NCBI RefSeq assembly: GCF_000002425.4
Contig: NC_037260.1
Span: 9,436,538-9,500,537 of the forward strand
Length of the DNA stretch: 64,000 bases
Reading direction: 5' to 3'
DNA from: Physcomitrium patens
Taxonomy: Eukaryota > Streptophyta > Bryopsida > Funariales > Funariaceae
The translations under genes were made by a program, and so were the position numbers. The notes beneath the pieces are model-generated. The model was given only the letters and a program-made list of their open reading frames with translations, had not been told where the DNA came from and did not search any database. Positions 1 through 64,000 of this stretch are shown here, piece after piece. The stretch's first letter is position 1. Each line of letters starts with the position of its first letter.

Positions 1-836
1 CGGACACGCGCCGTGTCGATTTGCATGTCTGTTGCCTCTGAATGTGAGTTTAAGCTATTTGCAGACATAGTCACGTCGTAACGAGTCATTTGGTGTCTTG
101 GACGTTGGTCTTGGCGACGCTGGAATAGGCGGTTGTCACACTTTACAGCTTGGCTAATAGCTTCGTTGAGCGTTTGAGGATCAGGAAGAGATAACAGCAA
201 GTCCTTCACATCATCCTTCAAGCCCCAATAAAATTGACTCACCAACGCCTCTTCACCCCAATTAATGTCACTTGCCAATTGTCTGAAATCCGAGGCATAG
301 ACTGATGCAGAGCGTGTTCCTTGTCGTAGCGATCGGATCTTTGTTGTAGCCCATCGAACTTTATCATGCTCGCCAAATGCTTCTGCAAACGCCTCCAAGA
401 ACGTTTCAAAGTTGCTCAGGATTGGCGATCGCTTCTCGAACAAGGGAGTAAACCAAGACAGAGCTTGTGCTGTAAGCAAGGTTCCAACAAGCCCAACACG
501 CGCTTCCTCCGTCGGATAACGTTCGGGCTGTAAAATTGTTATCAACCTGATTTGGTTGATAAAACCTCGAAACTTGGAACGAGTTCCATCAAACTTATCC
601 GGAAGACTAACTCGAGGCTCTTTTCGTTGTAGGACTACTCGATCTTGTTGAAATGGAGATAGAACTGCTTCTTCTGGCGCAGAAGTTTGAGGCTGATATG
701 CTTTAGATGGCGCTATCCCAGATGCTCCATTGTTATGGAGTCCTACCATGACTCCTTCGATCTCTGTTGTCCTATGTGACAACGAGGCAAGAGCATTTAT
801 GATGGCGTCTAGTTTGGATTCCAAACTTTCAGCCAT
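1..836 (-). CDS. Gag polyprotein of element E1 (partial, open at window edge)
   Basis: An uninterrupted minus-strand frame of 278 codons starts at the ATG complementary to 834-836 and runs off base 1 without a stop. The N-terminal ~40 residues look helical. Residues ~75-240 form the Retrotrans_gag-type core, beginning PDKFDGTRSKFRGF and including ALSWFTPLFEK and SLRQGTRSASVYASDFRQL. This core aligns along its whole length with the E2 gag (45896-46945): PNKFDGTR, GNARSWFALLLEK and NLRQGSHSAAIYAAEFQQL at matching spacing. The expected CCHC knuckle would lie beyond the window. Gag would form the virus-like particle and package element RNA. No frameshift or stop is visible, so E1 may be younger or better preserved than E3. 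Confidence 0.88.
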   Translation of the reverse strand, partial: MAESLESKLDAIINALASLSHRTTEIEGVMVGLHNNGASGIAPSKAYQPQTSAPEEAVLSPFQQDRVVLQRKEPRVSLPDKFDGTRSKFRGFINQIRLITILQPERYPTEEARVGLVGTLLTAQALSWFTPLFEKRSPILSNFETFLEAFAEAFGEHDKVRWATTKIRSLRQGTRSASVYASDFRQLASDINWGEEALVSQFYWGLKDDVKDLLLSLPDPQTLNEAISQAVKCDNRLFQRRQDQRPRHQMTRYDVTMSANSLNSHSEATDMQIDTARV

Positions 837-1104
837 TTTAACGTCTTAACCTTCGGCTAACCTTCAGAAAGAAGAAAAAAGAGTTTTGACAAGAGGACAA
901 TATTGGTTCAGAGGAGAGTACTCCGCAACCTCTAAAACGCCTTAAGACTCCAAGATGAGGGGTAATCCACTCTCTCCAAAAAGAATAAGGCTCCAATATT
1001 GAGAAAGAAGAGATATCAGTTTAGAGGAGGGTAATCCGCAACCTCTAAAACACTAGAACACCTTCAAGAAGAGGGGTAATCCACTCTCTAACAAGAAGGA
1101 ACTA

Positions 1105-1116
1105 GCTCTGATACCA
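1105..1116 (-). promoter_or_regulatory. tRNA-iMet-type primer-binding-site sequence, 23 nt downstream of the LTR
   Basis: The minus strand reads TGGTATCAGAGC, the classic plant initiator-Met PBS. It starts 23 nt after the LTR end, whereas conventional PBSs start within a few nt. A better placed candidate primer site, TTGTCGAGACTG (1137-1126), lies between them and is complementary to the element's own RNA 5' end. Confidence 0.5.
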
Positions 1117-1125
1117 GTGAAAATG

Positions 1126-1137
1126 CAGTCTCGACAA
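1126..1137 (-). promoter_or_regulatory. Self-primer binding site of E1
   Basis: TTGTCGAGACTG on the minus strand starts 2 nt after the LTR and is perfectly complementary to CAGTCTCGACAA at the predicted transcript start (1268-1257 on the minus strand), about 31 nt downstream of the TATA box at 1292-1299. This matches the Tf1/sushi self-priming layout. Confidence 0.65.
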
Positions 1138-1139
1138 AC

Positions 1140-1527
1140 TGTCACGGATACAAAATATAGACAAGAAAACTAGACAAGAAGTTCAAGAAGAACTGGATTA
1201 ATCAGATGAGTACAAGAACAACACCAGAAAGGTGAGCTAGAACTCCAAGAGATGTGTTGTCGAGACTGAAGAACCCTTCAGCCTCGACTCCTATATATAC
1301 TACTGAATAGGAAGCTTCTCGAGCTACTTCCGCTAACTAGGACGCTTCTCCAACAACTTCTACTAATTAGGAAACTTCTCGAGCAACTTCCTAGAATCTA
1401 TCAGAATATTCTAGAATCTTCTAAGAGAATCTTTAGGGAATATTCTAAGAATCTTCTAGAACCTTCTAAAGGAATCTTTAGAGAATATTCTAGAAGAATA
1501 TTCGAAGAATCTTCCAATGTATGTCCA
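1140..1527 (-). repeat. 5' LTR of element E1
   Basis: The LTR is about 388 bp. U3 (roughly 1527-1300) is dense in GAATATTC/TTCTAGAA motifs. A TATA box lies at 1292-1299, a 13-bp hairpin at 1259-1288 spans the predicted start site, and the right end reads ..CCGTGACA. The core from TATA through R is nearly identical to E2. The left boundary is uncertain by some tens of bases. Confidence 0.7.
1449..1461. promoter_or_regulatory. Perfect trimeric heat-shock element in E1 U3
   Basis: GAATCTTCTAGAA (minus strand TTCTAGAAGATTC) matches TTCnnGAAnnTTC exactly and lies about 150 bp upstream of the E1 TATA box, surrounded by further half sites. Confidence 0.6.
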
Positions 1528-1672
1528 TGAGCCTATAAGATAATGTGTTTGGATATCAAGAAGATCATCAAAAGTCATGATGTTGACTTTTTGGAGCATA
1601 AGAATGCTTATAAGCACTTGAAAATATGTCTAAGTAGGAATAATGGTATATTTGTGGACATATTTTTAAATT

Positions 1673-1710
<38 letters not shown>

Positions 1711-1806
1711 CATAAAAACATAAAAATATAAAAATATAAAAACATAAAAAAATATAAAGATAATGAAGATGGTCGAGGTATGAATGAAGATGAAGAGGCA
1801 TAAAAG
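1528..1806. other. Flank between E1 and copia remnant, with (TA)n
   Basis: AT-rich sequence with a (TA)n run at about 1677-1709 followed by degenerate ACATAAAA repeats. No gene is visible; overlapping minus-strand frames here are low-complexity Ile/Tyr/Phe strings. Confidence 0.6.
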
Positions 1807-3558
1807 ATGAAGAAAAAGGTCTCTACAATTCTTAGAACCAATAATAAAGATATTAAAGATATTGATGATGATGAGGAGTACCAATCTTTGAATGAGAAAA
1901 GACAAGTTTTAAGTGAGAAGAAGCTTGGAAGAGAGCATAGAGTACAACAAGATGAATCTTCTTCAAATGAAAGGAGATATCCTTTGAGAAAAAGAAGATA
2001 TCATGGTGAATGGTAGAAGAACCACATCTTTCTTCAAGTAAGTGAAGAATATGCTAATGTTATATTTTTTGTTGATTTTATGAATTTGTGTAATATAATA
2101 AAGGCTACAAATGCTATGAAGTAAAAGAAGACCATAGAAAAAGAAGAAAAATCACTCATAGACAATAGAACATGGGAATGGACTCAACTTCTACCAAATT
2201 GATCTTCAAATTGATTGTAAGTGAGTGTTTAGAACCAAAAGAGATACAATAGATAAAATTATGAGATATAAGACAAGATTAATTGCCAAAAGTCACTTAC
2301 AAATTGTTGTTATTGATTTCAATGAGGTATTTGTTTATATGGCCAAATTCACCACCATTAGAACCATTGTGCCAATTGAGGCATTAATGGATTTTGAGAT
2401 GCATTAAATAGATGTAAAAATAGTTTTTTAAAATAAAAAGTTGGAAGAAGATATTTATATGGATCAAATTTAAGGATTTGTTGAAAAAGACAAACAATAC
2501 CTTATTTGTAAGTTGAAAATATCCTTGTATAGATTAAAATAATCAGTAAGAATATGATACTAACATATTGATACATTCTTTATGCATAAAAGATTTGTAA
2601 GGAGTGAGGCTGATCATTTCTTATATATAATGAAATCAAACGAGTTCATATTGATTATCATCTTCTATGTTGATGATTTAATCATATTGAGTAATACTAT
2701 AAAAAAAGATATATTGGTTGAAAGCAAAGTTAAAGAAAGAATATGAGATGAGTGATTTGAAAGAGTTCTACTATTATTTAGGAATAGAATTCATAAGAAA
2801 TTATGGTAACAAGATTATTACAATGAACCAAATCAAGTACATTGAAGAATTATTAAAACAATTCAACATGGATGAGTAGAAGTCCATTAGAATTTGAAGT
2901 TGATGAAGTTGAAGATGAAATGAAAGATGTTTCATACAAAGCAACAATAGGCTCAATTATGTATCCAATAGTTGGCATAAGAATAGAACTTGCATATGTG
3001 GTAAGTGATGTGAGTCAGCACATGGAAAAAGCTAGACCAATCTATTAGACAACCATTAAGAAGATTATGAGGTACTTGAAAGGCACTTGGAACTTCAAGT
3101 TGTTACTTGGACAAAATAATATTACATTACATGGTTATTGTCATGTGGATTGGAGTGTAGATGCAAATGATAGAAGGACAACAATGGCATATGTGTTTTT
3201 TGTTGGAATGGGAGCAATTTCATGAAATTGCAAAAAACAACCAACAATGGCAAGGTCGACAATAAAAACAAAATGTATGGTAGTAAGTCATGGTGCAATG
3301 GATGCAATTTGGTTAAAACAAGTTTTAGAAGATATTAAACTTATGCAATTAGAAGCAACTTCAATGAAGTATAGTAACCAAAGATGTCTTGCTTTTGTAA
3401 AGAATCTAAAGCATCAATCAAGAGCTAAGTTCATTGACATTCAACATTACTCCACAAGAAAAAAAATTGAAATGGAAGTAATTGACATGAAATATTTTAC
3501 AATGAAAGATATGCTTGCTAATTTGCTAACAAAAGTACAAGTAAAAGATAGGGATTAG
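1807..3558 (+). pseudogene. Decayed Ty1/copia pol (linker, reverse transcriptase, RNase H)
   Basis: The first part (1807-2016) ends RRYPLRKRRYHGEW, like the basic linker before copia RT. From about 2140 the reading is recognisably copia RT across frameshifts and stops: an NRTWEW-like start, VFRTKRDTIDKIMRYKTRLIAK (2225-), VAKFTT-like text, and the catalytic block FYVDDLII near 2665-2690. RNase H follows, with a KIMRYLKGTWNF-like segment near 3060 and a final frame at 3247-3558 containing STIKTKCMVVSHGAMDAIWLKQVLEDI and LANLLTKV. Many stops and frame changes make it non-functional. A 3' LTR should follow, but I cannot place its ends. It is unrelated to the Ty3 elements in the window. Confidence 0.85.
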
Positions 3559-4000
3559 AAGCTAAAAAAGATATTATGTTTAAAAGTCTTTAATCAATAG
3601 TAAAGTAAGAGTATTAAAGTAGTAATAAGATATTATGTAAAAGATATTAGCTTATATAAGTTGTTAATGGTCAAAGAATAGCAAAATGATGAAGATAAGT
3701 TATTAATGTAGTGGCCTAGGATTTTAAGTCGTAGCTAGGTTAAGAAAAATTAAAGATTTAGTTGGATGAAGGAAAGAAGGATGAAGATGGTTATCGATGA
3801 AGTTCAAATACAATAGATGCAAATTCCTCCTATAAGTAAAAGGTGTTGGAAGTGAGAGGCATCTCATTCTATACTTCTCTTGTGTGTAAAATTTTTTATT
3901 TCTATTTACTTATATCTTGCTTGTTGTATTTCTTTAATATTAAAGTCTAATTATTTAAAGAATATTTTTAATAATAATCAATACAAAGATAAGGTTGTTG

Positions 4001-4044
<44 letters not shown>

Positions 4045-4590
4045 AATTTCATCTTAGTTTTTGTTATTGCCACCACAACTTGCCACCAATTCAATATTTT
4101 TATTATTTTTTTTTAAAAAAATTAATAAAAAAAAATTGTTCAATCTAATAATTTAAAGGTGTTGAACAAAGAAAATATGATTGATTTGAAATGTTTTGAA
4201 TGAAGGTAGCAATAGCAATGCCTTCTATCTATATAACTATATGAATATTTACTTATTTATTGTTTACATTTCAAATCTTAATAAGATCAATTGTATACAA
4301 CTTTTTGAATCTTAGATCATTAAATATTTTTTAGATATGTTTTAATTTGTTGACTTGTGCATTAAATGGATGGGTAATGACAAAATTTGATTGGTGTAGT
4401 ATCATAATAATGGAATTTTATTCATCTCTCTTAGGTTTATATGAAAAGTTATTTTGCAACATTCAAATACTTTAAAAGCTTATTGGCAAGAATAGACATA
4501 ATGAAAACCAAGATGTACATGGATAATATTTTAATGTTAGTATCTTATATATTCCTTGGTGCAATTTTTACTTTTTTTATATATAAGTTT
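3559..4590. other. Region downstream of the copia remnant, including (TA)n
   Basis: Probably contains the copia 3' LTR (a leader-like stretch is seen around 3830-3890) but no boundaries are resolvable. A (TA)n microsatellite occupies about 4003-4042. The rest is AT-rich without coding signal. Confidence 0.4.
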
Positions 4591-4830
4591 TTACAGTAAA
4601 GTATAAATTTGAATGCGATGCAATAATTCTAAATGATTTATAATATTTTCACTACTTATCAATATTGATTTTTGTAATTTTGGAGGTTTTATGATTTCTG
4701 GAATAGAAATTTGATTCAATTCGCTAAAGAGGTTATAAATGACCAGAATAATGTTGTAGTACTGGAATTTAGGAAGGTTTACAATAAAATTTATAATAAT
4801 GTTATAACCTGGTTTTGATGAAATCATCAA
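4591..4830 (-). pseudogene. Scrap of Ty3/gypsy-type integrase
   Basis: A 79-codon minus-strand frame reads NFIVNLPKFQYYNIILVIYN then SIPEIIKPPK. It resembles the integrase core stretch around the first catalytic Asp (pattern: DFI-x-x-LP, then ILVVVDR). The Asp itself reads Asn here and no DDE motif is intact. The scrap is isolated in AT-rich DNA. Chance similarity in low-complexity sequence cannot be excluded. Confidence 0.4.
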
Positions 4831-6200
4831 TAGGTGCTTGAATTTTTTTTGCTTTTAGTAAGAAATATCTATTTTTTTAATTTAATAATCATATGAAAAA
4901 TATGTTTTTATAAATTATGATTAGTAAATATTTCCTTATTGATTGAAATTCTAGGATTTTTTTTCTTGCACATCTAACAATAAATAAAAGTATGATTTTA
5001 ATTTTTTTGATAGTAATAGTCTATGATTAATATTTTATACATAGACTTAGGTTTGCTTGTATCTGAATATGTAATTTTTTAATTTAATTTCTTAAATTCT
5101 TTCTTGTTTTAGATTGATTAAAAGCTTTATTTTATGTCTTGGTTCTTTATTTTTTTTTTTCTTTTGTCAAAATTTATAGGAGTTTTTTTCAATTCTAAGT
5201 ATATGCACTTTAATTTTATACAAGACTAAATGATATTGCTTATTATCAACTAATGTAATATTACAAAGGAATATTTTTAGCATTTACATCAACATCAATC
5301 TAATCTGGATATGATTTTTTTTTTTTATTAAATTACACAATAGTTGTTTTATTATTTAATTGTTTTATGCTATTTACTGTATATATATATATATCACATT
5401 CTCTTTTCATCAAATAAAATATTATCAATGAATCTTATTTTATTTTTTTTAATTCATTCTTCTACTTATTAAAAAAAAAATATTTTGTTATTTTTTAAAC
5501 ACCACGTCAAAATATTTTATATAGTCCAATTTGGTATTTAATTAAACCAAAATAATATCTATTTAAATTATTTGATGATCATCTAATCATTATTTTAGTT
5601 TTGATTTTTAAGTTTTTATTTCTTTTTAATTAATTTTTTCCACAATTTCAAAGGTGTTTCTAAAGAATTAATAATATTTATATCTTGTAGGATATAAAAT
5701 CGTTCACATGTTTTTACATGCAACAAAAAATTATTTTTCTTCTTCCTTAAAGTTGGTGTAATAAACCCCTTTTTAAAATGTTTTAAGAAACCAATTATCA
5801 GAAATAAAAAAGTATAAAAAACAAAACTTAAGACATTTAATAACAAAACAAAACAAAAAACATATATTACTATTGGTGCATATCTTTTTATTTTTATTAA
5901 AGAATGAAAACCCATGTTATAGAACATTCATACTTTGCTAAACATAAGTTGATCACTTCCAAACTCTTAATCCACTAATATTTCGTTGTATTAGGAAGGA
6001 ACATGATCCAATATACTAATAAATTCTCCTCAAAAAAAGTTCTTCAATCCATTGTCTTCTTCCACTACCCTTCACACAAGAAAAACAACACTATAAAATA
6101 TCTATTCATACCAAAGATATTAAAAAAAAACAATACCCAAGCCTAGCTTCTTTTTCTCTCCATTTCTTCGTGAATATATTATTCGCCATTACTAAATAAT
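4831..6200. other. AT-rich intergenic stretch
   Basis: Long T- and A-rich tracts with a short (TA)n run near 5384-5395 and no supported gene. The last ~200 bases grade into the upstream region of the PHD-Tudor gene. Confidence 0.6.
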
Positions 6201-6747
6201 TTACTAAACAACGCTTGGGGCAGGGGCAGAAGGGGAAGAAATTTCGTGCTGCCCGGATCAGAGCTCGCTCGTTCCACCACTACGACTACTTCGGAGCGGG
6301 GAGGGGGAGTCACTCTCTCGTATTTATATTATTAAATGTGGTAATTCGCGAACAGGAAGAAGAAGAAGAAGAAGAACTGAATCACATCGATGTGAGTTGC
6401 AGGAATCCCTTCTTTACTTATCAGAGATCGCACCACACCACAGCATCTGTTAAGCCGTGTTTCCATCACATGTAGTTAGTTACGTGACCTTAATTAGGTT
6501 TTACAACACCCTGTATCAATTGTGATTTGTGAGCGTAGGTAGAGCTTCTGCTGCGAGGGTGATCGTTCGGGTGGAGCTTGAGAGGTTTTGTGATTTGATT
6601 TTATTGTTTTCGTGGCCACAAAGGTTTGACGCGCTATTCCCTGGACGATCGTTGCATGGTGCATTGGTGTGAGTTTTTGCGAAGGAGGAGTTGAAGTCGT
6701 AAGCTGATGGCAAGTCGGTGAAGGGCAAGTCGCTAGTGGCAAGAATA
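6201..6747 (+). promoter_or_regulatory. Promoter/5' leader region of the PHD-Tudor gene
   Basis: Composition shifts from AT-rich to balanced at about 6205, as expected at a gene edge. TATTTATATTATTA near 6320 could serve as a TATA element. A GAA-type repeat lies near 6357-6376. The transcription start cannot be fixed. Confidence 0.4.
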
Positions 6748-7037
6748 ATGGCGTTTCACACGGCTTGCCTGTTTACGTGGTGAGTGTCCACCGCGCTTTG
6801 ATTGAATTTTCGCGTGGGAGCGTAGGACTGTGTGGTTAGGTTAGGTTTGTCGATGTTTCTTAGGTCCATGTAATGAGGAAACGAGTTGCGAACAGTGGCT
6901 TTGTGTGGACAGGATGTAATGCATACCTAGGATCGGTTGCCGTTTCGACAATTTTTCATAGTTTCGTAGTGACGGTCTCTCGCATTGTTGTTTTTAGGCT
7001 TCAGTAATGAGGCATGTTTTGTAGTGGATAATCGAAT

Positions 7038-7081
<44 letters not shown>

Positions 7082-10000
7082 TTAATTATAGATGTGGTTT
7101 ATTCTGTTTTGATACAACATACAATTGAACGAGTTTTTATAATGCGCGGTGGAAAAGCAATTAGTAACTAGCAGATATCATCTTTGTAAAAGGCTCTGCA
7201 ACATGATAAGAATTTCCAACACGAGTAGCCGTTTTTGTTGCTTCGTCTGTGTTGCAGTCGAAAAATATGTTACTGCACTTTGGGGACGCCGGCGCCGCTG
7301 CGGGCACAGAGCGGTCAGAATGAGTTTCTGCGAAGAACAGCAGCCCTGCAGAAGCTTGTCTCAAATCCTCGTCTTATGCTTGGCGGAGGTCCGGAGTACG
7401 TTGAAATTACGGTTCCACCCTTGCCCAACCAACCTAAGAAGAACTTAGAGGAGCCAACGATTGAGCAACTTGATGATAGTGGGGATGATGGCGTAACTAA
7501 ACGCGCTGGCACTCGTAGAAAGGCGACATTTTCCATAGTTGGTCCGGCAGACTCTTCTATAAAAGGCAGCCACAGTAAGAAGCTTGAAGCTGCTAAGTAT
7601 GCATCGCGACAGGTACGCTCTTACTTTCACAATTCAAATTGTGTGAAAGGTACTGTCGCTGTGTTGAGGCTTAAGCGGGCCTATTTTTATTTATTTTAAA
7701 AACTGATTTTCAACTCCACTTGTGTTCAAATATGTTTGATTCTTATGGCGTTATTTATGCGTAACACCTCCTTACTTTCAAGTCGTCCTCACAAATTTAT
7801 CCTGACAACAAGTGCGGCAGCATGCATCTAGAGAGGCATCAGCCAATGGTTGGGCGGACCGAGAACGGGCTGGAATGCCAGTACGTGGTGGCTCAGATGA
7901 AGAATTCAATGAGGAGGGGCATTTCGAGTCATTGTTCCCACAGGTTGTGTGTGGACTTTGCGGTTGTGGTGAAGCTATTGGCAGTGATAAGGCAGGGCGC
8001 ATGTTATCATGCCAGGCATGTAGGAAACAATATCACCGCAAATGCACTAAGTATTGGGCTGAACATAGGGGTGAGCCGTGTGTTGTTTGTAGAATCGTTC
8101 TAGTAATATACGCCATTTTCGAAACGCTCTTAAGCGATAAATATAGAGTTATTATCCTTGTGTATTTATCCTCACACATTTAGTATTTTTCGTTTAGAGT
8201 TATCCTTTTAGAGGATCCATAATTTGTTCTTTGTGTGGTTTGGCTGTCAGATCTATTCAACTGGGCTTCATGGATGTGTGGTTCCTGTCGCGTCTGTGAG
8301 GTGAGCATGGAGACTGGCTTTTGGATATTGTGAACGGGGTAAATAACTGTTATTGTGGCGTTTTTACGTTTTTACGTTCTACATCCGTTGACTGTTGGTT
8401 ATTTGTTCTTGGCCACATTCTTGCGAGGTGAAATCATTATGCTCTGTCCTTACTTAGTATCATTTTTTTTTTTTTATGAAATGTGGTTGCTAGTTATCTT
8501 GCAATTTGTCTTGATAAACCCTGCGGGTTTGTTCGCGATCAACCCTTTCCGCAGGTTTGTTTGCGATCAGGAGACTCAAACAAGTTAATGTTCTGTAAGA
8601 GATGTGATCATGCATACCATTCCAGTTGCTTGCACCCTCCTCTCAAGGTATTATGGTGCGAAAAACTTCTCGATCTTTCTTTGTATTTATATCTTTGTTA
8701 CTAAAAACAACTAAATCGCTCTAGGAAAGCAAGAGTACGTTTGCTCTAATGCTGAGTTATCTTCCTCGCTTCACATTATGAATGGTATTCTACTCAAGCT
8801 GTCAAGGTATGATTTTAATCTCATTCTCACTCACATTGGTGATTGCAGCATGTCCCAAAAGGGCCCTTTGTTTGCCCCAAACATGTCCGATGCACAAGTT
8901 GCAACACCACCGTGCCTGGAGGCGGCGTGAGTTCTAAGTGAGCTATTAATTAGATTTCTCACACGCTCTTTCTAGCACTCGCATTATGAAGTAGCTCAGA
9001 GCTCATAGATTTTCCCATAGGTGTTACCTCAACATGAATTGGACGTCCTAGGCAGAATGCTCACTTCTGATTCTGATAATCGAGTGTGTTCTCCATAGCA
9101 TGGTTTACTACTGTGGTATGGAGCATTGCACCATTTTTAGAACCTCATTTGGCTGGCTTGTGATGTGCCAGGTGGTTCTTGTCTTATTCCTTATGCGATG
9201 CATGTGGAAGACTCTTTACAAGAGGAAAATATTGCCCGATTTGCTTAAAGGTGAGCTTCTCAATGAAGCTCTCTGGCCAACCTCTTAGGTGGGCCTTGAG
9301 TGAGAATAAGTTCAGTGTTTGGCAGGCTCTGCTTTCCGAGTGCTAATGAGACGATAGTTTAATTTTTTGACGTCTTCGTGATTGTTAATTGTGTACTGTT
9401 TTGTTTGCTAACTTTCTGTCCAGATGAAACCTTTTCTTGGCAATATCTGTGTGATATTCCGTTGTACTCTTACTTACCCTGCACCCGCATGGAAGAGAAA
9501 AGAGAATAGTTAGTACTTAGGTTCTTACTTTTATCACTTCTTATGTGCTACAGCAATGGGCACATGACACCAAAATTGTGAGACTAATCGTGTTTGTGCA
9601 TGGCTTATGGTACACGCATCAGCAAAAATGTCTCTGATACTCATTATAAACTGATTATGACGGTGTACTTTCTGTGAACAGGTTTACCGGGATTCAGAAC
9701 CAGCACCTATGGTCTGTTGTGATGTTTGTGAACATTGGGTACACTGTGAGTGTGATGGGATCAGGTGAAATATTCTCTTTTTGTGCTTTACTTAATCTAT
9801 TTCACTTATCACTATGACTAGCATTAGAACTGGTTTGCCTGGTGATTTTCAATCTAAGCTGTTATGTTATTATGAAGACAATAGGAATGCATTGCCAAGG
9901 GGCCATCACATCATATCTCTAAAAGTATTTGGTGTGGATCGTCGTAACTTTCCATCAAGCGAGTAGTGTCAACTGTTATTGTTATTATCCTGTTGGTGGC

Positions 10001-13000
10001 TCTTAGAATTTGAGTGTGGCCTTTGTAAAGGCCAGCATATGTAGGTGCTGGATCCAAACAAATAATTATCCTTGCTTTTGTATGCTGACAGTGATGAAAA
10101 GTACCAAGAATTTCAAGTGAATTCTCAACTTCGTTACAAATGTGCTTCTTGTCGGGGTGAATGTTACAAGGTTTGTTCTCTCTGTCTAATATGTTCGGCC
10201 TTACTAGAAGATATAACCAAATCATCATTACTAGACATTAGCTTTTGTCAAAATACTTTGATAAAAATCTGTTTAATTGCATATGCTATCATGTGAATCA
10301 TGCTTATTTGTTTTTTTACCTGCAAAGACGTGGATGTTATAACTTTTAATTTATAATTATAAACGTTTAGGTCGCAGATTTAGACGATGCTGCAGTAGAG
10401 ATTTGGAGAAGAAAGGATATCAGAGATGCTACACAAATAGCAGAAATTCGAGCTGCTGCAGGTTTACCGTCTCCAGAGGAAATATTGAAGGCTTATCCAT
10501 CTTCTGACGAAGAGGATCGTGAGCGTGATAGTAGTGAAGTAGAAGAAGCTTCGAAAAGATCAGCCAAGAAGAAAGTAAAGAAGGCGCCACTTGGAACTGA
10601 GAGTCTGACTAAGAACAATAAAACGCCAAAAAGGGCAGCAATCAAAGATGGCTCAAAACCCAAGAGTACACCAAGTAAAGTGGATGGAGTGTCTGACAAA
10701 CCGATCCTTACTCTGTCAGCTGTAGATTCAAAAAAAACCACTATCCTCACGAAGAAGTTCAAGAAGGGTTCCACTAGTAAGATGTTGATTCTTCTCAAAT
10801 ACTAGAGGCTGGCGTTTTTTATGACTTGGAGCTCGAGATTGTTTCTTCCTCGTCTGCCTGGAGTGGTGGTTCTTGATCAATTAATGAGCTCACATTGGAG
10901 TGTTTTGGCGTAGGTGGAGATGGACTAGAGAAGACACTCCCAAACAAAGATCTTGTGTCCACCTTAAGTGCTGAGGACAAGGACGCAGATGAGATGAAGA
11001 AAATGGTTCCTCCCCCTGATGTTCACATTGGGTTGGAGTCTCTCAAAGATAAGAAGAGGAAGAGCGACAGTTCAAAGGAGAAAAGCTCCTCCACCAAAAG
11101 GAGACGGAGTTCAAAAGCTGGTGATCTGGACAGTGCCAAGAATCTTACTATACAGGATGATTCAGGGAAGGCTAAGAAGGTGAAAATATCAAATGGTCAA
11201 GAGGTCGCTGGTAGAGAAGATAAAAGCGAAGTTCCAACTACTAGCACCGAGATACCTTTGGCGCAAGAAGGTTTTCATGTATTTAATGGCAAGAGTACAA
11301 GAGAACGCGCATCTATCAAAGTGGCAAGGATAGAGGCCGACCTCGATTCAAAGTTGGCAAGGATTGAAGGTACTCGAATGCATACCAAGCGTGCATCTTG
11401 CCGTTTTAGCCTTTCCATGACCTTAGTAAATGTAAACCTTCGCAATGTGCGGGAGTAAAGAATTCTCATAATAGATAAAGAGTCACAACAATCGTATAGA
11501 GTTGTAAGTTTGTAACACTTATTGAGAACAGTTAATTACATAAGAAAACATGGGATTAAAGATTACAACATGAAGGAACCAAACTTCTTAGTCATCACTG
11601 TATTTGCAAACCAAAATCACGTTTGTTTGTATATACTATATCTAATTAAAACTAAAAAAGAAAAAAAAAAATGAAGTTGTATGTATATTGCTACTGTAGA
11701 TTGCTACTGTATGTTGAAAGGTATCGCTTATACTAAGAAATTTAACGAAAGAGGGTTTTGGAATTGATAACTCATCAGATAAAGTTTGACTAGTGCCATC
11801 TTGACTACTCCTTGTTCCACATTAATATAAGATTTGGGATGAGTTCATTGAAAATTCATGTAGTTTAAATATGATGATGTTTGAGTAATTGGTTTTTAGA
11901 GGAAAGCACGAAAGCGATGTTATCCAATATTTTAATATCTAAAAGCGATTAATCTGCTCTAAATATTTCCATGCGACATGAATATGGCTGTCATATACCA
12001 CTCATATGGATACATATAACATTATATTTTAATAATTATTATTTTATCTCTTAAATGTTATACAGAAAATTACAAACAAGTTGTTGATTCTACTATTGCT
12101 CTAAAAAAATGAATTATTTGATAACAAGGTGTGGAATCTGACAACTTATTGTAGTTTTGTTTGAAATTTTTATTGACTGAAATTTAAGGGGGGCTAGAGG
12201 ATCAACATTCATAACTTTTACATTTAACATATGCAAAAAGGAGACTAGCATGCGTCTGGCACGTGTGGAGGTGTCTTTGTTTAGTAGAACCTTCACAAAT
12301 AAGTTCTTGGTTTTAACTTACAATGGGGTCATGGTGGTTATGCTTAGAAGCAGCCAGCAGGCTGGAGCCTCAACTTGAAGTTGGTGCTACAGATAACTCT
12401 GAGGATGCTCAAGAGTCTCAACCAGGCCAATGTGGGTTCAACTTGCATTACTTCACAAATTTCATCTCTCTTTTTTATTCTTTTATTGATTTAAAAAGTA
12501 ATTTTCAGTTTTGGTTGTAGCAAATGTCGCTGTATAGTCGTTTAGCTCTTATTAATTTTTTGAATATTGCATTGTGAATCAACAGGTAGTTCTCCATTGC
12601 ATTGGGTTGGACACTCTGATAGTGTCCGGAGGCGGCGTATACCAAGCTCTAAATATCGTGATATGGACACTAGTGCGTGGCGTCATGGACGCATGAATAA
12701 GGATCTTTCCTCTGCACAAAATCCTGTACCAGAGATTGCTCAAACTTCTAACAAAGTGCAAACTTCTGAAGGTAACACACTCGCTCAAATCATTTCATCT
12801 GTTCCCGGTATTACAGATGCAATTTGAATTATCTTTATGATCTCTTTAAATGTGTACAGGTTTTTTTGTGTAAAGAACATGGAAAATCCTCGGGCTTAAG
12901 TTTAATGTAAGAGTCGTCATTGCTCAACATTGCAATATGGGCTCTCTTTTGTTCGTCAAATTCTTCCTCACAATTCAATAATACCGTCTACAGATTTTCA

Positions 13001-13809
13001 AACAGTGCACCAAGAAAAGTCACGTGATGTAGAAGACAATATTGATAATGATGATCTTTCAGAGGCTCCTCGAAAGCGACTTAAAGTGACGGATTTACCA
13101 GAGAAGAAGTCAGAAGGTTTGCTCTTGCATAGCTCTCCAGGAAGTGATAGTCCCGTTACAAGGCGTTTACGATTAAAAATTAAGAAACAACCTGCTAGGG
13201 AGGTTGTCATACCTACAACAAGCAAAGATAACAAGGCAAGTGAACATGATGGAGAGTTAGCAATAAAGGCCCATCAGACTTCGAAGAAAAAGCGCACTGC
13301 AACACCACAAAGAAATGCCGAAGGTTCCACACAAAGGCGACTTGCGATTGGAGATGCCACCGATGACGACAGTTGGATTTTACAACGTCTAGGCACAGAT
13401 GCAATTTCAAAGCGTGTTGAAGTTTTTTGGCCCATTGACAATATTTGGTATGTGTTTTTACATGGTTAGATTTTGGTTTAGATGTTTAAATCATCAAGTG
13501 TTGGTATCTTGATGCATGCTTAGCTAGTTCAAGGTTTAGATCTAGTGCGTCATTGTTCATTGTCGCATAGAAAGGTTATAATTTTATTTCCATTCTCGCC
13601 CAACAGTACTGGCACCATTTTTTCTACACTAAATTTATTCTAATTAGTCAACACATTATTTGTTTGAGTTTTTCAGGTACAAAGGTACCATAGTGGCTGT
13701 ATTTTCTACACAATTCTGTGTGGACTATGATGATGGTGATCAAGAAACTCTTGAATTCGGCAAAGAGAAAGTTCGGTTGCTCTCCACTACTAAAAAAATA
13801 GCTAGTTAG
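6748..13809 (+). CDS. PHD-finger and Tudor-domain chromatin protein (15 exons, 941 aa)
   Basis: Exons join in phase at 6748-6779, 7258-7612, 7821-8070, 8251-8300, 8555-8647, 8849-8937, 9172-9250, 9682-9764, 10092-10170, 10371-10776, 10914-11369, 12351-12431, 12586-12771, 12994-13447 and 13677-13809. The start MAFHTACLFTC joins RKICYCTLG across intron 1. Residues ~173-370 are a Cys/His zinc region of PHD type: CGLC, CQACRKQYHRKC, CGSCRVCE, MFCKRCDHAYHSSC, CDACGRLF, YCPICLK, VCCDVCEHWVHCECDG, CASCRGEC. Residues ~400-870 are Lys/Ser-rich and disordered with nuclear-localisation-like clusters (KRSAKKKVKK, KDKKRK, KRRRSSK). Residues ~886-935 (VEVFWPIDNIWYKGTIVAV through VDYDDGDQETLEF) are a Tudor-like fold. 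The family is plant RING/FYVE/PHD proteins; I recall an Arabidopsis relative at At3g52100. Inferred role: nuclear histone-mark reader. The exon 11-12 and 12-13 junctions are the least certain. Confidence 0.88.
7039..7080. repeat. Poly-T tract (42 T) in intron 1
   Basis: Homopolymer inside the first intron of the PHD-Tudor gene. It could be the reversed tail of a retroposed insertion or simple slippage; no flanking duplication is evident. Confidence 0.9.
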
Positions 13810-14310
13810 GTTTGTCTTAGTTTTTGGATAGACCCCATTGATACAAAACTTTAGAGTAGCTGCATAAAATAAATTTGTTTGCAAATGACTTTTAAGATTT
13901 TGTTGTAAGATTGGGAGCTTGCTAATTGGGAACACTTGGTTTTCTATCATTGACAATGCAAATATATCTTAACTAATTGTTAAAACTCAAAATATTTCTA
14001 ATCCCACTTCAAGCCTAGATTGTTATGATTTGATTATTATAATTTGAGTTTTATATTTGTAGTTTGTATTGTTTTAATTTAAATATGTATACAAGTGCCA
14101 ATTAATAGCTTCAAAACAAACATACAAAACAATTTCAGCAAAGTTGAGATTTTTTTTAAATGGAATTTAATTTAATTTACTTGTTTAGGAGAATTTGAAT
14201 AATTTTTTATTTATTTAAATTGAATGAACAATCAACCTAATTCATTAATTGTTATATGGATTTATATTTTTAATATTTTTTTAACAAATTTCAAAGTTTG
14301 AGTTATAGTC

Positions 14311-14352
<42 letters not shown>

Positions 14353-15615
14353 CTTAAATTCCTTTACAAATGTGATTTTTTATTGCTTATTGTCATGTGT
14401 TTCATATATAAAATAATTACATGTTCTTAAACAACTTTTAATTATTATATTAGATGTTGAGGTGCAACAACAATATTGAGTAAAACAAGTAAAACTAGCA
14501 AAAATTAAATCTAATAAAACCCTTAATTATAAATACTATAATTTTTTTTAAACCAATAGATCTAGAGTATTTCGATTACCAAAAATAAAGTCCATAGCAA
14601 CTAAATATACCACCTAGCATTACTTTATTTTTAAAAAATACAATTTATTTTTTAAATTATATAAATTGAATCATGCAAAGGAGATGCTAGGCTTCAATCA
14701 AAAAACATTAATCTTTTGAAAATGGTCCTTAAAATATATTTGATAAGAAGCAAACTTAAGCCAATCTTCAAAATAATCTCAAATTCTACACTTGCATGCA
14801 AGTGGGTTACCATTTTGTACATTCATTCACCTCTTAAAATGCCAAAAATGACAGTGTCAACTCCAAAATTTGGTCATATATCCTTCAACTAATAAAAAAG
14901 AAATCAATCATCAACTTTTGCACATTTTCTTCAACTAAGTACAAGTGAATTTGTCAATTTGTACCATTCTTCAACATCAATCTTGAAAACATTAACCAAT
15001 TTATTATCAAACAGAAAGAAAAAGAAAAAGAAAAAGAAAAAAAATACAATTCAATTCAATTCAATTCAATGTGGTGCAAATTTTTGCAATGAAGATATTG
15101 AAAAAAAACTCATTAAGACCAAGACTTTCAACAAGAACAGCCATGGCTGTATATATATATATATATATATACACCCCCACACACATATTTCTCCCATTGC
15201 AAAAACACGTGCACAAGCGCCCGCACATAAACAAACATGTGCCCTATTGTACAGTGCTTGTCAATCAGCACCTGAATTGGGTCTGTATGATTTTTCACAA
15301 TTAGGGTTTGTGGATTTCTGTTGAGTTTCTCAGGTATGTGAAGGTTGCTGCTCCATATTCTTTCTTTTGCCGAATTCTTTTTCAGTTTCTCGCAGAGGTT
15401 TTGAATGAATTTGTGGGTTTTTCGTGTTGTGGGTATTTTGATTGAGAATGGGTGTTGTAGAAGGAGTGTTGGTTAAGCAGATACTTGTAAACACAAATCT
15501 CTCTTGTGATTGTTGCACTGTCCACTTACGATTGGGTCTCTGATTCTGTGTCAATTGTGACGATACAATTGGAATGTGGAGGGATTAGACTGACTATGGT
15601 TTGCTAGTGTAGGCA
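13810..15615. other. 3' UTR and AT-rich intergenic DNA, then 5' leader of the next gene
   Basis: About 150 bp of 3' UTR-like sequence is followed by AT-rich DNA with (TA)n at ~14313-14346 and ~15150-15171 and an (AAAGA)n-like purine run near 15015-15041. From ~15180 the sequence becomes balanced and probably holds the promoter and 5' UTR of the gene at 15616. Confidence 0.5.
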
Positions 15616-17128
15616 ATGGCAGCTCTGGTACCCGCCTCCGGGAAGCCGATACTATCATTTGGAGACATGTTACGAGATCTATCAGATCGGCGGCCTGCGC
15701 CACCGCCAGACGCTGAGGAGCCTGATTCTCCAACTACGATTAAGCGGAAAAAAATCGCACAGTTACGACGGTTGTTCTATTTGAGTGATCCCCTGTTGTC
15801 AACCAAGGCGGGGTCTCCATCTAGGGGATTAGGTACTCCTATGATCCTTTTTCTGCTTTAGATAAAATGATGTCTTCGTTTATTTTCCTTGTTGTTATTT
15901 GTGGGTTTTAACAATGTTTTTCCTTGTTGTTATTTGTGGGTTTCATCGAGGATTTCTTAATTTCTTATAGGTCTCACCATTTGCAATCACTTTCAAGGAC
16001 AGCAAAGTGTTTCCAGAATTGAATGGTTAGGACTAAAGTTTTGCAGTTTGGTAACAATTGATTTAAGTTTTCTCGTGTCACTCAACAAGTTGACAAAAAA
16101 CAGTGTTGTCGCCTTCTAATCTCACCAATATGCTTTAGAGACACTTGACTCGTACAAGAATAAACGTTGTATGAGTTTGTGTGTCTTGCGCCACTTCTCC
16201 CTGTAATTCTTCAAATGTTGTGTGGCCTTCAGGCACGGGCTCGACTCAGTTCGAAAATCTTAATCTGGTGGATGCCTTTGAGGTCAACTTGTTTCCTTAA
16301 CTACTGCTCAGATGCACTCTTTCTTGTTGCAGAGTCTGTCGCTCAGAGTGTTATTAATTTGTAAAGGTTTTGCAAGAGTAGTATTTTTTTGACCTTGGAT
16401 AGCTTTTTCTATGACATTGTGATTGTCTAAAATGAAGTCATTGGTGTACATGTGGACAAATATTACTCGCTTGGTACACGCAATTGGAGTATGACGTGTT
16501 TTGAGACCAGAGATCGCCATGGGGTTATTAATTCATCCTTCTTCTTCCTTGTGCAGAAAGCTTACGCTGATCTGATTAAGGCACTGTCTGAAGGAGGAAA
16601 TGAGTGGATTGGCTTCTCCGAACAGGTGCACGCACATGAACTAACGGATTGTATGTTGTGATTTAGGTGCTGTTTTCTGTAAATCAATGTTTCTTAGAAA
16701 TATGAATTTTGTTTTGAGTAAGACATTTTCTTAACCTGAGCGTGTTTTTCTGCCACTCTATCTTACTATACTTGGTTCGCACAAATTGGTGCCACGGTTA
16801 TCGTACCAAGGATGATGAGGTATGGCGGGACGCAGAGCCTCCTACGTTACACATTGTGAGCTGTTGGTTTTTCTTGATAACACATTATTTGCCGCACTTG
16901 ATAAATTCTTATGTGAATCGTTCATGAATCTGATGAGTGTTTTTTTATCGGTGAATATTGTTCCAGTTGAGCAATGTGCTTCAAACAGCGAACCAGTTGA
17001 TTTCAACCGCCCAAAAGGAAACTAGGCCATTGGTGGATCGTATTCGATCGCTACAAGCACTTGTGGAGAGGGGGCAATCGGCACTTGCCATTGCAGAGAC
17101 GCGCATGTCTCAAACCTCACATTCATGA
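15616..17128 (+). CDS. Unrecognised conserved-looking small protein (4 exons, 165 aa)
   Basis: Exons 15616-15832, 16233-16282, 16557-16625 and 16967-17128 join in phase (1, 0, 0) and end at TGA. The protein begins MAALVPASGKPILSFGDMLR, followed by a Pro-rich stretch (RRPAPPPDAEEPDSP) and a basic helix KRKKIAQLRRLFYLSDPLL. The middle exons give TQFENLNLVDAFE and KAYADLIKALSEGGNEWIGF. The last exon is a heptad-like helix (LSNVLQTANQLISTAQKE, then LVDRIRSLQALVERGQSAL), so a coiled-coil partner role is plausible. I see no catalytic motif or membrane segment. A tiny extra exon in the last intron (for example after the AG at 16667) cannot be excluded. The gene lies head-to-tail with the PHD-Tudor gene. 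Confidence 0.7.
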
Positions 17129-18115
17129 TGTAGAATCAACAGCAGACCAGATGCAGTTATTTGTGCTCCCATCGAAATCTACTTTGTTTCTGGAAGAGGT
17201 TGTCAAGTTGTAATGTACCTAGTACACTGTGCAGTTAACTCAGGAAAGGTACAATATGCCTGGCCCAGGTTTAATGCAAAGCACCAAATTTGAGTGTGTC
17301 AAGGAAGGCACCTTCGGGCCCTTTTTAGCAGTGTTTTAACATTCTGAAAGGCTAAACCTTAACGCTAAAGCTATGTAAATACTTCCATTGAAGGGGTCAT
17401 GGTTCCATTACTGAGGCTATATTTACACCAGTATTCCTTCTGGGTTAACCAAGGAATGTTTCTGCTGCCAAAAGCCCCCTTGTATAACTTCGAATCTTTC
17501 GGTTCATGACTCGCAATTGTACATAATCTTGTGGTCAATACTGAGATAGGGATTTGTGATTCTCGATTTGTCTACGTACATTTACATTGAATTCTTCTAG
17601 AATGATATGAGAGGACAAGATTTCCACCGCGAAGTCCCTTTCTTCTGTAGTCCTTCAGTTGATGTGCTCCGAGAATGTTGTACTCTAGTGACTGGACTGG
17701 TGGGATGAACTGATTCTCACACCATAGTGGCACCTATATCTACCTTCAAGTAGAATATCTACCAGTATCGTTCTTCAAATTTTGTGCCCTTGGTTTGAAT
17801 GAATCAACTTGGTCCGATGTGTTCTTTTCAATTTTTTTGTCCAAGTTGTAGTGTAGGATCTATAGAGAGGTATAGGAATCTGTGCCAGATAGTTCACTGA
17901 AACTGGGCCCAAGCGACCCAACCACAGGTCCCACTAATAGATTTCATGCACACACTCTATAAGTTCTCTTTCTGTTTACGGAACTGCTAGTTTCAATTTT
18001 CAAGAGTTGCAACTATAATTCAGCAAAAGTTCAACTTGTGCCACGTGTCTTGGTTTTTTCCCCATGTGTCATTAAAGTGTTCAAAAATGAATTCTGGTGG
18101 AACTTCGTCACTATG
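17129..18115. other. 3' flank without visible gene
   Basis: Balanced-composition 3' UTR and downstream sequence of the 165-aa gene. I see no ORF, RNA gene or repeat of note. Confidence 0.5.
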
Positions 18116-18507
18116 ATTAATTGATTCCATTCAATGGAATTATAATCCTATAGATGTTGTCATATCCTGAATGTAGTTTCTTCCAAAGACCATTCTTTGG
18201 TGTTAAAGACCATTATGTTTCATTCAAGCCAAAGCTCCTACAAGATAATCCCTTGTAATAATATCCAAATGATATTAAATTCTCCAAATCATTTAGGTAG
18301 AGATTTGGAGAATAAGCATTGCCGCTAACCAAATGTGAATGGATTCACTGGAGTACTTGGCTTCCTTTCTAAAGCTTGAAGAAGAAAGCCACACCACTGC
18401 CATGTATGCATTGCCTTTAGACAATCACAGAACCTATACAAGACAGTCTCTAGGGTATTGGGGTAGAATGGACATGATGTGTCTATATTGGGGTTAATTT
18501 TGCCCCT
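18116..18507 (-). pseudogene. LINE retrotransposon C-terminal (zf-RVT) fossil
   Basis: One minus-strand frame reads continuously over ~130 codons with seven stops and no frameshift: RGKINPNIDTSCPF, ETVLYRFCDCLKAMHTWQW, then IIWILLQGIIL*ELWLE*N, VFNTKEWS and DYNSIEWN. This is the LINE zinc-finger-in-RT tail pattern (C-x2-C...ETxxH, CxxAxxxW, followed by IW-LLRG-LW-IW-ERN-xxF). The stops fall where Trp or Arg is expected, as TGG or CGA codons altered by C-to-T changes on one strand or the other. The upstream RT domain is not recognisable. Confidence 0.6.
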
Positions 18508-19334
18508 TCAATCATTGACTGTAACTGCTTTATGGTAAACACTTCACATAAAGGTCGCTTCTATTTGTGCATGGTGCTTGTGCTAGGTAGGTCTAGAATG
18601 GTTTGAGCTTCATTGTTTCAAAAGATGGAGCATGGATTTACAATAAAACAACTATATAATATATTCAACCAAAGGCTTAAGCACTTTGGACATAGAATAG
18701 GACTTAGTACAAGATAATACTATATTTAAAGTAGTTTTGATAGAAATCAGTTGGTGTATTGTGTAAATTATTGGATTCCCATCAAAACATCACTATTGAC
18801 AAAACAAGAAAGTGTTGTCTTTTAAACAAATTTGGCATTTTATCACCCATCTTCAAGTTTTTCACTTGAAATGTGAATTTATTCATTTTCTTTATCAATT
18901 CTATTATTAAAAATTTTAAAAATATTTTTAGTATCTCCAAGTATTTTACTTATGATATAAATTTTTGTAGTTATTTTTATTTTATTTTTTCGATTACATT
19001 ATTATATTATTCCAAATATACTTGTGATTTCTTCTTTTTTGATATATAAGATGAAGTGTCTTACCTATTATGGTGCTTATTGATTTGGTAAACTTAGCTT
19101 CAAACCTAGTAAGTTAGCTAGATGAAACTTCTATGGACTCTTTGATAGCAATAATTTACCAAACTAATGCTAGCATTGTATTTATTTAAAAGAACTTGTA
19201 TAAACTTATTAGAAATGTTTTTAAAATCTAAAGCTTATAAACATGTAAAAGACTACTAAACAAACCCATTAAAATTGTAATACAAGTAAAATAATATTTC
19301 ACATTTATAACTTTAAAATGGTATATATACATGG

Positions 19335-19339
<5 letters not shown>

Positions 19340-19379
<40 letters not shown>

Positions 19380-19427
19380 TTTATATATATACATACATAC
19401 ATACATACATACATACATACATACATA
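19340..19427. repeat. Compound (TA)n-(CATA)n microsatellite
   Basis: A (TA)n run at 19340-19378 passes through a short TATATATA spacer into about nine CATA units. Confidence 0.9.
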
Positions 19428-20447
19428 AATAGCCTTTTAATACATATTAGCTATAATATTCATTAATGATGTAATCTATAAGTAATAAGAAGCATAAAAG
19501 ACTTCATTGTGTGATTAATAAATTATCCAAATATAATTATATAAATTCTATAAGATTTAGGACAGTAACCTTAGTTGATTAATCAAAATTAGATAATAAT
19601 TCTAAATGAATGTACATAAAAATTAACCACAAGAAAAAAAAAATATTCTTTTTATTATCCTGAAAACATTGTCAATATCCTTCAATGTTTAATACTTGAT
19701 ATCATTGACTTTAAAATTGACCTTGATGTATAGTGACCTAAGTTTGATATTTAATGCTTTTATTGTGCATACACCACATAAACACACTAATTCAAACATT
19801 TAAGAATTATTTTACTGAAAAGATAATAATGAACTATTAATAGTAATATTCTTGAATTTGGTCTTTTAACATTGAAGATATCATATCTTAAATTTAGAAT
19901 TTATGCAACATAGTTATATTTAAGTTATATCATATATTATAAAGATCTTTTTTGGTATTTAGATATTTGATATTAGGATGATAATAAAATTAAATTGCTT
20001 ATCAATATATACTTTTTCAATTTATACAAACATAGTTTCTAATATAGCCTAGAGTATTATTTTTAAGAGTAAATTCATTAAACTAAGCATAAAAGATATA
20101 AAAATGATATTCTATTAACATGACTTCTATATTTAAAAAAAAAATCTCACGAAATTTTAGAATTCCTAGAAAAAAAAATATGAAAGTTAAATAAATATTT
20201 AAATAATATTAAATAATTCTTCTAAAAAAATAATTATATTGGTACAAATAAGTTTCTATTGTACAATGTTAAGATATAGAAACCTATTGATTGACTTGTT
20301 AAATCATTTATATAAAGAATTTAATTTTTAAATTTATCTTATAAGCTATAACTTCAATAATAATTAAAAAATAATTAATTAAGTTACAAAATAGAGTTTT
20401 AAAATTACAAAAGATTTATTAGTAGGCTTAGCATGGACTAGCATTAA

Positions 20448-20478
<31 letters not shown>
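20448..20478. repeat. (ATA)n microsatellite
   Basis: About ten AAT/ATA units. Confidence 0.9.
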
Positions 20479-20893
20479 GTAATTTTTATATGACCAAGTG
20501 TATTCATTTTTATTCAAAATATATACTTAGGAAAAAATTCATAATTTTAGGCCATTTTTCCATATTATATACAACAAAGATGCATAAGAGACAAACAATA
20601 ATAATTTACATAGTTATAAGACCAACATTAATACTATTAATGTCTATGCATTGCTTATATAAGCACAATTGGAATATACAAACTATTAAAACATGTCAAT
20701 CATATAGATTTGTTTTCACAACAAAGATTCAAGAAGAAAAAAAAAATCTTTATTCAGTTCAAAGACATCGAAAAGTATTTTTACAATCATCAACAAAATA
20801 AATGTATGTTTAGTTTTGTAGTTAGAATACTAATCTTATAGTCATAAAGAATAATTTTTATTATATATGACTACTAGGTCTATTAATTGTAGA

Positions 20894-20897
<4 letters not shown>

Positions 20898-20942
<45 letters not shown>
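20898..20942. repeat. (TA)n microsatellite
   Basis: About 22 TA units, one of the longest in the window. Confidence 0.9.
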
Positions 20943-20944
<2 letters not shown>

Positions 20945-23446
20945 TCTTATGCATATATAATTATTTTAAATGGATTTTTTCAATACCATTATTATAATTT
21001 AGTCATATGTTGTAGCAACCTAATTTATAAATTTTATGATAAACTTTTATTGCCATTAGAGAAATTTTTAAAAGTATTTTTCTTAGATATAATTACATAC
21101 TTGACTTGTCAAAAATTCTACTTTAAGAAAAAAATAACTATTTATTATGTAATATGATTTTTTATAATACATTGTAATTGATTTTCTATTAAGGTAAAAA
21201 ATTCTTTATTTCTTTAAAACAAATTTTGTTAATATACACAAGTACATTTCAAAATTTTAAAATAATTGTATCTTAAAATTAAAAAAATAATGTTTTTGGT
21301 ATAAAATATAACTCTATAGATATTAAAATAAGAAAATTGCATAGGAAGCAATAGTAAATAATTCTAGCCTTACATACCTTTTCAAAACAACACACAAACA
21401 TTAAGTTACAATTTCCTATGTTTGATACTATATTGAATATTTAGCCATATTATTGTATATAAAAATAATATGATATTATTTTTGTCCACAATAAAAGTAT
21501 AAAACTATAAAAAATGAAAAGAAAAAAAAATCGTATATACTAATGTAGAACAAAATTTGCTATTATACACAATAGTTATCTTTTTAATTACAAAATGTTA
21601 TTTTTAATTTTTTATCCATAATAGTCAATAGTCAAAACAAATCAGTAAGTGAAGAAATTTATCAATGTTAGGACATAAAATTAAATGATTGAATTCAATG
21701 TATTTTAAAATTAAGATCACATCTACCATGTGACATTGTTAATAAGATCTTTAGCTATTTGTCACAAGCAACATTGACTAACAAAACACTTTGAAGTTGG
21801 TCCAAAATATTCCAAAATATTCTTAACACTTAATTCCTAACTATCTCTCAAAGTGTCTCCAGCAAAGTCTCTACACTAATTCCAAAATATTCATTGTGCT
21901 AATATCTAGAATTGTTAATATTATTTAATTGCGTCTTTGTCCTCTTTTAAAAATCATACTTAACTTTTTAATTAAAATATGTTTAACAAAAATTATACAT
22001 ACAAAATGAATAATAATTAACTCTTCAAAAACAAATGCAAAAATTAAATTTAAAGAAATTTGTTGGCTTTTTAGATTGTTAAAGACTTGTATACCATAAC
22101 TACTTCCAATTATATATATATATATATATATATAGATATATATATCACAAACTCAAAATTTTACACCACCCAAAGTTTTAATTACACACAACAAAGAAAT
22201 GTGCTAGATTAGTGAGCATATTTTGAAGCAAGAGATTGTAAAAGTGACATAAGAGGGAGAATTTCAAAGGTTTTTTTTAGTAAGGGTTTTTACAATTTTT
22301 TAAATTAAATATTCTATTATAGACACAATTACTTAACAATCAATCTTAAATATAAAATTACTTTGTGTCACATTTTTTACTGCTAAGAAGTCATTTGAAA
22401 AGCAAAAGAATTTTTATCACTTGGTTGTTTAGTCAAGTGGGGGATGGAAAACAAAATGATATGATATTAGATAACTAGATATTTGTTGAAATTGGATTAC
22501 TTCTTATTCAGTTAGAGAATTTAATTTTGTTAAAATATCTGCAATCTGTAATCCATTTTAAATTATAGAAAAACAAAATTATTCACAAATGCATTTGTGC
22601 TATTTCAGAAACTTAAAATAAATCAATAAATAAACCATTAATTGGTCATTAATTGCCAATACAGGTACAGAATAAGAAAAAGAATAAGAAAAAGAATAAT
22701 GGCAACAAAATCATATGACAATTGGACCTTTAGTTGAATCTTGGTTGGATTGTGAAATGTTCAATGCAACTAGTATTTTTATTTCTCTTTATTAAAAACT
22801 TTTTTTTTGTTTTACCATACTCTATCAAAAACCTCCATGAATTTTTCACTTTTGAAATGAAGCAAAATGCTGTTTATTCTTCTGAATCAAATACCCACTC
22901 TCATGACGTAGTTGGGTTGCAAGCAACCATAGTCAATTCCAACTTTCTTACTTTCTTACTTTCATTCTTTACTTTAAAAGAATTAGTGTTACCTAACAAA
23001 TACTAACGATACACTCAAAGGAGCCACCTCTTTTATTTTATTAACAAATTGTACAACAATTATGTGTTCCATGTGTTGGATCATTGTTGGAAGCGAGAAT
23101 TGAGCATATTTATGGATGGGCTGGACAAGGGAGCCAACTAGAGTGCGCTAACATGGTGGTACCCATTGTACCCTAACACAGCAGCTCCCCACACTATTTG
23201 AAAGGCCCCATCCCCAGATGGATATGCTCCCACGCACACATGCTTCCAATGATTCCTCGGAAGGACATTTATGGATGAATAAATGTGGATGAATGTGCGA
23301 ATGGATGGGTCTGTATTTGGATGTGCGTGACAAGGCAACTTGGTAAGCTCGAACAATATTACGTTGTGATTTTGGCACCTAAGAAAATGGCCTCCTTTTT
23401 GTGTGCATCCCATCTATGTACAATGCGCAATGTGAATGCACTATCA

Positions 23447-23475
23447 AATTATTATTATTATTATTATTATTATTG
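23447..23475. repeat. (TTA)n microsatellite
   Basis: About nine TTA units at the edge of a less AT-rich island. Confidence 0.9.
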
Positions 23476-24650
23476 ATGTTATTATTATTTTCATAATCGA
23501 TACAATATTATTTCTTTTGTAATGACATGGGTTTAGAATTGATAAAGTTCAATTGTAGACGATTTATATTTAATCAACCATTATTGTGTAAAGCATTTTG
23601 TTGTATTTGTGCATGTAAAAAGGTTGGATGTTATGTATGAGAAAAATAATAAAAATGATGAATTGTATACCCAAACAAGTCCTTTTAAAAGTCAAGATTG
23701 CATTTTTATCTTCAATTCATTGTATTATATTTCTAATTTAAGTTTATGTGAGATGTTTTTTTATGTGAGTGAGTAATGATTAGAGTTTATACATTTGGAT
23801 TGCTTGTCCACACAATATATATATATATATATATATTCCCTTGGGATTTCTCTAGAATATTGGAATGAGCAATCAAATCCTTTTCAAAAATTTACAAGAA
23901 GATTCTTTCTTCCTTAAATTCCTCAAAACGGGCCAAGGTTTGCTAATGATTTGAGACTCCAAATGTCTTGGAAAAATTCTTGCTATAAAGATCTTAATGG
24001 AACTATATCCCATGTAGACCTTTTATAAACTTTTTACACATTGTAGTAAGCTATGTAAGGCCTTGTTATCAAAGGAGAGAATAGTAAAGTTTTAAAATCA
24101 CTTTTAAGGCACCGAAAAGGATATTCAAACAATTGCAAAGAAAACTACAATAAGATATGTTTGATATAAAATTATACAATTTTTTATTTTAAAAAAAGGA
24201 ATAAAGAAAGAAGGAAAAAGAAGGAGAAATTTGTGGATTCTTTTAAAATGACTTATTTCTTAAAATGAAATTGATATTATTTTTTTGGTGAGGTAAAGAA
24301 AAAAGTAATAATCAGAATAGTCTTTACATATGCTTATGCAACCATGATATTTTCCTTATAGATATAAAATACAAATTACTTTCCAAATTAGGGCTCTTAC
24401 CCTTAATAAAATATTTTGAAGACATACATATAAATATAAGTGGTACAAAGAAAGTACATAACGTGATTTTTATTTAGGACTTAGAGATGTTAGAATAAAG
24501 ATTTCAACAACTGTTTTAAAAGGCTATGTCACAAGGTTTACATTACAGATATCAAAAGCAAAAACCTCATAAACATTATTCTACTACAATATACTTATAA
24601 GTGCAAGATACTTAAAAGTAAATAAGCACGTCAACTTTGAGACATAGTAA

Positions 24651-25996
24651 CAAAACAATATATATATACGAGGGGGGGCGTAGGCGAGGAGGGATAAGAC
24701 GGATCGACGAGAGGGCACAAGCTTAGTTAGATGGAATTGAGGCGGGGGGGGGGGGGGGGCCACTTCAGTGCCGAAAGCTGTTAAATTGCCGTCTTTGCCA
24801 AGCCAGCAGCATAATCTCTGACATGATCGCAGCCCATTTGTATGATATTTTACAGTGTCCAAGTCAAATCTGTGCCACTCATAACTCCTAACTGAATCGC
24901 CCCCAGTTTGGCTGCTATTGAAGGCCGTGCCCATTTCGGTGCCGAATGCTACTGGAGGGGAATCCCCTCACGATTCTCTGTGTCCTAGCCTGCAGAACGA
25001 TCTCCGTTGCTGCGCAGGCGTTGTGGTGAATTTCTCAGGACTTTGTTTTGTTTTTGTTTTTGTGTTTTTAATTTTCGTAGTTTTTTTGTTTTTCTTCTCT
25101 CTGGAGGCGTCAGTGGGTCCCGTCTCTGCGGAAGAAAAGCTGGGCCCCCCGTCATCTTGGCGGATTTGTTTTTACCGAAATTTCGAAAGTTTCAGGGAGT
25201 TCTGGAGAATTGGAAGAATCGACGAGGGGGTAAAGGATTACAAAAATAGAAAGTGAAAGGGGAGGATGGTGAGGTGCGCGTCTGTCTCCATGCCCAACAA
25301 GAAGAGTGATTGGGAGAGAGGGAGAGGATGAGTGAGAGAGAGAAAAACAAAGCATCGTCAATCGCAATCGCATCGTCGTCATCGTCGTCATCGTCGTCCT
25401 ACGGCGTCAATGGACAGCTAGGAGTTGCGTATGTCGACACTACACTGGAGGATCATGTGTTTCACTCTTTTGGAGTTACGGCGAGCGAGGTGATTCATTT
25501 CAAGGTTGCCGTAATGGTGATCAGAGAAGCATGTGGATTTAATTAGCCATATTTTGCGGACTGTTTTGCGCTTTCGGTGTTAGGCGAGAGCGGCTCCTTG
25601 CTGCTGCTGCTACCCCAGCTGCATTGGTGTTAACGTCGATGCGGTTCGTGTGTGTGGTCGGTGCAGTTTGGAGTTGTTTTGGAGGTGTGGATATTCTTGC
25701 TGAAGATGTTGGGGCGAATTTTCAACGCGGTTTACTGGTTTCTGGATTCGTACCAGGAAGTTAGTGGATAACCATCCGGTGTTGGTAGTGCTGCTATGTC
25801 TGTGTGAAGTGTGTTTATCGGTAGCTTCTTTTGATCAAGGTGGTCGCCACGATCAGCGTCGGTTGCGTTCTTTTTGCTAAAGCTGTTCATTTTTGAAACG
25901 AAGAGTGTTAAACTGACATGGGGCTTACCACTTCGCGTGGGAGGAGTATGACAACAGAGTAAACCTATTGCATCACCTCTGAATAGCTCTCCAATA

Positions 25997-26034
<38 letters not shown>

Positions 26035-26494
26035 GTTTTTGGGGTTTTTGCTTTTTTCTTCCAGGACTTTTCGCGGTCGAGGGATGTTTCTTTCTGATTT
26101 CAGTGGGTGGAGGAGGAGCAACCTTAACGTACCTAGGGGTATTTCGGCTCTTCAGTGATTGTTATCGAATTCCTCCTCACTCGAGATGTCTAATCGTGGA
26201 TGGTCCGACCAGCAGAAATTGGTGAAATTGTAGTTCCGCTCCTTGTAGCTTGGCACAGTTTCAGCGCCCAATGCGCTTGCAAATATTTCCCCTGTAATTT
26301 TCCACTCTGAGTGTGTCCAATCCTCGTAAGAATTCCTCTTGATAATTCATTCTGCGAAGTAGGAGTCAATTTAGCACGAAATCGCCTCATGAATTTAAAA
26401 GTTTCGATTGCTTTCCGTAGTAGCTTCTCTTTCGTGTGCGCCCACCCTCTAGGTTGAAGTGCATAAGTAAAGGCTCCTGAAATCGGCCACCGCA
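24651..26494 (+). promoter_or_regulatory. Promoter and long 5' leader region of the AMP1-like gene
   Basis: Balanced, locally G-rich sequence begins at ~24660. It includes a 16-base G run (24744-24759), two near copies of TTCRGTGCCGAA (24765-24776 and 24933-24944), a short upstream ORF at 25328-25543 with a Ser run from TCG/TCA codons, and a 35-base T run (25999-26033). Transcription start and leader introns are not resolvable. Confidence 0.45.
25328..25543 (+). other. Possible upstream ORF in the AMP1-like leader
   Basis: ATG AGT GAG opens a 71-codon frame starting MSEREKNKASSIAIASSSS with a nine-Ser run built on (TCGTCA)n. A GTGATT donor-like site follows ATTACGGCGAGCGAG near 25490. It may be untranslated leader, a regulatory uORF or an early exon; nothing distinguishes these. 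Confidence 0.3.
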
Positions 26495-29400
26495 ATGCAG
26501 CCGCTCAGCTGGTGGGTGCAGTGCTTGGTGCTCCGGACACTGCCTGGACCGCTGCAGCGGTTGAGTCGATCATCAGGATCAGGTGAAGATGACGATGGCG
26601 GAGAGGCGGCGCCTTTGCGGACGGACAGATCTCCCTCGCCTCCCACGTGCGGTTCATTCAAAGCCTGCAGGAATGGAGCCTTCTGTTTGGCGGCCGCCCT
26701 AGCAATGACTGTGCTTATCGTCCTTGTTATGCATTTATTCCTGGATTTCCGGCCAGCCCCTTCTCATGTAAGTCCTTTTATTCCATGACTTCAATCTTTG
26801 TTAATCATAAGTAAACATGTGAGAGTAGACGTTCTCTGGCACCAGTACTATACTGGTATAGACGGACGAGGATATGAACTTTCTGTCAAGTCGAAAGGCA
26901 TGATGCATGAGCATCAGTAGTCTGGTAATCGGTCAATACGAAAGATTCTCCACAGTAGCTCTTTCAGCCCTACATATAGTTAAAAGAAGATCTTGGCAGT
27001 CGGCCGCGTGGATTGCGGCGCCCTCTCAATTGTGCGGCATTTGGTAGCTACCCGAATCCAGTTTCCCATACATGTTTTCCTAAAAGGTTTAGGAATAGAA
27101 CTCTTTGTTGAGACAGTGTCGAGGTATAATTCTTTTGGACAAGATACAATTGCAAAATATGACGACTGGTGTGTGTTTGAAAGTGATCAGTTGTATTGTT
27201 AGAATGTTAATCTTAGTGGTCCTGATCTGTGTGTTGCAGAAGGAGAGTTGGCAACATATGTTTGTTCAGTCCATTGACAACAACAGCATCAGTAATCACT
27301 TGAAGGAAATCACCAAGGAACCTCATGTGGCCGGTACTGCGGAGAATTTCAAGACAGCTGAGTATGTAGAGTATACTTTTAAGGCCTATGGCCTGGATGC
27401 GCATCACAAGGATTACGACGTACTATTGACTTACCCTTTGCATCGATTGTTGGTGCTCACACAGCCGGACCATGAACCAATTAAATTCTCTCTGAAAGAA
27501 AAAGCTGTTGCTGGTGATCCATACAGCAATAGGTCAAATATTATCCCAACTTTTCATGCATACGCCCCGTCGGGAAATGCTTCCGCTGAGGTCGTGTATG
27601 CCAACTACGGGCGTCGAGAGGATTTCCAGAAACTTGCCCAGCTCGGTTTAAAGGTTGAGGGGGCTATCGTTATTGCGAAATATGCTAAGATATATCGCGG
27701 GGACATTGTTGAGAATGCAGCACAAGCAGGAGCTGTCGCAGTTGTGATTTACTCTGATCCTCTGGATTATGGAAACAACGCTACTCAAGGGTACTATCCT
27801 TCTTCGCAATGGTTACCTCCAAGTGGTGTGCAGCGAGGCTCCGTGTTTAGAGGAATTGGTGACCCCCAGACGCCAGGTTGGGCGAGCGAATCAGGCGCTG
27901 AAAGATTATCTGTGGATGACCCTGCTGCCCAGTTGCCTCGAATCCCATCAATGCCAATCTCTGCCGAAGATGCTCTCCCAATTTTAAGGTCCTTGGGTGG
28001 TCCGGTAGCTCCGATTGAGTGGCAAGGAGGTCTTGAGTTATCAGAATACAAGTTGGGCCGTGGTCCAGGGAGACTTGACCTCTCGTATGTGGTAAAGTAC
28101 TCGCGTGTATTGCAATGTGAATCATCCCTTACTTGAAATCACCATCTTAACTTGTTCTTACTTTTCTCTATATCGTGAAATCGGCGGGCAGTTATAGACC
28201 ATATTTAATGCAACGACAATGACTTTTTCTTGAAATCTTTATCATTCTTTTTTCAGTTCCCAGGTGGTATGCATTCACTGAATACGACTAGTTCTATTGG
28301 GCCGGCTGTTGTATGCAGGCCAACCAGACGGTGACTCCCATTCGTAATGTTTTTGCTACAATCGTGGGGTCACAAGAGCCCGACAGGTCTTGAATGTGCA
28401 CAATTTTCTCTCTTTCATAACATTCCCCGTGGTAAACAAATATCAGTGGGGCTGTAGATATTAACTTAATTCGTTTTTTTTCTTTTAGACTTATATATCG
28501 AATCTGGTGGTTCATGACTGAACTGCAATGTCTGCAGTCAATTTTCGTTGGTGCAGTGATGTTGATAGAACCGTATTTGATGGTTCAGGTTGGTACTGCT
28601 CGGTAATCACCGCGACGCATGGACGTTTGGAGCTGTGGATCCGAACAGTGGCACAGCGACACTCTTAGAGGTAATGAGTAAGCCCTTCTATCAGACGCGT
28701 GTTGGATGCACGCAGTTGTGAGATGCTATGGTTGCATGATTGTTTCAGATTACACCTGACCCTTAACGTTTGGAGTTTGTCTCTAAGGACGGGTATTGTA
28801 TGCTAGTGTGTTGCACTGTTAGTTAAGATAAAGCAATTTTTGCCTTATCAGTAGCGTGAAATATGTGCAGCTGGCCAGGGGATTTGGAAAGCTTATGGAG
28901 CAAGGTTGGCGTCCTCATAGGAGCATTGTGCTGTGCAGCTGGGATGCTGAAGAATACAGCATGGTCTGCACTGTCCTGCTCTTGTTGAAACCTACCATGT
29001 CCCTTGCATTTGCGTTATTGTCATCCTCATAATATTATGAATCAGCATTCAATATCCATAAAAATAGTGAACAATATTGAACTAAATTTTGACCAGGATT
29101 GAACGGTGTCGACAGATAGGGTCAACTGAATGGGTGGAGCAAAACATTGATGTTCTCGATGCGAGCGCAGTTGCATACATGAATGTAGATTGCGCTGTGG
29201 CTGGGCCAGGTTTTAATGCAGCAGCCTCTCCGCAGCTTGACGACCTACTAATAGAAATTACAAAGCAGGTTTGTGCAAAGTATGGATGATCGTTTCAGTG
29301 TATACCTGCTTGCAGATCTCGGCACTGAATGAGAAACCGAATAGCTTATGTGGTGAAAAGTGTTTATTGCAGCGGTAGCATCACAGAGTTTTGTCGGATT

Positions 29401-31317
29401 ACTTAGCTTGTCACAATCCGTTGTCCTGCTACCTGTGAAAGCAGTAATTGTCATGTTCAAATTGTCCATGGTGTTTCTAGTGCAACAATATATACTTCAT
29501 TGTGGTTTGTTTCTGAAATTCTTTATATTTATCAATTTGTGATCATATGGTTCGCCAGGTGACAGACCCAGATGACGACGACCAGAGCTTGTACGAGTCA
29601 TGGGTGGTCTCAAGCAACAAGAGTAACCCCTTTGTACGTGAATTTCTACTGAGTTATTTCTAATTGTTTACTTCATGTTGAATCTGAGGCATAGATACTA
29701 TGGGGATGGTAGAATATGTATGTTTTGATAATGAGAGGATCCTGATCGTACTTCCCACTTAAGATCTCTCATTTTCATTACTACTGATTTGGGGTCCTGT
29801 TGCCGTGGCTTCATTCTTCATTACCATCTGTAGCTTGGTACTTGCACAGAACAAAAGCAATTTGGTACAAACCCTTGTTCTCAGAAGTAGAGCTCGGTTT
29901 CTCTTTTGAAATGTGAAGCCTGACAAGAAGATGCGTGTTTCAGATTGATAGGTTAGGTGGCGGGGGCTCAGATTTTGCAGCCTTTTTACAGCATGCAGGC
30001 GTGCCATCTACGGATATTTTCTTTGCTGCTGGTAAGTATCTTCAGTTTGAAACGTATTCCGTGATATATCTCAACTCACTTCTTTTCTGGACAATCACAT
30101 GTTCTAAGTTTTGGCATGATCCTACTGTCTTAGTGTTCTTAGGGCTTTAGCCCGTGTTGTGTAAACGTGCAGATTATCCTGTGTACCATAGTACCTTTGA
30201 CAACTACAATTGGATGACCAAGTTCGGTGATCCATTGTTTCATCGTCACGTGGCTGGTAAGAGAATTCCCTTCATTTTATTTGGTGCATTTAAGATCATC
30301 GGCAACACGCTTGATTCAACAACTCTTGCAAATTGTACTTTTTGGTTCACTTTAACTGCGGGGTTTATACATGAAAATGAGATTGGGAAGCTGGTGTGGC
30401 ATTTTCATTATGCAGTGACAAGTGTGTGGGGATTATTAGCCTTGCGGCTTGCGGATGACGAAATCCTGCCTATGAAGTATGAGGCTTATGCGAAAGAGCT
30501 TCATTCATATGCCCTTGAAATAAACTCTGAGTTTTTATCTTCGAATGCTCCAGAAAGTGTTTCTATTGCACCTCTTTTCTCGTCTATCAAGGGCCTACAA
30601 GCCTCGACTCACCAATTGGCTCAGGAAGTCGAGGTAATTTTGCATTCATGCCTTGTAGTTAGAGACACAACTATATTTTGGATATGGTGCGGTGTCCGGG
30701 TTGTAGTTTCGTAAAATTGTATCACAGAAGGTGCGACGCTTTGATCACGACATTTTACTTTTGTGTAGGCCTTAAAGCAGGAAGGGATGCAAATGCAATC
30801 AGGACTGTCTTCGGGGATTCTGTATCGTCGGCGCGGACTCAACGACCGCTTACTGCGGGCAGAGCGTGCGTTTCTCGACAGTGATGGACTTTCTGGTGCA
30901 TCTTGGTACAAGCATCTGGTATTCCTCCTCACTTGGAACCTAAGTGTTCAGGAAGTAGTTAGAATGGAATGGGCTTAAATGGTCCACGACTGTAACATTT
31001 TCATATGTTGGCAGTGAGAACGGGTTCACTTAACTACTGAAATTGGTCATTGAAGTTCTCGACAGGGCAATGGAAATTTGTACTTCGAAGACTGCATCTT
31101 ATTCATTATATGTTGTTTTCAGGTATATGGACGTGTTGCAAACAACAACTATGGGTCGCTTTCTTTCCCAGGCATCTGGGACGCTTTTCACCAGGCCACA
31201 GAAAGCAGCAACGATACTGCAAACACAGCGAAGTGGGCGGCAGTGCAGCATGAAATATTCCGTTGTGCACGTGTTATAACGCGGGCATCGCTTGTTCTGC
31301 AAGGCAAGATCACGTGA
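26495..31317 (+). CDS. AMP1: AMP1-like glutamate carboxypeptidase II family membrane peptidase (12 exons, 776 aa)
   Basis: Exons join in phase at 26495-26767, 27240-28091, 28319-28386, 28589-28670, 28871-28963, 29116-29268, 29559-29633, 29944-30031, 30173-30256, 30416-30633, 30769-30918 and 31123-31317. The domain order is a cytosolic N-tail, one signal anchor at ~62-84 ([18 protein letters not shown]; type II topology), a PA-like insert, the M28 peptidase core, and a TFR-dimer-like C-terminal helical domain. All metal ligands of the family are present: His405 (GNHRDAW), Asp415 (AVDPNSG), Glu452-Glu453 (WDAEEY; Glu452 as catalytic base), Asp481 (MNVD) and His567 (YPVYHS). The length fits the family, with a slightly long N-tail. 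Arabidopsis AMP1 is an ER membrane protein controlling meristem size and miRNA-mediated translational repression; its substrate is unknown. Single transcription unit; orthology to AMP1 versus its paralogue is inferred. Confidence 0.92.
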
Positions 31318-32459
31318 TTGTCTACAGCACTACGGCTTAATTCGAAATATCTGTATCAATTAGTCATCCGTTCCCGAATAGTTTGAGATCGCCCCCTATG
31401 CTATGCCGGATCAGGACGTGGAATCTGAAAGTGCTGGGTGCATATGCACATAATCGTGAATGAGATGCCTACTCACAGGTCTGTACACAATCTGCATGAA
31501 GTGAGCACGTTTGACAACTTCTAGAATGGTGAGAGGACATGTCTGAATCTGCCGAAGTTCAATCTGAAGACTTCGATTTTGCATGGCTTGTAGTTGATAG
31601 CAACATGGTCAAATGTGCAACTTAACCAGAGTTTTTTGGGTTTCTTCGCAATGCTCAACTTTCTAGTCCTCATCCGTGCTTTTCCTTTCCTTCCACTGAA
31701 CCTTCACCTATGAAAGCTGACTGACAAGACGGCATTGTTCATATGTATTGCTTGACTACAGTTTCCAGTTCTTCGAGCACCACTTAGTCAATATGTATCT
31801 CATCTAACGGTAGCTCTTGGCTTACTCTTGCTAACGGATCATTCTCGCTGCTGGTAGAATTTGCAGTGTTGCTTCTGGGCATCTGCATTTTATTCACAAT
31901 ATATTATACTATTGTTCACAGAATGTCTACCACATTGCAGGATTGCTTGTACGTCCAACTGTATGCCTTGTCTTGTCTAATTGTAGTTACTGAACTACAG
32001 TTCGTAATACTGGCTTTCAAACCAAGTTCCTCAGGTTGTACTATTGTTGGTGTTGCACTAGGAATTCGCACTCTTAATACATAGATGACTTTGGATCTCC
32101 GTTCATGAAAAAACTGGGTGTTTCCTGGATTTCTCATTTCTGTAAACTGCATATTCAAACCATTTCCACATGGTTATTTTATGTGTTTGTGCACGTTCGA
32201 ACACGAAAGCTTGAAAACCAGGCTTTGCTTGTGACCATCAAACCATGTTGTATGGGTGGACATTATGTTGTTAAAGCAAATTTAAAATAAATAACGTTCT
32301 TTGTGATGTAGTCTTTAAATAATATTTTTGAAAACATTCAAATAAAAAAAAAATACAATAAGAAAACCTAAAGGCCAATTCTTTCGTAGATATTAAAAAG
32401 AATATAAAATAAATAAAAACATGCATGTAAAAATTATATTTATAAGTATATATATACAG

Positions 32460-32460
<1 letters not shown>

Positions 32461-32500
<40 letters not shown>
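32461..32500. repeat. (TA)n(TG)n compound microsatellite
   Basis: About seven TA units followed by about 13 TG units. Confidence 0.9.
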
Positions 32501-32501
<1 letters not shown>

Positions 32502-33525
32502 TTATATTAGATGATTTAAATTTTGGATTCTTACATAGTTTTGGATTGTATGTTTGATGCATTTGTCTTAAAATTATTAAAATAGTAGAAAATACTTTTT
32601 ATGTAAAGTCTTTATATTTAGAAAAGCCAACGAGGGGTGACAACTTTTAAATCCTTTGATAGGTACATATTGAAAAGTGTCACTTGATGTCTTTTTACTT
32701 CAAAAAATCAATTTAAATATCTTAAGAAGAAAGTTTGAGGTAGAATGCACCTTCTATTTTATCTAGTGTAAATAGTGTTATTTTTGAGGATTTGAAATAG
32801 ATCCACCTTAAGAATCAATCTTTACAATAATCTAAAAAATTATATTATTAATTCATAAACATAAATATAATAAATAACAAACAATAATTTATATTTTCAT
32901 AATTGTTAAAATCAAGATATAGGCTAACATATCTAGACTATTAGTAAAAATAAAATTGGTCAATTTCATAGCTTCTTTTCATTCTATACAATATACAAAG
33001 AATAAGATTTTTATAGAAGTGTTTTACTTAAGATAGTAGAGACCTTAGTAAGGCTTTTATATCATAGCTTTTTAAAGTAGACTTTAAAGTATAAAGATCA
33101 TGTAATTCACTTAATTGACACTTTTATAAATAAAACTTAGAAAACTTCTACCTAACTATACAAAAAAATAAAAATATATGAAAAAAATAAAAAAATCCAA
33201 TCTCTCTGAGCTCTTGCATCCAAACTAACTCACAAACTCTTGAAAATTCACAAAAATTGAAAATATCCAACTCATTGATAAAGTAAACAAATTAGTTGTA
33301 GTAGAAAAAAGTATAATATTCTATATTTTATAGATTTGAATAAGTAGGGATATTTTTAGCTTAATCTAGAATTACTTTAGATCTGCTTGATTGTAAGAGT
33401 ACTAGTGCAAAAGTAGAAGTGGTGTATATAGAATTAAAGTGGTGGTTAAATTTTTTTTATTATTTTATTATTTAAATTTTTTATTTGAGTATGTATTTCT
33501 TTAAATTGAGAAAAAATATACTTTC

Positions 33526-33667
33526 GGAAGAAGAGACAATCGAATATTTGTGAAGAATAAGAGTTTTAATATGGAGAGTATAATGCTAATGACATTGGAA
33601 GAAGACATAGTCAAATATTTGTGAAGAATAAGCATTTTAATGTGGAGAGTATAATACTAACGTCATT
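33526..33667. repeat. 71-bp tandem duplication
   Basis: Two diverged copies start at 33526 and 33597, sharing GGAAGAAGA, ATATTTGTGAAGAATAAG and TGGAGAGTATAAT in the same order and spacing. Confidence 0.75.
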
Positions 33668-34442
33668 AGAAGAAGTTAAAACAATGTCTTATGTATTCAT
33701 GTCTTTTTGAAGAAAAAAACAAGATGCAATCTATATAATTATTACTAGGTGAGTCATCTCCTATAAGTTATGCACATAGTTATGTTGGCTTTTTTATTCA
33801 CATTAAAACAAGGACCATATAAATAAATGACATTGTATAAGTAAAGATAAATTGTTTGTCTAGTCATATAATCAAAATATATTTCTTTAGATATATCCAC
33901 ATAAATACGAATTTAAATCATTGCTAGAACTACTTTATATGGACATCAAACATACTATTATGTAAGAAATAATATTAGTAGAGGAAGCTTTTATTTTAAA
34001 ATAGATATAAAAAATACAATCAAACATATGTCAGAATGTATACATTGACTCTCAAAACAAAGTCAATTAATAAAACAAAAAAAATTGAGAAGCCATATCT
34101 AAAAGAATATTAATATTTTTGCCAAATCAAAAATTAGATGAAATGCACAACCAAGTTGGCTATTATCATTCTAAATTTGAGCTTAAAAATTGTAGTAACA
34201 AGAGAGACATTACATTTTAAATAAGCTTAGGTCTATTGACTCAATTTTGGAATTATTTTCTTCAATCACCTTTAATTATAAGAATGAATTTACAACATTG
34301 TCTAAGGTTCTTCTTTTCACTTTTGGTTCGTAGAATAGTTTCTTAGGATATTTTTTCTTATAGTTATGAAGGTTTTCTTAGCCTAAAAAAGCATTACTAG
34401 AAGAAAAGAGGTTAAATACTATAGATTTATTGTAACATGCAC

Positions 34443-34992
34443 TGTCATGGACATATACATTTATCTCAATAGTTATTTATATGATTAAGTAAAAGTATGT
34501 AAATATAGAATAATTTCATAAAATCTTCTAGAGAAGATTTCTAGAAGCTTCATTGACGTGGTTTTGATTTTAGATGTATTTGTAGGTTAGAAACTTGGTC
34601 AAAAAGCTAACCATGTATTAGTAGCTTGTGGAACAAGTAATCTCTATATAGTAGCTTGTGGAACAAGCTAACTATGTGGCGCATACATAGATAATTTGCC
34701 TTGCAAGATAAGTCATGTGGCTAGTAAAGTCAACACATGTTGGAGGTCCTATTGGACATCGCCATGTAGCTCTTAGTTAGATAGTATATATGGAGACAAG
34801 AGTGAAGCCTTCTTCACTCTTGTCAATGCCTTTCTAGTCTTAGTCTTATTTCAAGACTTTCTAATCTTCTTATTTTTTGGCAATAGCCAATCTAGTTAAT
34901 ATTACATCACCTTTTGAGTGACTTTTTAGTTCTCTTTAGTGATAGAAGAGTGTATTGAGGATTCTCTTTGTTTGAGATTCATGTCTTTGACA
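34443..34992 (+). repeat. 5' LTR of E3
   Basis: 550 bp. U3 has a perfect TTCTAGAAGCTTC heat-shock trimer (34539-34551) and two TAGCTTGTGGAACAAG palindromic units (34622 and 34652). TATA box at 34785-34791, start-site hairpin 34795-34823, predicted RNA start near 34815, end ..TTGACA. Confidence 0.9.
34539..34551. promoter_or_regulatory. Trimeric heat-shock element in E3 U3
   Basis: TTCTAGAAGCTTC matches TTCnnGAAnnTTC. The 3' LTR copy has decayed to TTCTAAAAGCTTC. Confidence 0.55.
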
Positions 34993-34994
34993 GT

Positions 34995-35006
34995 TTGACA
35001 AGAGTG
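34995..35006 (+). promoter_or_regulatory. Self-primer binding site of E3
   Basis: TTGACAAGAGTG starts 2 nt after the LTR and is a perfect complement of CACTCTTGTCAA at 34815-34826, the predicted RNA 5' end. Relative to E1, three positions differ in each arm and all are compensatory. Confidence 0.65.
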
Positions 35007-35228
35007 CTAACATATTGTTTTTGTCTTGTTTCAAAAGTGAGTGGATTATCCTACTTCTATTGTTGTATTTTGAAGGTTGTAGACTATCCACTTTTAAACA
35101 AAAAATCTTGTTTTCTAACACTGATCTTTTTCTTAAAGAGAGTGGATTATCCCTCTTTGTGGGATTTATTTTTAGAGGTTGCAGATTATCCTCCTTTAAT
35201 TTGACTTTTGAATTTATTTGAGTTGTCT

Positions 35229-36210
35229 ATGGAAGGAAAGATTATAGATGCTACTCTCAACGAAAGTGAGAATAGATTTGCACCTATGGCAGATCTTTAT
35301 AAGCTTGTCAATACTCTAAGAGTAGAAATCTCATGTATTTCCAACAATAATCATAGAAGTACTATGCCTATGCCTATGGAAGAAGTTCAGAGTCTGCGAT
35401 AAGAAGTTGTGCAGTTGAAAGAAGCAAGTAGATCAAGATCACAACCAAATCCAGGGAGTTTTGCTTTTACAAGTATGACAGGGACAAGGATTAGTATGCC
35501 TGAGAAGTTTGATGGAACAAGATAAAAAAATTTGACGATTTTTGCAACAACTCAAGCTCTATCTAAGGTTGCATCATTTCCAATATCCTAATGGATTTAC
35601 CCAAGTCGGATTCATAGGCACAATACTATCAAGAAGTACTCTCTCTTGATTTATACCTTTAATGGAAAAAGATTCACGATTCTTTTATGATTTGAATTCA
35701 TTCCTAGAAGTGTTTACAGCCACATTTGGAGAAAGTGATTGAGAACAAGTAATAGAGACCAAGTTTTTATCCTTATGGCAAGGATCACGATCAGCCACTA
35801 TATATGGTGCCAAATTCTAAAACCTCGCTTGTGGTATGGATTGGAACGATGAAGCACTTATCAACCAATTTTGATATGGATTAAAGGATAGCGTTAAAGA
35901 TTTATTATAAACAATGCCAAAAGTAGAATCTTTAGAATAATTTATTACTCAAGTCATTGCATGCGATAATCATTCATTTGAAAGGCATCAAGAACAAAGA
36001 TTTGGTTGGAGAGGAACAAGTCAAGTAATGGCAGTAACTTCCAAGTTTTTTGAAACATATTCGTCAATACTAGAACCAATGCAAATTGATATGATACATT
36101 TTAAACCTCTCACAAAGCAAGAAAAGATTCGACGTCGCTAAGAGGGGTTGTGTTTATATTGTAGAGAAGCTAAGCACACTACTCAATATTGTCTAAAGAA
36201 GCAACGTAAT
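35229..36210 (+). pseudogene. gag of E3 (decayed)
   Basis: Starts MEGKIIDATLNESENRFAPM, with a first stop TAA where E2 reads on. Homology to the E2 gag continues through MPEKFDGTR and PNGFTQVGFIG to the CCHC knuckle CLYCREAKHTTQYC near 36150-36195, which is intact here although E2 has lost its first Cys. Numerous stops (for example GAT TGA GAA opposite E2 GAT CGA GAA). Confidence 0.8.
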
Positions 36211-36451
36211 TAAAAAATAAGGAGCACAATTACCAAAGAAGATAATGTGTCGGAAAATGAATTTCTCTAAATATAATAGGGACCATGCGGTGTCATAATA
36301 CATGAAATCTTACTTGAGAATGCTCCAACATATCTATAAAGCCTTATAATACTTCATGATAATCCAAATATTGCCATTGTATATTAAGATAGTATCCAAA
36401 GCTCCAAAAATTCAAAAGCTCTAATTCACGAACCACTCGAAGCTCTTCTTT

Positions 36452-36453
<2 letters not shown>

Positions 36454-36486
<33 letters not shown>
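36454..36486. repeat. Poly-T tract (33 T)
   Basis: Homopolymer inside the nested insertion, between the two copies of its internal direct repeat. Confidence 0.9.
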
Positions 36487-36842
36487 CCATAGTTCAAATA
36501 ATCCAAGATAATCAAATATCTTCCACCTCAAGCTTTTCACATCGGATTCACCAAATATGTTGTAATACGTGAAGTCTTACTTGAAAATGCTCCGAGCACC
36601 TGGCTGTGGAAGGTAGAATGGAAATTGCAACAACAAAATCTTAATTCTAATAAAACGCTAACAATGTTAAACAAGCTTTAATCAAATTCAAAGAAACCTC
36701 AAAGGAGTTCCAAAGAAATAATAAGAAATCTTAAAGAAATATTAAAATGATTAAAAACATATCTCAAATACATCTCAATTCAATCTTAATTTAATCTTAG
36801 TTGAAATCTTATTGGACTTCATTCAAACTTTAGGCCAAAAAC

Positions 36843-37077
36843 TTATTAAATCTTAAATCCTAAACAAACTCAAATAAAATCCTAAATCCTAAAGCAAATC
36901 TTGATCAAATCCTAAGAAAACCTTAAACCCTAAATCAAATCCTAAACCCTAAATCTTAAATCAAATCCTAATTCTAAATCAAATCCTAATTCTAAAACAA
37001 ATCCTAACCAAATCCTAACCCTAAATCAAATCCTAAATTCTAAACAAAATCCTAATTCTAAAACAAACCCTAGTAAT
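36843..37077. repeat. Degenerate telomere-like (CCCTAAA) array
   Basis: Repeated AAATCCTAA / AACCCTAAATC units, several containing exact CCCTAAA, the plant telomere unit; others have CCTAATTCTAAA spacing. Lies inside the insertion in E3. Confidence 0.65.
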
Positions 37078-38139
37078 TTCTATAACAGATTTAAACCTCA
37101 ATAACTAATGAATGAACTGTTAAACTTAATTCAAATTTTGCATACTTCTTTAAAAATAAATTAATTATAAGCACAATTTTTTTTGAAAATAATCAGAATT
37201 ACAAAATAGACAATAACTTCAAAAACGTGCTTAGGTATTGGCTGGCCTCCTTTTCTAACTATGATGCTAATCTCTCAAAGCCAATATCTCTCCTTTTCAC
37301 CATTCGATTGATCTCAAAATTCTCATACACATAGAAAAACAAGTCTAATATCCTCTCACATAAATTTCACTCCAATTGAATTAGTAAATTGCAAGAAATC
37401 TTAAAAATCCTCACTAGACCTAAAATTCTACTTTCTGAGATCTTGACTCACTTAAACCTCAATAATCCAACAATTCAATCGTTAGATCGAGCTAAGATTT
37501 ACAATACATATTAAGCACAACAATGAACATTAATCTACAAATTTTTACCCATAGATCTATTACAAAACTCTTAAAATTACTAGAAACAACAATCCTATTT
37601 TATTTCATAAAACCTAAGTCATCCGAAAACAATCTTGACTTTGTAAAGTTCTTACAAAGTCATAACAACTCCAAATTGTCCAAAACTAATGTTCGTAGAA
37701 ATTGTATTCGGTTTTCTCTCAAATCTCATTCTTTGATTTGCCAAAGAATCCTAGAATCGTCGTCAAGACTTGATTTTGTGCCTCAGGGTCTAATTTCGAC
37801 TCTAGTTTATAATCAGTCTTCTTTGGATATCAATATCTAGTTTTTCTAAGTAAATTTTACTAGAATTTACTCTTAACTTCTTTCTAAAGATGCTTATATC
37901 ATTTATTTTTCCAATCTATTTTGTTTTGCCTTATTTATAGTCATACGAAGTAAATAGAAGTCACTTTTCAAAAAAAAAAGCATTACTACTAAAGGTTTTA
38001 CTACCTCCCTATCTTTTATCCATATTTTTCTACTTTATCTTTTAACTTGACTCTTCTATTATAAGATCTATATTATCATCTTTTACCATATATTTGTATT
38101 ACAACACAACAGCGACTAGAATCATGTGTAACACCCAGT

Positions 38140-38697
38140 AAAGGTCCTATCCTCTTCTCAGATCCCTCACCTTATTTTATAATAGAAGTATATTTCGGAC
38201 CTAATAATCACAAAGTCTTCGCTTTGTTAGATTTAAGAGCCTCAACATATTTTATAGATGAAGATTTTGCCAAAAATCAAAAAATACCTTTAGTGAAGAA
38301 AGTTAAATCCGTACATATAGAAGTCATAGATGATCATTCATTGTCTTCTGGAAATGTTATCCATGAAACTATTCCTTTAGATGTAGCAATTAAAGATCAT
38401 AATAGCATAGTAATATTTAATATAATAAAATTTCCCTCTAATCTAGTTATTTTAGGATTATCATGGCTAGAAAAATATAACCCTCAAATAGATTGGATTT
38501 TTCGTAACCTTAACTTTCTTGATAGTATAATCCAAGATCATATTAGTAAAATAGATGTACGTAAGTCCACTATGTCCAAACTTTTATTAGTAGGTAGAAA
38601 AGCTTTTATGCATGCTGCAAAAGAAGGATCATCTTTTGCTATATATGCTACACTCATTTCTAATGGTGAAATAATGTCGAGTGGTATTCCTAACTAA
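38140..38697 (+). pseudogene. Protease region of E3 pol
   Basis: An open stretch (from 38224) aligns with the E2 protease: FIDEDFAKNQKIPLVKKVK, HVEVIDDHSLSSGNVIHET and ILGLSWLEKYNPQIDW. The active-site DSGAS of E2 reads DLRAS here, so the protease is inactive. It ends at TAA in the same codon position as the E2 TAG at 47527. Confidence 0.85.
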
Positions 38698-40120
38698 TAT
38701 CAAAAATTCTAAGATGTTTTTGAAAAGAAGAATGCAGATATTCTTCTTGAGCATTGACCTTATAATTGTTCAATTGATCTGTAAGAAGGAGCTCAACCAC
38801 CATTCGGACCAATCTATAGCTTATCACATAATGAGTTGGTTGCATTAAAAGAGTACATTGATGAGAATTTGGCGAAGAACTTCATACGCCATTCTAAATT
38901 TCCAACCGGGGCTCCTATCTTATTTATAAAGAAAAAAGACGGATCTGTACAAATGTGTATAGATTATCAAAGATTCAACAAGATCACCATCAAAAATAGG
39001 TATCCTTTGCCTTTGATTTCAGGACTTCTTGACCAACTCAATCAAGTAAAGATCTATACCAAAATAAATCTATGAGGAACATATAACTTAGTTCGTATCA
39101 AAGAAGGAGATGAATGGAAGATTATTTTTTGAATTAGGTATGGATATTTTGAATATAATGTCATGCCTTTTAGACTCACAAATATACGAGCCACTTTTCA
39201 ACATCTTATGAATGATGTTTTTCATGAGTTTTTAGATGATTTTGTTATTTGATATTTAGATGACATTCTTATCTACTCTAAGAACACAGAAGAATATGAA
39301 CTTCATGTTCGTCGCATATTATAGAAACTTAGAGATGCAAAATTATATGCCAAGTTAGAAAAGTGTATATTCCACACTACTCAAGTTGACTTTTTAGAGT
39401 ACATCATTTTCAACGAAGGCCTTATGATAGATCCCAAGAAGGTTAAACTATCATAGATTGGAAGTTTTCAAGAATAATACGAGATGTGCAATACTTTTTG
39501 GCCTTTGCTAATTATTATCATATTTTGATCAAGAATTTTTTTCAAGTTGTAGCTCTACTTATATATTTGATTTGTAAAGACAAACTTGAGTGGAATAAAG
39601 AAGCAAAAGTATCATTTGATGCTTTAAAGAACGAGTTTATTTCTGCACCAATCTTATATTGTATTGACTTCTCTAAGGCATTTTTTATGGAAACAAACGC
39701 GTCAAATTTTGCTATAGGTGTCATGTTGTCACAAATGTGAACAGATGACAAACTCCATCCAATAGCTTTTTATTAGAGAAAATTTCAGCAACCAAGATTA
39801 ATTATGAGATCCATGACAAAGAGCTCCTTACAATCGTGGATTCATTTCAAGAATGGCATCATTATCTAGAAGGTACTTTAAGTCCAATTACCATATATAC
39901 AGACCATAAGAACCTCGAGTACTTCATATCAGTATGTATCTTCAATCGTTGTCAAGCTTGTTGGAGCATGTCGTATCTAGATTCAATTTTAAGTTCAATT
40001 ATCGACCCGAAAAATAACAAGGTCTATCGAATATTCTTTCTAGACATTCTTATCTTGCACCAAAAGAAAGAGATACATCTTTTGATCAACAAAGATCAAT
40101 TTTCTTGAAGTCCAAGTATT
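38698..40120 (+). pseudogene. Reverse transcriptase and RNase H of E3 (decayed)
   Basis: Homologous to E2 over its length: KEYIDENLAKNFIRHSKFPTGAPILF (38836-), FNKITIKNRYPLPLISGLL, YLDDILIYS near 39255 with a stop just before it, and RNase H METNASNFAIGVMLSQM near 39690, followed by TGA. Several stops (TGA opposite CGA or TGG) interrupt the frame. Confidence 0.85.
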
Positions 40121-40199
40121 TTCATCTTTGAGCTATAAAATCAATATTGACTATTGATTCAATATTTGTGAAGAAAATTCAATCAAGCATGTCCTCTGA

Positions 40200-41594
40200 T
40201 CCTCTTGCTTAAGATATCAAAGATACTTCCTCTAAGTCCCATGATACTTCTAAGTTTGAATTCAAAAATAATCTATTACATTTCAAAAGACGCTTCTATG
40301 TTTCGGAAGGTGAAGCTCGATTACATGTTCTTCAAGCTCGTCATGACTCTCCAGCAGTAGGATATTTTGAATACAATAAAACTTTGAAACTAATATCTAG
40401 GGATTTTTGGTGGTGACAAATGTGGAAGGCAGTCAAAGATTTTGTACAATCTTATGATGTTTGCTCAAGTTCAAAAACTCCTCGTCATCGACCTTACGAA
40501 CTTCTTCACTCGTTATCCATTCCAAAACAACCATGGTCTTTTGTTTCTATGAATTTCATCATAGATCTTCCAATCTCAAGTTCTTATGACTCTATATTCA
40601 TGATAGTAGATCGTTTTACTAAGATGGTATATTTTATACCATGTACAAAATCTATCATAAGTGAAGAAATAGCTAAGCTTTTCATTAACAATATCTATTG
40701 TTATCATGGATTATCAAAGGATATTATATCGAATAGGGAGACTCAATTTGTATCAAGATTTTGAAGAACCCTATTCAAGATTCTAAACGTGGATATAAAG
40801 CTTTTTTCAATTTTTCATCCTCAAATTGATGGACAAACAAAACGGATAATTCAAGTTTTAGAGCAATATTTGAGATGTACCATCAATTGTCATCAAGATG
40901 ATTGGACAACTCTTTTGTCATTGGCAGAGTTTGCATATAATAATTCGATACATTCTTTTACTTAACAATCACCTTTTTTGTCAATTATGATTACCATCTA
41001 CATCTTGATACTTTTGACTTTTCAAAAATTGATAAACTTATGGCAGAAGATTTAGCGAATCGCTTGTCAGAGCTACATACAACAATAAAGATACAATTAA
41101 AGGAAGCTCAAGAACGACAAAAGACGAATGCAGATGCCTATTACAAGGAACAACCATAATCTAATATGGATGATAAGGCATGGTTACTTCGTTATAATAT
41201 CAAGACTACTCATCCTTGTGATAAACTAGATTATCGTAGGCTGGGACCTTTTTCTATTTGTGAACAAATCAATCATGTTGCCTATCGATTACATCTACTG
41301 GAGTTTATGAAGATCCATCCTATATTTCACGTGTCTCTTTTGGAGCCATATAAGACAGTGAATATCTTGAGAAGAAGACAAATGCCACCTCCTCCTATAG
41401 AAGTAGATAATAACCAAGAGTTTGAGGTGGAAGAAGTCTTAGATTCAAGGTGGCGCCAAAATAGGTTGGAATATCTTGTTCATTGGTGCAGATATGATAC
41501 TAGTGAACGCACATGGGAGCCATCAAAGAATCTACTAAATACAGCAAAGAAAGTTGAAGTCTTTCATCAACAACATCCATTAAAACCAAGATGA
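40200..41594 (+). pseudogene. Integrase and chromodomain of E3 (decayed)
   Basis: The zinc region with H...H and CSSSKTPRH, the SMNFIIDLP core, VDRFTKMVYFIPC, and a SNRETQF segment where E2 has SDRGTQF are followed by stops. The terminal frame 41166-41594 is intact and carries LLRYNIKTTHPCDKLDYRRLGPF plus a complete chromodomain (FEVEEVLDSR, YLVHWCRYD, TWEPSKNL). Confidence 0.85.
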
Positions 41595-41690
41595 AGAATA
41601 GCAAACCTTTACTATAAAAGAAATAAGTTTAAAGAAAAATAACATTCTACCTTCTATCTTTCATTGTAGCTTCTGTGTATTTGTAATGAG

Positions 41691-42113
41691 ATGGAGTACC
41701 AACAACTAGCAGATTCAACTCAAGAACTTTCATTTGTGGACGTACCAGACGAGACATTGCAATTGTCATAATCTTCAAGATGATGAAATCGAGATGAAGA
41801 TCCTCAAGAACGACATATCCTTCCTTGAATAGATGGTGAGATACAATGTGTTTGATATCACGACCTTGGAAGAGACTCTCGATGTTTAGTGATTTTATTA
41901 GAAGTAGGAACAACTTCTGATGGTGTTCCAAATATTTTATTTGAAGGAAGTTACAAAAGCCTCAACAATAACTAAATAACAAGGTAATCTTCTCACCCTG
42001 ATAGGAGACACAAAAGATGGTTGAGATGACCTATCAACCATCTTCAAAGAGAGCAAAGATCGGAGTATGTAGCAAATATAATTTACCGCATCTTAAACTT
42101 CCTCAACATATGA
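41691..42113 (+). pseudogene. Third ORF (ORF3) of E3, decayed
   Basis: Starts MEYQQLADSTQE about 20 nt after CTTTCATTGTAG. Despite several stops and at least one frame change, segments match E2 ORF3 in order: SSR..NRDEDP (E2 SSRR..PRDEEP), SRCLVILLEV...DGVPNILFEGSY (E2 NRSLVIVFEV...GQPEGVFAGQF), and the C-terminus RSEYVANIIYRILNFLNI (E2 QLEFIAEVMRQIFIFLRWY). No known domain is recognised. Confidence 0.6.
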
Positions 42114-42154
42114 AGACCGCTCCTCATGGAACTTGTCTTTAGAATCAGGAGTAA

Positions 42155-42702
42155 TGTCATGGACATATACATTTATTTCAATAGTTACTTATATGATTAA
42201 GTAGAAGTATTTAAATTTAAAATAATTTTATAAAGTCTTCTAGAGAAGCTTTCTAAAAGCTTCATGGACGTGGTTTTGACTTTAGATGTGTTTGTAGGTT
42301 AGAAACTTGGTCAAAAAGCTAACCATGTATTAATAGCTTGTGGAACAAGTAATCTCTGTATAGTAGCTTGTAATACAAGCCAACTACGTGGCGCATATAT
42401 AGATAACTTGCCTTGCAAGATAAGACATGTGGCTAGCAAAGTCAACATATGTTGGAGGTCCTATAGAACATCGCCATGTAGCTCTTAGTTAGATAGTATA
42501 TATAGAGGCAAGAGTGAAGCCTTCTTCACTCTTGTCAATGCCTTTCTAGTCTTAGTCTTATTTCAAGACTTTCTAGTCTTCTTTTTTTAGTAATAGCCAT
42601 TCTAGTTAATATTACATCACCTTTTGAATGACATTTTAGTTCTCTTTGGTGATAGAAGAGTGTATTGAGTATTCTCTTTCTTCTAGATTTATGTCCTTGA
42701 CA
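42155..42702 (+). repeat. 3' LTR of E3
   Basis: 548 bp, starts TGTCATGGACATATAC and ends CCTTGACA. It differs from the 5' LTR at many positions, indicating an old insertion. Followed by TGGACATAT, which resembles the LTR start itself. Confidence 0.9.
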
Positions 42703-42877
42703 TGGACATATCACATATAAAGTGACAAAGAATTTGGGTATTTTTTAATTTACATTATTTAAGATCTATAGATATTATATTATTTATATCAACCTTTTAA
42801 GAAGAGGATGCCTAAGAAGCATTATCCATGCTCAAAGATAAGCTTTCATAAGAACCACAATAAATATTGGACTAAGT

Positions 42878-43162
42878 AATGTTGTAGTCACAAGGATTAC
42901 TTTGAGTGAATACCTAAATGTGGTAGTGAGTACCAACATAGTTAGGCATGCACTTCATGAACCAGGTCTCAGATCATTAAAGAAGCCACTACTCATGGTC
43001 AAGAATGTATATTGTAGGTTAGAATTTACTCAACTTCATCAAGATTAGACTATTTATGATTGATATAAGGTAATTTCTAGTGATGAAACTCAGATCAATT
43101 GATTTCATTGTAATGATTGTGCTTGGTGTTTGGTGAAGGATGAAGAATTTCAATTAAATTAA
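42878..43162 (+). pseudogene. Tc1-like DNA transposase fossil
   Basis: One frame over 94 codons reads STNIVRHALHEPGLRSLKKPLL, YCRLEFTQLHQD, VISSDETQIN, and ends at a TAA. This follows the Tc1/IS630 pattern: GL-x-(A/S)-x-x-KPLL, RLxFAxxHxDW, WxxVIxSDETxIN. Three internal stops fall at expected Trp positions (TGG to TAG/TGA). The upstream DNA-binding domain and the C-terminal catalytic residue are not recognisable and inverted repeats were not found. Confidence 0.55.
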
Positions 43163-43492
43163 GACTTAATAACTTTTTAAGTAAAATTTATAAACCAACT
43201 ATACCAAAAAAAGAAGATGGTAGATTCTATCCCAATACTTAAGACAAGTAATTAAAAGCTATTAATTAAATATCTACTTGGATTCAATGGAAGCAATTAT
43301 ACCAATACAATTTTGAATGGCCATGAAGGCATAAGAAAACTAGGGAATGATTTAAAATTTAAGAAGCAACATTCTTTAAAATAAACATAAAAAAAACTCG
43401 CTAAGTTTTTCAATCTTCTAATAAAATCTCAAATTAATTAGCCTCGTATCATTTTTTACCATAGATTTTAACACTCCACCTCAATCAACACA

Positions 43493-43529
<37 letters not shown>

Positions 43530-44901
43530 ATTTTTATACTTATAAGAAAGATCCATGGTTTAGAAGTTTTATCTAAATGCTATATAATAGGTAATAATTA
43601 GAATTCATGGAGCCAAATGAAGGTTTTCAAGTCTCTAAGAAGAAAAAATTTGATTTACCTCAATATCAATAGAAAAGAGAAAAATATATGGATATTTCAA
43701 ATTTAATCTTACATTCTTATAGATAACTCAACTTGGATTAAGGAAGTAGAATGGAGGCTCACAATATCACCAAAAAGAATAAATAAACTTACACATAAGT
43801 TTTAAAATATCTAAATATTTTCTGTAAACTTAAATCTTATCTTATACAATATAAAGGGATTGTTCTATTATATATTATAAATTTTGATAGGATAGTTGGA
43901 AGAAGAGAGTATATGTTTACTTCACCATTTGTAAAATTAAAGATTAAAGTTAATATCTATAAATAGATATAAATTATAAGAAAACATGTGTTTTAAAACC
44001 TTCTTTAATGTCGTCAAAGAAAGACATCTAAAGTCCAAGATCACTTCTTTTAAAGACTTCAATAGCAAATAAGAAAATATGTAAGATTAAATTGAAGATA
44101 TTTTTTGAGATTATTTTTTCAAATTCTACATAAAACAAGATTTTTTTGAGAAGAAAGTAAAATTACAAAACAATCATACAAAATATTCTATTAAATTTAT
44201 TGACAAAATAAATTTATGCCTATTTAAACTATTATTTTGTTTTAACTTATTTAAAATAATTAAAGTTGTGGCTAGAAGAAAAGTTCTTATACCATGTGTG
44301 GTTGGCATGGAATTTTTCGGAACCTTTTAAAAATATACAAGAAAAGACTTCATAGGCAAAGAAGACAAAGTATTGGCTCAAAGTACATTATCTATCTCAA
44401 TTGTGGAAAAACATTTTTTTTCTATATATATGATATAAAAGAATCTCTTTAGATAATTGGCATTCAATTACATCACTAAATATTTCTTACAAAGTCTATA
44501 CAAAAGCCATTTATAAACGTCTCCAAAAAAATGCTTATATAAATATAAAGTCCAAATTAATTTATTTTTTCACTATTTCATTAGATATTAGAGAAAGAAA
44601 TTCTTATTTAAAGAAAACATAAATTTGACTAAATAATCAAATAATTTCTATTACTTCTTAAATAAGATTTTTCTAAGGCTTATAATAAGATATTATAAAA
44701 CTTCTTATTAGTTGAGGTTTATGGTTTATTGTTTATTGTAAAAAAATTCAATTTTTTGATTTAAATTTAAACATAAATTTATTCAAATAATTAATTTGAG
44801 TAGATTTAAGCTATACAAAGTAAAATAAATAAAAAAGTAAAGTAATCTATTATATCTAATAATATCCTCTTATCTTTTTTTTATATTTCTTCATCCATAT
44901 A
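43163..44901. other. AT-rich intergenic DNA
   Basis: No gene visible. A (TA)n run lies at 43497-43527. The left part may continue the Tc1-like fossil. Confidence 0.5.
44897..44901. other. Target-site duplication of E2, left copy
   Basis: ATATA, repeated exactly at 51442-51446 after the 3' LTR. Confidence 0.85.
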
Positions 44902-44974
44902 TGTTAGGGATATAGTCTTTAGACCTTTCTAGAGACAAGTTTCTAGAACCTTTTAGAAAGAAGTCTCTAGAAAC

Positions 44975-44987
44975 TTCCAGAAGATTC
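44975..44987. promoter_or_regulatory. Perfect trimeric heat-shock element, E2 5' LTR
   Basis: TTCCAGAAGATTC matches TTCnnGAAnnTTC; flanked by TTCTAGAA (44941) and GAATATTC (44991 and following) half-site pairs. The 3' LTR has the same at 51041-51053. Confidence 0.6.
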
Positions 44988-45216
44988 CTTGAATATTCTC
45001 TTAGAATATTCTTCAAAGATTCTCTAAAGATTCTCTAAAGATTCCCTAAAGATTCCCTTAGAAGGCTCTAGAAGATTCTTAGAATATTCTAGTAGATTCT
45101 AGGAAGTTACTTGAGAAGCTTCCTAGCTCTTGGGTAGTTGCTCGAGAAGCTTCATAGTTCTTGGGAAGCTTCTTGATGCGCTTCCTTAGAACCATAGGCC
45201 AGTAGTATATATAGGA

Positions 45217-45246
45217 GTCGAGGCTGAAGAGTTCTTCAGTCTCGAC
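45217..45246 (+). promoter_or_regulatory. U3/R start-site hairpin of E2
   Basis: GTCGAGGCTGAAG pairs with CTTCAGTCTCGAC around a 4-nt loop (12 Watson-Crick pairs plus one G-U). E1 (1259-1288) and E3 (34795-34823) have the same structure; E3 with a different sequence. Confidence 0.75.
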
Positions 45247-45377
45247 AACACATCTCTTGAAGCTCTAGCTCAATTCTCTTGGCGTTGCTCTTGTACTCAT
45301 CTGATAATCTAGTTCTTGTCATTTCTTCTTGAACTTCTTGTTTAGATTTCTTGTTTGTATTTTTGGTCTGCGATAGT

Positions 45378-45388
45378 TTGTCGAGACT
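45378..45388 (+). promoter_or_regulatory. Self-primer binding site of E2
   Basis: TTGTCGAGACT, 2 nt after the LTR, is a perfect complement to AGTCTCGACAA (45238-45248) at the predicted RNA 5' end. The iMet-like site further on reads TAATATCAGAGC here (45399-45410), with the TGG start lost. Confidence 0.65.
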
Positions 45389-45399
45389 ACCTTTATCTT

Positions 45400-45773
45400 A
45401 ATATCAGAGCTGAATCCTTCTTGTTTGAGAGCGGATTACCCCTCTTCTTGAAGGTATTCTAGCGCTTTAGGGGTTGCGGATTACCTTCCTCTAAACTGAT
45501 ATTTTCTCAATCATAATATCAGAGCTTAGTTCTTTGAGGCAGAGAGTGGACTATCCCTTTCCTTGGAGATACTTGAGCATTCTAAGGGTTGCGGATTACC
45601 CTCTCTTGGACTGATATTAAGTCCTTCTTTTTGTTTAGCATAGCTAGTAAAAAAGACTGTTAACATCGATTTCAGAGCTTTGCCTTCTTGATAGAGTGCG
45701 GATTACCCCTCTTCTCGAAAGCATTGAGGCATTTTTAGAGGTTGCAGATTATCCTCCTCTAAAACTGAAATCG
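45400..45773 (+). repeat. Three tandem structured leader modules of E2
   Basis: Modules at 45400-45503, 45515-45618 and 45667-45773 (104, 104 and 107 nt). Outer arms are AATATCAG/CTGATATT twice and CGATTTCAG/CTGAAATCG in the third. Each holds two hairpins, and GGATTACC or a one-base variant recurs at the tips. Each begins with TCAGAGCT. Confidence 0.75.
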
Positions 45774-45895
45774 TTTAGTGTTTTTTTTTTTCTTTTCTCC
45801 GAGTAGGTTTTAGTGACAGGTAGTGCTACAATTTTCTCCAAGAGACTTAGCAATTTCTTCTTCTCTCAAAATTTTAATCCATCTATTCTCTAAAT

Positions 45896-46945
45896 ATGGA
45901 AGTAGACCAGGTCATAGATAGTGCATCTCCACAAGTAGACAATAGAGTGGCAACTCTTGCAGATCTTCAAGCTCTTATGAATAGTGTACAAAAGGAGATT
46001 GCATTTCTTCCCAATCCAAGTAAAGAACCTCAAATTGATTTAATGACCGAAGAAGCTAGACGCGAAATTCATAGCCTACAACAAGAGATTATTCGACTGA
46101 GAGAAGCAAGACATGTGTCACATACGACCCCTATGGATACTTCAAGGATTAGTACGAAAGAACCAAAAGCGAGTATGCCAAACAAGTTTGACGGAACAAG
46201 AGCCAACTTCCGAGGTTTTGTGCAACAAGTACGGTTTTACCTACGCCTATACCCTTCTCGTTATCCGAATGGATTTACCCAGGTTGCTTTCATAGGTACT
46301 CTTCTATCAGGAAATGCTCGCTCTTGGTTTGCTCTACTATTGGAGAAGGATTCTCCAATATTGTACGACCTAGAGGCTTTCATAGAGAGACTTACTGGTG
46401 CGTTTGGAGATAGTGATCGAGAAAGAGTGGCTGAAAGAAAGATACAAAATTTGCGACAAGGATCACATTCTGCTGCAATCTATGCTGCAGAATTTCAACA
46501 GCTTACATGTGATCTTGATTGGAATGATAAGGCTTTCATGACACGATTTCGATATGGACTGAGAGATGATGTCAAGAACTTATTGATCACCATGCCTAAG
46601 GCGGATACTTTAGAAGAACTTATATCTCAGGCAATTATTTGTGACAACCGCCTCTTTGAATTACGACAAGAAAGACGATCAGGCTGGAGAAATGATGGAG
46701 CATTTGCTACATTTTCAAAAGGTTCAGAGAATCACTCCACAAATCCTGAACCCATGCAAATTGATGCGGTACGTTTCAAACCCCTCACAGCTGAGGAAAG
46801 GAAGCAACGGTTTGAACAAAACTTGTATTTATATTGTGGAGAAGCGGGCCATAAAGCTGTAGATTGTCGGAAGAAACAAAAGCCTCAAACAACAAGACTC
46901 AGGAGTACAAGCATGCAGGAAAACAAGGACGCCCAGCCACAATAG
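45896..46945 (+). CDS. Gag of E2
   Basis: 349 aa, starting MEVDQVIDSASPQVDNR; ATG chosen because the leader lies immediately upstream and E3 starts at the equivalent place. The N-terminal helix (~50-75) is followed by the Retrotrans_gag-like core at ~100-260 (PNKFDGTRANFRGF, GTLLSGNARSWFALLLEK, NLRQGSHSAAIYAAEFQQL). The knuckle near the C-terminus reads YLYCGEAGHKAVDC: the first zinc Cys is Tyr, whereas E3 keeps CLYC. The product should assemble particles and bind element RNA; RNA binding may be impaired. Ends at TAG; pol continues in the -1 frame with a 91-nt overlap and no canonical slippery heptamer. Confidence 0.93.
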   Translation: MEVDQVIDSASPQVDNRVATLADLQALMNSVQKEIAFLPNPSKEPQIDLMTEEARREIHSLQQEIIRLREARHVSHTTPMDTSRISTKEPKASMPNKFDGTRANFRGFVQQVRFYLRLYPSRYPNGFTQVAFIGTLLSGNARSWFALLLEKDSPILYDLEAFIERLTGAFGDSDRERVAERKIQNLRQGSHSAAIYAAEFQQLTCDLDWNDKAFMTRFRYGLRDDVKNLLITMPKADTLEELISQAIICDNRLFELRQERRSGWRNDGAFATFSKGSENHSTNPEPMQIDAVRFKPLTAEERKQRFEQNLYLYCGEAGHKAVDCRKKQKPQTTRLRSTSMQENKDAQPQ

Positions 46946-47529
46946 GGACCGTGCGGCTGGACATCTCAACATCCAAAATTAATCAAGGTCCCTTTCTCTC
47001 AGCACAACCTTCAGATTGTTTTATGGTACCTTTACATCTGGGTATTCAAGAACTACAAGTCGATGCTTTATTAGACTCGGGTGCATCCGCTTGCTTTATA
47101 GATGAAGAGTTTGCCAAGCTTCACAATATTTCTCTTGTAAAGAAACTTAAGCCTGTCCATGTAGAAGTCATAGACGGACGACCATTGTCTTCGGGCAATG
47201 TTATCCATGAAACTAAACCATTGAAGGTACGTCTTGAAAACCATGAGAGCAATATTGTGTTTAATGTTATCAAGACCCCTTCATGTCTTATCATTTTGGG
47301 ACTATCTTGGCTTGATAGATATAATCCATTGATAGATTGGAAGTTGCGGAAAGTGACATTTCCAACAAACTCCTTGAAGATAGAATCTGCCAAGACAATG
47401 TCTAGAAACAAATCCTTGTTTATAGGTGCAAGGGCTTTCATGAAGGAAGCCAAGCAAAATACACCTCTTGTCATCTTCGCAACTCCGACTCGAGAAGATG
47501 CAACTCCGACTTTGGTTATTCCAAAGTAG
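46855..47529 (+). CDS. E2 pol part 1: aspartic protease
   Basis: The frame opens after a TAA at 46852, overlaps the gag end by 91 nt in the -1 frame, and ends at TAG 47527-47529. The active site is LLDSGASACFIDEEFAK, with a second conserved block VIFNVIKTPSC-like and ILGLSWLDRYNPLIDW. Release from gag-pol would cut the particle proteins. The TAG falls exactly where E3 has TAA (IPK-stop-YEEFKDVF versus IPN-stop-YQKF), just before the RT domain. It is therefore either a shared old mutation or a recoding site. Confidence 0.88.
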   Translation, partial: SCRLSEETKASNNKTQEYKHAGKQGRPATIGTVRLDISTSKINQGPFLSAQPSDCFMVPLHLGIQELQVDALLDSGASACFIDEEFAKLHNISLVKKLKPVHVEVIDGRPLSSGNVIHETKPLKVRLENHESNIVFNVIKTPSCLIILGLSWLDRYNPLIDWKLRKVTFPTNSLKIESAKTMSRNKSLFIGARAFMKEAKQNTPLVIFATPTREDATPTLVIPK

Positions 47530-49053
47530 TATGAAGAATTCAAAGATGTCTTTGAAAAGAAGAATGCTGATATGCTGCCAGAGCATCGACCCTATGACTG
47601 TGCCATTGAATTGCAAGAAGGAGCACAACCACCTTTTGGACCAATCTACAATTTGTCGCAGACGGAGTTGACTGAGTTGCGGAAGTACATTGACGAGAAT
47701 CTAGCCAAGAACTTCATCCGTCATTCGAAGTCGCCAGCTGGGGCACCAATCTTATTTGTGAAGAAAAAGGATGGCTCACTACGGATGTGCGTGGACTATC
47801 GAGGTCTCAACAAGGTGACAAAAAAGAATCGCTACCCACTGCCTTTGATCTCTGGTCTTCTAGAACAACTTGGGCGTGCAAGGATCTTTACAAAGATTGA
47901 CCTAAGGGGAGCTTACAACCTTGTGCAAATTAAGGAAGGAGATGAATGGAAGACAGCGTTCCGAACAAGGTATGGCCATTTTGAATACAATGTCATGCCA
48001 TTTGGTCTTACTAATGCTCCAGCGGTCTTTCAACACATGATGAATGATATCTTTCGAGAGCATCTAGACGATTTTGTTGTCATCTATCTAGATGATATTT
48101 TGATATTTTCTAAGAACGAGGAAGAACATGAGAAGCACGTTCGTCTGGTACTCAAAAAACTACGGGAGCGAGGACTCTATGTCAAATTGGAGAAGTGCTT
48201 ATTTCACCAAATTGAGATGGAGTTTTCGGGATTCATCGCGACTACGGAAGGATTGAAGATGGATCCAAAGAAGGTGGAAGCAATCATGTCTTGGGAAGTT
48301 CCGAAGACGGTTAGGGACGTACAATGTTTTCTTGGATTTGCTAACTACTATCGGATCTTCATCAAGAATTATTCTCAAGTTGCTGCCCCCCTCACTCGGT
48401 TAACGTGTAAGGACAAGCTTGAATGGGGACCTATCGTAGAAAAAGCACTTCAAGATTTGAAGATGGTATTTACTACAGCTCCAATCTTGGTACATCCGGA
48501 CTTTACAAAGGCCTTTTATTTGGAGACAAATGCGTCGGATTTTGCTTTAGGAGCTGTACTTTCACAGATGGGTGTAGAGGAGAAGCTCCATCCAGTTGCG
48601 TTCTATTCTCGAAAATTCTCTGCTGCTGAGATCAACTATGAGATCCACGATAAGGAACTCCTTGCTATAGTAGATTCTTTCCAAAAGTGGTGCCACTTTC
48701 TCGAAGGAACTGCACATCCAGTGACCGTATATATGGATCACAAGAATTTGGAGTATTTTATGTCGGCTCGGGTTTTGAATCGGCGTCAAGCTCGGTGGAG
48801 TATGTCGCTATCCAGGTTCGACTTTGTTATTATTTATCGGCCTGGGAAGCAACAAGGGTTGTCCGATGCATTATCAAGGAGATCATATCTCGCGCCAAAG
48901 GCTGGAGATGCAGCATTTGATCAACATTGCACGACATTGTTGAAGCCAGAGAAATTTCGACTCAACGCAGCTATTGTACCAATTGATGCTGACTTCCTCG
49001 ACCAAGTACGGGCCGCAACCATTGAAGATTCTCTAGCCCTTGATATCAAGTAA
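47530..49053 (+). CDS. E2 pol part 2: reverse transcriptase and RNase H
   Basis: Same frame as the protease. RT domain motifs: FGPIYNLSQTELTELRKYID, LRMCVDYRGLNKVT, TKIDLRGAYNLVQIKEGDEW, MPFGLTNAPAVFQHMM, and the catalytic VIYLDDILIFS near 48075-48110. The connection FLGFANYYRIFIKNYS leads to RNase H with LETNASDFALGAVLSQ, where the usual first catalytic Asp (T-D-A-S) is Asn, then HDKELLAIV and SDALSRR. It stops at TAA 49051-49053, a position that is readable in E3, so this stop is private to E2. Copies element RNA to DNA inside the particle; RNase H competence is doubtful. Confidence 0.92.
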   Translation, partial: YEEFKDVFEKKNADMLPEHRPYDCAIELQEGAQPPFGPIYNLSQTELTELRKYIDENLAKNFIRHSKSPAGAPILFVKKKDGSLRMCVDYRGLNKVTKKNRYPLPLISGLLEQLGRARIFTKIDLRGAYNLVQIKEGDEWKTAFRTRYGHFEYNVMPFGLTNAPAVFQHMMNDIFREHLDDFVVIYLDDILIFSKNEEEHEKHVRLVLKKLRERGLYVKLEKCLFHQIEMEFSGFIATTEGLKMDPKKVEAIMSWEVPKTVRDVQCFLGFANYYRIFIKNYSQVAAPLTRLTCKDKLEWGPIVEKALQDLKMVFTTAPILVHPDFTKAFYLETNASDFALGAVLSQMGVEEKLHPVAFYSRKFSAAEINYEIHDKELLAIVDSFQKWCHFLEGTAHPVTVYMDHKNLEYFMSARVLNRRQARWSMSLSRFDFVIIYRPGKQQGLSDALSRRSYLAPKAGDAAFDQHCTTLLKPEKFRLNAAIVPIDADFLDQVRAATIEDSLALDIK

Positions 49054-50424
49054 CATGCTAGTGATGATAAATTCAAGATGGAAGGAGATCAAGTATATTT
49101 CGAAGAGCGGTTGTATATCCCAAAAGGGCCAATACGACTCCGAGTTCTTCAATCTCGTCATGACTTTCCAGCTGTGGGACATTTTGGATTCAATAAGACC
49201 TTGGAACTTATTTCCCGCGATTTCTGGTGGCCTCAAATGTGGAAGGATGTGAAAGATTTTGTTGTATCTTGTGACATTTGTTCAAGATCCAAAAACCCTC
49301 GACATCGGCCTTATGGACTTCTACAGCCATTGCCTATTCCGCGTCGATCATGGTCTTCGGTTTCCATGGACTTTATTACGGATCTACCACCATCGAATTC
49401 ATTTTACAGCATTTTTGTTGTCGTAGACCGGCTTACAAAGATGGCGCATTTTGTTCCTTGCAAGAAGACATCGTCAAGCGAAGACACAGGAAGACTCTTT
49501 CTTGATAATGTGTATCGATATCATGGTCTACCAGATGATATCGTATCGGATCGAGGAACCCAGTTTGTGTCAAAGTTTTGGAAATCCCTTTTTGAAATAT
49601 TGAAGGTGGATATCAAGCTTTCTTCGGCATTTCATCCTCAAACGGATGGCCAAACAGAACGGGTGAATCAAGTTTTAGAGCAATATTTACGTTGCACCAT
49701 CAACTATCAACAAGATGATTGGGTCGCATATCTACTGCTAGCCGAGTTCGCATATAACAACACCCTTCATGCGTCAACTCAACAAACGCCATTCTTTTCC
49801 AATTATGGATACCATCCAAAGCTTGACTTATGGAGTTCGTCAACGATTAACAATCTGGCAGCTGAAGGATTGGTGAAGGAGCTTTCGCAGCTTCAAACTA
49901 CATTGAAGCTTCAATTGCAAACTGCCCAAGAATCTTACAAGGCGTCTGCAGACAAATTTCGGAATCAGGCACCTAAATTCACAATTGGAGACAAAGTTTG
50001 GCTACTTCGACGAAATATTAAGACCAAGCGGCCATGTGACAAATTGGACTATCGGAGATTGGGACCATTTGTTATCCAGAAGCAGATCAATCCTATAGCG
50101 TATCGTCTGGAGTTACCAGCTACTATGAAGGTACATCCTGTCTTTCATGTTTCTTTGTTGGAGCCTTATCGAGAATCGTCTTTTCCTGGAAGAGTACAAT
50201 GTCCACCACCTAGCATAGAAATAGAGAACCACGAAGAATACGAGGTGGAAAAGGTCTTGGATTCACGGCAAAGACGGGGTAAATTAGAATACTTTGTGCA
50301 TTGGAGCGGTTACGATATTAATGAACGAACATGGGAGCTGGCCAAAAATCTCGCGAATGCGCCACAAAAGGTACAGGAGTTTCATCGACGATATCTTGAG
50401 AAACCCAAGCCGGTTCGACGATAG
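49054..50424 (+). CDS. E2 pol part 3: integrase with C-terminal chromodomain
   Basis: In frame with RT after one stop. The zinc region has RHDFPAVGHFGF and SCDICSRSKNPRH. The catalytic core has Asp in SMDFITDLP, Asp in IVSDRGTQFV and Glu in TDGQTERVNQ, so the DDE triad is complete. A GPF-like block (KLDYRRLGPFVIQKQ) and IHPVF-like VHPVFHVSLLEPY follow. The chromodomain (~50245-50400) reads YEVEKVLDSRQRRGKLEYFVHWSGYDINERTWELAKNL-type, with aromatic cage positions Tyr, Trp and Tyr kept. Chromodomains steer insertion to marked heterochromatin. The C-terminus ends KPKPVRR and a stop at 50422-50424. Confidence 0.93.
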   Translation, partial: HASDDKFKMEGDQVYFEERLYIPKGPIRLRVLQSRHDFPAVGHFGFNKTLELISRDFWWPQMWKDVKDFVVSCDICSRSKNPRHRPYGLLQPLPIPRRSWSSVSMDFITDLPPSNSFYSIFVVVDRLTKMAHFVPCKKTSSSEDTGRLFLDNVYRYHGLPDDIVSDRGTQFVSKFWKSLFEILKVDIKLSSAFHPQTDGQTERVNQVLEQYLRCTINYQQDDWVAYLLLAEFAYNNTLHASTQQTPFFSNYGYHPKLDLWSSSTINNLAAEGLVKELSQLQTTLKLQLQTAQESYKASADKFRNQAPKFTIGDKVWLLRRNIKTKRPCDKLDYRRLGPFVIQKQINPIAYRLELPATMKVHPVFHVSLLEPYRESSFPGRVQCPPPSIEIENHEEYEVEKVLDSRQRRGKLEYFVHWSGYDINERTWELAKNLANAPQKVQEFHRRYLEKPKPVRR

Positions 50425-50550
50425 CTTCTTACTGAAGCTTGCTCATCCAGAAAACAGAAAAGAGGAGAGAGCACCACCAAAATCCATAGTTGATGTAGTC
50501 ATTCTCTCCAAGATAGCGTAGAGCTTTGTTAGTAGCCCAAGTTTGTTCTT

Positions 50551-50560
50551 ATTGTTTTAG
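50551..50560 (+). promoter_or_regulatory. Splice-acceptor-like tract before E2 ORF3
   Basis: A pyrimidine-rich run ending ATTGTTTTAG lies 9 nt before the ORF3 ATG (50570). E3 has TTTCATTGTAG ending at 41669, 21 nt before its ORF3 ATG. It could generate a spliced subgenomic mRNA. Confidence 0.4.
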
Positions 50561-50569
50561 CCTTTGAAT

Positions 50570-50917
50570 ATGGATAGCCAAGATACTACACTTGTCATGT
50601 CATCTCAAGCAACTAGCTCACGAAGATGACCACGAGATGAAGAACCGCCTGCACCACAACGACGTCAAAGGATTCCGAGCAATAGATCGCTGGTGATTGT
50701 ATTTGAGGTCGAGCCTGCCTACAATGGTCAGCCAGAAGGAGTGTTTGCAGGACAATTTCACAATGACGACACGGAGGTTCATGCTTCGTCAGAAGTTGAA
50801 TGCGTGGGCCACTACCGTTGGCTTCAAGGACCATTGAATCACTTGCCTCGTGAACAACAATTGGAGTTCATAGCAGAGGTTATGCGACAGATCTTCATTT
50901 TCTTGCGTTGGTATTGA
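50570..50917 (+). CDS. E2 ORF3, small protein between pol and 3' LTR (unknown function)
   Basis: Starts MDSQDTTLVMSSQATSSRR, then one TGA (50627-50629; CGA-type mutation likely), then continues PRDEEPPAPQRRQRIPSNRS, LVIVFEVEPAYNGQPEGVF, HASSEVECVGHYRWLQG and a C-terminal helix QQLEFIAEVMRQIFIFLRWY, stop at 50915. About 115 residues. The decayed E3 element has recognisable counterparts in the same order (41691-42113), arguing that this was a real gene of the lineage. There is no signal peptide or clear membrane span, so it is not a typical env; the acidic/Arg-rich N-half suggests nucleic-acid or protein binding. No known domain recognised. Confidence 0.6.
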
Positions 50918-50967
50918 CTGACGATAACATTGCTTCTCGGAGACCTCAAAGCTAAAGGAGGAGGTGA

Positions 50968-51441
50968 TGTTAGGGACATAGTCTTTAGACCTTTCTAGAG
51001 ACAAGTTTCTAGAACCTTCTAGAAAGAAGTCTCTAGAAACTTCCAGAAGATTCCTTGAATATTCTCTTAGAATATTCTTCAAAGATTCTCTAAAGATTCT
51101 TTTAAGATTCCCTAAAGATTCCCTTAGAAGGCTCTAGAAGATTCTTAGAATATTCTAGTAGATTCTAGGAAGTTACTTGAGAAGCTTCCTAGCTCTTGGG
51201 TAATTGCTCGAGAAGCTTCATAGTTCTTGGGAAGCTTCTTGATGCGCTTCCTTAGAACCATAGGCCAGTAGTATATATAGGAGTCGAGGCTGAAGAGTTC
51301 TTCAGTCTCGACAACACATCTCTTGAAACTCTAGCTCAATTCTCTTGGCGTTGCTCTTGTACTCATCTGATAATCTAGTTCTTGTCATTTCTTCTTGAAC
51401 TTCTTGTTTAGATTTCTTGTTTGTATTTTTGGTCCGTGACA
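50968..51441 (+). repeat. 3' LTR of E2
   Basis: 474 bp, TGTTAGGGACAT...CCGTGACA, preceded by the purine tract AAAGGAGGAGGTGA (plus-strand primer). About nine differences from the 5' LTR; this copy keeps the canonical CA end. Confidence 0.93.
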
Positions 51442-51446
51442 ATATA

Positions 51447-53400
51447 TAAGCAAGCTTTGTCGAAGTCATCTACAAATTCAACACCATTATTAAGAATTTT
51501 TACAAAGTTATACATAACAACTTATAAGGATCAAATTTGCCTAAAAGATATCTTACAAATCCAAAGACAAAAAAGATTTAGAACTAATTGATCTAAAAAA
51601 ATATATAATTGACTTAATATGCAAATAGATAGTAAAAATAAGGAGAATTTAACATCCAAATTTTAATAAAAAAAAACTATTAAAGCTACACAACTAATTC
51701 TAGCAAAGTGGTGGCTAGATTTTGAATAGATTTTAATTTCCAATCAAAAATCGACTTTAGAATCAAAGAATTAGTCTAGAATAGAGAGAACATAGACCAA
51801 AATAGTTCTCTATTTATATTTAGAATGTAAAATTTTATTCTATAGCATTTGTAATAAATTGCTTTAATAGAATCCTTAAATACTAGTTATTGATTAGAGT
51901 ATCCAACTTCAAAGAACCATAACTCTCTTCATATTAATTAAATATAGTATATTAAAAATATATTAAATTATAATCTTTAATGATTCTTTATGAAAGAAGA
52001 AGTAAATTTAGTATTTGAATTTTAGCCAAAAGACCTTCTATATTGAAACTCTATTATATCTTATTAAACATTAACATCAATAATTAATTATGGATGTATA
52101 AATTCCAAAATCAAAAGACTAGATAAAGATTTATAAATATGATGATAGTTTCAACTCAATATTAGTTTTTTATTCTAAACTTCAACACAAGATGTTGAAA
52201 ATGATGAATAGTTTTCAATTCTCATGCCTTTTATATCACTAGTTTATTAAGTTTGAATGCTATGAAAAATCTTATATTTTAATAATAAATTTTTCTTTTT
52301 ATTGGCTCAAAGAAGGTAAAATATGAATAATGAACCATGTAATAAGATAATTGGATTTGCCAAAGTAGTAAAAATTGCCAACATAACAAAATCCAAAAAA
52401 CAAGGAATAAATATACTAAGATTATTTAATGGTCATAAGACTAAATTTATTTTTTACCTACCATCTTCCAATTAAAATATAGGTCCAAAGTTAATATTAT
52501 ACTTTGCAAGTTTTGGCAAAGAGTTCTTAAGATATTTTCAACCTTAATGAGATCTTATACTATCTAAATGAAAAAATTAACTTCTAATTTGATTAAAAAA
52601 AAACTTGAATCAAATTTACAAGGAAGAAGAAAGTCATGCTAATATAACTCATCTAGCATAAAGGTGTGGTAGTCAATGCATAGATAGTACAAGCTAGTAC
52701 ACAAATCTCTTTTTGTTACATTCTTTATATATCTAGAAATAATAAGATAATTCTCCATAGATTTTAGAAATATAATCAAGCACAATGAGTACAAGCTTGG
52801 ACCAATTTTATACAAAAATGGTTGCCTATCTATGCATGTATGATTCTTAGAAGGATTTCACATAGCAACAAGCACTTTTGACTTTTATGTACACTTCTAA
52901 ATTTTAAAGGTTTGAGTCATATAAAAAAAATTGAGAGGAATTTGCTTCTTGGTAATTGAAATCTAAGAAAAAACCGCTTTGATATTTAAAGGTGATATAT
53001 GAAGTAATAATAAAATAAAACAAATAATTTTGTTTAACCTCCAAAATGATAGATTCATAAAAATTACTTACAAAAACATCTTAAAACTCCCAATTGAAAC
53101 AAAACTTTTACTAGATAGATGGAATAAAATTTGACTAGCAAAAGATATATTAGATTTTAAAGATGGGATGAAAATTCATTTTTCAAAAGAGTTATTTACA
53201 ACGGTCTCATCATCCTCATGATAGATTAGGAGTGTCATGTAGATTACAAGTGTCATGAATATTAGGATGTTATCTAATTCTAAACCAGGTCCAAACCAGG
53301 TATTACAACCTAGTTTATTTTGGTTTGTTTTCATCTTTTGATTAATGTGACAGGATATTTCCCAATTCTGTGAAAACAAAACAAAACTAAACTAACTAAA
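51447..53400. other. AT-rich intergenic DNA
   Basis: No gene, fossil coding segment or notable repeat could be recognised. Confidence 0.5.
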
Positions 53401-55542
53401 ATAAATAAATAAATCGATGGTGGGTAGATTCACCGACATTTACAAATGTCAGCGTAAGAGGCGTTGACTTCGGCACTAGGGTGGACACAACGCGTAATTG
53501 TTCGAAGCTTGCTGCATTTTCAGCTTCTACACCATGGGAATTATGCATCAGAAAAGAAGAAGAATAACTAACTATACATCAGAAACTTACCTTCCTTCAC
53601 TGAAAGCTTTATCAGTCCCTCAGTTGCGCAAACATCGTTGTCTTAACTGATGCGATTTTATTTTTTTAATGTACAAAATCAGTCTTAGTCGCCGTTGATG
53701 CTCAAAGTTCCTGTCTGAACGGATCAATGTCCACACTCAAGAATGGCTTAATAATTGCAGGACTTAAGGTCGGCGGAGACTGCATTTTCTACTTTGATTG
53801 TGAGCAAGTGCGGTGACGAGAGGCTTCGTGACTTTTGGTTGTGAGAGGCATGCAAAGTTGTCGAAGATTCCTCAACATCAGGAGGAATGGGTTTGGATCT
53901 GAACCCCCATTTTGCATCATGTGTCGAGAACAGTGTTGTCGACAATGTGGGCTAAGTTAAGCCTTGTGGGATACTTGCACTCGTTTGAGCTAGTTGCCAC
54001 AGTGAAGAAGGGCTCCGTCAAAGATGATGAGCTCCCATGTTGGTGTTTCTGATAGATCCTCGTCGTTGTCGTCATCGGTCACTGCTCTGGAAGCGGTGTA
54101 GAGCTAATTTATCTGGACGCAGACCAGCCTCACGAGACTACGTCATGCTCTGCAAAGCACCGGCGTGATCAGCTCTTGAAGATCGTGACGACTATTGTAC
54201 TAAGTTTCCGAGCAGAAAAGCCCCAATTGAAAGGCGTGGCAGTCGCCTCGCTCCAGCTGCTATCGGTGCTCACCCATCTCATGCCCGAATATCACGGAAA
54301 AACACTGTGTGCGGAAAAACGGGGGGTAAAAATTTAGTTCAGAAAGTTCTCACGTGTAACATTTTTCAATCTCCCACGAACGAAGGCTCCGAGGTAATTT
54401 CTCTCCTCGACACTGTCAGCGGGAGAACCGACCCCACTTTAATCTACTTACAATCGCAAGTCGCGGATTCTGCCGGATTCCATTTGCAAACGCGGTTTGG
54501 CAAGTCGTTCCTGAGGCGCTGCTCTGTTGCTGGCGCTTATTTTAGCCAGGCGGCCCGGCAAGGAGATTTTTTGTATGTCCTAATCCGGGTTCGGAGGTGG
54601 AGTGCCAGGATTTTGTTCATGTTTTTGAAGAATTTTGAGTGGAGTTTGTGGGCATTTTTGCAACCTCGGACTGTGGGTGTGAAGGGTTTAGAATTGGGAT
54701 TAGAGGCAAGGACGTGGGTAGCCGATCTGGACCAGAAAGGCTCTGGGTAGAAGATAAGAATGTCCCGTGGGTTGATGCATCTTTTATTCAGCTGATGAGA
54801 TGATTGCCCGTTTTAGTTCATGGCTGTAGATTTCATGAGGGAGTGAAAAAGGTTCAGTGGTTGCTTCCGAAGCGGTCATATCTCATTCTCTCGTGGGTGG
54901 TCACCAGCGTTGATTAGGGATAGCTTTTAGGGTTCGAGGCGCAAGAGTTGAGCATTGGCATCTATTACGGGTGTTTGAACGTGGTGAGTAGTTTCTGAAA
55001 TTTGAAGCTTTGTGTTGGTTGTGAGAATGGTCGCTGGTTCGTAATGCAACTCCCAATATCGAACTGGAATTGTATCCCTTTGTGGTTTGAGTGTTCTTTC
55101 ATTTATAGGGCAGAGCGTGAACACTTCATAATCATGGGTCTCTGGAAGTATGAATGAAATGCCTAATTTGGTCTACGTCGAATAAGTTGTGCGCGGATTT
55201 TTTTATTTTGGCTTGTTCTGTTGTCGACTTGCTCTGGCGCAGGGCTCATATCTAGGGTTGTAAGCGAGTCAAGGGCCTACCTGCCTCGTATTTTGGTGGA
55301 GTCTGGTGCATCCCCATGGTTAAAAGGAGGTTGAGGTTGAGATAATCTGATATCGGCAGCTCGATTGGATGCGACAATGCGAAGTAAAATTATAAGCCTT
55401 ACGAGCAGGTTTTGAACGTAGTTAATTACGCCCCAGCCACTTGATGTCTTTAGATGTGAAGAGCTTTGCATGGAGCAGATGAGTAGGACTCTATTATGGA
55501 AAACGTAACGTCTTCTTCAGATGAAAGCAAATTGCAGTGACA
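53401..55542 (+). promoter_or_regulatory. Upstream region and probable 5' leader of the RING-CH gene
   Basis: Composition turns balanced at ~53410. The 147-codon open frame at 54307-54750 has no recognisable domain and begins with a non-ATG codon, so I treat it as leader. An ATTGCAG acceptor-like site ends at 55536, 6 nt before the CDS start, suggesting a leader intron. Confidence 0.4.
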
Positions 55543-57377
55543 ATGACTCATCCTACGCAGCTGTTGCCATTACAAGCCTCTGGAAGAGCTTCTTTTCGTG
55601 GTGACCAGGCAATTGTGGATGCTCTGGAACCAGCCTTCATCAACACACCGCCTGCACAGATTGAGGCAAGAGCACCTCTTAACTCTGAACGCAACCATAA
55701 TGGAGAGTTCGTTGTTGTAACTCTGGAAGAGCATCCTACCCCTCGGGTGGGAGGAACGGGTGGAGAAGGTTCGGACTTGAAGAATGTGAATTCCAAATAT
55801 GGCTCTGCGGGTGATGACGTTGAATTGGGTTCCAAAACGGGAAACAAGCATCTGAGTAATGCCTCCAAGGATGACGCCGCTGATGGAGAGACAGTTTGCC
55901 GGGTTTGTCATCTGGGGTTCAGCTCTGGCAACTGCGAGAGTATTGTGCTAGGCTGTGCCTGCAAACAAGACCTTGCTCTCTGCCACCGCAACTGCGCGGA
56001 GGAATGGTTCAAGATCCGTGGGAACACAGTGTGCGAGATTTGTGGCGAAACGGCGAAGAATGTGCACATACCTGACCATGTGGAAAGTACTTCAGCTCGC
56101 CTAGAAGCTGACGGAACCAGCGTACACACACACCGAGTGTTTGTCAGATCTACAGCTATGTCGAGACTTAGGTATGGCTTGAAGCGCTGGCTGGTGCGAA
56201 AAACTTCTCTCTTTCTTTTCTTTTTTTCTTTTTGTGTTTTTTGGTTAGTATTCTCATTGACTGATTGGAATTAAGTGTTGCTATATCACAAGCTTATTTT
56301 TTTTCTATTTTAATTTGTATTTACTTAAATGATGCTATAAACCTTCATGGAAAGACTGGTGTAAGGAGCATCAAAACAGTTGCATCCTCAAGCCCTCCCT
56401 TATTTTAATTTGCACTGTTTCCTTTTCTTCTTTTTTCGTCTTGTGAGGCTTAAGTTTGTTCAGTTTCCATCGATAGAGGAAACCTCTCTTTCACAATTCG
56501 TTGCGCTTCTATTTTTGAGCTTTTTTTTTAGAGCACCTGGTCGTCATATCAAATTTTCGTTCTCGGTTTTAACATAGAAATGTCTCTAGTCATGTGTGAC
56601 TACTTTCTCGAAATGTTAGCAAGATTAGTATCATGAATCTCAATCCATATTCTACAAGGTTTGTAGCGCGGCTGAAGCATAAACCGTAGTGAGATAGGTC
56701 GAGGTATTAGACATCAGAAGCGCCTGTGGTTCCCAGGGCATTTACTTATACTGCCGTGTAGCAAGGTTTTGGCTTTAGAACTTTGGGAACTTAACAAGGT
56801 TACACCAACCAAAAGTACTAGTTCTGTGCACAGGGTATGTATCCCTTCTCCTAAAAAGCACGATACACAATGAAAAGTATAGTTGAAGTATGGTAATATT
56901 ACGTTGGTTCTAGCTTTATGTTTTCCTCTCCATGTATCTACGATTGATTGTAGCTAGCGTCGTCCAAGCACGTCCACATCAGGAAGAATCGGCACTCGTA
57001 GTGCGTAAGTCCTAGTCCGAGGCTTCACCCTGCTTGTTTGCTCCTATTGAAACCTTCCCGAATGGTGTTTTAATGTTGTTTCAGAATGTTTCGGTTCGTT
57101 AATGTAAGAATACGATTCCAGTTGAACTTGCTTCTCATCTTGCAACGTTAATTGTCTTTGATGTTTATGTCGGCAAATCTCTGCAGAAATTGATGTTTGT
57201 GGCCACATTATTATTGAAACCTAATCACAATCTTAAAAGATTTGCAAGCCTTTAACGATTGTATCTTCTTGTGTTGCTAGGTACATGTGGGCGAATCAGC
57301 TTATCAGGAACTCACTGCTCGCATCCATGATTGTGGTATTCATGGTTCCCTGGTTCTTTCGCATCGCCCGTTTCTAA
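55543..57377 (+). CDS. RING-CH (RINGv, MARCH-like) E3 ubiquitin ligase candidate (2 exons, 241 aa)
   Basis: Exon 1 is 55543-56171 and exon 2 is 57281-57377, joining in phase 2 (AG|G, Arg). The disordered N-terminal ~110 residues start MTHPTQLLPLQASGR. The RING-CH domain (~119-170) follows C-x2-C...C-x-C-x7-H-x2-C...C-x2-C: CRVC, CACKQDLALCHRNC, EEWFKIRGNTVCEIC. All eight zinc ligands are present in C4HC3 order. After a basic segment (RSTAMSRLRYMWANQLIRN) one hydrophobic stretch (LLASMIVVFMVPWFF) forms a C-terminal membrane anchor ending RIARF. Plant RINGv proteins of this layout are membrane-tethered ubiquitin ligases; the target is unknown. Unspliced reading of exon 1 would give a different hydrophobic tail (SLFLFFFSFCVFWLVF), a possible retained-intron isoform. 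Confidence 0.85.
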
Positions 57378-59020
57378 ACAGCCTCGATCTTATGATTCTA
57401 GTTTTTAAAGCATGTGCCGATATCAGTTGGTAGGTGTATATAAATTTAACAGTTTTACAGGAATGAGTCCTGCTCTTTGTAGTTTTATTAGATCTGTAAA
57501 CCTTGCCGTCCTATTCTCAATTCATAATGCCTTTCATTCTTCTCTTGTCTATTCCGGCACAAGTGTTTTTTCCAGCTAGAAACTGGACAAAATAATACAG
57601 GCGCTGCCGTATCTGTTGTGATCAATATGGTTTATAGAGTAAAAGGTGTGAATATTTACATGATTGAAAGTTGCGCATGCATTTGCAGCTTGACAATCTG
57701 ACTCACTTGCTGTGGAATTAGCAAGCCACAATGTGTATATGGCCAAGCTCTTGACGTTCGGCTACTAGTCTGCTGCATGGAATTTCCGCTTAAGCCCCAT
57801 GCATGCCTAGAGAGGTAATTCGCTATAATCTTTCAAGCTGTGCTGGCTTGAATCCAGCTTGGATGCCCTTCTAGATAATCCAGCATCTTCACAAACTGGT
57901 AATCAACATCCGGCTCAACATTTGGAGGGTTTCAAGGTTTCGTCTCTGAAGAATCCATGGCGAGGCTAGCATGGATAGGGATGATCACCAACCACGAAGT
58001 CGATCCCCATCCGTATAAGCTCGTCGTCTACATGTCCTGTCCATCTCATTTCGTCAACATTCCTCTGTGAAGCTCCCGAAACAGGGATCTGTGACTGGTA
58101 TGTATTATGTTCCCTATCACAGCTCAGCCTAATGCTCCTGATTGTAATCAGTGTAGGTTTCTCTCGTTATACTTAGTTCGTGAACAAGCAAGTATCGAAT
58201 TCCACTTTTGCGTTGCACTTTTCCTAAAAGACTTTATTTGATAATTCCCACGTTCGTTTATTTGAATGCGTTGCCAATCGCTGTTCTTCCTTTCAGACTT
58301 TCATGTTTTGATTTTTGCAATTGGCCTTCTACTCTCTTCGGGTTTTCGAAAAGATTTCCAGCACTCAAAGAAGATCGAATCTGTCATTTTATTTTTATTT
58401 ATTTCAATTTTGCTAAATCATTGTTGTTTCACGTAGAGGCATTGGCTGATTCCTATTCCCATCCGACATGTTGAACAGTAAGGTAGAATTGTGTCATCAC
58501 TGCGTAGATAATCACAGGTGCTCCATGGGGCGCAGTATCTGTAAGTTAGCTCACTGAAAGCATGAACTTCGTCGGAAACCACTACGTTTCTCACATCACG
58601 CCAGTTACTACTATGCAGTCAATGTTCCGCCCATTCGTCGAGCTTCTCCCGAGTATATTCCTCGTTTCAACCACAATGAGCATGATTTTAGTAACCACCG
58701 CGAACCACCATCTGCATCTAAAGTTGGGTGGCGAGGCACCCTTCATAACCAAGGCCACAGTTAGGGAAAACATAGCAGCCTCAAAACGATTGAGGTTTGA
58801 ACACGAAGAGTCTCATAGATCAACCTTTCCCCATCGAATCCGTAGAGAACGAAGAAGGCAAATTGATAGCATCGCCATAACAGTGTGCCTTCTTCGTGTA
58901 CACGGTGACTGGAGGGAACTGAGAGTCTGATTAAGTGGGTGAAAGAGTGAACATTAAGTACTTTTACGGGAACATGTATGTCTCTATGATCACCCTAAGG
59001 GTAAGGGCAGCTTCTAACAC
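57378..59020. other. 3' flank of RING-CH gene and unassigned sequence
   Basis: Balanced composition with several open frames (for example 58562-58930) but no recognisable domain or convincing splice-linked exons. It may include a decayed gene copy or non-coding transcript. Confidence 0.35.
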
Positions 59021-60972
59021 TGTAGAATGAGCGATATGTGGATGAGCTGCATTCATTTGATAGATGAGAGGAAGAAAGAAGAAGAAGAAGAATGTGGACA
59101 AGATGAAAAAAATTGGCATAACTTAATGGAAAAATCGACGTGGCTGTAGGAAAAATACTCCACGTACTAATTGCCGTTATTTATTTTTCTTGTGTAGGGG
59201 ATGTGGAAATGATATTTGTTAGGTTTCTTTGGGAAAGAAGTGTAATGTCTGTGTCTATCCAGCACACAAAATGTGACAAGTAGAAGAGCACCAAATATCC
59301 CAAATTTGCATGTGTGTCATGTTGGGGGGTCGATTTTTAGTTTATTATATTATATGCTATTGACACTTTGGTAGCTATTTGTAAGCTTTGCTTCACAACC
59401 CTTGGCTCCATGTGGCCATCACTTTACACAGTGAAGAAGACCCTCCTCCCTCAGCCCACCACACTTTCTCTTATAGTCTTCATATCTACTACTTCCCCTT
59501 TCCTTGAATGGATTCTTAGATTGGTTGCCCACAAGAGCAGAGACTTTAGTGACAGCTGCTCAAGCATAATGTGAATAATACAACATGCTGTCAACCCCTC
59601 TTGTGTGTATAAAAACAAAGAGGTGAGGGGGGAAATGGTGGACTTGGGCAACACTTGGCAGCCAAGTTGGCCTTCATAGCCCACAGATCTCAGAGAGCGA
59701 TGGAAAATTTTTTTATTTTCATTAAAAATTAAAAAATAAAAAAAGGAAAAAAGGATTAGTGAGAAAATAATTGGAACTGACAAAATGGATGGTTAATTAC
59801 TTACTGCCCGCTTGTGATTCTAAATAACATGTGGATGACACTTATTGCCTTATAGCTTCTGGATATAACGAAAAGAGCCTCAATTTAGCGAATGATTTGT
59901 TCTATGAAGTGATGAAGAATATCGGCACGGAAGAATATGGTTGTATTCAGTGTGATGTTCCATTTCTTAAGTGGAAACTTATGATAATTTATTGTTTTTT
60001 GAATTCATCAGGCTTTTGTGCTATGGGTTCCATGAGGTGGGGCCTTTTGAATAAAAAACTGATGATATGGAGTTGGAACACATGTTCAGTTAAATGAAAA
60101 TATTTTTTTTCTAATTGAATAGAATGGAATATATTCAAATGGATCTTGATAATGTTGCTGTTAACATGTCTCAGAAGATCAAATTTAAACTTTTTGCTTG
60201 TACTTAAAGCACTGTTGTTTGTGAACTATCTCATAATTCATAGTTAATGTCTTTCTTTATTTCCCTTTGGAAACACATTTTTCTTCCAGAAGAATGCTTT
60301 TTAAAAATATTTTTTATTTTTTTATTCTATTTACTGCAGTGCTGGGTTTGTGACATGGATGTAAATCCACTTAAAATCCTTGATATTCACATGTACTTAC
60401 TTCAGACATATAATACTTTACTTTAAATAAGAATTCCAAAAACCAGTTGGTGGAATCTGACACTGTATATTGAACCCCCCCCCCAAATGATGTCACACTA
60501 CACTAAAAAAACCCCCAAAAATACCAGATGTATAACAAATTTCATTTTGTGCACACATTTCACTCCAACTGTGGGTGAATACCAAGAAATACAGCTCAAT
60601 TTTCTGTTGTAATAATAATAACATTTCAATTGGTTGGTTGGGATGCGGAACAAGAGCATGTTGGGTCCTTGGGCTTTGAGCTGCAGGTCACTTGTGCCAG
60701 CGTTGCAGAAAAGATGGAAAAGGAAGAGTCAAGTTTAAAAACAGAAAGGAGTAGCGAAGTAGGAAAGTAGGGGAATAGAAAGAGCATGGAAGGAAAAGGC
60801 TAAAATGAACACCAAATTTAACCAAGTTCATGGGTTTCCGTGCCCCGGAGCCCCAACGTGGACAGATAGATAGACAGAGTTTATGAGTGTCCCTCCCTAA
60901 TATCTCCCTCCCTTTCCTTGTTTGAATTGGACCATCTTCTCACAGCCCTCCCGCTGACATGGCATCACCAGT

Positions 60973-61003
<31 letters not shown>

Positions 61004-61338
61004 GAGTGTGTGTGTATGTACAAATATAGATGCTATTTTTTAACAAGTTTTGGTTCTTGCTAAAAGAATGGTTCCATTCCCGTGCTGATACTTAGAGGAC
61101 TGGGTTTGTTTGTTTGTTTGTATTTGAGTTTGTAAATATTTATTTATTTATTTATGTACGTATTTATGTATTTTAACTTTGCACAAAGATTAGGAGCATT
61201 AGCCTTCCCAGCTGGTATTGAGGTTTAAGATTATGTTTTTATTTTTATTATACGCAGTGCATGTTCCACTTTCATCAACATTTGCATTTGAGATCAGCAA
61301 ATGGTGATTGAAACTTTCTGCATGTAGTGTTACAAATT

Positions 61339-61369
<31 letters not shown>

Positions 61370-63005
61370 GGCATTTGTAAGATATGATAAACTGGATAAT
61401 CTTTAACTCTCAGGGTTCTGTTTAAGAATGAAGACTTAAATGATAATTTTTGCTTGGTTGTTACTCTCCAATACTTCATCCTCTGTCAGTAATTACTAAC
61501 AACAGTTAGCATGCAACAACTTTCTCGAAAATAAGACTAACAGTAAAATTAGCCTATTTTTATAGTAGTTAATGAATGATAGGGCATGCAGTATCAGGAT
61601 TTTCTTAACAATCAATCATGAATCAAAAAGGTAAAAAGGATAAAAGGTTAAACAATATAATATTAAATAAACACACTGATACAAGTATAAATGATAGTAT
61701 CATTATTTTCAAATGCTACAGATAGGTGCTTACAACATCACCGTGATGAGTTTCCCGGAAGAAAAAACACTGCATTCATAAATTACAAGTAAATAATCAA
61801 AGATTTCAACCCACCCAGTCGTTGTAAGTTGAGAGATTTGATTCCAATCCACCTGGTGCATTAAGCTACAAGCAAAATAAATAAACAAATAATTGAATTA
61901 GGGATCTTCGTGGAAAACATGTGGGTGCTAATGGGGAACCTAAGATGGGAACTGAACCTCCTTCAGCAAATGTTTCTAATTTTATCCACTAGAGGAGGTG
62001 GATATATAGTAAAAGTAGTATATTAGTTACCAGGGACACAGTTTCAACCCCACTGCCTTCTACACCCTAAACCCTAAACCTTCAAATCCAAAGACATTAA
62101 AAAAGTAAATAGATGATACATCCAGGCTGTACTACCTCCTTTTGTCTTGAACTTAATGAATGGGATTGCTTTCAACATGGACACTGGATTTTGGAAAAAT
62201 GTGGGAATGGAACTTTGTTCCAGTTTTTTCTTTTGTTGATACTGTCACAGAATTTTTTAGGGTTTCCTCTTCATTGGAAAAAGATTCAAACAGGTGAGGA
62301 AGGTCTTGGGTCCCATAGAAGAAGGCCCCAACAGAGTTAGGTGAACACCATAATTGAAAAGAAACTCGTGAACGTGGAATCGATCCACCCTTCAATTCTA
62401 CCACGAGGTTTATATAGACTCTTGCGCAAAAACTTGCATGCATTGGGAGTTGCACCGACCCAACAATTAACAACAAATAGTGGGGGGCTCTGAGGAGAAG
62501 CCATTTGGAGTGCTTTGACAAGGGCATTTTGAGTAACTTGGCTTACATCTACTGTATTTATTATTTGTGTGTATTGATTTTGCATACTATGTTTGCATCT
62601 TCATCACCTCTCTCATTGCAAAGGATCTGAATGTGTGACCCACAAACTGCAATGCCAGGGAGGTTTAGGGGGTGAAGGGCCTGGTTACAGAAGGGACAAC
62701 ATTGGCCACACCCAGAAATGGCACCTGAAGCATTGATGTGAGCACAACACCTTCACCCACTATTTGTATTAACAATGTAGAAAAGGCCAACTATCATCTG
62801 TATGTTACCTTTTTCTACTTTAGGGCTAAATTTGCACTCTTATGCAGACTTGGTGACCCATCTCATATCCCATAGAGTTTCTATTTCTTTGCACAATTGT
62901 GTGTATGCACAGTTCTAGTCTTGGTTCCCAACCCTGCTCACAGTTATTGAAAATTATTTCTAATTGGATGAAATGAAATGTAATACTTGTAATATAGAAA
63001 CTGTG

Positions 63006-63041
<36 letters not shown>

Positions 63042-63707
63042 AATGTGCAAAGATATTACCTGTCCACTATTTTTGTAGAATTAAATAAATAAGTAATGGA
63101 CTGTCTAATAAGACATGGAATAACTTGCTCATACATTAAGCTTAAAAGTGTGCAATTTAAAGGTGCTGGCATACACATTCATCTACACATGTTTGTATTA
63201 TCAAAGTGTATCTGACAAATGTGATAAATTTCCCTTTTGAGCATTCTTTTGATGAATGTAATTTTATAGCCCATACATTCACAATTTCAGATGTGGTTTT
63301 CATTCACACTATTAAACTTGAACATGGTTTGACTCTCTAAAGTATCACAATAAAATAGCATATAGCTCATTAATTTTGTGGATGTTGAACCTTGTGTATA
63401 TGTATGTACATAAATATAATTGTAAAAATAAAATAAAAAATAAAATAAAAAAGTTGACAACAACATGTTTACGTCTCTCTGGTTTAGTATTTGACCATGA
63501 ATGATATAATGGGGAGAATGAATGTGTATATTGACTGTGGCCTTATCTTCAATAAATTGAAGAAATCAAAATCAAAAATAAATAAAAAGAAAGAAAGAAA
63601 GCAAGAAAATAAATTAATAAATCAATAAGTTAATGAAAGAACAAATGAAGGAAGAGGATTGTTTGCAAAACAGTGCTATGGTTTAGTGGACCTGCATTTG
63701 TTATTCA

Positions 63708-63710
63708 GTA

Positions 63711-63740
<30 letters not shown>
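63708..63740. repeat. (TATC)n microsatellite
   Basis: About eight TATC units. Confidence 0.9.
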
Positions 63741-63741
<1 letters not shown>

Positions 63742-63853
63742 AAATATATATATTAAAACACTTGGTGGAATTGTAATGAGAAAACAAGATGAGTTTTGTG
63801 GAAAGAATGGGTTTGCTCATGTATGAGCCTGGTTTACTCCCAAAAATATGTGG

Positions 63854-63891
63854 TGACATCAGCCATACTCAAAAACCGTGGTGACGTCAGC
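63854..63891. promoter_or_regulatory. Paired TGACRTCAGC (bZIP-type) motifs
   Basis: GTGGTGACATCAGC and GTGGTGACGTCAGC, 28 bp apart. The second contains the TGACGTCA palindrome bound by plant bZIP factors of the TGA/HY5 kind. Confidence 0.45.
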
Positions 63892-64000
63892 ACAGGCCCA
63901 ACTCAACATAGGAAAAATGGATGAAATAGTAACTTTCAGAATATAGGAATTTTGCAAAGCTAGAAGACAGCCTTGTTAAGATTGAACCAATGGAGATTCC

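What the first reader, a model, noticed from the sequence alone, without database searches (positions are those of the whole stretch)
45237..45388. Self-primed reverse transcription in a plant chromovirus lineage, supported by covariation in three families
The predicted RNA 5' end (about 31 nt after TATA) is complementary to a site beginning exactly 2 nt after the LTR in E1 (1257-1268 with 1126-1137), E2 (45238-45248 with 45378-45388) and E3 (34815-34826 with 34995-35006). E1 pairs CAGTCTCGACAA with TTGTCGAGACTG; E3 pairs CACTCTTGTCAA with TTGACAAGAGTG. The three differing positions change in both arms and keep pairing. Published Tf1/sushi elements prime with the first ~11 nt of their own mRNA at this position. 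Seeing it in a plant genome with compensatory changes suggests the mechanism came with the lineage and is under selection.
Basis: partly seen in the sequence, partly recalled or inferred. Interest (0 to 1): 0.88.

Follow-up and report, generated by a model that had tools for sequence, protein, structure and literature searches.

The report
Self-priming retrotransposons in a moss-like genome
Three jumping genes in this window appear to start copying themselves with the first 11 letters of their own RNA, a trick known in fungi and vertebrates and already predicted for mosses; here it is documented in detail, with an unexpected extra hairpin that tracks the primer.

Summary
In E1, E2 and E3 the predicted RNA 5' end pairs with a site 2 nt after the LTR. 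In 45 5' copies, pairing is near-complete at positions 1-11 (39-44 of 45 each) and drops at positions 0 (10) and 12 (3): an 11-nt block starting at A45238, as in Tf1. Exact same-type pairs occur at 1,638 (E1/E2-type) and 3,614 (E3-type) places; the one crossed combination answered gave 1 hit.

Corrections: there are two primer types, not three. Covariation does not by itself show selection, since the primer may be copied into the site. The idea is in print: Neumann 2019 predicts self-priming for the moss/club-moss Tcn1 clade.

Added here: a third copy of the sequence in U3 forms a 13-bp hairpin with the RNA start and changes at the same three positions; I suggest it hides the 3' copy of the primer. 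E1-type leaders also carry an exact tRNA-Met-type site 23 nt inside (298 places), which LTR ends argue is not the start site. RNA start, cleavage and strong-stop DNA are untested.

The parts
44902..45375 (+). E2 5' LTR (starts TG; last two bases TA here, CA in the 3' LTR)
   Evidence: ATATA on both outer flanks
45206..45213 (+). E2 TATA box, first T 32 nt before A45238
   Evidence: read
45217..45229 (+). E2 U3 arm; pairs with 45234-45246 (13 bp, one G-U) across the inferred U3/R border
45238..45248 (+). E2 predicted RNA 5' end and 11-nt self-primer
45378..45388 (+). E2 self-PBS, 2 nt after the LTR
45878..50424 (+). E2 gag, protease, RT-RNase H, integrase and chromodomain frames; pol broken by two in-frame stops (47527-47529, 49051-49053)
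50968..51441 (+). E2 3' LTR, ending in CA directly at the target duplication
1257..1267 (-). E1 predicted RNA 5' end (A at 1267) and 11-nt self-primer
1127..1137 (-). E1 self-PBS; last LTR base at 1140
1276..1288 (-). E1 U3 arm; pairs with 1259-1271
1105..1116 (-). E1 tRNA-Met-type PBS sequence TGGTATCAGAGC, 23 nt inside the LTR end
34443..34992 (+). E3 5' LTR (partner 42155-42702, 92% identical)
34795..34807 (+). E3 U3 arm; pairs with 34812-34824 (13 bp)
34816..34826 (+). E3 predicted RNA 5' end and 11-nt self-primer
34995..35005 (+). E3 self-PBS

Best explanation
E1, E2 and E3 are Tf1/sushi-type (Tcn1-clade) chromoviruses. Shown: an 11-nt block at the predicted RNA 5' end is complementary to a PBS 2 nt after the LTR, and the two covary across two primer types. 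Inferred: RNA starts at A45238; its first 11 nt fold onto the PBS; the element's RNase H cuts after nt 11; the freed 3' end primes minus-strand DNA from 45377 back through U5 and R; the strand then transfers to the 3' R. Further inference, less sure: the 13-bp hairpin at the U3/R border exists in the RNA only at the 3' LTR, where it hides the second copy of the primer sequence, so that only the 5' copy can anneal to the PBS.
For: Sharp 11-nt plateau in 45 5' copies chosen by internal homology, not by their PBS; 30 of 45 pair at all 11 positions. 18 of 20 RT-selected copies show at least 10 nt; the other two stretches have no recognisable 5' leader. Exact same-type pairs at 1,638 and 3,614 places, controls 0, against one C-primer/G-PBS hit, by eye an inverted junction. 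Positions 2 and 8 change by transversion on both sides. Predicted 5' leaders of E1, E2 and E3 fold with the primer:PBS helix. E2's LTR ends 2 nt before this PBS and at the target duplication, as expected if cDNA synthesis began there. L039, a relative at 92% RT identity from another record, has the same primer, PBS and U3 arm. RT tree and chromodomain fit. Tf1 precedent: first 11 bases complementary to the PBS, cleavage between 11 and 12 (PMC7175516, passage).
Against: No RNA 5' end, cleavage or strong-stop data. Only two primer types, so few independent changes. The two further duplexes of the Tf1 'pretzel' were not found as a conserved feature. Leader folds are no more stable than shuffles for E2 (z -0.16) and only mildly so for E1 and E3 (z -1.76, -1.86). 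E1-type leaders also carry an exact tRNA-Met-type PBS. Some positions outside the block also pair often by shared sequence (position 16: 42 of 45; -2: 31 of 45). The crossed G-primer/C-PBS count did not complete.
Confidence: 0.87

Rival explanations
1. tRNA-Met primes reverse transcription at TGGTATCAGAGC, and the self-complementarity is only a structural leader stem.
For: Exact 12-mer 23 nt after the LTR end in 10 of 11 E1-type rows and beside the self-PBS at 298 places genome-wide, control 0; 15 of 26 RT-selected copies on C1-C6 have it. tRNA-Met(cat) genes ending GCTCTGATA are in the genome (15 places; ARAGORN on two of them).
Against: None of the other 34 rows has the full 12-mer, and L039 lacks it. 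E1 and E2 LTRs end 2 nt before the self-PBS site, not before this one. A tRNA does not explain why the PBS tracks the RNA start in both types. No PBS in the 45 rows starts with TGG.
Confidence: 0.06
2. The repeats are DNA elements of the promoter (a palindrome around the start site) or a decayed duplication, and the match to the PBS is inherited without function in priming.
For: The inverted repeat lies between TATA and the start site in all three elements, where promoter proteins bind.
Against: The PBS copy lies outside the LTR, in the usual PBS place, and its complementarity stops at exactly 11 nt. A G-U pair is fixed in the U3 stem of type G (40 of 40), which fits RNA better than DNA pairing.
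Confidence: 0.04
3. For the U3 arm only: it follows the primer through quasipalindrome correction during copying, or simple descent, and has no role in hiding the 3' primer copy.
For: Only two arm types exist, so one change could explain them; the outermost stem pair is lost in 17 of 40 type-G rows.
Against: Three double changes and G-U pairs in the sense strand keep the stem; own arms pair at 8.3 of 9 positions against 6.1 crossed; the hairpin is 6.1-6.5 kcal/mol stronger than primer:PBS.
Confidence: 0.5

Closest known systems
Tcn1 clade of plant chromoviruses (moss, club-moss), Neumann 2019, PMC6317226
   Same: Related to Tf1/sushi, chromodomain with aromatic cage, majority predicted to self-prime (passages)
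   Different: Its element list was not seen, so identity with E1-E3 is unchecked. The passages seen do not mention the U3 hairpin, the covariation or the added tRNA-Met-type site.
Tf1 of Schizosaccharomyces pombe (and Tj1)
   Same: First 11 bases of the RNA complementary to the PBS; cleavage between 11 and 12 shown for Tf1 (passages)
   Different: Tf1's three-duplex pretzel (passage) was not found conserved here. Whether Tf1 has a U3/R hairpin was not tested.
SM-Tcn1 of Selaginella (Novikova 2010, PMC2864245)
   Same: Plant Tcn1-clade element with TG...CA LTRs and chromodomain (passages)
tRNA-Met-primed plant LTR elements
   Same: E1-type leaders carry the same 12-mer TGGTATCAGAGC
   Different: Here it lies 23 nt inside the LTR end instead of at it
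RLG1 of Physcomitrium patens (PMC7466625)
   Same: Very abundant chromodomain Gypsy family of a moss (passages)
   Different: That E1-E3 belong to RLG1 and that the host is P. patens was not tested

Membership tests
Tf1/sushi group (plant Tcn1 clade) | Chromodomain integrase with aromatic cage | tested here: met
   Chromo PF00385 1.5e-15; aligns with CDYL and HP1/CBX with Y, W, Y kept (which positions form the cage is recalled)
Tf1/sushi group (plant Tcn1 clade) | RT groups with fungal and vertebrate elements, not with other plant chromoviruses | tested here: met
   Five Asteraceae sequences split off at 100/100. Tree of 21 rows without a named Tcn1 or Tf1 reference (one fungal protein bears the name Tf2-9); the branch joining E2 with a fungal sequence is 84/93
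Tf1/sushi group (plant Tcn1 clade) | First 11 nt of the RNA complementary to the PBS | tested here: met
   11-nt plateau, 39-44 of 45 at each position; the RNA start is inferred from TATA spacing
Tf1/sushi group (plant Tcn1 clade) | PBS next to the LTR end | tested here: met
   2 nt spacer in E1, E2, E3
Tf1/sushi group (plant Tcn1 clade) | Three-duplex 'pretzel' leader | tested here: inconclusive
   Primer:PBS helix predicted; flanking duplexes of 6-7 bp in part of the rows, often matched by shuffles
Tf1/sushi group (plant Tcn1 clade) | RNase H cleavage after nt 11 and strong-stop DNA from the self-PBS | not testable with these tools
   Needs RNA or cDNA data
tRNA-primed plant chromoviruses | PBS complementary to a tRNA 3' end (TGG...) at the LTR end | tested here: not met
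   0 of 45 rows start with TGG; E1-type rows have the tRNA-Met 12-mer 23 nt further in
Elements primed by half a tRNA | PBS complementary to an internal tRNA stretch | not tested
   No set of host tRNAs was compared with the PBS

The most novel reading that the evidence does not exclude
Self-priming in these elements is gated by a three-part RNA switch. The primer sequence is present twice in the RNA (5' R and 3' R). A co-evolving U3 arm, present only at the 3' LTR, locks the 3' copy in a stronger hairpin, so that only the 5' copy reaches the PBS and the 3' end is spared from RNase H. In the E1-type, which includes 15 of 26 RT-selected copies examined, a tRNA-Met site has been kept or gained beside the self-PBS, a possible intermediate between the two priming modes.
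Probability: 0.25. Interest if true: 0.65.

Novelty: new member of a known kind. Interest (0 to 1): 0.42.

Why it matters
In the passages seen, self-priming in plant elements rests on sequence prediction. Thousands of copies in one moss-like genome, with an 11-nt boundary and two covarying primer types, are a strong natural data set and a practical plant system for a test. The U3/R hairpin raises a question that may apply to any self-primed element: how the RNA keeps its second primer copy, in the 3' R, from being used.

Tried and rejected
Two viral-contig scans found no relatives; genome contigs gave one contig, L039. A search for further primer types gave 341 places (reversed control 98); most of the first 100 listed look like decayed copies of the known types or chance matches. 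A companion pattern did not complete. A conserved pretzel leader was not found. Changes first taken as fresh compensation in L042 and L078 were set aside: the 5' and 3' LTRs of L078's copy differ (L091), so CpG decay is likely there; L042's 3' LTR was not found in the stretch fetched for it, L090. One search failed and was rerun; one search had E1 one base out of register and was replaced. In one search, 42 of 87 LTR rows were left out because no internal homology marked them as 5' copies (L039 among them), and three rows with shifted PBS register (L024, L062, L070) are counted as failures. Of the 45 rows, 12 came from a pattern that includes the primer, 11 were chosen by me from that list, 4 came from the pattern, 13 were RT-selected, 2 LTR-selected, 3 from the window; the PBS was never used for selection. 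The tRNA-like place found is not called a tRNA by ARAGORN or Rfam and was replaced by the genes.

Literature. No title or abstract start in these listings named a U3/R hairpin in a self-primed element; full texts were not read. PMC1369541 and PMC230564 are not held. PMC6317226, PMC2864245, PMC7466625, PMC3350952, PMC3601003, PMC4600332, PMC10085805 and PMC7175516 were seen as passages; Lin and Levin, Butler 2001 and Atwood-Moore 2006 as reference entries; the papers as a listing.

Full report
Observation. E2 is an LTR element with both ends: LTRs 44902-45375 and 50968-51441, 474 bp each with 9 differences, flanked by ATATA, with a purine tract before the 3' LTR. Pfam recognises its gag, protease, RT-RNase H and integrase with chromodomain. 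Its pol frame has two in-frame stops, so this copy is broken; other copies with long open RT frames exist. E1 (minus strand) runs out of the window and its other LTR lies in L092. E3 is older (LTRs 92% identical).

Beyond chance. In none of the three did 20,000 letter shuffles of the two short segments reach the match length. The window lies in a 470-Mb genome of 101 contigs. A pattern around the RNA start has 30,925 hits there with up to 2 mismatches, against 19 for the reversed control.

Boundary. From 87 LTR rows, 45 were called 5' copies by homology of the internal region, which does not include the PBS. Watson-Crick pairs at positions 1-11: 42, 39, 44, 42, 44, 42, 39, 42, 42, 42, 43 of 45; position 0 has 10 and position 12 has 3. 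In all, 461 of 495 cells are Watson-Crick and 11 are G-U; 30 of 45 rows pair at all 11 positions. So the block is 11 nt and begins at A45238, 32 nt after the first T of the TATA box. This matches the 11-base primer of Tf1 (passage). Some columns outside the block are also high by shared sequence (position 16: 42 of 45; -2: 31 of 45), so the evidence lies in the plateau and its edges, not in single columns.

Covariation. Two primer types occur: G (E1, E2; 29 of 45) and C (E3; 16 of 45). At position 2 the pair is G-C in 25 of 29 and C-G in 13 of 16; at position 6 C-G in 26 of 29 and T-A in 15 of 16; at position 8 A-T in 28 of 29 and T-A in 14 of 16. Crossed primers and PBSs give 7.5 pairs of 11 against 10.2 between copies of one type, and duplex energies of -3.2 and -6.5 kcal/mol against -14.4 to -16.2. 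Genome-wide, the exact G/G pair at 115-140 nt occurs at 1,638 places and the exact C/C pair at 155-185 nt at 3,614 places, controls 0 (each pattern is its own reverse complement, so every place is listed on both strands). C primer with G PBS occurs once, by eye at an inverted junction. G primer with C PBS did not complete. This shows coupling. It does not separate selection from templating: the primer is joined to the minus strand and may be copied into the next PBS (established for tRNA primers, recalled; for Tf1 a title seen in a reference list, says that the self primer is not removed). CpG decay can mimic compensation at positions 6-7 (L078 and L091).

RT-selected sample. The 80 best RT matches to a fungal relative (80 of 46,432 candidates scored) were taken without regard to LTRs. 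Of the 20, 18 show at least 10 nt of complementarity between the site after TATA and the PBS. The other two have no recognisable leader: L114 matches none of the three elements, and L108 holds a stand-alone E3-type LTR.

Third copy. Over 87 rows the arm changes with the primer at the same three positions. Type G (40 rows): T-A 40; G-C 36 plus 2 G-U; C-G 35 plus 3 U-G. Type C (47 rows): A-T 36 plus 8 G-U and 2 G-C; A-T 46; G-C 33 plus 6 G-U and 2 A-T. Type G also has a fixed G-U pair (40 of 40). Own arms pair at 8.3 of 9 positions, crossed arms at 6.1. Most rows were found with patterns that fix the inner four pairs, so these four are no evidence; the nine outer arm positions were not fixed. 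Against tight constraint, the outermost pair is lost in 17 of 40 type-G rows. By the inferred start site the arm is absent from the RNA's 5' end and present only in its 3' LTR. There the predicted fold of E2 keeps the hairpin, which is 6.1-6.5 kcal/mol stronger than primer:PBS. My reading, an inference, is that it hides the 3' copy of the primer; quasipalindrome correction or descent is a serious rival. I saw no report of it in the listings.

A tRNA site beside it. E1-type leaders carry TGGTATCAGAGC, the complement of a tRNA-Met 3' end with CCA (genes ending GCTCTGATA at 15 places; ARAGORN calls tRNA-Met(cat) in both loci checked), 23 nt after the LTR: 10 of 11 E1-type rows and, beside the self-PBS, 298 places genome-wide, control 0. 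Of the 26 RT-selected copies on C1-C6, 15 have it. Of the other 34 rows, 22 keep TATCAGAGC and none has the full 12-mer; L039 lacks it. If the tRNA started minus-strand synthesis there, LTRs would end just before it. E2's 3' LTR instead ends 2 nt before the self-PBS position, at the target duplication, and E1's 3' LTR ends at the same point (by eye). I take the site as a relic or auxiliary feature.

Lineage and literature. E2's RT is separated from five Asteraceae chromoviruses at 100/100 and lies among fungal and vertebrate sequences (no named Tcn1 or Tf1 reference in the tree). The chromodomain aligns with CDYL and HP1/CBX with the cage residues kept. This fits the Tcn1 clade. Neumann 2019 (passages) already reports that the majority of elements of this clade, in moss and club-moss, are predicted to self-prime. 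Novikova 2010 (passages) found no such site in SM-Tcn1. Tcn1 of Cryptococcus was also proposed to self-prime (passage). RLG1, a chromodomain element, is the most abundant TE of P. patens and is expressed (passages); that E1-E3 belong to it was not tested.

Verdict. Real, and most likely self-priming, but a documented member of a predicted kind rather than a discovery of the mechanism in plants. The U3/R hairpin and the added tRNA-Met-type site are the parts that deserve follow-up.

Noticed in passing
window 1105-1116 (minus), E1: Exact tRNA-Met-type PBS 23 nt inside the LTR end, beside the self-PBS; 298 places in the genome carry both.
   Followed up: partly
window 45217-45246, 34795-34824, 1259-1288: Inverted repeat across the inferred U3/R border that covaries with the self-primer.
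   Followed up: partly
window 45395-45503 and 45510-45618: The E2 leader holds a 109-nt unit repeated at 72% identity, each copy with a TATCAGAGC motif.
   Followed up: no
L039 (3,847 bp): A close relative (92% RT identity) lies on a contig binned as an uncultured cyanobacterium; probably moss DNA in that bin (inference).
   Followed up: partly
L078 and L091: 5' and 3' LTR of one copy carry different CpG changes in the primer, and its PBS another: apparent compensation that looks like decay.
   Followed up: yes
window 47527-47529 and 49051-49053: Two in-frame stops split the E2 pol frame; open copies exist elsewhere in the genome.
   Followed up: no
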